Positions 1-64,000 of a stretch of 64,000 nt of DNA are shown here, piece after piece. The stretch spans positions 3,514,629 through 3,578,628 of the forward strand of contig NC_089320.1 of the NCBI RefSeq assembly GCF_036669915.1, written 5' to 3'. Within the stretch, counting starts at the first letter, position 1. Each line of letters opens with the position of its first letter. The position numbers were made by a program, and so were the translations under genes. The notes beneath the pieces are model-generated. The model was not told the DNA's origin and searched no databases. It was given only the letters and a program-made list of their open reading frames with translations. Origin of the DNA: Pocillopora verrucosa (Eukaryota > Cnidaria > Anthozoa > Scleractinia > Pocilloporidae).

Positions 1-985
1 TGCTGGAATGATCCCCTTTAAAATGTGACTGGGCATGACTGAGGCATCAGAATAAAAATAATGATGAGGAAGATGAAAAGTATCATGAGAAAGAGGATAA
101 ATATGAGTATGAAAGAGGTAACTGGATGAAAATGAAAATGGAAAAACAATTTAAAGTAATCATTGAGGATGAAGATGTCTGAATCACAGAAGCATGAGGA
201 AGAAGAGGAGGAAAATCCATCAAAGACAAATTCCTGATTGGGAAGTCTGGGAGCATTTTTTTTCTTTTATCTTAATTAACCAAAAAAAAAAAATTAGAAC
301 ATACATGGGCATTTTCAATAAGCATTTAACCCTTTACACCCATTAAAGGATGTTGTGCACAATTTTTTTGAAAACTATATTTATTTATTTTTAACAGTTC
401 TGTCCACAATTGAACTACACGGCAAATTAAGATGTTACACTTGCCAAGGGTTAGAACTGACTTAGCTAAAAACTCAACTTTTTATTATAATATGGATCTG
501 TAATTTTCAATAAGCTAAATTTTTAGTGTTTTAAGATTTTATTCCTTTTTACTGTAACTGTATACAGCACTTATTTTATGATTAACTTAACTTTTCCGAG
601 GGTTTACCTGTAGAAGTAATATTTCAGCACGATTGTGAAGTTCATACCATTTTAATTTTTATCAGGGCCCCGATTAATAGCAGTGCTTAAGGCATCTGAA
701 TGGGATACCCTGAATAAATAAAGGTCTTCTTCTTCTTCTTCACCCAAACATCAGTATGCATATTCTCCATACTGTTCTCTATACATATCCTTACATGTTG
801 ACAAGGAGAATTTGTTTTATTAAAAATCAAGAGCTTTCAAATTAGTCTTTAGTTAGTGATCATTTCCTTTATTCTTGTGGCCTTAATGTGCAATTTGGGG
901 TTGATATTATTGTAAGGATCAGAAATTAGATGCTGAATGCACTCCTAGGAGTCAAAACATTAAAAGAGCTTAATTGCAACCTTAC
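1..985. other. Intron/flank, no exon seen; one MITE
   Basis: Left edge of the CLCN6 locus. A purine-rich GA tract occupies roughly 55-230. From about 742 to 965 there is a reverse copy of the 'ACTAGCATCTAATTTCTCC' MITE (family 1). No ClC C-terminal exon was recognised, so the remaining exons should lie off the window. Confidence 0.5.
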
Positions 986-3900
986 CTCACATGCTTGGAT
1001 CGAGAATACACATGCAAAATGCGATGCACTGTGAGATGCTTGTTCAATGCATTAAACCATGCTCCAAGGAGACCACCTACGAAGCCCATAGCTATAAAGA
1101 TCAGAACATCTTGTATGTTCCACAGGTTACAGTTCTCCTCTCCATGACACTTTGAGTTAATTGAAATGCAGGAAAGAGAATTCATTCATCAGTAATAATT
1201 GTAAATCTTATAAAGTTATTTACTCGCTAGTTGAAACTAGTATACAATTCAGACACTATTAATTTTGCTTTTATCTTAAAGTACAGTTAGTGAGGTCAAA
1301 AAATATACCTCACTTTATTGCCATCTTTTGTACATCTGAAACAGAATTACCTCCAATTCAACAAAAATATATTTCAAAAGCTAATTTTAAGTAAATGGTA
1401 TTAAAAGATCACTCTTACTTATGGTCAGCTTCAAAAAGTCCCTTCATCAAATATTGTTGAGACAAAAACAATAAGGATAATGATCTTGATGATCATGTAA
1501 GTCCTTTATATAAAGAGCTGTTGCCGGGAAATTTTTTTTAATTTAACACCTTGCAAAAATTGACAAAAGAATCCTAATGACCTTATGACCCCAAAGAGCC
1601 TCGTAATATCAAAATCATAAATTTCAAAGGGGTTTAATAATATTAAAGGTACTCACACTAAAAACTCCAAAGTTTAGTAATCCTGGTTGATTAAAAGAGC
1701 CCCAGCCATAGCCTTGTATGCCAGATAAACAAAAGTTTAATGTGAATGTGGAAGCCATAGAGCAGAAGAACTAAACACAATTTTGAAAAAATAAAATTCA
1801 GTGACACTTGAACTTCCATCCAATAAAACATTTCATAACATGTAATTTTGTGACAGCTGTTACTTTCTTTCTCATTTAACAACCTATACCAGTAGTAATT
1901 AATTAAGTTTTTATTTATGATAAGAAAAAATATTTTGTGGCCAGAAAGGATGGCCTGATTATAATCAAGATTGCCTTATAATACAACACTGAGTGGTCTT
2001 GGATCGACCTATGGCATGGTCATTGCACTGTCTTGCAATGCCCTTCTCAGCTCAAGAGTATAATTATTATCAGAACTCATTTCAAGGCCGAAAATGTTGT
2101 CCTCATGATGGACACCTGATAAAAATTGAAGGAGGATTTTACTAGCGAGGCAACAGTATCTGATCAGGAAGAACAGGAATTACATGGATGTGAAAAGGCA
2201 CATAACCATAATGGGCAACTAAGCTCTAACAAATAAACTTATTTCTAAAAGTTAGAGAATGAAGTGCACAACAGGAAATATTTTATTTACACTTCTCCAG
2301 GTAAGTCCCTGGTTCCAAAACGAACTTCCTTCCTCCAGACTAAACAACACTCCACCGATGGGTGCACCAAATGCAGCTGGAGAGGAAAAAAAATGAAGAT
2401 AAATCATTACAAAGTTTCAAATAGTCTATGCTAAGCATTTAGAGAAAAGCAATAGGAATGCTTTTGGACCAAATAAAAGTCATGCTTGATCTCAATTGGT
2501 AAAAAATTAAGTGCACTTTAGTCCATGTCTTAGTCTGTGCATTCTCAAAGTAAATGATTAGAAAGTATTTACCTGCCACTCCAGCAGCTGCTCCTCCAGA
2601 TACAAAATCTCTCTTCTCTCTGAAAGAATAGTGAAGGCAGAATGCACTTAGAAGAGATTTAACGATTTAACAATTTTAAAAAAGTGATTGATAAGTTGGC
2701 CCTTGCAGCTAATGACCAACACACCTGGTTGGATCTTATATCCTGCTTTCTAAGTATGAAATGACTTTAGACAGGTATTGATACACCTCCTGGAGAATTG
2801 CTTGTCCATGACAGTTCACCTCGGCAGTGGTTTAATACAGTTGGTACAAATTAATGGTTTAGAAAGCCAGGACTCCAAGGTAGTTCTGATGGCTTGGAGG
2901 GTCTCCTCTTCCTAAGAGGTCTGGGCTTCCTGAGGGAAACTTGAAGTTCAGATTCTTGCAGTTTGCATTTTCTGTATTTTGAGGTCTAGCTGTGCCAATT
3001 TGTCACTCACAGAAGCTTTATGTCCACTAGTCGTAAAAGCTCAATGGAGTATTGGACTGCATGGACAATGTTTAACCCTTTAACTTCCAGATCAATTTGA
3101 TCCTTACAGTCGACCATTCAATTCTATGTTAGTTGAGAGAATTTAATACTGGATCAACTAGTTATCCCCAAATTGATATTTTTCTTTATTCTCATCACTT
3201 ATCTGGTCGATATTGTATTGATACCGTATGGAGAATTCTGTCTTGGTCACTAATGGAAGTTAAAGGGCCAAGAGAAAATATATATATTTTTTTTAAATTT
3301 ATAGAATGTTCATCCTTATCATCAATAACATTATTATCAAATAGTAAAAAAAGTTGTCATGAATACCTATCTGTTCGGAAATAAGGAAGTTGAATTTGAT
3401 TTTACGAAATGCAATACTTTGGAACTGGCAAATTAAGAAAAAAGAACATTCTGTTTACAAAAATGTTTTGAATATTTCAAACCAGTTTTAGAATGGCTTT
3501 GAAACACAGTTTAGTTAGACAATAGCCAAACTTTGTTCAAATAACTGGCCCTAGGAGTGACCAGCATCTACATGTACATCTAGGCCCAGTTGTGTAAAAG
3601 GCAGATAACGCTATCCAACGGATAAATTGCTTTCCCAGATAAGTGATAGCTAAACCATGGTGTTATCCACTGGATAGAGTTTTTAATCCAGTGGATAGCA
3701 TTATCCAACCTCTGAACAACCAGGGCCTAGTTTCTCTGTGCATCACCTGAGGGATTCCAGCACCTATAATAGCACCACTGTGTATCATGGGTCCTTCTTT
3801 ACCAACATAAACCTGAATTTTTAACATTTAAAACAAATTTATCAAGAATAAATATACACAATTACATTGGTTTGATTAGGGACCCAACTCCAAGAAAACC

Positions 3901-5997
3901 CTCACTCCAGGAATTATATCTCACCTGGTTTTTTTAAAATTATTTTGAAAAATAAGTATAATTACAAAAGTCCATTTTAAATCAGTTTTTGACCTGGACC
4001 AGTGTTTGTTTGTTGTCCATCTCACAGATTGCTCATGTTGGATCATTTTTTTTTTTTTTTTTATTCCTTAACTTTTTTAATATCTTTATATCTGTATATT
4101 TATAAAACCTCTTTTCCTATGTATAGGCACCTTGCATGGATCTTTGTGTCCCATTGGTGCATTTTCCTTTTGGGCATTTATCCCTACAGTTTTTTAATAA
4201 TTCCTTCTCATCCTGTAAAAAGTATTATAATTCTATTTTCTACATTTTGATAGCCCACTAACGAAAGAGAGATAAAACATCCCCCCCTCCCCCTTTCCCT
4301 GCCCCCTTTCTCCCCCCCCCCTTTCTTTCCCTCCCCCCCCCCTTTCTCCCCCCCCCCTCCCAAAAAAGTTTCAGGGTGCAAGTTGTTTCTTCCATTGGTA
4401 AAAAACTTTTACTTCACTGTCTATTCTAGATTTTCACATTTTGTTTTAAGTCTTTCTTTTGTTTTTGTTTTTGCTTTTGTTTTTTTTTTGTTTTTTTTTT
4501 CTAAAATAAACTTACTTCTTGCTGAAAAAAGGTGAAAATTAAAAAAGTACCTACTAGAGCTGCAGATAAGTGCCTGCCTAAAATGATTGCCTACTCTTAA
4601 GGTCCATAGCTTAATTAGCATTCCGCAGCACTAAACTGATTAATTATATATGGTAAGTATATATAATTATGTAGATAAGAAAACTTATCAAATAAAACTA
4701 TCACACTTAGAGAAAGGAAACACTTTCAACAACCTTCATTGTGTGATTGTTCACAATCCAGGCTGGGCCTGGAACTGTTTAATTCTTCTCAACCTAAGAG
4801 GATGTGTCAAAATCTGCAACTTACCTCCAGCAACACTAAACAGCACACCAACTGCCTTACAAACAAGAGTTTTGAGCCGCACTACATGAGGAACCTACAA
4901 TGTCAAGAAAAAGAAACATCTGAAAGAGGCAAATTTTAGGCAGGGTTGGGAAGAGGGGGGATATGAGATCAGAGCCCTAAACCAGATTTTTTGTAGAAAG
5001 ATAGACAAGTTGAACATGCTCCTACAAAAGCTTGAATAAATGTGGAACCCTAAGGTTGACTAGCATCAATTTCTCCTTACAATATCATCCCTGGATCACA
5101 CATTAAGGTCATGAGAATAAAGGAAATGATCACCAATGAAAGAAGCTCTTGATTGGTGAACAAATTCTCCTTGTCAGCACCTTAAGACATGTGTAAAGAG
5201 CAGTATGGAGAATATGCATGCTGATGTTTTATGTAAAGGGTAAACAACCTGCACTCCATTTAAGTAACACTTGATTTCTGGAATTCCACTCCCAGCTGCT
5301 ACTGGCTAAAAATGAGATCAAATTGATTCATCACATCTAATAAATAAATGGAAGAAAGAGTATGGAGAATTGGATACTGATGTTAGGTGTAAGGGTTAAA
5401 CAACTGTAAAGGATTACGAAGTTAAAGACATGATTCTCTATTATTCTCTCATCCTGCTAGTAGGATGCGTGTCCATCAGTAATATCCATGCATCAGCAGT
5501 TTATTAAGCTTCCCTGACAATTCAATGGTACCCATTTACACTCCTTGTAGGAGAGAGGTGCTGTGGAAGCCCTGTTATCAATCTTACCTGATTCCCCACC
5601 CCCACCTAGCTAGCAGTTGTCAAACTTCCCTGAGTCCTTCCCTGACAGTTTTCCCATACCTATTTATTCTAGTGGGTGGAGAGGGGCAGTGTAGTCTGGA
5701 GCAATAAGAAAGTCTCACTTACAACTACTGGCTAATGGCTATACCACCTCACCTAAAAGTTGACTGAATCTGTTGTCTGAAACTGTCAAAAAACATCTAT
5801 TGTCTCTCACAGCCAAACAGAATCATGCACACACATCACGTTTATGATATACCAAATTAGAAAAGCACATGTACTTTTGTTGATTCCTTACCTCAATAAC
5901 ACACAGAATCCCAGCTATAAGACAAAATACTCCATTGAAGCCATCAATATTAGTAGAGTAACAGCTAAGCAACCAGAAGCAGTGCACTCCTTAAGGG
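986..5997 (-). CDS. CLCN6: CLCN6-type chloride/proton exchanger, internal exons (partial, frame-broken)
   Basis: Voltage-gated ClC family member of the ClC-6/7 branch, a 2Cl-/H+ exchanger of late endosomes and lysosomes. Exons seen, 5' to 3' on the minus strand: 5997-5892, 5305-5249, 4894-4825, 3812-3747, 2619-2573, 2376-2291, 1770-1657, 1149-986, nearly all with GT-AG borders. They encode in order [19 protein letters not shown], the selectivity-filter signature [50 protein letters not shown] (gating glutamate included), [18 protein letters not shown] and [34 protein letters not shown] points to ClC-6 rather than ClC-7. The C-terminal membrane segments and CBS domains lie left of the window. 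An exon of about 60 nt expected between 3747 and 2619 was not found. Two junctions do not stay in frame: one base appears missing at 5941-5942 and two at about 3806-3809. Family call is firm; functionality is open. Confidence 0.88.
3072..3269 (+). repeat. MITE family 2 (TTAACCCTTTAACT ends)
   Basis: About 200 bp with inverted ends (TTTAACCCTTTAACTTCCAG ... GGAAGTTAAAGGGCC). The body TTAGTTnGAGAATTTnnTATTGGATCAACT...TCTGTCTTGGTCACT recurs in this window at 8342-8556, 13966-14191, 17078-17116 plus 17292-17467, 54891-55080, 61381-61553 and 61905-62104. Non-coding; here inside a CLCN6 intron. Confidence 0.8.
3580..3730. repeat. MITE with CTAGGCCC termini
   Basis: Inverted ends CTAGGCCCAGTTGT and ACAACCAGGGCCTAG flank subterminal inverted GATAACGCTATCC / GGATAGCATTATCC. 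About 150 bp, non-coding, in a CLCN6 intron immediately next to the filter exon (3747-3812). Confidence 0.7.
4283..4500. repeat. Polypyrimidine tract followed by (T)nG tract
   Basis: 4283-4363 is almost pure C/T with C runs of 7-10; 4440-4500 is a TTTTG-type low-complexity run. Intronic, no coding signal. The mirror-like C/T tract could form triplex DNA and is hard to assemble. Confidence 0.8.
5047..5245 (+). repeat. MITE family 1
   Basis: Consensus body GTGACTAGCATCTAATTTCT CC...ATTAAGGTCATGAGAATAAA...AACAAATTCTCCTTGTCAGC...CAGTATGGAGAATATGCAT, ends on TAAAGGGTTAA-type sequence. It ends four bases before the CLCN6 exon at 5249, so it lies over the exon's donor-side intron sequence. Other copies: 742-965 (reverse), 8898-9125 (reverse), 17111-17294, 47788-47996 (reverse), 52860-53064 (reverse), 53620-53730 (partial), 54168-54608 (split by a SINE). 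Confidence 0.8.
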
Positions 5998-8900
5998 CTG
6001 ATTTCCAAACAATAGTGAGGAACAACGTCAAGAATCATCATCAAAGGTAAATCCACTGCACTCTCTATTAATACTTCAAATCCACTCATGATGAAATGCC
6101 AATGAATATGTATACCTTAGCTTAAATCTTAACTTACATCCATAAAGTGCTACTAACATTAGATTTCAAACAGTTGAGAGTAAAGTTCAAAATTTACCAA
6201 CTTTCTACTTACAAAAAGCAATTCTGTTTACTAATGTAAACATCAAGTTCATACATGTATATTGAGTTACTAAGTTAGGAATTTTGGAGTTTGCTTCATG
6301 CATGTGGAGTTGAGAACCAGGACAGTTTGTGACCCTATTGACACAAAACTCCTCAGCCAACATCTCTCTTTTCTTGTACTTCTCTGCCTTTTTAAATATT
6401 ATCTATAAAATTTTTTTAATTATAAAATTAACTTCATCTGTTTACTTATTTTTTAGCAAATCTGTTGGCCGCTAAACGCCCTGATGCTACACCAAAAGAT
6501 GGTTTTTAGACTGTTAAATAACATAGGCGTATACAAAGTAAAAAAAGATACATGTGGTCAATAGTATGCAATTTCCACGTTGTCAAAAGCGCATCACAAA
6601 TAGTCAATAAAAACAGCCACCTACAAAAAAATTGGAACAAAAAATTAATGGATAGTACAAAAATGGCAGATTGATGAAATTGCACTAGGCTGATAGAATT
6701 TTCATGGATTTGAATGATTTTTTGGTACCTTCAATCAGTCAAATTTGTCAAAGCGAAATCAGCTTGGCTAAATTGATCCTTTTGACCAATATTGGTCAAA
6801 TTTGTCTAAGCAAACTTAGGCTTGACCGATTCAACAATTTTGACAAAATTTGCCATGCATTTCTGAACATGTCTAGCCAGAACTTGAATCCAGACCTCTT
6901 GACCTAGAGTCCAGCACAGGGGAGTTTAGTGTTTTAGTCCTGGGCTTTTCTTCCATATCCCACACCATTTATCAAATTAATCATTCTCAGTTTGATAGTT
7001 TTGTCTTTTTGTTTCTCTTTCTTTTTTTGTTTTTTTCTTTTTTGCACATCATCAATGGCAATTGCTTTTACCATTTTATATACTGACTTTAATAAATGGA
7101 AAAGTTCATTCAGGAAATTCTTCCCTCTTTTATAGTTTTTTCCTGAGTGATGCATCGACATTATTTAAAACTTTTCTAGGGCTTTGCTACTCTTCCCAAG
7201 CGCATGTCAAGATCCCAATAGCACCTGTCACCAACCATCTGACTACCGCTTGCCCCAAAAGTGACTGATTTACCATAAGAAATAAGAAAAATTTGATTAA
7301 AAGCTGTGGTGTTTATATCTACACATAACAGTGGAGAGGTCAGAGGGAATGGTGACCAATGAGAATAAGGATGGGAGGGGTATAGAAAGTGCCAGCAATG
7401 TGAAATGAGAGATTTGTTGATGGGAAACATGCAAAATGGGATATGGGAAATAGAAATATGGGAGGTAGGAGATGGGCAGATGGGGAGATTGGAGATTGGA
7501 GATTAGAGATTAGATATTGGAGATCTAAGATTGGAAATTGGAAAATGTAAAAAAAATGAAAATAGGAGATAGAAAATGAGAGATGAAAAAGAGATGGGAA
7601 CAAATACTTATACTATTGTGTTCCTCACTAAATCTAAAGTGTCTTGCAATAAGGGCTCAAGACATGTTCCATTGAAGGACAAGGGAATATACCTTAGAAT
7701 ATATTAACCTGTTGCCCTCCTCTTCTCATTAATGGGGTTGTAAATTATCTTGAACTACCACAGGTCTAGGATTGACCATCTAAAAGGTTGCAGGGAGAGA
7801 GAAGAAATTCTAGAGACATGAAATCAATTAAGTGTTTGTTTAGGCATTCTTAAAACCAGATTGTCGCGACAGCCCTCACCTAATTTAGCAAATGGTGTCT
7901 TCTGTATATTTACTGACTGATGGTATCAATACCAATCAATGACCAACCCCTTTTTGCTATTAGCTGATACTCATGCTATAATAATGCAATTTCAATTTGT
8001 TATTACATGTATTCACTGAGAAAAAAAATCTCAATTGTTACTAACACTGCATTAACTCAACATTACAAACACTTGGAAAAAGTAACACGGCGCGTTCAGG
8101 CTTTTAATTCAGAAGTATTCAACAATATTTTTACCCTTTTATCTCTGGATGCAAGCATTCTTGAAAATGTCTTGTTTTTTTTTTGGTAGGCAGACCACAT
8201 AATCTAGGCTCTGTAACGGAAAAATTAAGTCTCAGACAGTCTAATAAATAAGTGACAGATTCATTTATCAGTTGAAATGTAAATTGAATTGAATAATTTT
8301 TGCAGTAACAGACAGGGATATTGATGAATTTATAAATTTCAGTTACCCCTTTAACTTCCCTACCAAGTTTCTAATTCTCCTCACTGTCAGACCATACAAT
8401 TCTTACACAAGTTAGTTCGAGAGAATTTAATATTGGATCAATTAATTATCCCCAAATTAATCTTTTTTCTTAATTCTCATTACTTATCGTGGTTGATTAT
8501 TGTATTGATAGGGAATGAGGAAATTCTGTCTTGTTCACTCATGGGAGTTAAAGGGCACTCCCTTTCAGGTTTTGAGACAGTACTTGCTCAGTCTAGTTGC
8601 CATTATTTTATATTTGTGTACATTAACCTCCATTGGCCTGTACAACGTCTTTAAAAACAATAGGATGTTCATTCAAAAGCAATTAAGAAAAAAATTTATT
8701 TGCCACTAAATAATAATACTCCTGATACTTGCTTTAATGAACGAGGGCTTAAAAACCTGTTTTAAAGCAAAAAATTTGATAAGAAGAAAAAACACTGTTA
8801 TTCAAGGATGGGCATTGATTATACCAAATTCTTAGAACTCAAATTAGAAGAAATTTTTTACAGACAGTGTTAATAATTTATAGCTAGATCTTGGGAGTTA

Positions 8901-10300
8901 ACCCTTTACTCCTAACATCAGTATTCATACATGTATTCTCCATACTGTTTCTCTGTAAATTTACTATGGTGCTGAAAAGGAGAATTCGTAATATCTAACA
9001 ATCAAGAGTTTCTTTAGTTTGGTGATCATTTCTTTAATTCTCGTGACATTAAAGTGTGATTCAGTGGATCTCGATATTTGTTAGGAGAAATTACATACCT
9101 TCACTCTTAGGGATTAAAGGGTTGACGGGTTAACTCTAATGCTATCGATCCCCTCATAGTCCGTTCCCTTGGAAGTTTTGATCCTGCTTGCATATGTCCT
9201 TCCAGCATTAAGCTCCATCTAATAGAGGAAATTCTATTCAGCCTCTTACTCAAAATACCCAAATTGGACTGATCTCGAGCAATTTCTAATAGCAAGTGGT
9301 CTCGACTTGCTTTGGTTTTGCTTTACTCACTTGTTCTGTGCGTAGTGCAGAAAACTTGTACCAATCTCTAACCCAATAAAATTTGCACTACAACCACTCC
9401 AACTTGTTCACTAACGTCGTCCCCAATGCCTCAAGCTGGGTCCTGGTTTTCATTTTGAGTTCTTATAGGTTAATCGATGATGTTAACCTTCGTGTTCTGA
9501 TGTTGTAGCTGTTGATATTACTTTTCATTGGTTTTGATTGTTAGACACTTTATTGTGACTAGATGGTTCTCATCCTGGTGATTATAGCAGGGGTGCTAAC
9601 TTTCAAAATGACTACCTCATACTTTTTCAGTTATACAAAAGAAGAAATAAACATGATAAAAACAAATCAAAGTGTGTTATACAAAAGATGCTTATACGAG
9701 TATGGAGTCACTCTTCTCAAAACAAACTTTAAGATAGCACGTAAACAAAGGGTTTTCAACCATTAACCCAATTTACAAAAAAATTTGTTTCTAAAACTGG
9801 CCATCACTACCATTGTCCTTAGTAGCTGGAAACTGATGCGGTATCAGCCCTCTGGAAAACACCAGACCCCTCCTCTCCCCCTCCTCTTTTCCAACCTGGA
9901 GACATGGGGGAGGGGGAGGGGGACTTTTTTGTTCAAACCATGGAGAATAAATTGAGGCGAGTACAAAGATCCAGATAGTTTTTTCGTCCATGATCTGTGC
10001 AAACCTCCTTTTTTTTTCAGTTTAAGTGTGTTCCGTTCAGACAAAGACTATAGAGACTTTAAGTCCTAAGCCGTCCATATTAAACACGCTTTTGACAACT
10101 ATTTTCTCGTTCCTTTATGTCTTTTCCGGCGTGCAAGGGAAAGACCTCAGAAGTCAGCATCATATTTGGCTTCAGAGTGTGCTGGCACATTGAATTGCCA
10201 ACCATATGGATTCCATCATTTCTAACTATGATGCAAAATTGTAGCTTGTAAATTTAGGCGAATTGTATCCTGTAAATTTAGGAGAAATCCCTCACTTACC
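5998..10300. other. Intronic/5' region of CLCN6, no confident exon
   Basis: No N-terminal ClC exon was identified. Contents: a GGAGATT-type imperfect tandem stretch at 7437-7600; MITE family 2 at 8342-8556; MITE family 1 (reverse) at 8898-9125; a G-rich run GGGGGAGGGGGAGGGGG at about 9906-9922 that could fold into a G-quadruplex. The short open frames here lack family resemblance. Confidence 0.5.
8898..9125 (-). repeat. MITE family 1, reverse copy
   Basis: Ends TTAACCCTTTACTCC ... GGATTAAAGGGTTGAC. The body is the reverse of the copy at 5047-5245. Immediately left is AGATCTTGGGAGTTAA, the end motif of the related family 3, so two insertions abut. Confidence 0.7.
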
Positions 10301-10301
10301 A

Positions 10302-10420
10302 GCTCCTGAGACCGATCAGGGGAATTGAATGGCGACAGTCCTCTCTTGGTCTTCCATCAGCAATCAACAAGCGCTTTTTCCCCACTTTCAAAGAGAGGCA
10401 CTCAGATCAACGATTCTCGT
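10302..10420 (-). other. Possible 5' exon upstream of CLCN6
   Basis: On the minus strand a good donor (GTAAGT) follows an ATG with a short frame (MEDQERTVAIQFP then TGA at a run of four C). With one more C the frame would stay open to the donor. It lies in a comparatively GC-rich patch (10300-10650) that looks like a promoter. Could be the first coding or 5'UTR exon of CLCN6; no similarity to known ClC N-termini was seen. Confidence 0.25.
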
Positions 10421-10649
10421 TTACTCTCGTTTGTTCACCGAGAAACCTCAACGTATCGGTTTTCAGTCTATTTGCCCCCTCGCCATTTCGTCTCCGTCGT
10501 ATACTACACCTGTTCTACAACTTGCGATCTGTTCAAGTCGACAGTATCCTGGAAACGAATGCTGCGACCGGTACTCCGATCATTTCCGCCAAGACAAACA
10601 GACGAGTAAATCTTCCGTTAGGATTTTTCATGATTTCTAAAAGGTACTT

Positions 10650-13433
10650 GCTGTGAGTATGATTTTAAGACACTAAATATTTGTTTTGTTATATTTAAAA
10701 TGGCTTCATTTCATAAAGGCAAAAACTATGAGCTTCGAGTATCGCACAAATCCATTCTTACATCACCCAGCTTGTTCCTTTCCTGTCTTTGTTGACCGTT
10801 TTTAAGGCTGGGTACTAAGTCAGAACAAAGTTGTAAGCTTCGGGCCCGGCTTGGCAGAGGCAAGATAATGCTGCGTAAATATTTGTTCCTTGTAAGTCCA
10901 GTCTTCTTTACGAACAGTTCCTAATGGTGTAGTTAGAAGGTAAGCACTAAATTTTAGATTCTTTTTATTAAAATATTTTACTCATCTCTTCCTTTGAAAT
11001 TGCATCTGGCAAATTCGTGCCTCCTTACATGCCTATTTACATTTCAGCAAGATTATCCCGCGACAGTTTTTCTCCAATTTTTGTCCGTCGATTTGAAGTC
11101 TTAAAGCTTCACTTTTCTACCTACTGTTTTTTAAAGATCTTTTAAGTAATAAGAGGTAATTTTTAATTCAGAAATGAGCGAAAAGCGGAGGATTTTATTA
11201 ACACTTTCTATCTATTGCTCTCATTGTTCCCTCTTCAGGAAGTTCTTTTTTTTCCTTCTGCGTAGCTGCGATCAATCGTTTGTGAAATACCAGATCGTTT
11301 CGCCTCCCAGAAATGACTTCACCCTCTCCTCATTTTGATAGACTGTAAGCAAAATAGATTTTCCTTTAGTTTGTAATTCATATTTTATCATAGTCCAATG
11401 TTAAAAGTTTTTAATTTCCAGCCAAGTCAGTTCAGAGGAAGACCTACGCACGGTTATTGTATTTAATTTAAACCCACGTCCCTGCATTTTGGAAATATTG
11501 ATGTGGTCTCGTGGAAGTTTAATATCTGATCATTGGTATGTTAAATATATGTTCAGTATTCAACTCATTTACGTCCCTATATGATGAATAAAACTTCCAA
11601 GAAAGTTGTTTCGGTCCTCATTTAAAATTCGAAAGTGTTAAACGAAGACATGCAAGTGAGCATTGAATAGGCTTTTGTCTCTATAAGCTCACTCACAAAA
11701 GCTGGTTGGTTTTATTTCCTTAATTGGATCTCTGTGCTTGTAAATATAAAATCTATTTGTAAAAACAAACGATCATTCCACGCATATTGAGGAATCTCTA
11801 CACTTTTCTTCATCTCATGTAAGAAATAATTTTTACATAATAAACTTTTCGATTACCCACATTTTTCCCTCTAATAACAGAATAGAGAGTAAGAGAAAAT
11901 GTGCATTATGGACCCGTACAATTAAAAGGTCTTGGGAAAAAAGTTCCTTTAAAGACATATTTTGTTTGTGATATTTCCGTCAGCTCATACCTTTTCCCAA
12001 ATTGACATATAGTTTCCTTGATAACTGCACTCGGCCTATTTTATCAATAAAATTGAGATTGTAATGCAAATGTGTATGCCAATTGCTCATCAGTTTCTTT
12101 AATTTCTTTTGAAGTTGATGTTTCTTAATGTAAACTTAATAATCAGAATCCTTAATCTTTTGAGACAGGCAGGCTGATCCTCATGTAATTGGTAACTGGT
12201 TGTCGTCTGTGATTTTCATTTAAAATGGAACTATCTTTAATGAATATAACACTCTCTAACATTTTCAATCAGTGAGGCAAAAAGGTTAATAACCTTCTCA
12301 ATAACAATTTCCTCATCCAAGGTATCTGCCAACTGTACATGTACAGTCAAACTTTGATTGTCTGCTCCTTGATAATCCACACCTGCCTCTCTGTTTCCTG
12401 TTCTCCTTGGCCAAATTTAATGCTGACAGTTTATTTATGCGCAATGATATGAGAAAGTGCTTGATTTCATGCCACAAAATTGATTTAAAAGATGCATAAA
12501 TTACTTCTTATTTAAGAATTCAACTTATTACTTCCCAGACATGTCATCAACTTGTAAATGTAATTGCTCCCTAATGATTCCCATTTGTTTTTAGAGAACA
12601 GACAGTGGCTTATCACTATGTGACTTTTATCACAATTATTATGGGGTCATCATAATAATTATCATACCAAATCCTTCCCTCTCATTTTACAAGGAAATAT
12701 TTTAGTGTATCAGCAAGTAGCGTAAAATTGTTAATTGGGGATCTCAGAAGTTTAAGCGTTAAGGGTCAATGATTTATTGAGCAAGTGACCATTAAGTTCC
12801 AGCAAATGCCAGCAAACCCTAGAAGAGACAAACATAGTAATAAGTCACTAGATCCATGCTAACCGTCAAAACTCTGACGGGAAATGAGAGATGGTTTTGA
12901 GTCAATGGCATTTTGACATTATCTGGATTGTGTTGAAATTCAATAATTGTGGTTTATAACCTGTTTATAACAATTATTACCATTCTTTAGGGCACAATCC
13001 AATAGTCATTTTTGTAGATTAACGTTTGTTTTTGAAGGTAGAACTTTTCGATGGGAATGTTTAGGTTTCAGGACGTCTAGCTAAAATGTATTGGATTTAC
13101 GTAGATGTTATTGATGTTTGTATCAATGGTGATAAAGGGTTGGTACATGTCAAGTAATTTTTTTTTATCGCTCTTGACTTCTTTGATGTTTTATAGACCA
13201 ATGTTTTAGTTTAAGTTCACATTATCAATTGAAAGTACAATTTGGAGGTCAAGGACAAGTAGAGTTAGTTCAAGTTAACAGGGAGTTGCTTGAGCTAGCC
13301 AAGTTTGAGTCAGAGGGTGTTTGAACTTTAATTTGTAGGATTTCCTAGTTTCACCAAATAATCTTGTTTTTTTGTTTTGGTTTTTTCCTGATGCAGTGCA
13401 TGAACCCTTAGAGGATTTTTTTAACTTATTACC
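10650..13433. other. Intergenic, no gene seen
   Basis: AT-rich sequence between the CLCN6 5' region and the RING-CH locus. No ORF with recognisable similarity, no tRNA fold, and no clear repeat copies except scattered simple A/T runs. It may hold promoter or 5'UTR sequence of either neighbour. Confidence 0.4.
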
Positions 13434-13507
13434 ATGGCAGCAGTGGAAGTGACTACTGGAACATCCAGACGATGGAGACATCTACATCTTGCTTCCGTGC
13501 TGCCAAA
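13434..13507 (+). other. Candidate first coding exon (ACCATGG start)
   Basis: ATG in a strong context (TTACCATGGCAG) opens MAAVEVTTGTSRRWRHLHLA... and runs to a possible donor GTAAAAG at 13508. It lies 1 kb upstream of the RING-CH exon, but its end phase (2) does not match the 14565 acceptor, so at least one more exon would be needed. Speculative. Confidence 0.2.
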
Positions 13508-13965
13508 GTAAAAGTTGTTGCCCCATTTGGTCATTCTTTAATTTCCTGGAGCATCCTCCTCCCATGCTCAATGATGGCCACCAGGTAGAAAACAGTTGAG
13601 ACTGTATAAGCAGTACTGCTAAATTAAATTAAGCAGATCACCCTGGTTGTTGAGCAAGTTTTATCCTAGTAGTTTACAGTAATTTTGCACCTCTATTAAC
13701 TAAGTGCCAACTGCCTGTTTGTATCATTTTTCCAGCCTGTACATTGGAAGGTCACTTAAAGTGGAACCACTAAAATAAGACCAAGAATAATCTTTCAGAT
13801 AAATTTTTATCCACATTTGATCTCCCAGAATCAATGTTGGGCCCCTATAGTATTTTTTAGCTATTTTTGAATTAAATGTGCATAAAAATTTCACAATGTT
13901 TATCATGTTGTTTACTATACTCCTGTCCTGTGGCACCTGTATTATTTAATAAACAGTCACCTGTA

Positions 13966-14191
13966 TTAACCTATTAACTCCCAAGATCTCATTTACTAAT
14001 GCTCCTTACTGTCATGACAAAGAGTTATTGTAATGTCAGTTGGGAGAATTTTGGTATTGGATCTAACTGTATAATCCCCTAACTGATAGTTTTTCTTTTA
14101 TTCTCACCTACTTGGTTCTGGCCTTGATATTGTATTGATATTGATAAGTGAGAAATTCATATCTTGGTCACTCATGGGAGTTAAAGGGTAA
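13966..14191 (+). repeat. MITE family 2
   Basis: Full-length copy with ends ATTAACCTATTAACTCCCAAG and CATGGGAGTTAAAGGGTAAAG, about 370 bp upstream of the RING-CH exon. Confidence 0.75.
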
Positions 14192-15276
14192 AGCCAGTCC
14201 CACCTCGCCATTGCCCTGTTTGGGTGACTGTTTAATACAAGTTTGACTGTAGTTATCCACTTCACAGTGAAGGTCCTTTGTTATATTGTTGATATGATTA
14301 GCAACTGTGGATTAACATTTGATCATTTTGGTTTTATATGAACTTAACTGATAAATAAAATGTAAATTTGCTGTCAGAAAGAGTTTCTAAAGTGCAGAAG
14401 GTGTAAGCTTCCAAGGAGTGGAGGTTTTTCTCAGAAGAAATTTTAAACCAGGACGGATGCTGGCTCCAATTTTGTTTCCTCTTTTGTGTAGACCAGACCT
14501 TTCACCTTTCAATGTTGTACAGAGAATAATAAGCTTTAATTTCTCTCTTTACCATGTGCCTCAGAATTCCCTTGCTGGAAGACAGCAACGACAACAGAGA
14601 GTCTACAACATGATGAAAGACCTTCAGCAGAAGCATTTAGTCAATATTATACAAGGCAAAATAACCGATCAGGAAAATTCTGATCTGTCTGAGTCGCAGA
14701 GCATCTGCCGTATTTGCCATTCTTCAGGGAAGAACCCCTCATAACTCCATGCTACTGTTCAGTCTCACAAAACATGTGCATGCATCATGTCTGTTGACAT
14801 GGTTTAAAAAAGAAGTGAAGAACACCTGTGAATTGTGCCGGCATAAAGTGGATATCAATAAAAAGTGAAAGCCGTATGCTGAGGTAATTTTTGATTTCAA
14901 GCCTTTTGCTGTCGAGGCTATCAATACTGCCAATCTTTATTTTACCATCCTTAACATTTTTGTTTTTCATTGTCAGAATCATCATCCTTTTAGTTGCTAT
15001 CATCATCATTACTGCCATTATCATCGTCTTCATCATCGTCACCACCATTGTTATCTTTGCTATACCCCTCCCCCCTTGCTCTTCTACTCTTTCCTCCCCT
15101 TCCCAGTACTCTTTGAACTGTTGTTCTTCTCTTTTCCTATATGCTTGTTTGGAAATAGAGCAAACAACGGAGCTTGATAGAATTAGGATTTTCTTTCTTT
15201 ACTGAATAAAATAGGGGAAGCATGACAGTGAGCCACTAACACTATTGAATTTCTTTAAAACCAAACTTAGAGCCAT

Positions 15277-15916
15277 ATCCTCATACTCTTTCTAAACCCA
15301 ATTTGTTTGGCGCGAGAGTATCCTCATACTCTTTCTAAACCCAATTTGTTTGGTGCGAGAGTATCCTCATACTCTTTCTAAACCCAATTTGTTTGGCGCG
15401 AGAGTATCCTCATACTCTTTCTAAACCCAATTTGTTTGGCACGAGAGTATCCTCATACTCTTTCTAATTCCAATTTGTTTGGCATGAGAGTATCCTCATA
15501 CTCTTTCTAAACCCAATTTGTTTGGCATGAGAGTATCCTCAGACTCTTTCTAAACCCAATTTGTTTGGCGCAAGAGTATCCTCATACTCTTTCTAAACCC
15601 AATTTGTTTGGCATGAGAGTATCCTCATACTCTTTCTAAACCCAATTTGTTTGGCACGAGAGTATCCTCATACTCTTTCTAAACCCAATTTGTTTGGCAC
15701 GAGAGTATCCTCATACTCTTTCTAAACCCAATTTGTTTGGCGCGAGAGTATCCTCATACTCTTTCTAAACCCAATTGTTTGGCGCGAGAGTATCCTCATA
15801 CTCTTTCTAAACCCATTTGTTTGGCGCGAGAGTATCCTCATACTCTTTCTAAACCCAATTTGTTTGGCGCGAGAGTATCCTCATACTCTTTCTAAACCCA
15901 ATTTGTGTGGCACAAG
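15277..15916. repeat. 43-bp minisatellite, about 15 copies
   Basis: Head-to-tail unit beginning ATCCTCATACTCTTTCTAAA and ending TTTGGCGCGAGAGT. Copies differ mainly at the GCGCGAG position (GCGCG, GCACG, GCATG, GCGCA), with a one- or two-base loss in two units near 15775 and 15815. It lies in the RING-CH intron; a short (ATC)n-rich stretch precedes it at about 14975-15055. Confidence 0.95.
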
Positions 15917-15956
15917 ACAAAGAATTCCTTACAACTAATTTCAGATGTGTATGTCC

Positions 15957-16155
15957 GTAACCCTTTGCTTCCTAGAAGTGATTAATGTGTAACTTCTCCT
16001 TTTCATATCTATGCATTATCCAGCAAATAGATAATGAAAATACCTCTCAGTTTTTTATCTTGTTCTAACATCAAATCAATTCTCAAAACTTATGTAGAGA
16101 GAAATGTAGCTGGAGGGAAGAATTAGCAATGAGATCCTGGAAAGTCAAGGGATAA
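15957..16155 (+). repeat. MITE family 3
   Basis: Body GTGATTAATGTGTAACTTCTCC...TGCATTATCCAGCAAATAG...GAGGGAAGAATTAGCAATGAGATCCTGG; related copies at 53128-53342 and 60057-60270 and half a copy at 55080-55262. Shares its CCCTTTA termini with families 1 and 2. Confidence 0.7.
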
Positions 16156-17077
16156 AAGCCTCAGAAAACAGTTGTTGCTGATATATGCACTGTCTAGTCC
16201 AAAGTAATTTAGCATTTTCACTTCTAGTTCCATTGTTTCAAGGCTAACTTTGGTTTCTCTTCTTAACCTTAGTGGCGCAGACCAGAAGATAAGCCAACAC
16301 CAATAATCTGGTTCACTGTATTTGTTGTGGGACTTTTCCTGAATGTGTTCTCCATATCTGTGAGTGCTTCTGAACTTTGCACTTCAACAGCTTGTGTGAT
16401 ATTCTACGTAGTGAATGGATTTGGGATCATTCTTGATGCTGCTCTTCTTTACTGCTGGTGGACAAAATGTCTTTTTATTGGCGGAAATGGTGCGCACTTA
16501 ATCAGGAGTGGTCTATTGTGGTCGGTAATGGGCAGACTGCTCCACAGCGATGCAGCCGGGAGAAAGAATCAGTGGAAGGACTATACAAATTCCTCATATA
16601 GTTTGAACTGCAGTCCTTTTGTGCACAAGTTGCTTTGCTAATAACCAGTTCACCAACATCTTAGGTTGCTTCAACTCTTCAGTTGATTAGAAGTTGATCA
16701 GGTTCTGTCAATGAAATTGTCAAACATTTTGTAATATGTTAGCAAAACGACTGATGGACTTAAGCAAAGTTCCCTTTGATGTTGGTGCAACAACCTTAGA
16801 TGTTAGGGAACTGGTTGTTAAAAAAAAAATTGTAGGTGAAACAACCAGTTACCCAATGTAAAACTGCAACTACTTCTTAGAAATGGGTATGAAAGCCCTG
16901 TTATTCAAATTAATATAGTTAATTAATATATTGTATTATAGGTATTAAGTTTGAAAGTCGTGAAAATTGTAAGTGACAGATTCACATGTACATGTACACG
17001 GTATTGAATATTTGTTAACTTGTAAGAGAAACTTGATTAAAATAGGGTCAAGCAATTTTCAATTGTGTGTTAACTTA

Positions 17078-17467
17078 ACCTTTAACTCCCAGATCAAATT
17101 TGTAATTCTCCTTAATCCTTTACCCCTAAGAGTGACTAGCATCTAATTTCTCCTTACAATATCACCCCCAAATGACATATTAAGGTCATGAGAAGCTCTG
17201 GATAATGAAACAAATTCTCCTCACCAGCACCTTAGGGAATGTACAGAGAACAGTATGGAGAATATGCATATTAGTGTTCAGGGTAAAGGGTTTAAAGTCA
17301 ACCATACAATTCTTATGATGTTAGTGCAGAGAATTTAGGTTTGGATCAACTTTTTATCTCCAAATTTACATTTTTCTAAATTCTCATTACCTATCTAGTT
17401 AATATTGATATGGTTATTGTAAGAAGAAATTCTGTCTTGGTCACTCATGGGAGTTCAAGGGTTACTG
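17078..17467 (+). repeat. Nested MITEs: family 1 inserted in family 2
   Basis: Family 2 starts at 17078 (TTAACCTTTAACTCCCAGAT) and breaks at 17111 in ATTCTCC|TTAA. Family 1 occupies about 17115-17287 and ends AAAGGGT|TTAA. Family 2 resumes with AGTCAACCATACAATTC and ends near 17467 (GGGAGTTCAAGGG). The two TTAA borders are the expected target duplication. Confidence 0.75.
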
Positions 17468-17867
17468 GTAATTCCCATAAGTGATCAAGAAAGAATTTCT
17501 CCTTACAATATCAAGCAGATAAGTGATGGAAATAAAAAATATATCAATTAGGGGATTTTTTAGTTTATTCATACCAAATTCTCCAAAGTAAACATGTGTA
17601 CAGTGAAAAAACTAAAAATGATTGTGTATCATGAATAATTTGGCCGAAATTTGGAATGACTTGTCAAGCACTTATTCAAGGAAATAAGCCTCTTTCATTT
17701 AAGTGACAGGATGTGGAATTTTGGTCCAGGTTTAAAATAGGGTTGGAATAATTTTGTATTTCAATCTGAGACAGGGTAAAGGTTGATTTTAAGAAGAATT
17801 CTATCTCTACTGAAGAGAAAGTACCAAGGGGAGCTTCAATACAGGATATGAAACTATTTGAAAAAAA

Positions 17868-17893
17868 AAACAAAACAAAACAAAACAAAACGA
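17868..17893. repeat. (AACAA)n microsatellite
   Basis: A-run followed by five AAAAC-type repeats. The stretch 16642-18120 around it contains only this and the nested MITEs; no gene seen. Confidence 0.85.
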
Positions 17894-18118
17894 ACACTAG
17901 AAAAAAAACCTTATCCTAGCAACCGAATTTTTCCGCTTACAATCTCCAAAAGAACTTCAATAAAGTCAACAGAAAACTATTTCTTGTGACAGACATAAAA
18001 TCATAAAATAACAAAGTTTCCTGAGAGGTCCGAGGTTTGTTTGTTTTCTATGCAGTAAGTTTTGTATTTTTACTTCAATGTTATTGGTTCGTTTACCAAA
18101 AAAAGACAAAGGAATAAA

Positions 18119-18120
<2 letters not shown>

Positions 18121-18158
<38 letters not shown>

Positions 18159-18303
18159 AGAGTATAGCAGGTAATTTAGTGTTAACAACTGAGTTGAAAA
18201 CGTAAATTAGCCACCGTAAGGGCTAACGCTCGAAACGTCAGCTTTTTTACCCTTTACGGTGGCTAATTTACGTTTTCAAATCAGTTGTTAACACTAAATT
18301 ATC
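18121..18303. repeat. Palindromic MITE (GTAATTTAGTGTTAACAACTGA arms)
   Basis: Left arm from 18171 (AATTTAGTGTTAACAACTGA...AACGTAAATTAGCCACCGTA) is mirrored by TACGGTGGCTAATTTACGTT...GTTAACACTAAATT ending at 18300. The interior carries GCTAACGCTCGAAACGTCAGC. The same element is at 46220-46456 and a diverged relative at about 25301-25445. It lies just past the NLR 3' end. Confidence 0.85.
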
Positions 18304-18410
18304 TACAAAAAAAGACACTTTGATATCCTTTGTTCTCAATAAGCTTGTTCTTTGGTTCATTTTTCTTCATTCCGATAAGCACTTCACAAAATTAGTAATC
18401 TTTCTTTCAT

Positions 18411-18690
18411 TCACAACTTCATTGTCGCTGAGCTGGTTACCTCACATCTTGAATTGTAAATGGATAAGATAATCTTTTTTCCAGTTTTAACAATTATTTG
18501 TGAATTAGCGATGCTATATAAAAGGCGACAGTTAGACTGACTATTGTTAATTAAATTCTCTGCGTGTCGTCTACCTGCCTCTGTGATGTCATGATTAAAT
18601 GTGAGGTATAACGTGAGTAGCTGACAGTTTTTGTTGTTGATAGCTTCAGCCAAGTGCTGTGCTCCAGTGTCTGAGATGTTATTTTTCTGA
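18411..18690 (-). pseudogene. Continuation of NLR LRR region in another frame
   Basis: Past the NLR stop the LRR pattern resumes at once in a frame shifted by one: NNISDTGAQHLAEAINNKNC, then LYLTFNHDITEAGRRHAENL, and a weaker tail to a stop at 18411. The shift sits in the run TTTTT at 18682-18686 (plus strand); four T would keep the frame and add about 90 residues. Either a real truncation of the LRR tail or a homopolymer error. Confidence 0.8.
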
Positions 18691-21600
18691 GAGGATTAAC
18701 GTGCGTAGCTGACAGTTTTTGTTGTTGATGGCTTCGGCCAAGTGCTGTGCTCCAATGTCTGAAATGTTATTTGTTGCGAGGTCTAACGTGCGTAGCTGAC
18801 AGTTTTTGTTGTTGATGGCTTTAGCCAAGTGCTGTACTCCAATGTCGGAGATGTTATTTCTTGGAAGGTATAACGTGCGTAGCTGACAGTTGTCGTTGAT
18901 GATGGCTTCAGCCAGGTGCTGAGCTCCAGTGGCTGTGATGTTATTATTTGACAGAAGTATCGCGCGTAGCTGACAGTTGTTGTTGAGGGCTTTAGCTAAG
19001 AGCTGCGCTCCAATATCTGAGATGTTATTTCCCCAGAGACCTAACGTGCTAAGCTGGCAGTTGTTGTTGTTGATGGCTTCAGCTAAATACTTTGCTCCTT
19101 CGTCTGTCAATTGATTTGCTGCGAGGTTTAACCAGCTCAGTTGAGCTTTACTACATTTTAACAACTTACAAATCTCAAAACAACCTAACGGACCAAAGTT
19201 ATTGCAATCCAATTCTAAATGTGAAATTTGTTGAACATTCTTAATTACAGTAACTAATGAAGCACCATCAACAGGTGTGAGTTGACAAAAATTAAACTTT
19301 ACAAAATTAAAGTTAATTTGTTGTAGTTTTCTCTGAACTATTTCCTCCATCTTACTACTTTCGTTAGCACATTTAAATAATGTCACTGCTAAACGGTTTT
19401 TATCTTTAGTCGGCCAACAAGTTACTTTCCTTCCCCTCGTTTCCTCTGTCCACTCTTCGTGGCTTTCTATCACTTCAGTTTCCACAGGAAGAAGGTCTGT
19501 GATGATTTCGCTAGGTAGTTTTTCTTTCTCGTTCATTAGTCCTGCTAGAAACTGAAAAACCAGCTGCCATTTGCCGTCCTCTATGTTCATAGAAACAAAG
19601 TTCCTTAATTCTGTTTCACTCATGTTTGCCAGGTGCCTTGCAGCGAAAAACTCCTGCACTGTTAAATGAATGAAACAGAATTGTTGTTCACGTTTTAACG
19701 GGGCAGTTTCACGGTCGGGTAAGCGGTGAAAGAGAGCGCTACCTTCCATTCCGCGTACTTCGTTTCCTCCAAAGATTAGCTTTCCATCTCTAATTCCTTC
19801 AAATGCCATTTTTTCCAGTTTCTCGAACTTCTTTTCAACGTCAAGGGGCAAATCGTCCGATTCAAAGTCTTCACGAGTGAAATCTTCGTCGCGGAATTCT
19901 TCGTTGTGTCTTAAGTAAAAGATTTTCACTGCTTTCTTGTAAATATCTGTTAATTTCGTTGGTAGGTTTAGACTCTTAGAACCATAGAACTTCACCATTT
20001 GAAAGAGAGTTGAGCAAATGATGAAGCAACTCGCAGGAACGTAGCATAGAGAGAGAACGTTCATGTTACCGCGAACGTGTCGCCATAATGTTTCGCCCGC
20101 ATACTTGTCCTCTTCAGCAAATTTGGTTACGTACTCTTCGACTTGTTCGGATGAGAAGCCGAGGATCTCAAAGACTTTGTCGAAAGAAAGACGTTCGATG
20201 CATGACAAAGCCGTAGGTCTTGTGGTTGTCAAAACGGCAGCTCCGTTGAGAAGTTTCCCAGTCGCAAGCTTCTCGTAAAGACCGTGAAGGGGCATCTTCT
20301 CGTCAACGCGGTTTCTGAATTGAGGCTTGAAGTTTTCCTTCCTGATCTTTGAGTTGTGTTTGAATTCATCGATTCCATCGAAAATAAGGAGAACTCTTTG
20401 GGGGTTCTCAAGGATGTAATTCCAGACTTCATCATCCATGTGATCTGAGGGGGAATGTTCTGACAATGTGAGCAGTTCCCTGAGGCTAAGGTCGGTTGCC
20501 GCGTTGAATGCTCTGAATTTGATTAAGAAAGTAGCATCAAAATGGATTTTGGCATCAGGTGTTTTAAGGAATACTTTGTTAAATGCCCAGTCTCTTAAAA
20601 TTTTGGAACAGCAAAGTGTCTTTCCGATTCCGGGACGACCAACAATCAACACTTTTCTGTCTTCGTTGTTGATAATGTCCTCCAGCCCTCTAGGTGTTAT
20701 GTTTTTCTCACCCGATCTGGCGTAGACTGCCAGTTTCTCCCATCTGTCTCCAGAAAAGTCATATTCGGCTCTGTCTGGAACAACGACAAGTTTTGTGTAA
20801 ATCTGATCTAGAGTCAAATGTTTAGCTGGGCGTCCTTCGCCGGGAGTACTTGAAAAAGGCGACCGGAGTTGGGGAGGCTGATTTGTCTCGTCTTTAATAA
20901 TTTTTTTTGTATTCTCGATGAATTCCTGAAGCGGTGGTTTTTGGAGTTGTTCAGGCTCGCTTGGCAGACGTGGAATGTTCGTTTCATGGTCTCTACTTTC
21001 CTCTACCTGGTGAAGTTCTTGTGGGACGTTCGTTCCTTCTTCTTTTCTTTCTTCTCGCTGCTTAGGTTCTTGTGGGAAGTCTCTTTCATGCTCCGTTCTT
21101 TCTATTTGCTGCTGAGGTTTTGGTTTTAACTCTGTCGAGGTGATAGCATTTTGCGAGTTGCCATGGGAGGGTTTCAGGTGAGCTTTTAGAAAGTTAGAAT
21201 TTTTCATAAAACTATTTTCTTTCCACGCACGTAGAAATAAATAGACGGTTTCCATCAGAATACCAAATAGAAAAATTCCGTTCACGATAAGGACAGCGCG
21301 CATCCAAGAGCTTTTCTTAGTCGCTCGTTGATTATGACACTCGTATGGGGAGTTTTGCATGACGCCAGTAGAATTCCTTGGCTGGTTCTCGCCAGAGGTT
21401 GGATAACAAGAAAAGCTGGAGGGAAAGTCCAGAGGATAAAGAACCTGAGTTTGTAGGACCATAAAGAGAACTCCTAAAACAACCCTCGTGAAAAGTTGAC
21501 AGCAGTAAGCGATAAACAGCTTTCTTCCAGCCTTCTCGTGGTCGGGCGACTGTCTCTCGAGATCACCGTTACGAGCGCTTAGCGACAGTTGATCGACTGT

Positions 21601-21909
21601 GGGGCCCACTATTCGGGAGTAAATAGCACAAACAGTTCCAATGAGGAAAAAGTTCATGATTACGAAGCCATAGGTAGGAAGAGCGTGTCTATTATACTGC
21701 TTCTCGTATAACTCGAAACATTTTCCACGGACTAGGTCGATGTTTTCACTCTTCGCCACGCCACAGCGGAAATCATACCTGGATTCGCCGTTTTCTGCGT
21801 CTGCAAAAATGCCAAGAAAGATTACACCGATCAGGATCCAAATAACAACTGCGGCATGGCTAACTTTGTTAAATGTTTTTGGTGCAATTAATTCCTTGAG
21901 ATTATCCAT
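18679..21909 (-). CDS. NLR receptor: four-pass channel-like N-terminus, NACHT, LRRs
   Basis: Single-exon frame of 1,076 aa. The start chosen is the ATG at 21909 (MDNLKEL); an in-frame GTG lies seven codons upstream. Four hydrophobic helices lie near residues 17-36, 79-99, 133-153 and 204-227. Loop 1 holds DFRC (C49) and C64, loop 2 holds C168 and C191 and an N-glycosylation site (NST, about 179). The C-x-NQRATKKS...ETVYLFLR end resembles connexin loop 2/TM4 by eye. A Glu/Pro/Gln-rich linker (about 240-365) leads to IYTKLVVV...AEYDFSGDRWE, usual before cnidarian NACHT domains. Walker A GRPGIGKT at 424-431; Walker B LLIFDGIDE at about 507-515; TTTRPTA sensor. LRRs of about 28 aa (LxLxxNNISDIGAQHLAEAI) fill the last ~200 residues. 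NLRs are cytosolic immune sensors that oligomerise on nucleotide exchange; membrane anchoring here is inferred. The frame stops inside an LRR at 18679-18681 (see tail entry). Confidence 0.93.
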   Translation of the reverse strand: MDNLKELIAPKTFNKVSHAAVVIWILIGVIFLGIFADAENGESRYDFRCGVAKSENIDLVRGKCFELYEKQYNRHALPTYGFVIMNFFLIGTVCAIYSRIVGPTVDQLSLSARNGDLERQSPDHEKAGRKLFIAYCCQLFTRVVLGVLFMVLQTQVLYPLDFPSSFSCYPTSGENQPRNSTGVMQNSPYECHNQRATKKSSWMRAVLIVNGIFLFGILMETVYLFLRAWKENSFMKNSNFLKAHLKPSHGNSQNAITSTELKPKPQQQIERTEHERDFPQEPKQREERKEEGTNVPQELHQVEESRDHETNIPRLPSEPEQLQKPPLQEFIENTKKIIKDETNQPPQLRSPFSSTPGEGRPAKHLTLDQIYTKLVVVPDRAEYDFSGDRWEKLAVYARSGEKNITPRGLEDIINNEDRKVLIVGRPGIGKTLCCSKILRDWAFNKVFLKTPDAKIHFDATFLIKFRAFNAATDLSLRELLTLSEHSPSDHMDDEVWNYILENPQRVLLIFDGIDEFKHNSKIRKENFKPQFRNRVDEKMPLHGLYEKLATGKLLNGAAVLTTTRPTALSCIERLSFDKVFEILGFSSEQVEEYVTKFAEEDKYAGETLWRHVRGNMNVLSLCYVPASCFIICSTLFQMVKFYGSKSLNLPTKLTDIYKKAVKIFYLRHNEEFRDEDFTREDFESDDLPLDVEKKFEKLEKMAFEGIRDGKLIFGGNEVRGMEGSALFHRLPDRETAPLKREQQFCFIHLTVQEFFAARHLANMSETELRNFVSMNIEDGKWQLVFQFLAGLMNEKEKLPSEIITDLLPVETEVIESHEEWTEETRGRKVTCWPTKDKNRLAVTLFKCANESSKMEEIVQRKLQQINFNFVKFNFCQLTPVDGASLVTVIKNVQQISHLELDCNNFGPLGCFEICKLLKCSKAQLSWLNLAANQLTDEGAKYLAEAINNNNCQLSTLGLWGNNISDIGAQLLAKALNNNCQLRAILLSNNNITATGAQHLAEAIINDNCQLRTLYLPRNNISDIGVQHLAKAINNKNCQLRTLDLATNNISDIGAQHLAEAINNKNCQLRTLILSEK

Positions 21910-22551
21910 TGTTAGCGTTTGTATTCTCACTGTTTTCGATTAGATGAAAATCGCATTATGTCGCAAGTTGAAATAATGAAAGAATGATGTCATTGCTCCA
22001 GATTTTATGGTTTATTTATGGAAAGAACAACAATTTCTATTCTCGGCAAAGTCACGGCTGCCAACGAGAAAATGTTTTGTTTACACATGCCATCTTTTTC
22101 TCGAATATTCAGGAAGCTGATATGGGAAACTGAGACAGGAAACTGAAATGGACACATGTGCTGCTAGATTTAATCAGAACAAATAGACAATTGCAAGTAT
22201 GGCGAAGACTTTTGCTTTCTAAGGCAAATAGAACGTGGCTTGTAGTAGCTTCACCACAAAAGAAATAATGACTTATCACTAAACATTTACCTTCACCACC
22301 CTCTTCCACCAAGGCCAAAGTGATTTACTGACTAAGTGTGTGCCTCCAAAATCCTGCTCAGGAGCTAGGGAATTTTATCAGGCTTCTTTTCTGCGATTGC
22401 TTTCATTGCAGTTAGCCTCCAAAAATCTTTTCTCAAATTCTACCTTACTGGCACTTAATTTCACGGATACGGCATTTCGCGGGGTTTATTTTCGTGATTT
22501 CAACCGACAAGGCCAGCAATTATGAGAAAAGGCATTAAATCTCGCGCCGAT
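21910..22551. other. NLR upstream flank
   Basis: About 640 bases between the NLR start codon and the transposon. AT-rich, no recognisable exon. It should contain the NLR promoter; no specific binding site can be named. Confidence 0.4.
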
Positions 22552-24527
22552 TTAAGGTGGGACTTAACCTAAAAAAGACCCCTTTTTTCAATGACTTGTC
22601 ACATCCACAGTTTTTAGTTAAACCATATAAAACCATATATCACTGAAAAGCTAATGAATCACAGATTTCAGTTTTTTCAATTATTTCTGCACACAGTTTA
22701 TTTGTAACCTGATACCAGCAAAATATTGTTACCCCATACTGTGCACAACCCACATGTACTCTAGAAAAGAAATCTTGATATGGAATGCAGCTAGCTCTGA
22801 TTTGTTTTTATAACTATATAGTATATAGGCTAATCATGGGGATGAGCATAGAGTTTTAAAAAATATAAAAAACTTTGGTTCCAGCCTCCAGTTAAAGTAA
22901 AGCAAAATTTTTGGGGTGAATTTCCACCACAATTTTCTTTGTAACTTTTGACAAAGTAAAGCTACAGAAAAACCCTTTGCTCATTCCCAGACACTCTTTG
23001 AAAGCAATAAACATTGAAAATTTCAAGTCAATTGGTTAAATCCTCTATGAGATATGTTTTCTAGAATGCGCAAAATGCACATTTTGAGAAAAGTGCGATT
23101 AAAGTTAAAAAGCTAAAACGAAGATTGTCTGCACAAATTTGCATGGCTATGAACTATCCAATATCATAGCAAATGTTTCTTTCAGTCACTTAGAAGCCTC
23201 CAGGTTCATAGGTATCACCATCAGCCTCCCGTAGGGCATCTTCTCTGCGTGTGCGCCTCATTTGCTCTCCTTGCCGGCGCTTCTTTTCTTTAGCAGAGGT
23301 CTGAAGGTCCGATTTTCTCAACCGCCTCTTGTCCTTTTCTTCTGAGGCCTTCTGAGTGTACTCCCCTGCTGGAATTACCAGTCTCTGCATTATTCTTGCT
23401 CTGCTGGCAGCTCCACTATGAAAATGGCACACAGTAGAAGCTTCAAGGCAGGAGCTACACTCCACAGAGAGGTCTGCCATTAGCCCATTTCTCCCAGAAG
23501 AATTCTCCTTCAGAGTTAAACTCCCTAGAACATAATAACAGTATACACTAAAGTTATTTTGTGCATTCTCATACATGTATATGAGTCACAAAATTTATTC
23601 ACCACATACCACACAACAGACAGTTACAACTGTAATTTTTAATAAATGAAAACAATAAAGATAGTACTGAAGAGAAGTAAAAAAACATTCTTAGAGAAAA
23701 AAATGGAAACTGCACACTGTTACTAGCATATGCTACGAGACATGAACAGTAAAGAAAAGGTTAAAAGTAAAACAGATGTTCACTTATGTTTTCTCACCTT
23801 CCTCGCACACATGTGCTTCAGACAACGTGGCATATAATTTCTTGAGGTCTACAAGTCTGTATCCCTCTCCCTGAAAATCATTTACATCAGAAATCTTTGA
23901 TGAACTATCTGGTGAATCTTCTGGTCTCATTTTGAGTCTCGAAGCACTGATGGAAGCACTTTCGGCATCTGACAGAGCCTCATCACACGAGGAACTCGAT
24001 GCTGAGTTTGTGACTTCTCTATCCGCACGCGGCATTTTCTTCGCTTTCCTTGCGTATCTCTGCACTCCAGTAAAAGGCTTTCCTTTCCGCTTTCTTCTAT
24101 ATACAGTATTCTTCTTCCCTCCTGGCATTTTAGACAAAAACTTCGCTGATATAAAACTCGAATCTCGCTCTCACAGTATCTCCACAGTTGAAAACACGCC
24201 AGCTTTCAATCCCACGCCACCTCCGACTAGCTATACTTCATGTAAGGGGTCATATAGCTTCCTCTTGAAAATACTGAGGAAATTCTAGGAATTGGATGGA
24301 CTTTCGGGCTTCAAATTGGAGAAAGACTGAAAGATGCTACGTTGCGTTGCCATGGTAACCAAAAATATTTTTTTACTAGCTTGCAGAAAACTTATCGTAG
24401 GCAACAAAATAAAGCAAATTAGTCTTAAAAACTCATGTCATGGCTTTCTTCTATGCCTGAAGTTTCAGATTTCTCCAAAAACAAAAATGCATTTTGTAGT
24501 CAAATTTTAGGTTAAGTCCCACCTTAA
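22552..24527 (-). mobile_element. Kolobok-like DNA transposon, internally deleted
   Basis: Perfect 19-bp terminal inverted repeats (GGTGGGACTTAACCTAAAA at 22556-22574 and its complement at 24505-24523) are flanked on both sides by TTAA (22552-22555 and 24524-24527). TTAA target sites with TIRs starting GG fit Kolobok better than piggyBac, whose ends start CCC/CCT. Element body is 1,968 bp and carries one two-exon gene on the minus strand. Intact ends suggest it is, or recently was, mobilisable. Confidence 0.85.
23190..24128 (-). CDS. Transposase-derived protein lacking the catalytic core (221 aa)
   Basis: Exon 1 24128-23798 and exon 2 23524-23190, with clean GTGAGA donor and TTCTAG acceptor, join in phase (G|GG) into 221 codons plus stop; ATG chosen at 24128. 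The N-terminus is basic (KKNTVYRRKRKGKP). Next comes YRLVDLKKLYATLSEAHVC then a Zn-ribbon-like part (ECSSCLEASTVCHFH), which I associate with the N-terminus of cnidarian Mutator-like/Kolobok transposases. The C-terminus (RLVIPAGEYTQ, then a Lys/Arg-rich tail ending DALREADGDTYEPGGF) resembles the far C-terminus of the same proteins. The several-hundred-residue DDE core expected between them is absent. A DNA-binding remnant is plausible; function unknown. Confidence 0.7.
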
Positions 24528-25300
24528 GCGTTCGGAACTTCATTGCTTTTAATTTTAAATTGTCTTTACTTTTGACGACTGCTCGAAAGATGTCCTAAAG
24601 AAAACGGATTTTGACTCTTTTACATGTTTAATTTTCTATTTTGTTGCTTCTAGGCGTTGTTTTCCTAGCCGCTTTTCATTAATCTACAGAACAACCTCCA
24701 AAATTGTACACCCTCTAAATATTTTCAAAATTAATATTCTCCTTTTAAAAAACTGGAAACCGAAAAATGCCTCCAAAAACAACAAAATATCTCGGTTTTA
24801 AATGACAGCCGCTTTTTTCTCAACAAATTTCGTTGAATTTTAAAACTCGTGCGTTTGAGCCCGCGTCATTCACAGTATGCCTGTGACGTAGCATTTCGTT
24901 ATTTAGCTCTGCCTGCTCGACCCCGTTCCGGGCCTCTCGCCGACTCGCATTGCTTAATACCTTGTACCATGACTCTCTTGCGGGCAAAGAAAAACTCGTG
25001 CCTAAGCGACGATGGCCTTCTCACAGGCTGCACAAAAATCAACATCTGGAATTCACTTTTCCGCATATTCAATAAGCCTCGTTTAGTAACCTTTTTTGGT
25101 AGCAAAAATATAATAGACCACACACTGCTGCGCTCGCTGTCGGTTCAGAAGGTTAATTTGGTTAACTTCAATTGCATACTCTTGGTTGAGATTTTTGATG
25201 GACATTTTCCCTTGAGCGGTGTCAACCGAGCTGTGTGCGACGACTCCCTTACCGGCATAAAATGCTCCCTTAGTGTTCCATCTTAAAACTGAACAAGGAA
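24528..25300. other. Intergenic, no gene supported
   Basis: Open frames exist on both strands around 24849-25325, but they overlap each other and resemble no family known to me. No splice-consistent gene was seen. Confidence 0.35.
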
Positions 25301-25445
25301 AGTATGTTTCTAAAGAAACTGTCATGTCATACTGTGTCGATGGAGATATTACAACATAATTTTGGTTTCATCAACTGAGCTGATAATGTAAATTGGTCTC
25401 TAGAGAAATTTCTACAGGTGACATCTCGAGCTCTACGCTTTCGTT
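25301..25445 (+). repeat. Diverged relative of the palindromic MITE
   Basis: Starts GTTTCTAAAGAAACTGTC...TGTGTCGATGGAGA and continues CAACTGAGCTGATAATGTAA ATTGG, matching the left side of the elements at 18121 and 46220 with many changes; the right arm is not clearly present. Confidence 0.5.
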
Positions 25446-25751
25446 AGAGCGAAGGCCCCTTTTTTTTTCAAACTGATTGCCTGTGAAATTTTGTTGCATA
25501 ATCTTTGTGGACTTACTCTGTAAAACTCTGAAACGAGATCTAACATCACGTATGGCGACTTAGCACCCACCTGCTAAATTTCAAAGCAAAAACAAGTTTG
25601 TATTGATGCTCAAAATATAAAATATTATAAGCCGAATTGAGCAATCAGAATAACATTAATTAGTCAGTTTACAAAATTTTATTTACAGAACGATTGAGCT
25701 CCCCAAATTGTTTTTCGACAAGGTGAGTTTCTATAATGAGACTTTAAAAAA

Positions 25752-26560
25752 TTTTGCAAATTTATAGTTCAAACAAGAGCCGGTAAGTTTGTTTGTAAAG
25801 TCTGCGGTTAAAAATACATTAACCTTCATTACCCGAATAGTCTTTCTGTTTTTCGTTTGCGATCTAAAAATTAGCCATCTTTTCTATATTCTATTTACTA
25901 ACACAAACCTTTCAAAACTGTTGATCCTAGCAGTATGCTGGACACTTGTTACATAGAAACCTACAAATGGCCTCGCAAGGGTCTCTGTGAATCAGAATAG
26001 AGCCACAGAACGAAGGTCTGAAGTTCGATCTCTCAGGGGGGACTTTGAATTTATTTTCTTCACTCCTGTTGCTTTCTTGTGCAATCTGTTTTAGTTCAGA
26101 CGATGCATCCTCTCGTTTTCGCGGTTTCTGAATTGAAGCTTGAAATTTTCCTTCCTGATCTTTGAGTTGAGGTTATTTGTCACAAAAACTCGTTCAGGAT
26201 ATTGTTCAGCAGATTGTGTGATTCGACAGAATTTTGCAATTTATAGTTCACACAAGAATCGGCAAGTTTATTTGTTAAGTCTGTGGTTAAAAATACATAA
26301 ACTTTAATTACCCGAAAAGTATTTCTGTTCTTTATTTTCGATCTCAACTTTAGCCATCTTTTCTATATTATATTTACTCACACGAACCTTTTAAAACTGT
26401 TGATCCTAGCAGTATGCAGGACGCATACCGATGAACCTAAAAATGGTTTCGCTCAAGGATCTCTGTGAATCAGAGGAATTTTTCAGGAGGGACTTTGAAT
26501 ATGTTTTCTTCACGCTTGTTGTTTTCCTGTTCAATTCGTTTTCCTTCAGACGAGTGGGAG
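25752..26560 (+). repeat. Diverged direct duplication around an NLR scrap
   Basis: 25752-26100 and 26230-26552 align as direct copies about 480 bp apart (shared GCCATCTTTTCTATATT, AAAACTGTTGATCCTAGCAG TATGC, TCTCTGTGAATCAGA, GACTTTGAAT). Between them, about 26103-26170, lies sequence nearly identical to the NLR coding region at about 20293-20352. Divergence suggests an old duplication. Confidence 0.75.
26103..26170 (-). pseudogene. Fragment of NLR NACHT coding sequence
   Basis: CGCGGTTTCTGAATTGA and TTTTCCTTCCTGATCTTTGA match the NLR gene (about 20309-20352) in the same orientation with a few mismatches. The source codes for residues just after Walker B (KENFKPQFRNRVDE). Too short to be functional; a remnant of another NLR copy. 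Confidence 0.75.
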
Positions 26561-27965
26561 AATTTTGAGTTGAACGAGAATTGCATCATAAGGCAAGAGG
26601 GGAAAAAAAAGCCGTTAAGATTCTTCCTTTTCAGCTTTGCCACCCGTGCCGCGCACCTATCAAAAAATGCTCGCAGACTAGTCAGGCTGACAAATTTCTC
26701 CAACGTTGGAGTTTCCTATTAAATTTTCTTCGTTTTAAAAATGGCATGTCGGCTAATTCCTCGACAAGATAAAACTTGGTAAGAGGAAACTTACCAAGGA
26801 CTGAAAAACTTGAATGCAGCGATAGACTGCCACTCCTTAACTAACGAACGCCGTTCAGCAAGTTTTCGTTTGCAAGTGGCCGCCAAGCTAATTTTCTCAG
26901 CGGATGAATGGGTCGTGCAAACCTCAAAAGAAAAGTGCGCGCGCAGGTGAACCATTGACATGGCAATCAAGAGGGAGGGGGAAGGGTTAAGAGGGGGGAG
27001 GGGTGTATGCGATCAATTGTTTACTTAGATATGAAACGAGAAAACGTGACGGCGCGTACCAACAAAATCTGGCACGCTCTCGGTTGCAGCTTACCACCAA
27101 AGTAGAAATAATCTCAAAACCAGCAGAAAATCTTATTTACATTAGCATCTGTAAAGCCTTGTGTAAATCGTGCGTATTACAAATTCATTCAACTTGGTCA
27201 GTTTCTTTAAATTCCAAAGAGGAACAAGCTCTAATTGACTTTATTGTCATGGATTTCGCTTGTAACAGTTGCCAAGAACAAGTTAAATGATTTTAAAGCT
27301 GGTTTATATCTCCGAACAATGACAATGGTGCATTCAAGTTTATTCGAGCTAAGTAATTGACAAAACATCGTACATTAAGTAACTGAAAAACCATCAAAGG
27401 TCGAACGTTGATAATTCATCATTTGATTCTCAAATTCTAACAACAGCTACAATATCGGTTGTATCTCCAAAAGTATTGCACAGGCAAGAAGAGCTTTTTG
27501 ACAAGGTTGAGTACCTATCAGGTGATGATTTCAGTAAATTAATAGCGTTTATTTCAGAATTTATTTAGTCTCAAAAGCAAAATATATAAATTCTTATTTT
27601 CATTCTTTATTTTTTCATTAAAACTATCTACAGAATCTCACTTAAAACTGGTCTAAGGTGTACATGTGATAGGCTGTGTTTCAAAAACTAAAACAGTCGA
27701 GACTGCATCTCTCGTATTATTCATTTTCCATCAAGACTATGAAAAAATTTAAGTTTAACTAGAGGCGAAAGGTTGTGTTTAAAAAACATCAATCTGAGAT
27801 CTCTCGTAGTATACATTGAAAACATCTTATGCATTTTTGTACAATGTTCAACAGATTGTCACTTCAAACCGCAATCAACAGTTTAAGATGTAAGTTAATC
27901 ACACTAGCACAGATATGCACTGTTTGTAACACACATCGTCCCGCAAAAGATACTTGCGGATTGTC
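26561..27965. other. Intergenic with G-rich motif
   Basis: No gene recognised. GAGGGAGGGGGAAGGGTTAAG followed by AGGGGGGAGGGG at about 26971-27003 has four G tracts with short loops and could form a G-quadruplex on the plus strand. Overlapping open frames near 26465-26772 and 27003-27290 lack family resemblance. Confidence 0.45.
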
Positions 27966-29039
27966 TTATTTTGTACGGGCAGCAAACTTCAAAGGGTCCA
28001 GGGTTGAGTGTTTAATCTTCAGTGCACGGGGCGGAATTAGTGTTGAGATGTTTTGAAGTTGAGTTGGTGGCCGGGATGCCTCAGTTTTAATAGGAGCGCT
28101 ATTAAACCCAGGCACTGTCATCCTCAGGAAACAAGCTCCTCGTAAGATCTCTGCTTGCTCATGTTTTGGCAAGTCTTTCACGAGCTTAACTGTCTTCTGC
28201 CAGCGATTGAACTCTCGGGTTAAGGAAGGCCTCTCTCCTGCTACAGTAGCTCGGCGTTGTCTTCTTTGGATTGGAACAACGGCCTTCCGTCCCTCGTCGG
28301 GTGCTGCTTCGCAATCATCTTTCGGGACACTTTCGGATTCCTTTCGCTTGCAGCCCTCCAGCACAATATCTTCTAATTTAGGAGCAAGGTACTGCGAGAC
28401 TTTTCGCTTTAGAAGGGCATTATTGCAACTCTTTAAATTTTCTTTGACTTCTTTTAAATCCCAGGCGTTGAATCTTCTTGAGGCGTCCTCCGATTCTGCG
28501 TCTTCCCCCACAAACATCAAGCTAGGAATTGGGGTCACAACGTCCGATACACTGCGACGGTACTTTGGCTCGGACTTTTGGGCTGAAGCGATCCTGGGAA
28601 CATAATTTGGTCGACTGCTAATACTTGGAGCTTTACTTTCAACTAGAGCATGGTCTTGCCCGGTAGACTTTGGTGTCAGGAGAAGGCACTTTTCTGACAA
28701 ACTTCCACGAGATTTGGGCATGGAAGTTGTGCAATCGGCGTTCAGTTCAGCTCTATCCAGAAAATATGGACTCATGCTTTGCTTTGGTTTCTCAGCCAAC
28801 CTTGGTAAGGGGCAAGCACCATTTTGACTGACTTTGGGAGGTGGTCGGCATTGTTCGCCATTTTTCGCATCATAGTACTTTGCGATGTACAAGTGCTGGA
28901 GGGCAAAGCTTGACATTTTGGCAGCTGATTCGCGAAGAATCTTCTTTTTCATTTTTTCGATCTCGTCCAGCCTTTTGGACAGCGACTTCTCCTCGCACGG
29001 GTTTTTGCTTAAAAGAGCGATAGACAAATAACTCTTCAT
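27966..29039 (-). CDS. Unrecognised 357-aa single-exon protein
   Basis: One uninterrupted frame from ATG at 29039 (MKSYLSIALLSKNPCEEKSL). No family recognised. A helical, charged N-terminus (SLSKRLDEIEKMKKKILRES) could form a short coiled coil. Most of the rest is rich in Ser, Pro, Lys and Glu and looks disordered, with basic clusters (QRRQRRATVAGERPSLTREF) and a hydrophobic patch near the end (AEILRGACFLRMTVPGF). No signal peptide or membrane segment, so cytosolic or nuclear is likely. The reverse strand carries only a shorter frame, and base composition is clearly more GC-rich than the flanks, which supports real coding. Neighbours give no functional hint. Confidence 0.68.
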   Translation of the reverse strand: MKSYLSIALLSKNPCEEKSLSKRLDEIEKMKKKILRESAAKMSSFALQHLYIAKYYDAKNGEQCRPPPKVSQNGACPLPRLAEKPKQSMSPYFLDRAELNADCTTSMPKSRGSLSEKCLLLTPKSTGQDHALVESKAPSISSRPNYVPRIASAQKSEPKYRRSVSDVVTPIPSLMFVGEDAESEDASRRFNAWDLKEVKENLKSCNNALLKRKVSQYLAPKLEDIVLEGCKRKESESVPKDDCEAAPDEGRKAVVPIQRRQRRATVAGERPSLTREFNRWQKTVKLVKDLPKHEQAEILRGACFLRMTVPGFNSAPIKTEASRPPTQLQNISTLIPPRALKIKHSTLDPLKFAARTK

Positions 29040-29289
29040 TCTATCGCCTTGTGTCCGTCTTCAGTTCTGTGTCAGTTGGTGCTGGCTCTGTTCCTCTCGC
29101 TGTAACTTCTCCGGTACAGGAGCGGAAAATTTAAACTCATTAGTTAATTAAGTAACATGTAGTTGTTTGAGCAAAGGCTCAGCATTTCAATAAACGGGGT
29201 TGTTTATTTACTTTGACCAGGCTTACATTAATTCTTGTTTGCACAACATCTTTTTGCTCCTTCCGAAAATTGTAAACATGCATGCGCTT

Positions 29290-30160
29290 GAGACCTTGTA
29301 CAAAGTGTAGAAACATAGGTTTGCCTCTGTATTTCACTTTACCTCTTGTTGTTTATTATATTACTTTTATAAAGGGTTGTTTTCATTCCTTTTTACACGA
29401 TGATACGGGTATGAAATTGCAAAAATGATCGGAAATAATTTGAAAATATACCACGTGCCGTTTGAAACGTGACTGCACGAAACTGGTCAAAAAAGAAACG
29501 TGCATACATGACATATTGATTTCCATTTAAATTGCCTCTGGACTTCACTCTGCCTGTGGCTGTTCTCTGCACGGTCCAAGAAAAGTATTTTAATTTTTCC
29601 TTTTTAAACGTTGACATGGATATGAAGTATAAAACGGATGGCAATTAAACTTCGAACCTGGATTACGTGCCCTTTGGACCCGTGACCTTAAAATTGACTT
29701 TACTGAACTGTGCAAACATAGGTATCCGTTCTGTTTTTCACTCTCGATCCCTGTAACATTTTCAGTAGTTGTTCGTGAATAGAGTTCTAAGTTTTTCTTT
29801 TTAAGTTCTGGCCTAGGTTCAAAATTGAAAAACGGCCGCGAATAAATGGAAAATTGATCACGTGCCCTTTCTACCCGTGACCTTGGGGGCTGCTTGGGAA
29901 GGAAGTGTTCAAACATAGTCCCGGTTCTTAGTGCTTCTGTATCTCGTCCTTACGGCTACGGTTAACTGTATCGTTTCCGTATAAAGTATAAATTGTTTCC
30001 TTTTTAAAGCGCTGACTTGAGTATGAAAAAAGAAAAAAGCACTTAGACAAAAGTGGAAATTCCGTAGTTAAAATCGCTGGCCATCTAAGGTCATACAACT
30101 TAACTTGTTACATAACTGAGTATCTGTTATGTAATTACGTAACTGACATGGTCACGCTTA
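29290..30160 (+). repeat. Diverged arm of the foldback element
   Basis: Three to four imperfect repeats of about 195-213 bp, each containing ACGTGCC(G/C)TTT...CGTGACC (29451, 29664, 29858), then ...AAACATAGG, CACTCT.CCTGT and a pyrimidine run. Same order and orientation as the right arm at 33997-35227, including the outer GGAAATTCCGT...TCGCTGGCCATC and TATGTAATTACG pieces. A lone, older half-element. Confidence 0.8.
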
Positions 30161-31297
30161 AGCCAGGAGATCTTTGAAAAAGAAAACTACGCATGTAGGC
30201 ACAGACTGAAATGAAATTCGATTATCACAGCTATTATAACTAAGCTAGTCCCAAATATAATACTTGCTGCGTTTTTGTTTTGAAATTAGAAGCACTGTTC
30301 CCTGTGCACATGACTGCTCACGTGGCCCGTAAAAAAAAGGGTATCCTCAGCGTACTTGTGGGTGGTGAAGTACTGGCCGTTGTGCATGCTGGGCTTGTTG
30401 TGTATGACGTAGTACTCTCTTGTACAACTAAGACTTTTTCACACCACGTCGCTTTCTTTTTCTTGTTTCCCTTCAGATGTAACAAACTGTGCTATGAAGA
30501 GGTTATAAACGAACATGGCTGAACGTTTAGAAAATATTCCGTAGTTTTATCGCAAAGGGGTACAATGTCAATGACACTGACTCGTTGGTGACGTAACGCA
30601 GTAAAACACCACATAATCATTTGCATCACATTACGTACTAAAATATTGACAAAAAAACTTAAATGAAATGCAATGCAGAAAGCCAATTTGACAGATTTCT
30701 TCATCACCCCGATCCCCGATCTCGTCCTCGCTCTGAGACCACCTTGAGCAAACCACAACGACGACGGCATCGAAGACGTAGCAAATTAAATGATCTAATA
30801 GGCAGAACAATAGCCAAGCATGTGTGTTTTTTTAATTTTGTGTATTTTAAGCCATCTCCTGCAAAATAACAGCATGAAATCACCAAACTTTGTGTGGCCT
30901 CAGGACGGAAACTCCGACGGCAAATTATTAAAGGTTATACAACTGTTTCGAGAAAGGTTATCGGAAAAAATGACAAAAATGCAATCGGCAATCTCGAATG
31001 GTTATCTCGGTATCCGGCGATCAATAAACTTTTATAGGTCTAATAAATAATGATTAAAAAATCATGATCAAACCAGCTTTGCCTTCTCCGTTACTGTGAC
31101 TTTTTCATAGATTTCCCTGAAATCTTGAGGTGAAGGAACCGTGACCGGAAGACTACCCACAATACCTTTCGGGGTAATTGCGTGGCGCGGCTTGTGTAGG
31201 AGGACAGTTTTAAGCACGTCTTAGTAAGCCATGGCTTAAAAAAAGACGAAAAACAACTGGAATTAATGAAATCGTAGCTTTTTCGCGGCTTACTTCA
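30161..31297. other. Intergenic, no gene seen
   Basis: Short open frames on both strands at 30280-31050 show no family resemblance. AGAAAGGTTATCGGAAAAAATGAC near 30951-30975 resembles AGAAAGGTTGTCGGAAAAAATAAGG upstream of the GT31 copies (about 36322), so a scrap of that flank may be here. Confidence 0.35.
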
Positions 31298-32533
31298 GAT
31301 GCAGCTCGCGTTAGATGCGAACTTAGACTGCGCAAGCGCAATTTTCTTCCTGCGCTTGCGCAGACTCGGGTGCAGGCCGTAAATCCGAGGGGGAAAAAAC
31401 GAGATTCTGTAACTTACCTTATGGACCGTCATGTTATCTCTGGGTTCGAAAAAAGGGGGAATATTTCAATTCAAACAAACTATTATAACCTGTCTTAGAG
31501 TGAAATTCAGCACGCTAAATTGACCTATCATAACGTACATACAAACTGGGAGATACAATTACATCATGAGGTGTATTTCCGTCGCTTAATTACATAATAG
31601 TTGCAGAGTTATATAACAAATGACGCGAACTTTGATGGTCAGCGACTTGCACGGAATTTTCCATTTTAATGCAGTACGTCGACTTATTTCATATTCATAT
31701 TTAATCTTTATACATCAATTAAACAGTTGAAAATAACTGGCAGAGTGAAACGCAGAGGCACTAGGAGCGTAGACCCAGTTTTGCACAATTCCTTCAAAAC
31801 TGTCGCCCAGGTCATGGTTCGAAAGGGCACGTGATCTAATTTTTTATTTCTTCGCTGCTGTTTTTCAATTTCGTACCCCTGTCATTGCACAAAAGAAAAA
31901 CTTAAAACTCTGTAAATAAATAATACCCGAAAAAGTCACAGGGAGAGTGAAAAACAGTGGCAATTAAAACGGAAAACTATGTTTGCACACCTCGGGTCCA
32001 AAGGGCACGAAATCTCGTTTCGTTTCTTCGCTCACACGTTTTTCCTTTTTATTCCCATGTCAGTTTTTAAGAAAAGAAAAATTAAAAACCCCCTTCATAA
32101 ACGATATGGTGAACAGAAACAGGCAAAGTAAAAAACAGAGGCAATTATAACCGAGACCTACATTTGCACACTTCACTTAAAACAACATTTAGTGTCACGG
32201 TTCAAATGACACGGAATCCCCAGTTTCGATATTTCTTCTCCTGCGTTTTTCTGTTTTAAACCCACGTCAGCACTGCTCAAAAAAAAAGGAAAGATAACAT
32301 CCCTATTACACTCATTTACGATATTGAGAAGAGCAACAGGCAGAGTGAAATTCAAAGGCAATTAAAATGGAAACCATTGTTTGCACAATCCCTCAGGATC
32401 ACTTTCAGGGTCACAGGTTCAAACGGCACGTAATCTATAGCTATTTTTGCAGCGTTTCTTTAAATTTCATTGCAGGCTGCCTTGTGAGAAATGAATTTGA
32501 AATATAATACGTGGATGATAAATAACATTTAGG

Positions 32534-32740
32534 GAGGGATCTTCTTGGAATTAGTGATTCACTTATACCAAGTCAGTTGAACTACATTCATGGATTAAAG
32601 TATCCCAACACTTCTGAGCAAGGGTTCAATGCCTATCACAGTTTTTGTATATCGCTGTACGCGAAATATCACCTGCTTCGATTATTCTGTGAAATCTGTT
32701 TACCCTGTCGGCTGATTTTCTGTACCACAAGAATTTAAGA
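32534..32740 (+). pseudogene. GT31 C-terminal fragment inside the foldback element
   Basis: GGATCTTCTTGGAATTAGTG ATTC...AAGTCAGTTGAACTACATTC...TCTGAGCAAGGGTTCAATGCC...CTTCGATTATTCTGTG matches the last ~70 codons of the GT31 copies at 37838-38040, with changes and small losses. Only the gene tail is present, so it is dead. It starts six bases inside the left arm's inner border. Confidence 0.85.
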
Positions 32741-32812
32741 AATAATTTAATGGTCTTAAACCAAATGAATCGTTTCTCTTGTATCGAACTGCTTGCAAAT
32801 GGACAGACATGG

Positions 32813-32956
32813 AACTCGATGTCGACGATATATCGACCGCACATCTCATACCCAGGTATGACAAGTCAGTAGATGAAAAGATTATCATGAAATTCACTAG
32901 GAGAGCTCAGACGGGAACGAGTTGCAAGAAAATTGCTAGAAAGAAAGCTGGTGGCT
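32813..32956 (+). pseudogene. LINE ORF1-like fragment
   Basis: A frame MELDVDDISTAHLIPRYDKS VDEKIIMKFTRRAQTG..KIARKKAGG ends at TAG 32954-32956. The pattern DIxxAHxIP...IIxKFxxR resembles the C-terminal domain of LINE ORF1 proteins. Short, no flanking domains. Sits in the foldback centre next to the GT31 scrap. Confidence 0.45.
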
Positions 32957-35227
32957 AGCTTAAATAGACACGCGCGTGTAGATTTGTATCTCGGAATCAT
33001 TGACTCCTAAAAGAAGCTGCTTGTTTCGGTCAATAAACCCCAGAAACAGCTCAATTGATTACTTTCTTTGGGGCAGTCATGGTTGTATTTATTAGAAGCA
33101 ATGGGAAAACTCGCAAACTCACAAGATCGACACGCCCGAGGATTTTGAAACCTTCAAGAAGAAAAACTGCGATAACTCTTTTGCTCCACCTCAGAAATAC
33201 TGAGTATTTTACTAATACTATTTGCGTACTTCGCCTTCATAAAAAAAATCGCGTTTCGTTCTGCGTAACTAGCTTTAGATACTTAAATTCAGTTACAACT
33301 TAAGTCATTTCTAGTTTCTTTTTCATCTTTGAGTACCGGATGAGCTATGTGAATTTACCTTTTCAAAGCTTGATTAACAGCGTTAATCAGACGATGTTGA
33401 AACGTACCTAATTAGAGAGCTCCCATGAGTTAGAAAAAAACATTTATTGACGGCTGCATCTATGGAAGTCCATACAGTGACCGTGAAGGCTTAATAACGA
33501 CTAGAGAGAAAATTAAATATTTAGATATTATGAATTGTATATTGAAGGTGACATCGCTCGAGAGTTTTTCTGGTACAGCGCAGAAAAGCTATTTTTAGAT
33601 CGTTTGGTAAATCTTTTTCTCGTACCCAGATCCTACCGTATAACTGTAACTTTACAATTGCTTTGCCAAGGTAGATGTCGGTGCGAGACTACTTGAATCT
33701 AGGATAAATACCAAAAGTTATCGTGGTCACCCTTAATAACAACAAACTCGCATTTCTTTCCGTAAGTTCCTTTAAGACCTATTTTTGGCGAAGGCTTATC
33801 TCCCCCCTCCATTCCCTTGAAAACCACGTGATCTCCCCAAGATCCTAGACCCCTCCCTCCCCCGGCAATAAATTATGATGGCCTCTAAAATAAGTTAATT
33901 GAATTACCTTTTCACAGCTTGACGTAAAGCGGATTCATAAAAGATACAAAAACCTGGTTACTGCATTCCGCGATACTACATACGAAAATGTCTAGCATGT
34001 TATTTATCATCCACGTATTATATTTCAAATTCATTTCTCACAAGGCAGCCTGCAATGAAATTTAAAGAAACGCTGCAAAAATAGCTATAGATTACGTGCC
34101 GTTTGAACCTGTGACCCTGAAAGTGATCCTGAGGGATTGTGCAAACAATGGTTTCCATTTTAATTGCCTTTGAATTTCACTCTGCCTGTTGCTCTTCTCA
34201 ATATCGTAAATGAGTGTAATAGGGATGTTATCTTTCCTTTTTTTTGAGCAGTGCTGATGTGGGTTTAAAACAGAAAAACGCAGGAGAAGAAATATCGAAA
34301 CTGGGGATTCCGTGTCATTTGAACCGTGACACTAAATGTTGTTTTAAGTGAAGTGTGCAAATGTAGGTCTCGGTTATAATTGCCTCTGTTTTTTACTTTG
34401 CCTGTTTCTGTTCACCATATCGTTTATGAAGGGGGTTTTTAATTTTTCTTTTCTTAAAAACTGACATGGGAATAAAAAGGAAAAACGTGTGAGCGAAGAA
34501 ACGAAACGAGATTTCGTGCCCTTTGGACCCGAGGTGTGCAAACATAGTTTTCCGTTTTAATTGTCACTGTTTTTCACTCTCCCTGTGACTTTTTCGGGTA
34601 TTATTTATTTACAGAGTTTTAAGTTTTTCTTTTGTGCAATGACAGGGGTACGAAATTGAAAAACAGCAGCGAAGAAATAAAAAATTAGATCACGTGCCCT
34701 TTCGAACCATGACCTGGGCGACAGTTTTGAAGGAATTGTGCAAAACTGGGTCTACGCTCCTTGTGCCTCTGCGTTTCACTCTGCCAGTTATTTTCAACTG
34801 TATAATTGATGTATAAAGATTAAATATGAATATGAAATAAATCAACATACTGCATTAAAATGGAAAATTCCGTGCAAGTCGCTGACCATCAAAGTTCGCG
34901 TCATTTGTTATATAACTCTGCAACTATTATGTAATTAAGCGACGGAAATACACCTCATGATGTTATTGTATCTCCCAGTTTGTATGTAGGTTATGATAGG
35001 TCAATTTAGCGTGCTGAATTTCACTCTAAGACAGGTTATAATAGTTTGTTTGAATTGAAATATTCTCCCTTTTTTCGAACCCAGAGATAACATGACGGTC
35101 CATACGGTAAGTTACAGAATCTCGTTTTTTCCCCCTCGGATTTACGGCCTGCACCCGAGTCTGCGCAAGCGCAGGAAGAAAATTGCGCTTGCGCAGTCTA
35201 AGTTCGCATCTAAAGCGAGCCGCATCT

Positions 35228-36971
35228 TAATCAAAAATATTTCCAGAAAAGATTAGATTGTAATACAAAACAAGTCGACACCAGCTTATCTATTAAGTTA
35301 GTCATTAACCAAACCAGAAACTAATCGTAAAATTACTACAATTAAATAAGGTGTCCTATGCGTATAAACCTAAAGGTGAATCTCGATGAAGCTTGTGCAT
35401 TTTGTGCACTTGCATATTTAATAAAAGGCAGTCCATGACTATATTGTATAGTTTTAGAGAATAACAGGAAAAAAAAATTAACTAAACCCGAAAAAACCAA
35501 ACATGAATCCGGAAGGACCCAATCATATTCGTTAAACGATGGCCAGTGTCGGAACTGAACTAGGATGAGTCGTAAGAGATCACGGTTACGAGTGTCTCAC
35601 GATAGTCCGTCATTTTGAAAACCGTGAGGGGCTTGGGGAAGGTTTAACAAGACTTACACGACACCACAGCATAATGCCTACGGCTTTCCTCGAAGGAAAG
35701 CACAGTAGGTACAAAAATGAACACGAGGAAACATTCAATTACATGTTTAAAGCCAACAGTCGACTTATGCAACAAAATGCCTGTTGAAGCCGTTTACTGT
35801 TTAGGCCACGTTAAGCTGCTTGAGAGAGGTTTTAGCTTAAAATTACTATCAGCCTTCTCTCATGACCAGTAGAATAGTGCACTGTCAGATTGTCATCAAG
35901 CAGGTGTGATGCTACAACATAATTAGCGCTAAGCTATATCAAAACATTCAATTTGATACTGAGAGTGTAAATCAAGATACTGAAAGAGAGTTCATGCTCT
36001 ATTAACAATAAATATATAATTTGAACTTGTTTTGCGTTTCTTTCTTTTAAAGAACACTTCAAAAAAAGCAGTATAGTTTTCAAAAAGTGTGGTAAACTAG
36101 TAGGATGATATGCAAATGTCTGCAGACTTGCCTAAAGGTGCTTTCGGTGCTCTTTGTTGCGTCTTGAAATAAATACACAAATTTTATTGAAATTGGGTAA
36201 CATAAATTAGTGGTAACTCAGTAATATACATAATGGCCCTCAAATATTGTAATAAACATATAGGGTTTAAAAGTCTCAACTGGCCGGAGGCAAACCAGTT
36301 GGTCGTGTGTAACTGTTTGCAGAAAGGTTGTCGGAAAAAATAAGGACAAAATGCACTTCAGGCTAGGGTTTTGAAAAGAAATCAGATAATCAGAGAGTTT
36401 TAAAACGTGAAAAAATATATGTAGACAAAAGGGCTAATGAACAGGGGATAAATACCGACAGGACCGTCTGATGCTTATGGAAGACAATAATATAGAATAC
36501 TATCTTGAACATTTTTTTCTTTAGGTCTCTTCGAACTTCGCTCTCGTTGAGTTTTCGTCGTTCGTTGAGGTCAGTTCATTTTTTTTCTCGTTTTTCATAA
36601 AGTTTAGAATCAAAAGTTAAGCTTAGAAACGAAATATATTCAATAAACCCCTTATACCTTTTCCTACAGTGATATTATTTTCAGATTCTCCGGAAATCCT
36701 GCGGTCAAGGGTTACTTTTGACCTTTAAACTACACACAACACCATCAGGGGTTGTCACGAAAGCTTTGTTCCAAAAACCTTTTAGCAATCAATTGTGTAG
36801 AGTGTAGCCAATGTGTTAAACTCGGGGCAATTGAGAACAAATCCAGTAAGTAGCAGGGTGGAGGAATTGAACTCGGGACACCAGATTATATGTCCAGCCC
36901 ATTAACCACTGGGCCATACTGCCTCCACAACTCGCCACTTCCAACTTCCTATGTTTTTAACTTCTGCAGGC
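35228..36971 (+). other. GT31 copy 1 upstream region
   Basis: From 35711 this is part of the segmental duplication shared with 43013-44273. It includes a tRNA-like SINE piece in reverse (36857-36928) and a splice acceptor (AACTTCTGCAG at 36959-36969) directly before the GT31 start, so an upstream non-coding exon is likely. 35228-35710 holds nothing recognisable. Confidence 0.5.
36857..36928 (-). repeat. tRNA-like SINE head
   Basis: Read on the minus strand it has a tRNA-like layout: A-box-like TGGCCCAGTGG and B-box-like CGAGTTCAATTCC. The duplicate at about 44159-44230 carries the same piece. Short head only, no functional tRNA fold claimed. Confidence 0.6.
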
Positions 36972-38057
36972 ATGACCAAGAAAGTTCGTTGGCGGAGACT
37001 TTTTCGATGTGGACTATGCTTTGCAGTAACAGTGGGCCTGATGAATTATTTCATACCCTCTTTAGACCAGGCAGTACAAACAAGTCATCGTCAAATAGAT
37101 CTTAGGAAATATCAAAGCAACTTTCCCATCCTGTCCCCTTCCATTGAACCACGAGTTACCGACTTCGAAGACTTATTCGTTCTGGTGATAGTTTCAACTT
37201 CGCCCAACGATGAGATGAAAAGAAGAGATACAATACGTCGCACATGGGGGAATTGTGACAAAACTAACAACAATAATAAATGGAAGGTTGTATTCATGAT
37301 GGGCAAATCCTCGAGTAGCGACAGGAATGAAAAATTAATGGCAGAACACAAACGGTATGGAGATCTTCTTATAGCTGATTACATCGACAAGTATCGAAAC
37401 ATCACGACAAAACTTCTCATGTCATTTAAGTGGGCGACGCGAATTAGATGTAATTATATTCTGAAAACTGACAGCGATGTTTACGTTGATATTCCTGAGT
37501 TAATGAAATGGTTGCTGAATCGAGGCCATCCAAACTCTCTGTACGCTGGCATTCTGCACGGAGGCACTGTAATAAGAAAGAGGGGGCATCGTCATTACGT
37601 GAGTAAAGACGAATTTTCGTTAGACTATTATCCACCGTTTTGCAAAGGAGCTATGTATGTTCTGTCAACGAGTTTACTTCCAAAGATGCTCGACTTATCA
37701 AGGCAGGTCACTCGAATTGGACCTGATGATGCTTACGTTGGACTGTTAGCAGATCAGCTGGGAATATCTGCAGTGAGAATTGAAGGTTTTTTTCAAAGAA
37801 GGCCTAACTTTTTGTGGTTAATAAGTGAATGTGAGTTGAGAGATCTCCTTGCGATTGGTGATTTTCTTACTCCAAGTCAATTGAACTACATTCATGAAGT
37901 GAAGCATGCTAAGACTTCTGGGCAGGGGTTCGACGCCTCTCACAGTCTTTGTGTATCTCTGTACATGAAATTGTCCCTGCTTCGATTATTCTGTGTAATC
38001 TGTTTACCCAGTCTTTTTTTTTTCGGCTTTAGAAGAAGTAAAACAAGAATTTCATAA
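36972..38057 (+). CDS. GT31 beta-1,3-galactosyltransferase-like, copy 1
   Basis: 361 aa if started at ATG 36972, directly after the splice acceptor; an upstream in-frame ATG (36951) would sit in the intron. Type II Golgi enzyme layout: basic KKVRWRRLFR then a hydrophobic anchor (CGLCFAVTVGLMNYFI). GT31 motifs in order: RRDTIRRTWG, the ADYIDKYRNITTKLL motif, DxD as KTDSDVYVD, YYPPFCKGAMYVLS, and GPDDAYVG in place of the usual EDVYVG. The family transfers galactose or N-acetylhexosamine in beta-1,3 linkage onto glycans; the acceptor here is unknown. Odd: a second hydrophobic segment at the C-terminus (LLRLFCVICLPSLFFFGF) followed by a basic tail. Copy 2 is a near-identical duplicate. Confidence 0.9.
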   Translation: MTKKVRWRRLFRCGLCFAVTVGLMNYFIPSLDQAVQTSHRQIDLRKYQSNFPILSPSIEPRVTDFEDLFVLVIVSTSPNDEMKRRDTIRRTWGNCDKTNNNNKWKVVFMMGKSSSSDRNEKLMAEHKRYGDLLIADYIDKYRNITTKLLMSFKWATRIRCNYILKTDSDVYVDIPELMKWLLNRGHPNSLYAGILHGGTVIRKRGHRHYVSKDEFSLDYYPPFCKGAMYVLSTSLLPKMLDLSRQVTRIGPDDAYVGLLADQLGISAVRIEGFFQRRPNFLWLISECELRDLLAIGDFLTPSQLNYIHEVKHAKTSGQGFDASHSLCVSLYMKLSLLRLFCVICLPSLFFFGFRRSKTRIS

Positions 38058-38370
38058 ATGAATCGAGAGGCTTTCCCCGTCTCAGTAAGATATATTTATT
38101 CACCACAATGAAGATGAATGGTGATGGATAATCACTAAGCTGTGGAGCGGCAAGGTGAATATTCACCACTTTCACCGACACTGAGGTGAATAATTCATTT
38201 AGTATATACCGCATCGATACCAAAAAATTGTTTTTTTTTTTTCATTTCAATACATAGAAAATGGTGGGAAATTAAAGTCTTGACGCGCGATTTTGTCTCC
38301 TCGGCTGCTCGGAGGTGAATAGAATTAGCACTATTTACCTGTGTGCTATGTATATGCCTAAATAGAGTAT

Positions 38371-38881
38371 CTTTGGAAAAGCTCTATTTCAATAGTAATA
38401 TCGTTGTTCGCAGACTATGTAAATTAATTCAAAATACAATTATAATTTCGGTAAAATAAAGTTGATAATTTAAAATAATGCTAGGATCTATGATATACAT
38501 ATAATATAAAACGCTGAAGATGTAAACGTTATCAAAAATGTCAACAAGTTACTTTCCACAGGGGGAATTAAGGTATTAATTAAATGGTCTGTGCTAGTCG
38601 CAATACTTTTAAACGTATATATATATATATATGTATTTTAAAATGTTCTTGGCAGGCAATGACTCGTGTAGTCTGAGGTTAGAGTTTGATATCACAGAAC
38701 TAAACAGCTTTGAGTAAACATGTGCCCGTCTTTTCTTCTGCTGATAGGGCGTACTTTTACTTGTAATTTCTTAGAATGTGATAGACCTATGCAAAAGATT
38801 GATAAAACACTTCTTCGTACACGCTCTAAGTCATTCCTCAGATAAGCAAGAATGGCATAATGGAATAGATAATATTTTCGT
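38371..38881. other. Intergenic, AT repeat only
   Basis: (AT)n run at about 38618-38634; otherwise AT-rich sequence without recognisable features. Confidence 0.5.
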
Positions 38882-39429
38882 TAGATATGGTTTCTGTGAA
38901 CATTGCTAAGCCAATACATTTATTGTTTCGCGAATTACCATATAATGGTATTGAAATGCGTTGTGCTCATGGCCAGTTTAATAATGCATTGCAAACACAA
39001 CTACCAACCAAAAAGTATCTCGATAGACTCATAAGATTTCATGACGTTGATTTCTTTAGTCTAAATGTAAATTCAGGTATCGATCTAGATTGTAACGCTT
39101 CATTTGGGAGCCATCCGTTGTAAATACAACTCTTCGTCTATCTTTGCACAGTTAATAAGTAGAAATAGGTCGTTCGAATCTTGCCTCTCTTTGTTTCACA
39201 CCAATATACGAAACTTTAGAAAAACCTTGGACAACTATCAAACCCATATCTTATACGAACTAAATTTTCATTTTAATCTTTTAGCAGTAACGGAAACAAA
39301 AATTAATTACGATAATCTTGACTTCAATTCAAACATAACATATTACAATATTGAATATTTTCCTACACCTCTTTCTGCTGGACGTGTAGGAATGTATAGA
39401 AACAACAATATACAATACAAAGTCAATGA
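38882..39429 (+). pseudogene. Non-LTR retrotransposon fragment (endonuclease start), copy 1
   Basis: Frames give ...LPTKKYLDRL..DFFSLNVNSG.., then FHTNIRNFRKTLDNYQTHIL YELNFHFNLLAVTETKI and ...YFPTPLSAGRVGMYRNN. This matches the N-terminal part of LINE endonuclease domains (LNxNIRSL...F.. LxVTETW...GGVGxY). The frame changes near 39110, so it is broken. It ends abruptly at 39429, where a GT31 tail begins. Homologous to 45790-46560. Confidence 0.75.
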
Positions 39430-39812
39430 GATCTCCTTGGAATTGGTGACTCACTAACTCCAAGCCAAGTGAATTACATTCATGAAGTGAAGCACGCCTC
39501 TTCTGCCTCAGCTGGGAATATCTTCAGAGGGAATTGACAGATTTTTTCAAAAAAGTCTCTTACCGTATATCTTCTGGTTTAAGAGTAAATGTGAGTTGAG
39601 AGATCTCCTTGGAATTGGTGACTCACTTGCTCCAAGTCAATTGAACTACATTCATGAAGTGAAGCACGCCTCTTCTGTCTCTTACTATCTTTGTATTTCG
39701 TAGCTTGAGAAATTTTTCCTATTTATATTATTTTTAATAATTTTAACGTGTCTGCCGTTTTTAGGTCGTAGAAGGTTTTCTACAAGGATTTCAAAAAGAA
39801 AATAAGATCGTA
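39430..39812 (+). pseudogene. Two joined GT31 tail fragments
   Basis: 39430-39507 matches codons around ELRDLLGIGDSLTPSQ..YIHEVKHASS of copy 3. At 39508 the sequence jumps back to CAGCTGGGAATATCT and repeats copy 3 from about 49965 to its end, with FKSKCELRDLLGIGDSLAPS and a TAG at FCISz where copy 3 reads SLLEKF. No 5' part. Dead duplicates. Confidence 0.88.
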
Positions 39813-41275
39813 TTTGATTATCTCTTCATTAGTTCAATTACATTCATACATTCATTTGTGCAATCATTAACTGAGTGGAACGAAATTGAGTCTGGAACTA
39901 CAAGTATAATTTTTGACCAAAATAACAAGGCACAAATTTCAATTACCACTCTTTTACACCTATTAACAATCACAAAGTTGCAGTTCTTCAATTATTGTAA
40001 GAAATTAAATTCATTCATATTTTGGGATAAAAAGAAAAGGCTTAGTGGGGACAAAAGTTGTTAAACTTCCCTTCTTTGTCTCTCATTTTCCTGCAATTTG
40101 ATTGGTTGCTTTAAACAAGCCTTGAAATCTGATTGGTTGTGTTAAGTTTCTCTCTGATTGACTAAGAAAAAGAAGCGATTTAGAGCTAGACTAGGTTGCA
40201 TTGCTGAGAGCCAATCAGATTGCAAGGATCATCAGAGACTTAAGAGTGAATGCACCAAAACTTCAATCAAATTTTCAGAGCTAAAATAAAGAGTCACATA
40301 TGAGACAGAGTGTAGAGAAATGCTATTTCAATCTGAGGAGATAAAGGGACATATCATCATAACCCTAAAGAAAACCATAATATATGCTGATATCTTTGTG
40401 TGGGTAATCACATGATTTCGAGTGCAATTTGGAATAAATAAAGTGTAATTGTGCACTATGCTTTGCAGGAAAGCAATCCAAGGAGACGCTGGGAATTTCC
40501 TTAGGATTTTTACCAAGTAAAATAAAAAGAAATTAATATATCTAGTTGTGGCTTACAAATAGCACAACAAGAAAAGTCATAATTTGATAAGTGACTGCCA
40601 TTGACTTTTTTCAAGCAGTGAAGGACTGAGGAGAGAAAGATATTTGTACCAAGGGGGTGAGCAACAGTCAAAACGAAAGAGAGGGGAGGGGTGGAGCAAT
40701 AGGTATTATTGAAAACATAGCCAACCTGATAAGACACCTGCGCTGCAGGCTAAACTGAAACAGGTAAAATTTTCAATAAAGCTGTACATTATTAATAGTG
40801 TTTCCTCCTCTTTATTTAACATATAAGTCAGATATTTAAGTCTTCATCAGGATCATCTTCATCAAAGTCATCTGCTTCGTCAGGTTGGTAGAACACTTTT
40901 CCTTCACACACAGGGTTTACTGTGACCTGGGAAGTTTCAGTTAAGATCGACCTTGGTGCTCATTATTTGTCAGCGTCCGATTGAATGTGAGATTTTTAGT
41001 TGGATCAACCTGAAATATTACATTCAATTGATGATAAAATAACAAAAAAAAAAAAAAACCAGCTTCAAACCCACTATTTATATCTTACATCACGAACATA
41101 TCATTTTCTTCAATAATTCAAAAATAATCTTGCGTGAGGCTCACCTCATTAACAGGTTCATTGACAGCTTTTGAAGAAGAACCATTCCAATCCTTTTCTT
41201 CGTATTCAGTCAGTACATGTTTCTCATTGATAGCAAAGCTTTCAAACTGTAACAACAACCAGATTTGAAATAAGT
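39508..41275 (+). repeat. Segmental duplication, unit B (GT31 tail to ELP5 tail)
   Basis: Matches 49965-52130 in the same orientation: GT31 copy 3 tail, spacer, then the last two ELP5 exons. The parental region has extra sequence at about 50880-51240 not present here. Divergence is higher than in unit A. Confidence 0.88.
40828..41246 (-). pseudogene. ELP5 3' fragment (exons 9-10)
   Basis: 40828-41009 corresponds to ELP5 exon 10 but lacks 28 bases where ELP5 encodes YMHHEEERSE, so the frame is lost; 41145-41246 corresponds to exon 9. Intron between them retained, so it arose by DNA duplication, not retrotransposition. Confidence 0.9.
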
Positions 41276-43012
41276 AATGCTCCCAACCCACGAAAAGAAA
41301 AATAGAATCTTGTTAATAAATTCCAATATTCTGGAGATGTTTTTCCTTCAATTAATTTGTATTTAGAGTGTTTGGCCTTTGATTGGTGCATCTCAGTTGT
41401 CATCTCGTTTTTTAGTTTCCTCAGCCCATTTCATAAAGGAATTTTTTGAGCAGCAGTAGTGTGGTCCCCCATTATAAAGATAGGGCTGTATGAAGTACTT
41501 CGAAAACCTGAGAAGCCAAAGATACTAAAATGAAATTATACTGGAGTTATAAATATTTTATTTCAATGGGTCAAAATGTGATACAAGCGGACATTTTGCT
41601 CATTGCTCGTAATTTTCTTGCCCCTTCGGGACTCGCAAAAATACAACGCAATTCGTTAAATATCCGCGCGTATAATATGTTTAACCTTCCAATAAGGTTT
41701 ACCAATCGAAAACCCTTTGGACGAAGTCTTTTGAAATTGCTCGCCGATTCGCCGCTTTATGTTGTAATATTTGATTTCATTATTACAGCGTTGAGTTCTC
41801 TAAAGCACACTTCGATAGCATCTAACGAGATTTGGAAGTCCGGCAATTGGTTAAACTTTAAGGTTTCTTTCGTTTACATCCTAACACCGCCCACATTTGG
41901 TTTGGAAGCTTGATAAAGGTCAATTTTAAGTAAAGCTTCAGTAGTCAAATCATTTGCTGCTCAATGAATAGAGAGTCAAGATCGCTGATTTTGCCTTTCT
42001 TAAGAAATCGACCGTCAAATCCGACACTTGGGTCAGGCATTTGAACACAATTTTGGCCCGGAGTTAGGGGGAATTTCAACGAACCAATCGTAAAAAGTTT
42101 AAATACTCAGGGGAGGATGTCGAGCCTTCGAATTGACCGACGGATAACGCAGCGCGTATACAAATTGACATCTGCTTTAGATCAGTGAATTGAGAAGGGC
42201 TGGAAAGAGTTCTCAACTTAACTCTTCCGTCTCGAGTTTGGAATGCGGGAAAAGGCGTTCTTTGCAGTGAGGAGGGATCAGGCAAGTGTGAGTCAAGCGG
42301 TGTTAAATCGTATGGCTTTAATCTTTCCAGAGATTGTTTGCTTTTCCACACATTGGACGAAGTAGGCGACCATTTTTATATTCCTAATTTTCTGAGGTTT
42401 GGAAACCTGTAGATTCGGCTCTGAGTTTAGGCACAGCCACAAAGCAAAGTTGGCGTTGCAGACCCTGACTGGTCGCAAGCCAAAGTCATTCAGAGAGACA
42501 CGATGATGGTCGAAATGGAAGCTGTTTAAGCAGCTTTTAGAGCAGTTTGGAGACGTGTAGCTATTTCTGCAAGAACCTAAAGTATATAGAATCGCTCTAC
42601 ATTTTGTTAAGGTGGCTTTTGAGCGGGACTAGTAACTACTCAACAAATAGAACTGCGCCTGTGACTCGCACCTCTTTAAAGTCGGCTTGGTTGTAGTTCA
42701 ACCAGTGCTCGAGGTTTACACTTTACAACTCAACTGTTTTCTGCATTGCTTAACTGAACGCTACTGGCATTGCTCACGTTCTTTTACAATAACCAGGGAA
42801 GAAGTGACAGAAGATTGACAATTGTTCATCGAGCGGTTACCTACCTTAATTTTTGCGCAGTAGATCGTAACGTACCATACTGTGCTCGCGCGTGATGCTT
42901 AACATACGGACTACGCATTGTTAAAATCTATTTCATATTAAATTTTCACTATCTTTCGTAGGTTGCCTAGACAAAATTTTATTGAGAAACATTTCAGTTT
43001 AACACTAGTGCA
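41276..43012. other. Intergenic, no gene supported
   Basis: An open frame of 127 codons at 41530-41913 has no family resemblance and begins in AT-rich sequence. GC-richer patch around 42050-42480. No splice-consistent gene or repeat copy recognised. Confidence 0.35.
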
Positions 43013-45700
43013 CAAAAATGAGCATGAGAATACATTTGATTACTTGTTTAAAGCCAACAGTTGACTTATGCAACACAATGCCTGTTGAGGGTGTTACTGT
43101 TTCAGCCACTTTAAGCTGCTTGAGAGAGTTTTTAGCTTAAAATTACTATCAGCCTTCTCTCATGACCAGTAGAATAGTGCACTGTCAGATTGTCATCAAG
43201 CAGGTGTGATGCTACAACATAATTAGCGCTAAGCTATATCAAAACATTCAATTTGATACTGAGAGTGTAAATCAAGATACTGAAAGAGAGTTCATGCTCT
43301 ATTAACAATAAATATATAATTTGGACTTGTTTTGCGTTTCTTTCTTTTAAAGAGTACTTCAAAAAAGCAGTATAGTTTTCAAAAAGTGTGGTAAACTAGT
43401 AGGATGATATGCAAATGTCTGCAGACTTGCCTAAAGGTGCCTTCGGTGCTCTTTGTTGCGTCTTGAAATAAATACACAAATTTTATTGAAATTGGGTAAC
43501 ATAAATTAGTGGTAACTCAGTAATATACATAATGGCCCTCAAATATTGTAATAAACATATAGGGTTTAAAAGTCTCAACTGGCCGGAGGCAAACCAGTTG
43601 GTCGTGTGTAACTGTTTGCAGAAAGGTTGTCGGAAAAAATAAGGACAAAATGCACTTCAGGCTAGGGTTTTGAAAAGAAATCAGATAATCAGAGAGTTTT
43701 CAAACGTGAAAAAATATATATAGACAAAAGGGCTAATGAACAGGGGATAAATACCGACAGGACCGTCTGATGCTAATGAGGAAGACAATAATATAGAATA
43801 CTATCTTGAACATTTTTTTCTTTAGGTCTCTTCGAACTTCGCTCTCGTTGAGTTTTCGTCGTTCGTTAAGGTCAGTTCATTTTTTTTTCTCGTTTTTCAT
43901 CAAGTTTAGAATCAAAAGTTAGTCTTACGAACGAAATATATTCAATAAACCCCTTATACCTTTTCCTACAGTGATATTATTTTCAGATTCTCCGGAAATC
44001 CTGCGGTCAAGGGTTACTTTTGACCTTTAAACTACACACAACACCATCAGGGGTTGTCGCGAAAGCTTTGTTCCAAAAACCTTTTAGCAATCAATTGTGT
44101 AGAGTGTAGCCAATGTGTTAAACTCGGGGCAATTGAGAACAAATCAAGTAAGTAGCAGGGTGGAGGAATTGAACTCGGGACACCAGATTATATGTCCAGC
44201 CCACTAACCACTCGGCCATACTGCCTCCACAACTCGCCACTTCCAACTTCCCATGTTTTTAACTTCTGCAGGCATGACCAAGAAAGTTCGTTGGCGGAGA
44301 CTTTTTCGATGTGGACTATGCTTTGCAGTAACAGTGGGCCTGATGAATTATTTCATACCCTCTTTAGACCAGGCAGTACAAACAAGTCATCGTCAAATAG
44401 ATCTTAGGAAATATCAAAGCAACTTTCCCATCCTGTCCCCTTCCATTGAACCACGAGTTACCGACTTCGAAGACTTATTCGTTCTGGTGATAGTTTCAAT
44501 TACGCCCAACGATGAGATGAAAAGAAGAGATACAATACGTCGCACATGGGGGAATTGTGACAAAACTAACAACAATAATAAATGGAAGGTTGTATTCATG
44601 ATGGGCAAATCCTCGAGTAGCGACAGGAATGAAAAATTAATGGCAGAACACAAACGGTATGGAGATCTTCTTATAGCTGATTACATCGACAAGTATCGAA
44701 ACATCACGACAAAACTTCTCATGTCATTTAAGTGGGCGACGCGAATTAAATGTAATTATATTCTGAAAACTGACAGCGATGTTTACGTTGACGTTCCCAA
44801 GTTAATAGAATGGTTGCTGAATCGAGGCCATCCAAACTCTCTGTACGCTGGCATTCTGCACGGAGGCACTGTAATAAGAAAGAGGGGGCATCGTCATTAC
44901 GTGAGTAAAGACGAATTTTCGTTAGACTATTATCCACCGTTTTGCAAAGAGCTATGTATGTTCTGTCAACGAGTTTACTTCCAAAGATGCTCGACTTATC
45001 AAGGCAGGTCACTCGAATTGGACCTGATGATGCTTACGTTGGACTGTTAGCAGATCAGCTGGGAATATCTGCAGTGAGAATTGAAGGTTTTTTTCAAAAA
45101 AGACCTAACTTTTTGTGGTTGATAAGTGAATGTGAGTTGAGAGATCTCCTTGCGATTGGTGATTTTCTTACTCCAAGTCAATTGAACTACATTCATGAAG
45201 TGAAGCATGCTAAGACTTCTGGGCAGGGGTTCGACGCCTCTCACAGTCTTTGTATATCTCTGTACATGAAATTGTCCCTGCTTCGATTATTCTGTGTAAT
45301 CTGTTTAACCTGTCTGGTGATTTTCGGCTATAGAAGATGTACAACGAGGATTTTAAAAGATGAATCGAGAGGCTTTCCACGTCTAATAAGATATATTTAT
45401 TCACCGCAGTGGAGGTGAATAGTGGTGGGTATTTACTAGGCCGTGAAGCGGCAAGGTGAATATCCACCACTTTCACCGACACTGAGGTGAATTATTCTTT
45501 TAGTATATACAACATCGATGCCAAAAATGTAGTTTATTTCTCTCAATACATAGAAAATGGTGGGAAATTAAAGTCTTGACGCGCGATTTTGTTTCTTCGG
45601 CTGCTTGGAGATAAATAGTATTTGCTACTCACTCCCGAACTAGTCAATCAGCGCGCACGAAAAGCACTATTTACCTGTGTGGTAAGTATATTAGAACAGA
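43013..45700 (+). repeat. Segmental duplication, unit A copy 2
   Basis: Second copy of the unit at 35711-38370, with the same tRNA-like piece, acceptor, and GT31 frame. Confidence 0.9.
44274..45418 (+). pseudogene. GT31 copy 2, frameshifted
   Basis: Starts like copy 1 (MTKKVRWRRLFRCGLCF) and is almost identical through the DxD motif (KTDSDVYVDVPKLIEW). At about 44949 copy 1 has GCAAAGGAGC and this copy GCAAAGAGC. The lost G sends the frame to a stop at 45050, removing GAMYVLS, GPDDAYVG and the C-terminal membrane segment. The rest continues in the next frame to 45418, with a tail longer than copy 1 (ILKDESRGFPRLIRYIY). As read it is a pseudogene; a one-base consensus error would make it intact. 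Confidence 0.88.
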
Positions 45701-45789
45701 AAAGCTTTATTTCAGTAGTAACATCGCGGGCTAAATAGCGTTAAAATAAAATAATAATTTCGGTTGAAAAAAAGTCCATGATAATGATT

Positions 45790-46935
45790 ACCGTGAATTA
45801 CAATCTAATGGTATTGAAATCCGTTGTGCTTATGGCCATTGTCATAATGCATTGCAAACACAACTGCCAACCAAAGAGTATCTCGATAGAGTCACAAGAT
45901 GCCATAACGTTTATTTCTTTAGTTTAAATGTAAATTCAGGTAGCTGTCCAGATTGTAACGCTTCATTTGGAACTATTCGTTGTAAAAATCACTCTTTGTC
46001 TACCTTTGCGCAGTTGATAAGTAGGAATAAGTCGTTTGAATCTTGCCTCTCTTTATTTCACACCAATATACGAAACCTGAGAAAAAACTTAAACAACCTT
46101 CAAAGCCATATCTTTTACGAACTAAATTTCCATTTTAATCTTTTAGCAGTAACGGAAATAAAAATTAAAAAGAGAATCTTGATTTAAATTCAAACATAAC
46201 AAATTATAATATGATAAAGGGGGTAAATTTCTAAAGACACTGTAGTGCTGCGTCGATGGGAGAGTATAGCAGGTAATTTAGTGTTAACAACTGAGTTGAA
46301 AACGTAAATTAGCAACCGTAAAGGGTAAAAAAGCTGACGTTTCGAGCGTTAGCCCTTCGTCAAAGCGATTGGAAGGGCTACACTCGAAACGTCAGCTTTT
46401 TTACCTTTTACAGTGGCTAATTTACGTTTTCAACTCAGTTGTTAACACTAAATTACCTGAAATTACAATATAGAATATGATCCTGCACCTTTTTTCTGTT
46501 GAACGTGTATACAGGAATGTATAAAAACAAAGATATACAATACAAAGTCATTGAAAAAACCTCTAATGAGACTTTTCAAGCATATAGACTTGAAGTTGAA
46601 TTCACTGAAAAAAAGCAATATTATTTGTAGAATTGTCTCTAGGCAGCATAATTTTGCTGACTGCTTCTTAGAATATTTTTAAGAAACTGTCGGTCGATAT
46701 AGTGCCACTAGTCAATCATTCTACCCCTTAGGTGACGTCAACATAAATATTCTGAAGTCAGAGACTTGTAATTAGACTCAACAACTTTTACACTGCTTAC
46801 AAAGCTACCCTATTTTACCAGCAATTGATAAACCGACAAGGGTTTAAAATAACTGCGCCTTACTTGTTGATAATATTTTCTCAAACAAAATCGAAGATTG
46901 TATCGCCAGTAGGAATTGTGACGAGGTTTCTCGCA
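45790..46935 (+). pseudogene. Non-LTR retrotransposon fragment, copy 2 (longer)
   Basis: Homologous to 38882-39429 through SFESCLSLFHTNIRNLRKNL and LNFHFNLLAVTEIKI. Then interrupted by the palindromic MITE (46220-46456), after which endonuclease-domain pieces continue in changing frames: GDVNINILKSE, LPAIDKPTR, DNIFSNKIEDCIASRN. The typical LGDxNI...DKPTR order of EEP-type LINE endonucleases is clear. Many frame breaks; no reverse transcriptase part present. Confidence 0.8.
46220..46456. repeat. Palindromic MITE inserted in the LINE fragment
   Basis: Arms AATTTAGTGTTAACAACTGA...GCTGACGTTTCGAGCGTTAG and the inverse CTCGAAACGTCAGC...GTTAACACTAAATT. LINE sequence on both sides matches across the gap in the other copy, and AATTATAATAT / AATTACAATAT flank it as a likely target duplication. 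Confidence 0.85.
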
Positions 46936-47042
46936 CTACAGGACTCTCGCTGGGAACGCAACAATAAGGGACGAAAAGAGCTAGCGAAGTAACTGTATCA
47001 GTGGAAATTATCTTTTTTTCTTTCGTACAGATGTATAGTTAG

Positions 47043-47621
47043 ATGTAATACTCACGCAGTCGTCTATGTAATACCCACGCAGTCGTCTATGCAATACCCA
47101 CGTCGTCGTCTATGTAATACCCACGTCGTCGTCTATGTAATACCCACGCAGTCGTCTATGTAATACCCACGCAGTCGTCTATGTAATACCCACGTCGTCG
47201 TCTATGTAATAACCACGCAGTCGTCTATGTGATACCCACGTCGTCGTCTATGTAATACCCACGCAGTCGTCTATGTAATACCCACGTCGTCGTCTATGTA
47301 ATACCCACGTAGTCGTCTATGTAATACTCACGCAGTCGTCTATGTAATACCCACGTCGTCGTCTATGTAATACCCACGCAGTCGTCTATGTAATACCCAC
47401 GTCGTCGTCTATGTAATACCCACGCAGTCGTCTATGTAATACCCACGCAGTCGTCTATGTAATACCCACGTCGTCGTCTATGTAATACCCACGCAGTCGT
47501 CTATGTAATACCCACGCAGTCGTCTATGTAATACCCACGTCGTCGTCTATGTAATACCCACGCAGTCGTCTATGTAATACCCACGTCGTCGTCTATGTAA
47601 TACCCACGCAGTCGTCTATGT
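47043..47621. repeat. 23-bp minisatellite, 25 copies in two variants
   Basis: Unit ATGTAATACCCACGCAGTCGTCT (variant A) or with CACGTCGTCG (variant B). Reading through: A A B B A A B A B A B A' A B A B A A B A A B A B A. B never exceeds two in a row and A-B alternation dominates, so higher-order AB and AAB units were amplified. Confidence 0.95.
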
Positions 47622-47787
47622 ATTCCAATATTGTTCTTTAACTGTGCTATATTTGAACAGTATAACAGAAGAAGCGGAAATTGTCTCTTTGAAGTTATCG
47701 ATTCTAATAAAATAAGAGAACAGTGATTGAACCCACAGCTTCAAAATTAAAGATAATATCTCAGCAAGTAAGAGCGAGAAGTCAATT

Positions 47788-47996
47788 AACCCTTCACACC
47801 TTAACATCAGTATTCATATTCTCCATACTGTTCTCTGTACATTTACTAAGGTGCTGACAAGGAGAATTTGTCTAACAATCAAGAGTTTCTTTAGTTGGTG
47901 ATTATTTCCTTGATTCTCATGACATTAATGTGTGATTCATTGGTGATATTGTAAGGAGAAATTAGATACTAGTCACCCCGAGGAGTAAAAGGGATA
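47788..47996 (-). repeat. MITE family 1, reverse copy
   Basis: TTAACCCTTCACACCTTAAC ... AGGAGTAAAAGGGATAAAA, full length, between the minisatellite and GT31 copy 3. Confidence 0.75.
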
Positions 47997-49143
47997 AAAT
48001 TCCTTCCTATCGATGCGATGTTGGTGTTAAGTTTGAACAAGTGGCAACGTGAAAAATGATCGTATGATAAGGACCAATTTACGGACGATAGTTCAGCTGG
48101 CAACTTCCTTAAGAAGTAATTTACCAGAAAAGGTCGGTACAAGGAATGTTTACCTAACAATGTTCACTAATAATAAGATCATTAAAGAACCGATGTTCAA
48201 GAATACAAAGGCGGCGAGAACAATGGAATATGTACAAGTTGGTAGTTGTTAGCTTTTACCTTTTTTAGAACATTGCAATAAAAGAAACTCAGATGAATCG
48301 AGAACGGCTAAAATATTGCAGGAAAAAGTAATAAATATGCTCCAAACAAACACACGAAAAAATCACCAAACTTCCCCTAATAGGATATTGCATCAGATCC
48401 CACTGATCATTTTTCTTAATTTTGCGTTGTTCAATCAACCATTGAAACCATCAAACCTCGGGAAAAAAGCAATTCGTGACTATATAAAATTCTATCGACA
48501 AATGTTTTTACAGAAATTGTCGGAACTCACGTGGGAGTCATCACCAGCTGTTAAGGATCCCTCCAAGTTATTTCCACCTTTCACAAAAAGCTGCAGAGGC
48601 TGGTGAACAAGCATGCACCACTTCCAACCCTTGTCAAAGCGCGAAGATAAACAGCTGGAAAAACTGAGGATCACTTCAGGAATTCGAAAAAGCAATATGA
48701 ATAAAAAATGAGCTTTTTTCTCCGGCGACCGGGAAAGATATAAACTTTACAGATATAAAGTGCTTCTGCTATCTCATATTAGTGAAAAGAATAGTAAGTT
48801 TGTTTTTTTTTTTTACAGTAGCTGAAGGCTGGAGAGAGAAAAGAAATTTATACCGAGCGGGTGGGTGACGGTCAAAAAGGAGGAGCGGGGAGGGGTGGAA
48901 CAATAAGCATTCTTCTAACCATTTCCCGCCCTCTCCCCGCACCGTTTACCCTAACCCTCGATCAGAGAAGGCCGGTTGAACAAACGATCATGAGCTTCTG
49001 AGAGTTAACTTGCCCTAATAAGACACCTGCAACGCAGGCTATAATGCCCCTGTCTCTGGGGCCAATTTTTGTTACAAATCTCCCTTAATGGGTCGGCCCC
49101 ACGGGAAGGCCGCCGATACCTGCACGAGGCTTTCAATAGAACC
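47997..49143. other. Intergenic with a third copy of an ELP5-flank repeat
   Basis: 48828-49045 (GGAGAGAGAAAAGAAATTTA TACC...GGGGAGGGGTGGAACAATA...AATAAGACACCTGC.ACGCAGGCT) is a diverged copy of 40620-40750 and 51440-51570. Open frames at 48049-48606 show no family resemblance. Confidence 0.55.
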
Positions 49144-49178
49144 CAACTAACAACAATAATAAATGGAAGGTTGTGTTA
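49144..49178 (+). repeat. Piece of GT31 coding sequence in copy 3's 5' flank
   Basis: AACTAACAACAATAATAAAT GGAAGGTTGT matches the middle of the GT31 coding region (for example 37264-37290) but lies upstream of the copy 3 start, out of order. Confidence 0.8.
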
Positions 49179-49190
49179 TCGAGGCTAGAG

Positions 49191-50261
49191 ATGCTGATGA
49201 AAGTTCGATTTCGGAGGGTCATACGAGTTGGACTGTGCTTTGCAGGGATAGCAGCCCTAATATATTTACTCGTACGCCTCTTCGTACCACCAAGTCATCG
49301 CCGAATAGATCTTAGGAAATATCAAAGCAATTTTCCCATCCTGTCCCCTTCCATTGAACCTCGAGTTACCGACTTCGAAGACTTATTCGTTCTGGTGATA
49401 GTTTCAACTTCACCCGACGACAAGATGAAAAGAAGAGATACGATACGTCGTACTTGGGGTAAATGTGACAAAACTAACAACAATTACAAATGGAAGGTTG
49501 TATTCATGATGGGCAAATCGTTGAATAGCGACATGAATGAAAAATTAATGGCGGAACACAAACAGCATGGAGATCTTCTTATAGCTGATTACATCGACAA
49601 GTATCGAAACATCACGACAAAACTTCTCATGTCATTTAAGTGGGCGACACAAATTAGATGTAACTATATTCTGAAAACTGACAGCGATGTTTACGTTGAC
49701 ATTCCCGAGTTAATAAAATGGATGCTGAATCGAGGCGATCCAAATTCTCTCTACGGTGGTGTTCTGTACAGAGGAATTGTAGTGAGGGATACATCACACC
49801 GTCACTACGTGACTAAAGACGATCTTTCTTTGAACTATTATCCACAGTTTTGTAAAGGCTCTATGTATGTCCTGTCGGCGAGTTTACTTCCAAAAATGCT
49901 CGACTTATCAAGGCAGGTCACTCGAATTGGACCTGATGATGCTTACGTAGGATTGTTAGCAGATCAGCTGGGAATATCTCCAGTGGGAATTGACAGATTT
50001 TTTCAGAAAAGTCTCTTACCGTATATCTTCTGGTTTATGAGTAAATGTGAGTTGAGAGATCTCCTTGGAATTGGTGACTCACTTACTCCAAGTCAATTGA
50101 ACTACATTCATGAAGTGAAGCACGCCTCTTCTGTCTCCTACTATCTTTGTATTTCGTTGCTTGAGAAATTTTTCCTATTTATATTATTTTTAATCATTTT
50201 AATGTGTCTGCCGCTTTTAGGTCGTAGAAGGTTTTCTACAAGGATTTCAAAAGGAAAATGA
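49191..50261 (+). CDS. GT31 beta-1,3-galactosyltransferase-like, copy 3
   Basis: 356 aa from ATG 49191 (MLMKVRFRRVIRVGLCFAGI); a second in-frame ATG lies two codons on. Same type II layout: basic stretch then GLCFAGIAALIYLLVRLF anchor. Motifs: RRDTIRRTWG, ADYIDKYRNITTKLL, KTDSDVYVDIPELIKW, YYPQFCKGSMYVLS, GPDDAYVG. It differs from copies 1 and 2 at the N-terminus and around YGGVLYRGIVVRDTSHRH, so acceptor choice may differ. The C-terminus has a strong hydrophobic helix (FFLFILFLIILMCLPLLG) and basic tail, unusual for this family. It is the parent or sister of the tail fragments at 39430-39812 and lies tail-to-tail with ELP5. Confidence 0.9.
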   Translation: MLMKVRFRRVIRVGLCFAGIAALIYLLVRLFVPPSHRRIDLRKYQSNFPILSPSIEPRVTDFEDLFVLVIVSTSPDDKMKRRDTIRRTWGKCDKTNNNYKWKVVFMMGKSLNSDMNEKLMAEHKQHGDLLIADYIDKYRNITTKLLMSFKWATQIRCNYILKTDSDVYVDIPELIKWMLNRGDPNSLYGGVLYRGIVVRDTSHRHYVTKDDLSLNYYPQFCKGSMYVLSASLLPKMLDLSRQVTRIGPDDAYVGLLADQLGISPVGIDRFFQKSLLPYIFWFMSKCELRDLLGIGDSLTPSQLNYIHEVKHASSVSYYLCISLLEKFFLFILFLIILMCLPLLGRRRFSTRISKGK

Positions 50262-51640
50262 GATCGTGTTTGATTATCTCTTCATTAGTTCAATTAGTAC
50301 ATTCATACATTCATTTGTGCAATCATAAACTAAGTGGAACAAAATTGAGTCTGGAACTACAAGTATGATTTCTGACAAAAATTGCAAGACACAAACTTCA
50401 ATTACCACTCTTTTACACCTATTAACAATCACAAAGTTGTGGTTCTTGAATAACTGTAAGAAATTAAATTCATTCATATTTTGGGGTAAAAAAAAAAGGG
50501 TTAGTGGGGACAAAAGTTGTTAAATTTCCCACACATGGCTTTTTTGTTTCATTTCCCCACAATTTGATTGGTTGCTTTAAAGAAGCCTTGAAATCTGATT
50601 GGTTATGTTGAAAAAGAGGCAAAAATTGATTGAAAAAGATGCAATTTAGAGCTAGATATAGCACAATTTGTGAATAAGTTACATTGCTGAGAGCCAATCA
50701 CATTACAAGGATTGCTAGAGACTTAAAAGTGACTGCACCAAAAATGAAATAAAATTCTCAGAGCTATAATAAAGAGTCACTTATGAGACACAGTGCAGAG
50801 AAATGCTATCTCAATTTGGGGAGTTTAAGGGACATATATACAACCTAAAGAAACCCATAATGTATGCTGATGTGTTTAGGGTCAAACAGGTCGTCATAAG
50901 CCAGTTTGGGAAGAGCCACTTCTCCCCTCACTCCCATGAATCTGGTTGAAGAATTTAAAACAAAACCTAATGAGAAAACAAGTTTTCTTTTGGTGAATTG
51001 TGAGTTTCTTGTTCAGGCTCAAAGGAACACACAGAGAGTTCCTAATGTGGAATCTTTTTTAAAGGTAAAATTGAAAATACAAAATACTTATTGACTGAGT
51101 TTGGTGGGTCCAGGCAGGAAAATATTTGGCTCTCCGTCATGACATACAGACCTATTGCAAAATATTTCCCATCAGGCCCTCCCTCTTAGTCAATAAGAAC
51201 ATAGTTTTTGTCTGATCCTGAGAACAATAACACTGTTCAGACACAAACAATGTTTTGCTGAAGTGCTATTGTGCACTATGCTTTGCAGGAATCCAAGGAG
51301 AAGCTGGGAATTTCCTAGGGATTTTTATCAAGTCAAATAAAAAGAAATTGCATCTGATTGTGGCTTACAAATAGCACAACAGGAAAAGTCAAAATGTGAT
51401 AAATAACTGCCATCTTTGATTTTCTTTAGTAGGGAGGGCTGGGAAGAGAAAGATATTTGTACCAAGGGGGTGAGCAACAGTCAAAATAAAGGGGAGGGGA
51501 GGGGTAGGGCAATAGAAATTATTGACAACATAGATTCACCCTGATAAGACACCTGCACTGCAGGCTAAACTGAAACAGGTAAAATTTTCAACAAAACTGT
51601 ACATTATTGATAGTTTTTCCTCTATTTTTACACAAATAAG
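50262..51640. other. Spacer between GT31 copy 3 and ELP5
   Basis: Convergent 3' flanks. Contains the repeat at 51440-51570 with AAAGGGGAGGGGAGGGGTAGGGC at about 51488-51510, a compact G-quadruplex candidate. No gene seen. Confidence 0.5.
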
Positions 51641-54600
51641 TCAGATATTTAAGTCTTCATCAGGATCATCTTCATCAAAGTCATCTGCTTCATCAGGTTG
51701 GTAAAACACTTTTCCTTCACCCACAGGGTTTACAGTGACCTCGCTTCTCTCCTCTTCGTGGTGCATGTAGGGAAGTTTCAGTTTAGATCGAGCTTGGCGC
51801 TCATTATCTGTCAGCGTCAGACTGAATGTGAGATTTTTAGTTGGATCAACCTGAAAGATTACATTCAATTGATGGTAAAATAACAGCAGAGAAAACTAGC
51901 TTTGAACTCACTATTTGTATCTTAAATCACAAGAAAATGTCATTTTCTTCAGTCATTCAAAAATAAACTTGCATAAGGCTCACTTCATTAACAGATTCAC
52001 TGACAGCTTTTGAAGAAGAACCATTCCAATCCTTTTCCTCGTATTCAGTCAGTACATGTTTATCATTGATGGCAAAGCTTTCAAACTGCAACAACAACCA
52101 GATTTGAAATAAGTAATGCTCCCAACCCACTGAAAGGAAAAAATAAAATTTCAACCTAGCTGTAGTGTCAGTGAGGAGGAAACATCCATCTAAGCATTGT
52201 TGATAAAACTTTTAGTATTATTGTTAGATTTTCTGAGTTCTGTTGCATCATGATTCACAAAGATATTTACCCACATTGGGGGTGGGGATTGAAACTATTG
52301 ATATTAATCAGCTGAAACATTTACAATTACAATCAGCAAATACTCTTGGCAGAACAGGATAAATTGATTTTAACAACTGAGATGATAAATAAGAATTTCC
52401 CACCATAGAGAGATTCAATAGGTTACATTTCATACCTTAGCCCATCATCAGAGGGAATCAATCAGTTCTGACAGGGCTAACGCTTGAAACTTCACATTCT
52501 CGACTTGGTTTATTGATAAAACTTATTAATTATCTTGTAATACCCTAGCGTCTGCACAGTTTCTGTAGGAACTTAAATGTCCTTCATTAATTTCTAGGTA
52601 AAACATCTTACACTGTCATGTACCTTTTTTATCACTTTTCCAGTTTTCCTCTTGTGAAGAACCTTGCACCAGTTCACTGACTGATCTGCAACACATTTTA
52701 CCAATGAAATGATCTATCTTTTGCAGAGGAATGGATATATAATTAATTTTACTAAGTCTGAAATATCAGTGTGACAAATTTTCATAAATCAAAAATTACA
52801 CTCAAATTACATGAATTGCCAGGCATGAAAAATGATATTTGACCTTCAAATTTGCGGCCTTAACCCTTTTCACCCTACCATCCAAATTCATAAATTCTCT
52901 ATACTGTTCTCAATACACATCCTAAGGTGCTGACAAGGAGAATTAGTTTAACAATCAAGAGCTTCTTTAGCTCATGATCATTGCCTTTCCAGACCTTAAT
53001 GTGTGATTGAGGGGTGACATTGTTAGGAGAAATTAAATGCTCATCTTGGAATTCAAAGGGTAAATTTTTTTGTACAAAGCTTGTTGATCTTCTCTGATAT
53101 GATCAGCTTATTAGACCTGTTTACTACCCTTAACCCTTTAACTCCCAAAAGTGATTACCATGTAACTTCTCCCTACAGCATCCATACATTATACAGCAAA
53201 CAGGTAATGAGAAGACTCAAACTCATCAGGTACAATTTATTACCTTGATTGAACACCTAATTCTTGTAATCAATTAACAAGGAAATGTGTGGCAGCTAGA
53301 GGGGAGAATTAACAATCAGATCTTGGGAGTTAAAGAGTTAAATAAAAGTTTGAGAAAAGTGTTATTTCTTTGATCAAAATATTTTTTTTTACCTTTCTCT
53401 TCCTTGTTCAGTGTAATCCAAAGAAGTGATGAAGCCAAGAAATTGATAGTATTTAATGTCTGGTCATCGTGAAGATCAGAATGCACCAAAGCAACAACTT
53501 GAACCACTTGATAACCTGACAAGGAAATTTATGAACAAAAAACTAATCTTTACCAGAGCAACACTATAACAACTAAAATAAAATAAATTTATTTTGCTGT
53601 GGGTCTGAGTGGGTGGGTGGAAGAAGCTCTTGATTGTTGAACAAATTCTTCATGTCAGAACCCTTCAAAATGTCTAAGGAGTGGTATGGAGAATATGCAT
53701 ACTGATCTTTGGGAGTAAAGGGTTAAAATAACTTCTTCTATAAGCGGCTGCCAATGTTGTTATAGGCAACTGTGCCCTAAAAAAGAGCTGCAAGGCAAAA
53801 CCCAAATACCAGAGCCTGCTTGCAGGCTAAACAGATGACAGCAAGAGGTCTTACAGGCAGCAATAGACCATCAGTTCTTCCCTGTCAGTTGCAGTATTCC
53901 TACTCCCTCCTGGATGGGACCTCAATGATCCATTACAACCCAGAATAGTTAAAAAATTTTCAAAGAATGATTACCTTCCTGTGAGTGTGATGAGTTGGAG
54001 TACAGTTGATTTAGTAGTGTGCACACCATTGCCGAAGATTTCCACAGTAAAAGCCTACTCAATGAATTGAATACAACAGCTACCTTAACGACATCACCTG
54101 GAAAATAAATAGCAATGACACAGCAGTGTAAGTCATTGAGCAACACAAACCAGTAGTAGTAAAAGCAACTTAACACTTGCACCCCTTAGAGTGACTAGCA
54201 TCTAATTTCTCCTCACAATATCACCCCTGAATCACATATTAAGGTCGCAAGGTAAAGTAAAGCCTTTATACGGGCCCAAGTGGCCCATGGGACCGGTGCT
54301 TAACTCTGGTTTTCTTAGCATGAAGCAGCCAGGAGTATTGCTACTCCCTCCTGGATGGGATGCTAGTCCATTGCAGGGTTACCCCCAGCATATTTGCTGG
54401 TACCCATTTGTACACCTGGGTGAAGAGAAGCACTGTGAGAGTAAAGTGTCTTTCCCAAGAACGCAACACAATGACCCCAGCCAGGGCTCGAACCCGATCT
54501 GGAGTCAAGCGCACTAACCATGAGGCCACCACGCCTCCACATTAAGGTCACAAGGATAAAGTAAATGATCACCGACTAAAGAACTCTTGATTGATAACCA

Positions 54601-56708
54601 AATTCTCCTAGGTAAGTAATCACCATGATTGATAATGGCAACCTTTTTTAACAATTCTCACCAGACTTTGTTGCAGTATTTTGTGCACAGCAATGAGCTA
54701 TGTTACTTTTCACCACTTGAGCGATGTTAGAGTCCTGGTGGATAATAGTCATATGACTGTCTTGATGATCAGTTCTGTGAAACACAGTAGTAACAACAAT
54801 TTGAAATCTCCACAATTTTTCCCATAAAAAACTGAAAGCCTTCACAACAAAGTTAAAATTGTATTGAACAAAATGTACAGTCAATAAACCCTTTAACCCT
54901 TTAACTCCCAAGATCTCATTAGTAATTCTCCTTGCTGTCTGCCAAATGATTCTGATTATGTTAGTTTGGAGAATTTGGTATCAGATAAATTAGTAATCCC
55001 ATAATTAATATTTTTCTTAATTCTCGCCACTTGTCTGCATGATATTGTATAGATATAGCATGGAGAAATTCTGTCTTGGTCACTCACATGTAACTTCTGC
55101 TTACAATATCCATACATTATCAAACAAACAAGTAATGACTAAAAAATAAACTTATCAATAAGAAGTTGTGATCCATCACTAAATTCTTGTAACTAACCTA
55201 AGAGGAAATTTGTAGAAGCAAGCAGGGAGAATTGACAAATAGATATTGGGAGTTAAAGAACGAAATATAGATTGCCTTGAGATGGTTTTAGTATGTATTT
55301 CTTTTCTCACAACTGACAGAGGAACTTGATTCCTGGCACCAAAATCCCCTTCTAACAAAGAATAAATTTGCAGCTTTAATGACCGTAAAGTAAAAGTATA
55401 AAGGCTGACAACTGCAAAGTGAAAAAAGATTGTCTTGCCTTGTAAGATTCCATCCAAGAGGATCTGAAAAGCCATCATAGCAATAAATTCTAAGAATGAA
55501 GAGAATTCAATGGAAAAATCTTGAGCTTAAATGTTTAATAATCGGAACAGCTATCATACATTTAACATAACCTTGCCTGAAAAAAAAAATTATGACTACA
55601 GGAGGATTTAAGATTGCTTTTGTAACTTTCTATTACCAACCAAGATATTACAAGAATCACAGCAGAAAGCAAAAAAATGTGAAAATGGCTGGTCTGTTAA
55701 CCTTTCTTTCAAGTGTGGGTCAAATGAATCAACAAACTGCTGTGGTGGTACATCCCAGAGTATTACATGCACATAGTCAGCCCTAGAAAAATAAATAAAT
55801 AAATAAACAAAATGCTGAAATAATATCAAGGATTCAACAAATACTAGAAACTACTTTTCCAAATACTTTAAAACTAACCAGACAGCTGTGATAACAAAGG
55901 CCAGCTTATTATGCAAGAAATACCACATCAGCGTAAATATAGATAGCCATTTAAAAAATGATGACTTACTTCCTTCCCTCTACATTTCCCTAACCCTCCA
56001 CTAGATATAAACCCTTGCATCTGAATAAAAAACAAGTTTGATGAAAAAAGAACATCAATTTTAAAAAAATTGTGTCTATTCTGATCTGATTTATTTAACT
56101 CCCATTGGTCAAAATGCACCATGCCAATTATTAAGCTGCAAATTCAAAATGAAGAATGTGTCTCAGTCAAGAGAGTCTTGAGAGAGCTGGGGTGAGACAG
56201 GAATTAATGCCATTTGTTTATAAGCTTATTAAATTTTCATTTGAGTTCACTGTTGTTTTTAGAACTAGTGGCCATTTTCATACATATTTTCCTGGGATGT
56301 TTCCCAATCCAATACAGACCATGCTGCATTTTGAACATGTTACCCTGCTAACCTTGCGCGTTGGTTTGGAATTGTTTTGTTCTTTCTTTTTAATGAACTT
56401 AAAAGACGCTTTGCACAATTTCAACATTGGTTCAATTCGATGAATGATCCATCTTGCATTTCACAATTTTCTCATTTGCAAAAATTACCTCTCCAGTAGC
56501 GACTTCACAAAACAACAGAGCAGGGGCTTACCATTTCGATTCACATCATCTGGAAAATAATGATAAAAATGTTTAACTGTTAGACGTTCATCTGTAAGAT
56601 GAACTTTGTCCAATTTTCAACTGCACCAGTTCAAGCGCTTGAAAACTCACCATGAATGAGAACAAGATGAGAATTTTCTTTTCCATTAATAATATCTCCG
56701 AGAAGCAT
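51641..56708 (-). CDS. ELP5: Elongator complex protein 5
   Basis: Ten exons, all in phase, 327 aa: 56708-56651, 56549-56489, 55782-55702, 55489-55439, 54774-54662, 54097-53975, 53515-53393, 52685-52624, 52085-51984, 51850-51641. The exon 4 donor is GC (ACAAG|GCAAGA); the others are GT. ELP5 is part of the ELP4-5-6 RecA-like ring of Elongator, which modifies wobble uridines of tRNAs. Matches to ELP5 in order: ADYVHVILWDVPPQQF, YDGFSDPLGWNL, VVFNSLSRLLLW, VHSDLHDDQTLNTINFLASS and the diagnostic acidic tail VDPTKNLTFSLTLTDNERQA...VFYQPDEADDFDEDDPDEDL. ELP5 lacks catalytic Walker motifs, as expected. Start chosen at MLLGDIINGKEN. The gene starts 236 bp from CFAP107 on the other strand. Confidence 0.93.
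52860..53342. repeat. MITE family 1 (reverse) and family 3 in an ELP5 intron
   Basis: 52860-53064 is family 1 reversed; 53128-53342 is family 3 (TTAACCCTTTAACTCCCAAAA...GATCTTGGGAGTTAAAGAGTTAA). Both lie between ELP5 exons 7 and 8. Confidence 0.75.
54168..54608. repeat. MITE family 1 split by a tRNA-derived SINE
   Basis: Family 1 runs from 54168 to ATTAAGGTC at about 54246 and resumes at 54540 (ATTAAGGTCACAAGGATAAA). The inserted 54250-54540 reads on the minus strand as a tRNA-derived SINE: B-box-like GGGTTCGAGCCCTGG, body TTGGGAAAGACACTTTACTC...GGACTAGCATCCCATCCAGG, and tail GTAAAGGCTTTACTTTACC. TATTAAGGTCGCAAGG and CATTAAGGTCACAAGG form the target duplication. Confidence 0.85.
54891..55262 (+). 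repeat. Chimeric MITE (family 2 front, family 3 back)
   Basis: Begins as family 2 (CCCTTTAACTCCCAAGATCTC ... TCTGTCTTGGTCACTCA) and passes directly into the family 3 interior (CATGTAACTTCTGCTTACAA ...GATATTGGGAGTTAAAGAA). In an ELP5 intron. Confidence 0.7.
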
Positions 56709-56944
56709 TTTCCACCTGTTTTTTCACAAGGATGAAAAGTATTCTAGCACAGAGTTCACGCGATCCGCCATTTTGGCCGCGTTGTTAGCGTAGACCTGGG
56801 ACCAGACAGCGCAAGAGTAGACAAAATGGTCAGCGGAAATGTAACCTAGCAACAGTGCGTCCATGACGACAAATTTTCATTGAAACGAAACAAATAGTTC
56901 TCATTACACTTCTAATTGCTTTTTCCAAAACTTCTAGAACAAGA
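56709..56944. promoter_or_regulatory. Bidirectional promoter region ELP5 / CFAP107
   Basis: 236 bp separate the two start codons. GC is higher than in the flanks around 56760-56830 (CGATCCGCCATTTTGGCCGCG). CGCCATTTTGG matches the core YY1 site; no TATA box is evident. Shared regulation is inferred from the head-to-head spacing only. Confidence 0.6.
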
Positions 56945-59867
56945 ATGGAAGAACACGCAGATGCGAAATGGAATTTACCGGGCTGGAGAATAGAGCAGAA
57001 GTACAGCACTGATGTACTGATCGGGAATTGGAACGAAGAACGTCGAGTGGTAAGTGGCGCTCCATCTTTTTAGTAGGGTTGAACATTCCATCATGCGGAT
57101 GTGAAATAATTTCTCGGCACAATAGAACCCAACAAGCTGTGAACAATTAGCTTCGTAATATCAGCTTGCTAAGATCCAATTTTCCTTATTTCTTCAATGC
57201 TTAATAAGCCACATCCAAAAGAATTCTCTCATTCAATTTCCCATCGAAACTGTCAAAAGTCACTCGTGACTTTTACAATTTTGACTGAAATGCCCATTGT
57301 TGAAATAATTTTAACTCCAATAACTGAATTGCGTATTTGCTTGAACAGTTATAGCGATGATAAACATCTTCTTTGGAAAAGAGCCAGAATCAAAGATCAA
57401 AAATATGAATCATTATGACATTACTCGATTAACAAATACTTAGTCGAGTAATTTTATTTTTTTTTGCAGATGTGTTTTGTATTCTCTTTGTTCACTAAAG
57501 TTACGTGAATATTTTATACTGAATTCCTGACCTGCTAGTAGGTTGCAGTCGCTCAAATGGAGAAAAGGAATTTACTTAATGAACAAGAGTTTGAAATTTA
57601 GGAATAGATTAAAATATTTTGTTTAGAAGCTTATTAAATTTAACAGCAGTTTGGTAATAATTTCTGGTATTTATATATTCAAGCATTTCACACAATTTAC
57701 CTGCGCAGTAAGTTTTGAGCATGAATTTTTTGATGGCTTTTTAATTAACGTTATTTTCTTTCCTGAAAACAGTTGGTGGGATGCTTATTGCACGTTTCTC
57801 GTTCTGACAGGCTTCCACTACAGATATTTCTAAATTTTACTTTCAATTTCTTTGACCATCAGTAGGGCACTTTTCTGTAGTTTTCGAACTATATTCTCTA
57901 CTGATTAGTCACAAGTGCTTCTCCGCCCCTTGCTCAATTACTGAAAATGACAGGGAGAAAGGGAACAATTCAATTGAGACAGTTTTCTTGGCAGGGCCCT
58001 AGAAGTGCCAATTTTCTCTTCCAAGTGACAAAACTTAACTAAAATTAAATTTCACAGGTATTATATTGCTGTGATTATTTTTCAGTTTGGACGTGGTGAC
58101 TCACACTTTGGGAGTACTCACAGAGTGGACTTCAAAAATTATGGAAAATTTCTACCAGATGTCACAACCAGACGAAAAGCTCTTCAGCAACATAATGTAA
58201 GTTAGTAGTTAAAATATAAATTACAACAAAATTGTTTTCTATCAACATTGCAGGCAAACTTTTATCTTTTTGTTGCACTGTCTACGAACTTCCAGTGCCT
58301 CTAAAGATAATTGTTGTTAAAGGACTGAAAGATTATAGCCTTGGCTCTGGTTGTTGAGGGTGAATAAAACCACCCAAGAAAAAACTGCATAATAAGTCCC
58401 TAAACTTATTCTTTCCCTCTCAGGATCTATAAGCAACTTCTCCTAACTGGTGACCATAGCTTTCTTTGTTGACCATTAGTAAGAATTTGAAGCTAAATGA
58501 AAAAAAAGTCCATGATCCTGAAGAAAATTATTTTTCTAGTTCTGACTAAATCCCTGCCCAACAGTCTATTAAATTTATCTTAGGAATGTCAAAAACCATT
58601 GCCCCTGAGATTGAAAGAACTAATAAATCAATTCCCTAGATTGTGATAAATCCACAAGACACCCAAAGTTCTATCTAGCTAAGTCACAAGTGACAAACTC
58701 ATGTCTTTGAACAACTTTTGTAACCTTCTGTATATGATACTTTTAAGAACTGGCTGCCCTAGATTTTAAAGTCAAGAGCCTCCTGGCACCCAGTCATTTT
58801 TGCCTAACAGCACAGCTTTAATTTAAATACCCACCCTTTGTAAAGTTTAAGCCTGATGAAAAAAAAATAGTTTGTAAATTAACAAATAAATGTGTTATTC
58901 TATCAAATAGTATCTTTCTTTAAAGTTTATTGATTATTTCAGGGGCTAGGAAAAGAGTTCATATTCTCCCATCATCAAAAAGCTTATGAGGGCAACAGAA
59001 TATCCTGGTATGACCAACAGTTTAACAAGCGTGAGATTACCGAGTCAAGGCTGCCACCACTGAGGAGCTGGGACAGGCAAAAGTTGGCCTGGGCACCAGA
59101 GAAATCTGATTACCCTACCCAAGGTTTGTTCTAAGTAGACTCTTCATCACCAAAGAGGAATTTCTCCTGTATCAACACATTCTCAATTCTTTCAGTGCAT
59201 GACATGTTGATGCAAGTGGCATGGTCAGTACTCTTATCAACAACAGCAAATTGGCCAATCAGATTGCAACATTACTGCTAATTGTGAAAAAAAAAAAAAG
59301 ATTCAAAATAATGAAATAGAGCTTTCCTTGAGAGTACTTTTGATGTCATTTAGATTTACATTCTCTGATAGTATGCTTGACTGTTCAACTATGACAAGGA
59401 CATTGGAACAACAAACTGGGGAAATTCAAAACCCAATACCACGAAAGCTTCTATGGAGACTTGGGTGTAGGTTCTCTGCAAAAAGCTATCCCTAAGTTAT
59501 CATTCCAAGAATTAGACGGGTAGGTAGTTAACAATTTTTTTTCAATGTTTATCTAGGACCTCCTACAAACTACGGACTTCTGAAGAAACTTCAGCAGAAG
59601 TGGAAGAATGAGGCAGCTTTGGAAAAACTTGGGACAAATGTGTCCACTTACAACATATCATTCACCCAACATCCAAAAGAATTATTTACATTTCAACACC
59701 ATGCAAGACCAAAAAGTCTCTCATGTCACTTCCATCCACATAACATCAACAAAGATCTGCATTTACGAGGGAAACAGCTCAGCACTGCTCCAGAATTTCC
59801 TCCAACTCTTGCCATTCCACACAATGTTCCTCCAAACTTTCCACAATCAACCATACTGGCAATTTAA
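56945..59867 (+). CDS. CFAP107: Cilia- and flagella-associated protein 107
   Basis: Four exons, 235 aa, all in phase: 56945-57049, 58086-58196, 58943-59123, 59557-59867. A microtubule inner protein that sits inside the doublets of motile cilia. Matches to the family (human C1orf158): WRIEQKYSTDVLIGNWNEER near the start, NRISWYDQQFNKR in exon 3, LPPLRSWDRQKLAWAPEKSD Y then PPTNYGLLKKL over the exon 3-4 join. Start chosen at MEEHADAKWNLPGW, 236 bp from ELP5. The C-terminus is Pro/His-rich without domains. The 1-kb intron 1 and the others hold no further exon. Confidence 0.94.
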
Positions 59868-61005
59868 AACCATTTTCATAAAAAAAAGAAAATTGTGGAA
59901 ATTTTTTTTGTGCATGTCACTTTTCTGTGATAACTTTTTTCTTACACAACAACTGTTCCCAACTTTATTTATTCATGTTCTAATATGTAAATAATTAGAT
60001 ACCATGAAAATATACTTTTTGGATTGCCTATCTAATTAAAAGTGACCCTTTTTGGGTTAACCCTTAACTCCCACGATCTGATTGTCAGTTCTCCCCTTTA
60101 GCTGCTGCACATTTCCTTGAAATTAGTTACGAGAATTAAATTTTAAATCAAGAAAACAACTTCTTCCTGCAGATAACTTTGGGTTAATTCTCATTACCTG
60201 CTTACTGGATAATGTATGGATACAATAGAGAGAAGTTAGATGTTGATCACTTCTGGTAGTTTAAGGGTTAAAAGTTGCTTAATTTGATGACTTAGCAAAG
60301 ATAATTCAAAAGTTGTTTTATATCTTTTGATTAAGAAATGGTCACCTGCACATAATACTGTAACAGTGACTATGGGTGATACAAACAACACAGTGAGGTT
60401 GTAATTAGTAATTCTGGATACACAAACAATAGGCAGACTGGAAATAAGTAAGTACATAATATTCTATATTGACTTTGCCACAGAAATTATACTCTTAAAG
60501 AATTGTCTAGCATTATCATTACCAATGATTATCACAATACTTGAATGATTTATTGACTGTTATGCAGACTTGGAAAGCAACCAAATAGTTGCAAAATCTC
60601 TTCTTAAAGAAATGTGGTCTTTTTTATCATAACTACCAAAATATTGGCACTTAATGTAACTCTGACAGGTTATAAATTACTGAGCTTGTAATTTGAGCCA
60701 TTCAGTAAAAATGAGCTAATTATTCATCTTAGACACATATACCATTACTGTTTGGTTTTTGTAAAAGGTCACACAATGATTTGTACAATTTATGACAAAA
60801 ATGTTTAGTAATATATTTTCAAAATAAAACAGCACCGTTCACACAGAAAATATTGGCAGTGTTGACTTTTCTTTTTAACTAATTATTCTTTCCTTTATAT
60901 TGAATTTTTGCATTATTTTATCAAAAAGCTTACCACCTTGTGTTACATTCACTTAAGCATTCTTCACTTCCACTACTTTGCATACTGCTTCACACTTGCT
61001 GTAGG
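59868..61005. other. 3' flank of CFAP107; MITE family 3
   Basis: 60057-60270 is a reverse-ended family 3 MITE (GTTAACCCTTAACTCCCACG ... TAGTTTAAGGGTTAAAA). The remainder is AT-rich with no gene. Confidence 0.6.
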
Positions 61006-63443
61006 TCATTTTTTATTTGCAGGCCTAAAAAACTGTTCTTGAAAACTCTCTGGAACAGCAAGTAGTAGCACCTGTTCAAGCACTATAGCAGTGAGGCCCC
61101 AAATCTTGCGAGGTCCATTGAGAAACAATGGATAGACAGTCTGAGATGTAAACTTGGTATAGCCTCGATTGAGTGGATTACAGACATGTGCCAGTGAAAG
61201 AGTGAAGACAGATTCCACCTACAGACGCGAAAATTTATAAAATTAATTAAGCTTTTGGTTCTAAGATATCTTTTCATTCTTTTTCTCCTTTCAAGCCTGT
61301 CCACATTTCAATCACTAGAATTTCCTAATAAATAAGTTTAAAGAGTATGATGTTGTGAAATCTTGGTTTTTAATGATAATTTAACCCTTTCACTCCCAAG
61401 ATCAATTTTAATTCTCCATACTGTCTGCCATACAATACTCACAATTCTATTCTAAGAATTCAGTATTGGATCAACTAATATAATCCCCTAGTTTTATATT
61501 TTTGTTTATTTTCATCACTCTTCTTCTTGATATTGTTTTGACACTGTGTTTATGTTACCCAGATCAATACACTGGCCAAGGATAAAATTTTACACACTAT
61601 CAGAAAATTTTTTAAAAAATGTTGTTGTTATTTTCATTATTGAGTCCTTACCTCCTCTGGATTTAATTTAAGTGAATTCACATCAATTTCTCCAAGAAAT
61701 CCAATGACAGGGGTGACAGCTTTTTTACCAGTCTAAAATAAAGTTTACAATGACAGTAATAAATGAATGAAAATATTGCAGAACTACATAGACTTCACAC
61801 TACTCTCATCTCACCAAAAGCTTTTCTGCTCCACCAGCAACTTTCAGTTATAACAAAATAACTGACAAATGCATGCGTGGCATCCTAGTCAACAGTGAGT
61901 CTTACACCCTTTCACTCACTTAAAGTAATTCTTCTTACTCAGTCCACCATACAATTTCTATGATGTTAGTTTGGAGAATTTAGTATTATTTGGATCAATT
62001 AATAATCCCCTAATAGATATTTTTATTTTCTCTTGTCTCTTGTCTTCTTGACAATTGTAAAGGAAAAAATTATATCTTGGTCACCCCTGATAGTTAAAAG
62101 GTTAATTTAAATATTAGTGTTAATATCTCTGTCCCACAGATGTACAATTTATCATTTCTACAACTGAGGGAGGTGCAGTGGTATGCTGGTGAGTGATATG
62201 GACTTCCAGTTGAGAGGTCCGAGTTCGAAACCAAGCCTGTGTTGCATTCTTGGGCAAATTGTTAGGGAATCCTGATGAAATGCTGGGGGGTAATTTTGTC
62301 ATAGACCAGTGTCCCATCCATGGGGGGAGTAGTATTTACTCCTAGTCACTTCATGCTGCTTAGAAACTGCGATAAGCTCCACCTGGGTGGGCTAATAAGC
62401 TCATGTACAGACTTTTACATATCTTCATACTCATATAGAAATAGATACCCGATCTGGAAATACTGGCATCTGTGCCCAGACTTGAACACAACTTCTCTCC
62501 AGTCCTAATTCCTCTTCCATTTCCCGAACAGCTGTGTCTACAATACTGTTATCTTCAGGATCTCTCTTACCACCTGGAAAACTATGAAATGATAGCAATT
62601 AGTCATTACACAAAAGATTCATACCAGCCTAAACCATGCCAGGAATCAAGAAACATTGATCGATTTAAATTATCTGATATTAAATCTCAGATTGCTTATT
62701 AAGTTTAATACCAAACTTGGATGAACAGCTCAACTTGATTATGCAATGAGGTTCAAGGACATTCACAAAGAAGGAGAAAGGGAAGGAAAAAATGGATTTT
62801 AGCAGAGGCAGTTCTACAAGATGGTTCTATAGACTGTTTTCAAGTGGAACTGCAATTTGGAGTGTTGGTTTTTGAGGTGAGATGAAAGCCAGAGAACCTT
62901 GAGAGAAACAACAATCAACAACAAAAACATATGATCTACCTCAGGCCATGTCAGATAGAGGCCAGTCCTTCCACCATTGCCCTATCTCTGCCTCCACAAT
63001 AACCATTGATTATTATCATGATTTACAGATAATTAAGATAGTGACCTCAAGAGATTAGCAACTAACCTTACTTCTCCTTTGTGACTGTTCAATTGACTGG
63101 AACGAAGAGTAAAAAGCACTGAGGGAACAGAGTTCACAAGACAGAAAGGGACAAATACAGCAGCCTCCTCAGAGCACCTTGCCAGCAAAGACTTAGGAGT
63201 TCTCATTTTTCCAAGCTGCCTGACAAGGCGGTCTTTATTCTCCTCTGAAAAGGCATCACTGAAATTTGAACATGTTCCTGTCAAACTGGACGTTCTTATT
63301 GTTCTTGAATTGCGACTTCTTGGAAAGAAAGGCGAGCTGCTGGAACGACTAATATTTGATGAGAATTCAGAGGAGGTTGGGTAACATCTTGAAAACCGTA
63401 GTTTACGAAAAACTCTTGCGCCTTGTGTCATCGTGGAGTTCAT
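61006..63443 (-). CDS. NUDT8: NUDT8-like mitochondrial CoA diphosphatase (Nudix)
   Basis: Four exons, 267 aa, in phase: 63443-63067, 62581-62449, 61732-61652, 61218-61006. Nudix hydrolases of the NUDT7/8 branch split CoA and CoA esters into 3',5'-ADP and 4'-phosphopantetheine. Exon 1: Arg/Ser-rich N-terminus (FRKLRFSRCYPTSSEF) that looks like a mitochondrial presequence, then VFVPFCLVNSVPSVLFTLRS and HKGEVSFPGG. Exon 2 carries the full Nudix box GGKRDPEDNSIVDTAVREME EELGL, with the metal-binding REMEEE. Exon 3: TPVIGFLGEIDVNSLKLNPE E. Exon 4: VESVFTLSL, FTSQTVYPLF, IWGLTAIVLE. Start at MNSTMTQGARVF; MTQGARVF is a possible alternative. Head-to-head with GSTK1. Confidence 0.93.
61381..62104 (+). 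repeat. Two MITE family 2 copies in NUDT8 introns
   Basis: 61381-61553 lacks the 3' end; 61905-62104 is complete (CCCTTTCACTCACTTAAAG ... ACCCCTGATAGTTAAAAGGTT). They lie on either side of NUDT8 exon 3. Confidence 0.7.
62160..62440 (+). repeat. tRNA-derived SINE
   Basis: A-box-like GGTGCAGTGGTATG, B-box-like GTCCGAGTTCGAAACC, then TTGGGCAAATTGTTAGGGAA and the shared SINE body CCATGGGGGGAGTAGTATTT ACTCC.AGTCACTTCATGCT. Ends just before NUDT8 exon 2. Diverged copy of the family at 54250-54540. Confidence 0.7.
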
Positions 63444-63829
63444 TTAGACGTTTTTCCCTTCCAACTGAAGGTTGAGTTTCGATGTGTAAAAATAAAATTA
63501 CAAAAATGACGCAAACAATTTCATTAAGATATGCAAAATTTTCGACGAAGTACTAACTGAATTACGACAATCTCTTTGACGAAGCAGCGCCACCTTATAT
63601 TAGCCTCATAACAATACAACTTTCTGCCTGAATGTTGTAGCTTTACAAATCAGCTTTTCTATAAACACGTTAGTTGACCAGAAACGAGCATTCATCGTGG
63701 ACTTCTGTTCATGGTTCATTTAAATTTCGCCGCCATTTTGACGTTTAATAATCAAGTGGTCATGTAAGTTCCATGAATATTCTTCTTTTGTTAAAGCACC
63801 GCTGTACACTATAGAGCCTTCAGTCAAAC
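63444..63829. promoter_or_regulatory. Bidirectional promoter region NUDT8 / GSTK1
   Basis: 386 bp between divergent start codons. TTCGCCGCCATTTTGACG at about 63726-63743 contains a YY1-like GCCGCCATTTT, as in the ELP5/CFAP107 spacer. No TATA box seen. Confidence 0.55.
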
Positions 63830-63901
63830 ATGACGTTAGCGAAAAGAACTGTAGAGCTGTTTTACGATGTTATTTCACCATATTCTTGGATCGCGTTTGA
63901 G
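63830..63901 (+). CDS. GSTK1: Glutathione S-transferase kappa 1, first exon
   Basis: MTLAKRTVELFYDVISPYSW IAFE then donor GTAGGT at 63902, phase 0. The motif ELFYDVxSPYSWxxFE is the start of kappa-class GST (DsbA-like thioredoxin fold, mitochondrial/peroxisomal); the SPYS serine is the glutathione-activating residue in this class. The rest lies right of the window. Confidence 0.93.
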
Positions 63902-64000
63902 GTAGGTGACCTAATTTCAGTAAGAATTTATTTTATAGACTGCATTCGCGTCTCAACTGTTAAGAAAACGTTTTCAAGGACGGGCAGATTTTGTACAGCG

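What the first reader, a model, noticed from the sequence alone, without database searches (positions are those of the whole stretch)
18679..21909. NLR with a built-in four-pass, gap-junction-like membrane domain
Seen: about 235 N-terminal residues with four hydrophobic helices, two cysteines in each loop that would face outward, a glycosylation site in loop 2, then a charged linker, an intact NACHT (Walker A, Walker B) and LRRs. The DFRC of loop 1 and the C-x-NQRATKKS...ETVYLFLR of loop 2/TM4 look connexin-like; two cysteines per loop is the innexin/pannexin count. Known: LRRC8 channels fuse a pannexin-like pore to LRRs, and NACHT proteins oligomerise when activated. Inference: an immune receptor that carries its own pore subunit, so oligomerisation could directly open or assemble a channel. 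I know of no described connexin-NACHT-LRR protein.
Basis: partly seen in the sequence, partly recalled or inferred. Interest (0 to 1): 0.88.

Follow-up and report, generated by a model that had tools for sequence, protein, structure and literature searches.

The report
Immune receptor fused to connexin-like domain
One open reading frame joins a membrane domain that resembles connexins, the channel proteins of vertebrate gap junctions, to a NACHT-LRR immune sensor, a pairing that, if real and expressed, would be an animal immune receptor with its own built-in channel subunit.

Summary
On the minus strand (21909 to 18679) one 1076-codon frame encodes four hydrophobic helices, a charged linker, NACHT and LRRs. 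Residues 120-225 match Pfam Connexin at E=1.2e-6, 29.0 bits, just under the curated 31.3-bit cut-off. A profile of five connexins aligns over residues 14-231 (score 49; 0 of 300 hydropathy-preserving shuffles reach it). PANX1, partial INX-6, LRRC8A and CALHM1 score at noise. The four loop cysteines align with connexin cysteines 1, 3, 4 and 6; the lost ones, 2 and 5, match the loss reported for Cx23, which still makes channels. Against: the N-terminal half is not significant alone, and the single-sequence AlphaFold model is poor and gave no significant fold match. No animal genome could be searched, no transcript was seen, and the cnidarian source is unverified. Two surveys, read in passages, place connexins in tunicates and vertebrates; my paper searches showed no connexin-NLR. 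Best reading: a remote connexin homologue as effector domain of an NLR, probably a NACHT-clustered hemichannel. The homology is likely; the pore is inferred. The LRR frame breaks near 18682, so the gene may be truncated or a base call wrong.

The parts
18679..21909 (-). Whole open frame: connexin-like membrane domain - linker - NACHT - HD2-like - LRR, 1076 aa plus stop
21190..21909 (-). Connexin-like four-helix domain, aa 1-240
   Evidence: hhalign to five connexins covers aa 14-231
21235..21552 (-). Part matched by Pfam Connexin PF00029 (TM3 - loop 2 - TM4), aa 120-225
   Evidence: E=1.2e-6, 29.0 bits, cut-off 31.3
21802..21858 (-). TM1 peak, aa 18-36
   Evidence: hydropathy
21670..21798 (-). 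Loop 1 (outward by inference), aa 38-80, with C49 and C64
21607..21663 (-). TM2 peak, aa 83-101
   Evidence: hydropathy
21439..21519 (-). TM3, aa 131-157 (overlapping peaks)
   Evidence: hydropathy
21301..21438 (-). Loop 2 (outward by inference), aa 158-203, with C168, C191 and the N179 sequon; about 12 residues longer between its outer cysteines than in Cx26
21223..21294 (-). TM4, aa 206-229 (overlapping peaks)
   Evidence: hydropathy
20725..21189 (-). Charged linker, about aa 241-395, with a 51-bp tandem repeat at 21007-21119
   Evidence: sequence
20110..20655 (-). NACHT domain, aa 419-600
   Evidence: PF05729 E=1.9e-30
19357..19668 (-). NLRC4 HD2-like region, aa 748-851
   Evidence: PF17776 E=1.1e-6, 29.6 bits, under its cut-off 33.1
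18682..19122 (-). In-frame LRR region, about aa 930-1076 (87-bp tandem repeat 18603-19098)
   Evidence: LRR_6 E=4e-11
18411..18695 (-). Continuation of the LRR array and C-terminal tail in a different frame (frame lost in an A-run)

Best explanation
An NLR-type receptor whose N-terminal effector domain is a remote homologue of connexins. Shown by tools: one frame; the domain order; a connexin-specific profile match; four loop cysteines in the places of connexin cysteines 1, 3, 4 and 6. Inferred: the protein sits in the plasma or an internal membrane, with its N-terminus and the NACHT-LRR part in the cytosol and the two cysteine loops outside, pinned by two loop-to-loop disulfides. The LRRs hold the NACHT in an off state; ligand or damage sensing lets it bind ATP and oligomerise. 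The ring of NACHTs brings the membrane domains together, or twists an existing hexamer, so that a hemichannel opens for Ca2+, K+ or ATP. The longer loop 2 with a glycosylation site argues for a lone hemichannel over a docked gap junction. My confidence is about 0.85 that the domain is a connexin homologue and about 0.5 for the pore mechanism; the figure given is for the whole statement.
For: PF00029 is the only family other than a weak DUF matched by aa 1-243 (E=1.2e-6). The C-terminal half alone gives E=6.2e-7. phmmer against 177,635 distinct PDB sequences at E<=10 returned 3 hits, all gap junction proteins, at weak E 0.074-0.3. hhalign against five connexins: probability 92%, E 5.6e-7, score 49.3, 183 columns, 22% identity; 0 of 300 class-preserving, cysteine-fixed shuffles reach it. 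PANX1+INX-6, PANX1, LRRC8A and CALHM1: probability 0.07-0.49%. Cysteines C49, C64, C168 and C191 align to Cx26 C53, C64, C169 and C180. Cx23 lacks the same second pair and still forms hemichannels and junctions (passage of PMC4729916). Connexins have both termini in the cytosol (same paper), which suits a C-terminal NACHT-LRR. NACHT E=1.9e-30.
Against: The Pfam score is below the curated cut-off (29.0, or 29.8 for the half, against 31.3; within the full protein 23.8). The N-terminal half (TM1 - loop 1 - TM2) scores 3.3 bits, at the shuffle mean of 3.1, and 18 by hhalign; in global alignments of that half, 9 (Cx46), 31 (Cx50), 130 (Cx26) and 223 (Cx36) of 300 class shuffles reach the real score. 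Without GJC3 the profile score falls to 33.4; 0 of 300 shuffles reach it, but the null maximum is 32.6. With a small connexin HMM, 1 of 1999 reported class shuffles exceeded the real score. Only 17 of 59 mapped invariant connexin positions are kept. The AlphaFold model has pLDDT 59 and pTM 0.41, with no significant Foldseek match. No second copy was found in what could be searched. No transcript. The LRR frame break suggests possible decay.
Confidence: 0.5

Rival explanations
1. The domain is a connexin homologue (or looks like one) but only anchors the NLR in a membrane or clusters it; it does not conduct.
For: Divergence is large (22% identity); 42 of 59 mapped invariant positions are changed, among them the TM2 proline and much of the loop 1 motif; no functional data.
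Against: The preserved cysteine frame and a connexin-like TM3-loop 2-TM4 suggest that the folded channel ectodomain is kept, which a plain anchor would not need.
Confidence: 0.27
2. A generic four-helix membrane segment whose connexin likeness is chance or convergence.
For: Sub-threshold Pfam score; N-half not significant; 1 of 1999 shuffles by a small HMM; poor structure model.
Against: 0 of 300 hydropathy-preserving shuffles by hhalign, 0 of 10 in Pfam; four other four-helix channel proteins score at noise against the same connexin profile.
Confidence: 0.1
3. Two neighbouring genes or an assembly join: the membrane and NACHT parts are not one protein.
For: No RNA evidence; the linker is charged and partly repetitive and could hold a promoter or splice site.
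Against: One frame of 1086 codons with no stop runs through the linker, with an ATG in good context; connexin N-terminal position and cytosolic C-terminus fit a fusion.
Confidence: 0.08
4. A decaying NLR copy (pseudogene).
For: Frame lost in the LRRs at about 18682-18690; a small piece of NACHT-like DNA, with a stop, lies upstream.
Against: 1076 codons are otherwise open; the lost part is only the array's end and tail; a base-call error in a homopolymer would look the same.
Confidence: 0.2

Closest known systems
Connexins (PF00029); GJC3 closest of the five tested; Cx23 for cysteine pattern
   Same: Four-helix order, TM3-loop 2-TM4 profile match, cysteines 1, 3, 4 and 6; the same second-pair loss is reported for Cx23 (PMC4729916 passage)
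   Different: Fused to linker-NACHT-LRR; loop 2 about 12 residues longer with a sequon; most mapped invariant residues changed; score under Pfam cut-off
Animal NLRs (NACHT-LRR, e.g. NLRC4 type)
   Same: NACHT, HD2-like region and LRRs in the usual order
   Different: N-terminal effector is a membrane domain where CARD, DEATH, DED, TIR, HEPN or glycosyltransferase domains are named for cnidarian NACHT proteins (passages)
LRRC8 volume-regulated anion channels
   Same: Works-like: a four-helix large-pore subunit followed by cytosolic LRRs (recalled)
   Different: No sequence match; LRRC8 has no NACHT (recalled)
Pannexins / innexins
   Same: Two cysteines per loop and a loop 2 sequon as in PANX1 (recalled; the PANX1 sequence is); the insignificant Foldseek list is led by PANX1
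   Different: No profile match
Plant CC-NLR resistosomes, fungal HeLo NLRs, bacterial membrane-effector Avs/bNACHT (recalled)
   Same: NLR oligomers that carry their own membrane-acting part
   Different: Unrelated membrane parts; none uses a connexin-type domain as far as I recall

Membership tests
Connexin | PF00029 score at or above curated 31.3 bits | tested here: not met
   29.0 bits for aa 1-243, 29.8 for the C-half; so 'connexin-like', not filed as a connexin
Connexin | Statistically specific similarity to connexins | tested here: met
   E=1.2e-6; hhalign 0 of 300 shuffles; other channel sequences at noise
Connexin | Three cysteines in each outer loop | tested here: not met
   two per loop, at positions 1, 3, 4, 6; Cx23 is a reported exception
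Connexin | Four membrane helices, termini inside | tested here: inconclusive
   four hydrophobic peaks; orientation inferred
Connexin | Hexameric channel | not testable with these tools
   needs a multimer model or experiment
Connexin | TM1-loop 1-TM2 similarity | tested here: inconclusive
   alone at noise, aligned within the full-length hhalign match
NLR (NACHT-LRR) | NACHT domain with Walker A and B | tested here: met
   PF05729 E=1.9e-30; GRPGIGKT, LLIFDGIDEF
NLR (NACHT-LRR) | C-terminal LRRs | tested here: met
   LRR_6 E=4e-11, 42.5 bits; array end out of frame
Innexin / pannexin | Profile match | tested here: not met
   no PF00876 at E<=10, HMMER filters on; hhalign probability 0.07-0.16% with PANX1 and partial INX-6 only
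LRRC8 | Pannexin_like PF12534 match | tested here: not met
   no match at E<=10, HMMER filters on; LRRC8A probability 0.13%
CALHM | PF14798 match | tested here: not met
   no match at E<=10, HMMER filters on; CALHM1 probability 0.49%

The most novel reading that the evidence does not exclude
Connexins did not arise de novo in chordates: a connexin-type hemichannel existed in early animals and survives outside chordates as the effector domain of NLRs, where NACHT ring assembly opens the pore, so that sensor and channel are one protein.
Probability: 0.33. Interest if true: 0.93.

Novelty: new variant of a known kind. Interest (0 to 1): 0.8.

Why it matters
Two published surveys, of which I read passages, report connexins in tunicates and vertebrates and not in lancelets or other animals examined, with one unconfirmed sea urchin transcript; one says they arose de novo in early chordates (PMC8769644, PMC6391747). 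A connexin-like domain in an invertebrate NLR would give the family an outgroup. It would also be an animal NLR that could act on membranes directly, a strategy known (recalled) from plants, fungi and bacteria but not, to my knowledge, from animals through a gap-junction-type pore.

Tried and rejected
Relatives: viral contigs with the N-terminal domain and with the whole protein, and genome contigs (bacteria and archaea) with the domain, gave none. The window's own assembly is not held. No second copy of the domain lies in the window.

Structure: AlphaFold on one sequence gave pLDDT 59. Foldseek gave 0 matches at E<=0.001; the best is pannexin-1 (0.18), with Cx40.1 (1.6) and LRRC8 (3.3) lower. 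I give this no weight. The second structure job was not used because no alignment could be built.

Pannexin/innexin membership: considered because of two cysteines per loop and a loop 2 sequon as in PANX1; rejected by profiles. The innexin test rests on PF00876 and one partial INX-6 sequence.

Gap-junction docking: considered unlikely because of the longer, potentially glycosylated loop 2; PMC8769644 passages say glycans block docking in pannexins but also name seven glyco-site innexins that are part of functional junctions, so this is weak.

Other families: NCBIfam gave no match for aa 1-243.

Taxon: a repeat motif in the window was sought in viral contigs and in the papers, without result; Rfam and tRNA scans gave nothing. 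The host is therefore not established.
Full report
What is there. The finding lies on the minus strand. A single frame runs stop to stop from 21939 to 18679 (1086 codons); from its first ATG at 21909 it gives 1076 aa. The context of this ATG, ACAATGG, has A at -3 and G at +4. The order is: four hydrophobic peaks (aa 18-36, 83-101, 131-149, 206-224), a charged linker with a 51-bp tandem repeat, NACHT (E=1.9e-30), an NLRC4_HD2-like region (E=1.1e-6, under its cut-off) and LRRs. The linker is read through without a stop, so the fusion is what the DNA says. Whether it is what the RNA says cannot be tested here.

The 3' end. In an A-run at about 18682-18690 the frame ends in a stop, while the same LRR repeat goes on in another frame, with a tail, to 18411. 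The repeat continues across that place without a gap that an intron would fill. It may be a base-call error, an allele or a real truncation; nothing here decides.

Is the membrane domain connexin-like? Pfam: with aa 1-243, PF00029 Connexin is matched at E=1.2e-6 and 29.0 bits over aa 120-225 (profile 132-224 of 225); the curated cut-off is 31.3 bits. Within the full protein it is E=4.3e-5, 23.8 bits. The C-terminal half alone gives E=6.2e-7, 29.8 bits; the N-terminal half gives no connexin match. No innexin, Pannexin_like or CALHM family appears at E<=10, with the caveat that HMMER filters drop weak matches. Ten shuffles that keep the hydropathy class at each position and all cysteines gave 0 of 10 connexin matches. 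phmmer of the domain against 177,635 distinct PDB sequences gave 3 hits at E<=10, all gap junction proteins, none individually significant (E 0.074, 0.079, 0.3).

A test against other channel families. I used five connexin sequences as printed from the PDB (Cx26, Cx36, Cx46, Cx50, and the C-half of GJC3), PANX1, part of INX-6, LRRC8A and CALHM1. Local alignments against the same 400 class-preserving shuffles: for GJC3 0 of 400 shuffles reach the real score, Cx46 6, Cx36 10, Cx50 14, Cx26 51; PANX1 116, CALHM1 209, INX-6 300, LRRC8A 353. GJC3 was known beforehand to be the best PDB hit, so its figure is partly selected. hhalign: connexin probability 92.3%, E 5.6e-7, score 49.3 over 183 columns at 22% identity, 0 of 60 shuffles; the other sets 0.07-0.49%. 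With 300 shuffles: 0 of 300 for the whole domain (null maximum 44.7), 0 of 300 for the C-half (39.7), and 0 of 300 for a profile without GJC3, but there only just (33.4 against 32.6). PANX1, INX-6, LRRC8A and CALHM1 themselves score 11-15 against the connexin profile, and three 240-aa pieces of the rest of the NLR score 13-18, so four-helix channel proteins do not match it in general.

Results against. The N-terminal half alone is at noise (3.3 bits, class-shuffle mean 3.1; hhalign 18); in global alignments of that half, 9 of 300 class shuffles reach the real score with Cx46, 31 with Cx50, 130 with Cx26 and 223 with Cx36. With a five-sequence HMM the full domain scored 24.2 bits and 1 of 1999 reported class shuffles exceeded it (maximum 25.9; 2000 made); 0 of 1947 block shuffles and 0 of 1711 full shuffles did (2000 made each; hmmsearch did not report the rest). 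The AlphaFold model from one sequence is of low confidence (pLDDT 59.4, pTM 0.41), though it has four long helices and two strands in loop 2. Foldseek found nothing at E<=0.001.

Cysteines. In the hhalign alignment C49, C64, C168 and C191 stand at Cx26 C53, C64, C169 and C180; C60 and C174 are replaced. In Cx26 the pairs are C53-C180, C60-C174 and C64-C169 (recalled from the crystal structure). So one complete disulfide is missing and two remain. PMC4729916 (passages read) says that Cx23 lacks the second cysteine in each loop and still forms hemichannels and junctions. This is a better reading of 'two per loop' than the innexin count. Of 67 columns invariant in the connexins used, 59 are mapped and 17 identical; of 123 other mapped positions 23 are identical to Cx26. 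Loop 2 is about 12 residues longer between its outer cysteines and holds the sequon N179.

How it might work. Shown: the fusion frame, the connexin-specific similarity, the NACHT and LRRs. Inferred from the known connexin layout (both ends in the cytosol; PMC4729916 passage): NACHT-LRR in the cytosol, loops outside. Inferred from NLR biology (recalled): ligand release, ATP binding and ring formation. Inferred: ring formation assembles or opens a hemichannel. A loop 2 glycan would favour an undocked hemichannel, although PMC8769644 (passages) also names seven glyco-site innexins that are part of functional junctions. The main rival is that the domain anchors or clusters without conducting.

Novelty. 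[quoted passage not shown] PMC6391747 (passages) searched with PF00029 and BLAST, calls connexins universal for vertebrates and tunicates, found none in lancelets, and lists Hydra without them. A search at the curated cut-off would miss this domain, which sits just below it. Cnidarian NLR papers: 'connexin' occurs 0 times in the main text of PMC10236652, PMC8260672, PMC4083563 and PMC12314368 (passages seen). PMC8260672 says 35 Pfam domains occur with NACHT, but the table is in a supplement that I could not read, so a listing there is possible. Searches: connexin + NACHT + cnidarian, 0 papers; connexin-like + Nematostella, 1; connexin + Acropora, 8, all listed; PF00029 + connexin, 7, all listed; broader ones with 1,927 papers, 20 listed, 26, 20 listed, 31, 20 listed and 41, 15 listed. 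I saw no connexin-NLR in these titles and abstract openings; most of the papers were not opened. The library holds only open-licence papers.

Limits. One copy in one window; no animal genome was searchable. The surprise does not hang on it alone, since the surveys place connexins only in tunicates and vertebrates; it would shrink if the host were one of those.

Verdict. A probable (about 0.85) remote connexin homologue as effector domain of an NLR. It is not filed as a connexin, since the curated cut-off and the six-cysteine rule are not met. It may work like one; that step is untested.

Noticed in passing
26034-26168, minus strand: A scrap of NACHT-like coding DNA: 65 bp 91% identical to the gene, 47 aligned aa 55% identical with a stop. 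Probably the remnant of a related NLR.
   Followed up: partly
18169-18300 and 46271-46458: An inverted-repeat element just 3' of the gene (arms 81% alike); one arm has 93-97% copies of 87 bp at 46271-46458, and its 20-bp core occurs three times with up to 2 mismatches. Perhaps a small mobile element.
   Followed up: partly
36906-38054, 44208-45415, 49140-50258, plus strand: Three tandem Galactosyl_T (PF01762) genes with long single frames; the middle one changes frame at about 44950.
   Followed up: partly
15276-15911: A tandem array of 14.8 copies of a 43-base unit, 96% matches.
   Followed up: no
27969-29060, minus strand: A 364-aa open frame without a convincing Pfam match (best E 0.0046, under its cut-off), upstream of the NLR.
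   Followed up: no
14391-14741 and 16273-16638, plus strand: A frame with SICRICHSSG and a later hydrophobic exon-like frame, which remind me of a RING-CH (MARCH-type) membrane protein; recalled only, Pfam best E 0.16 and 0.032, both under cut-off.
   Followed up: no
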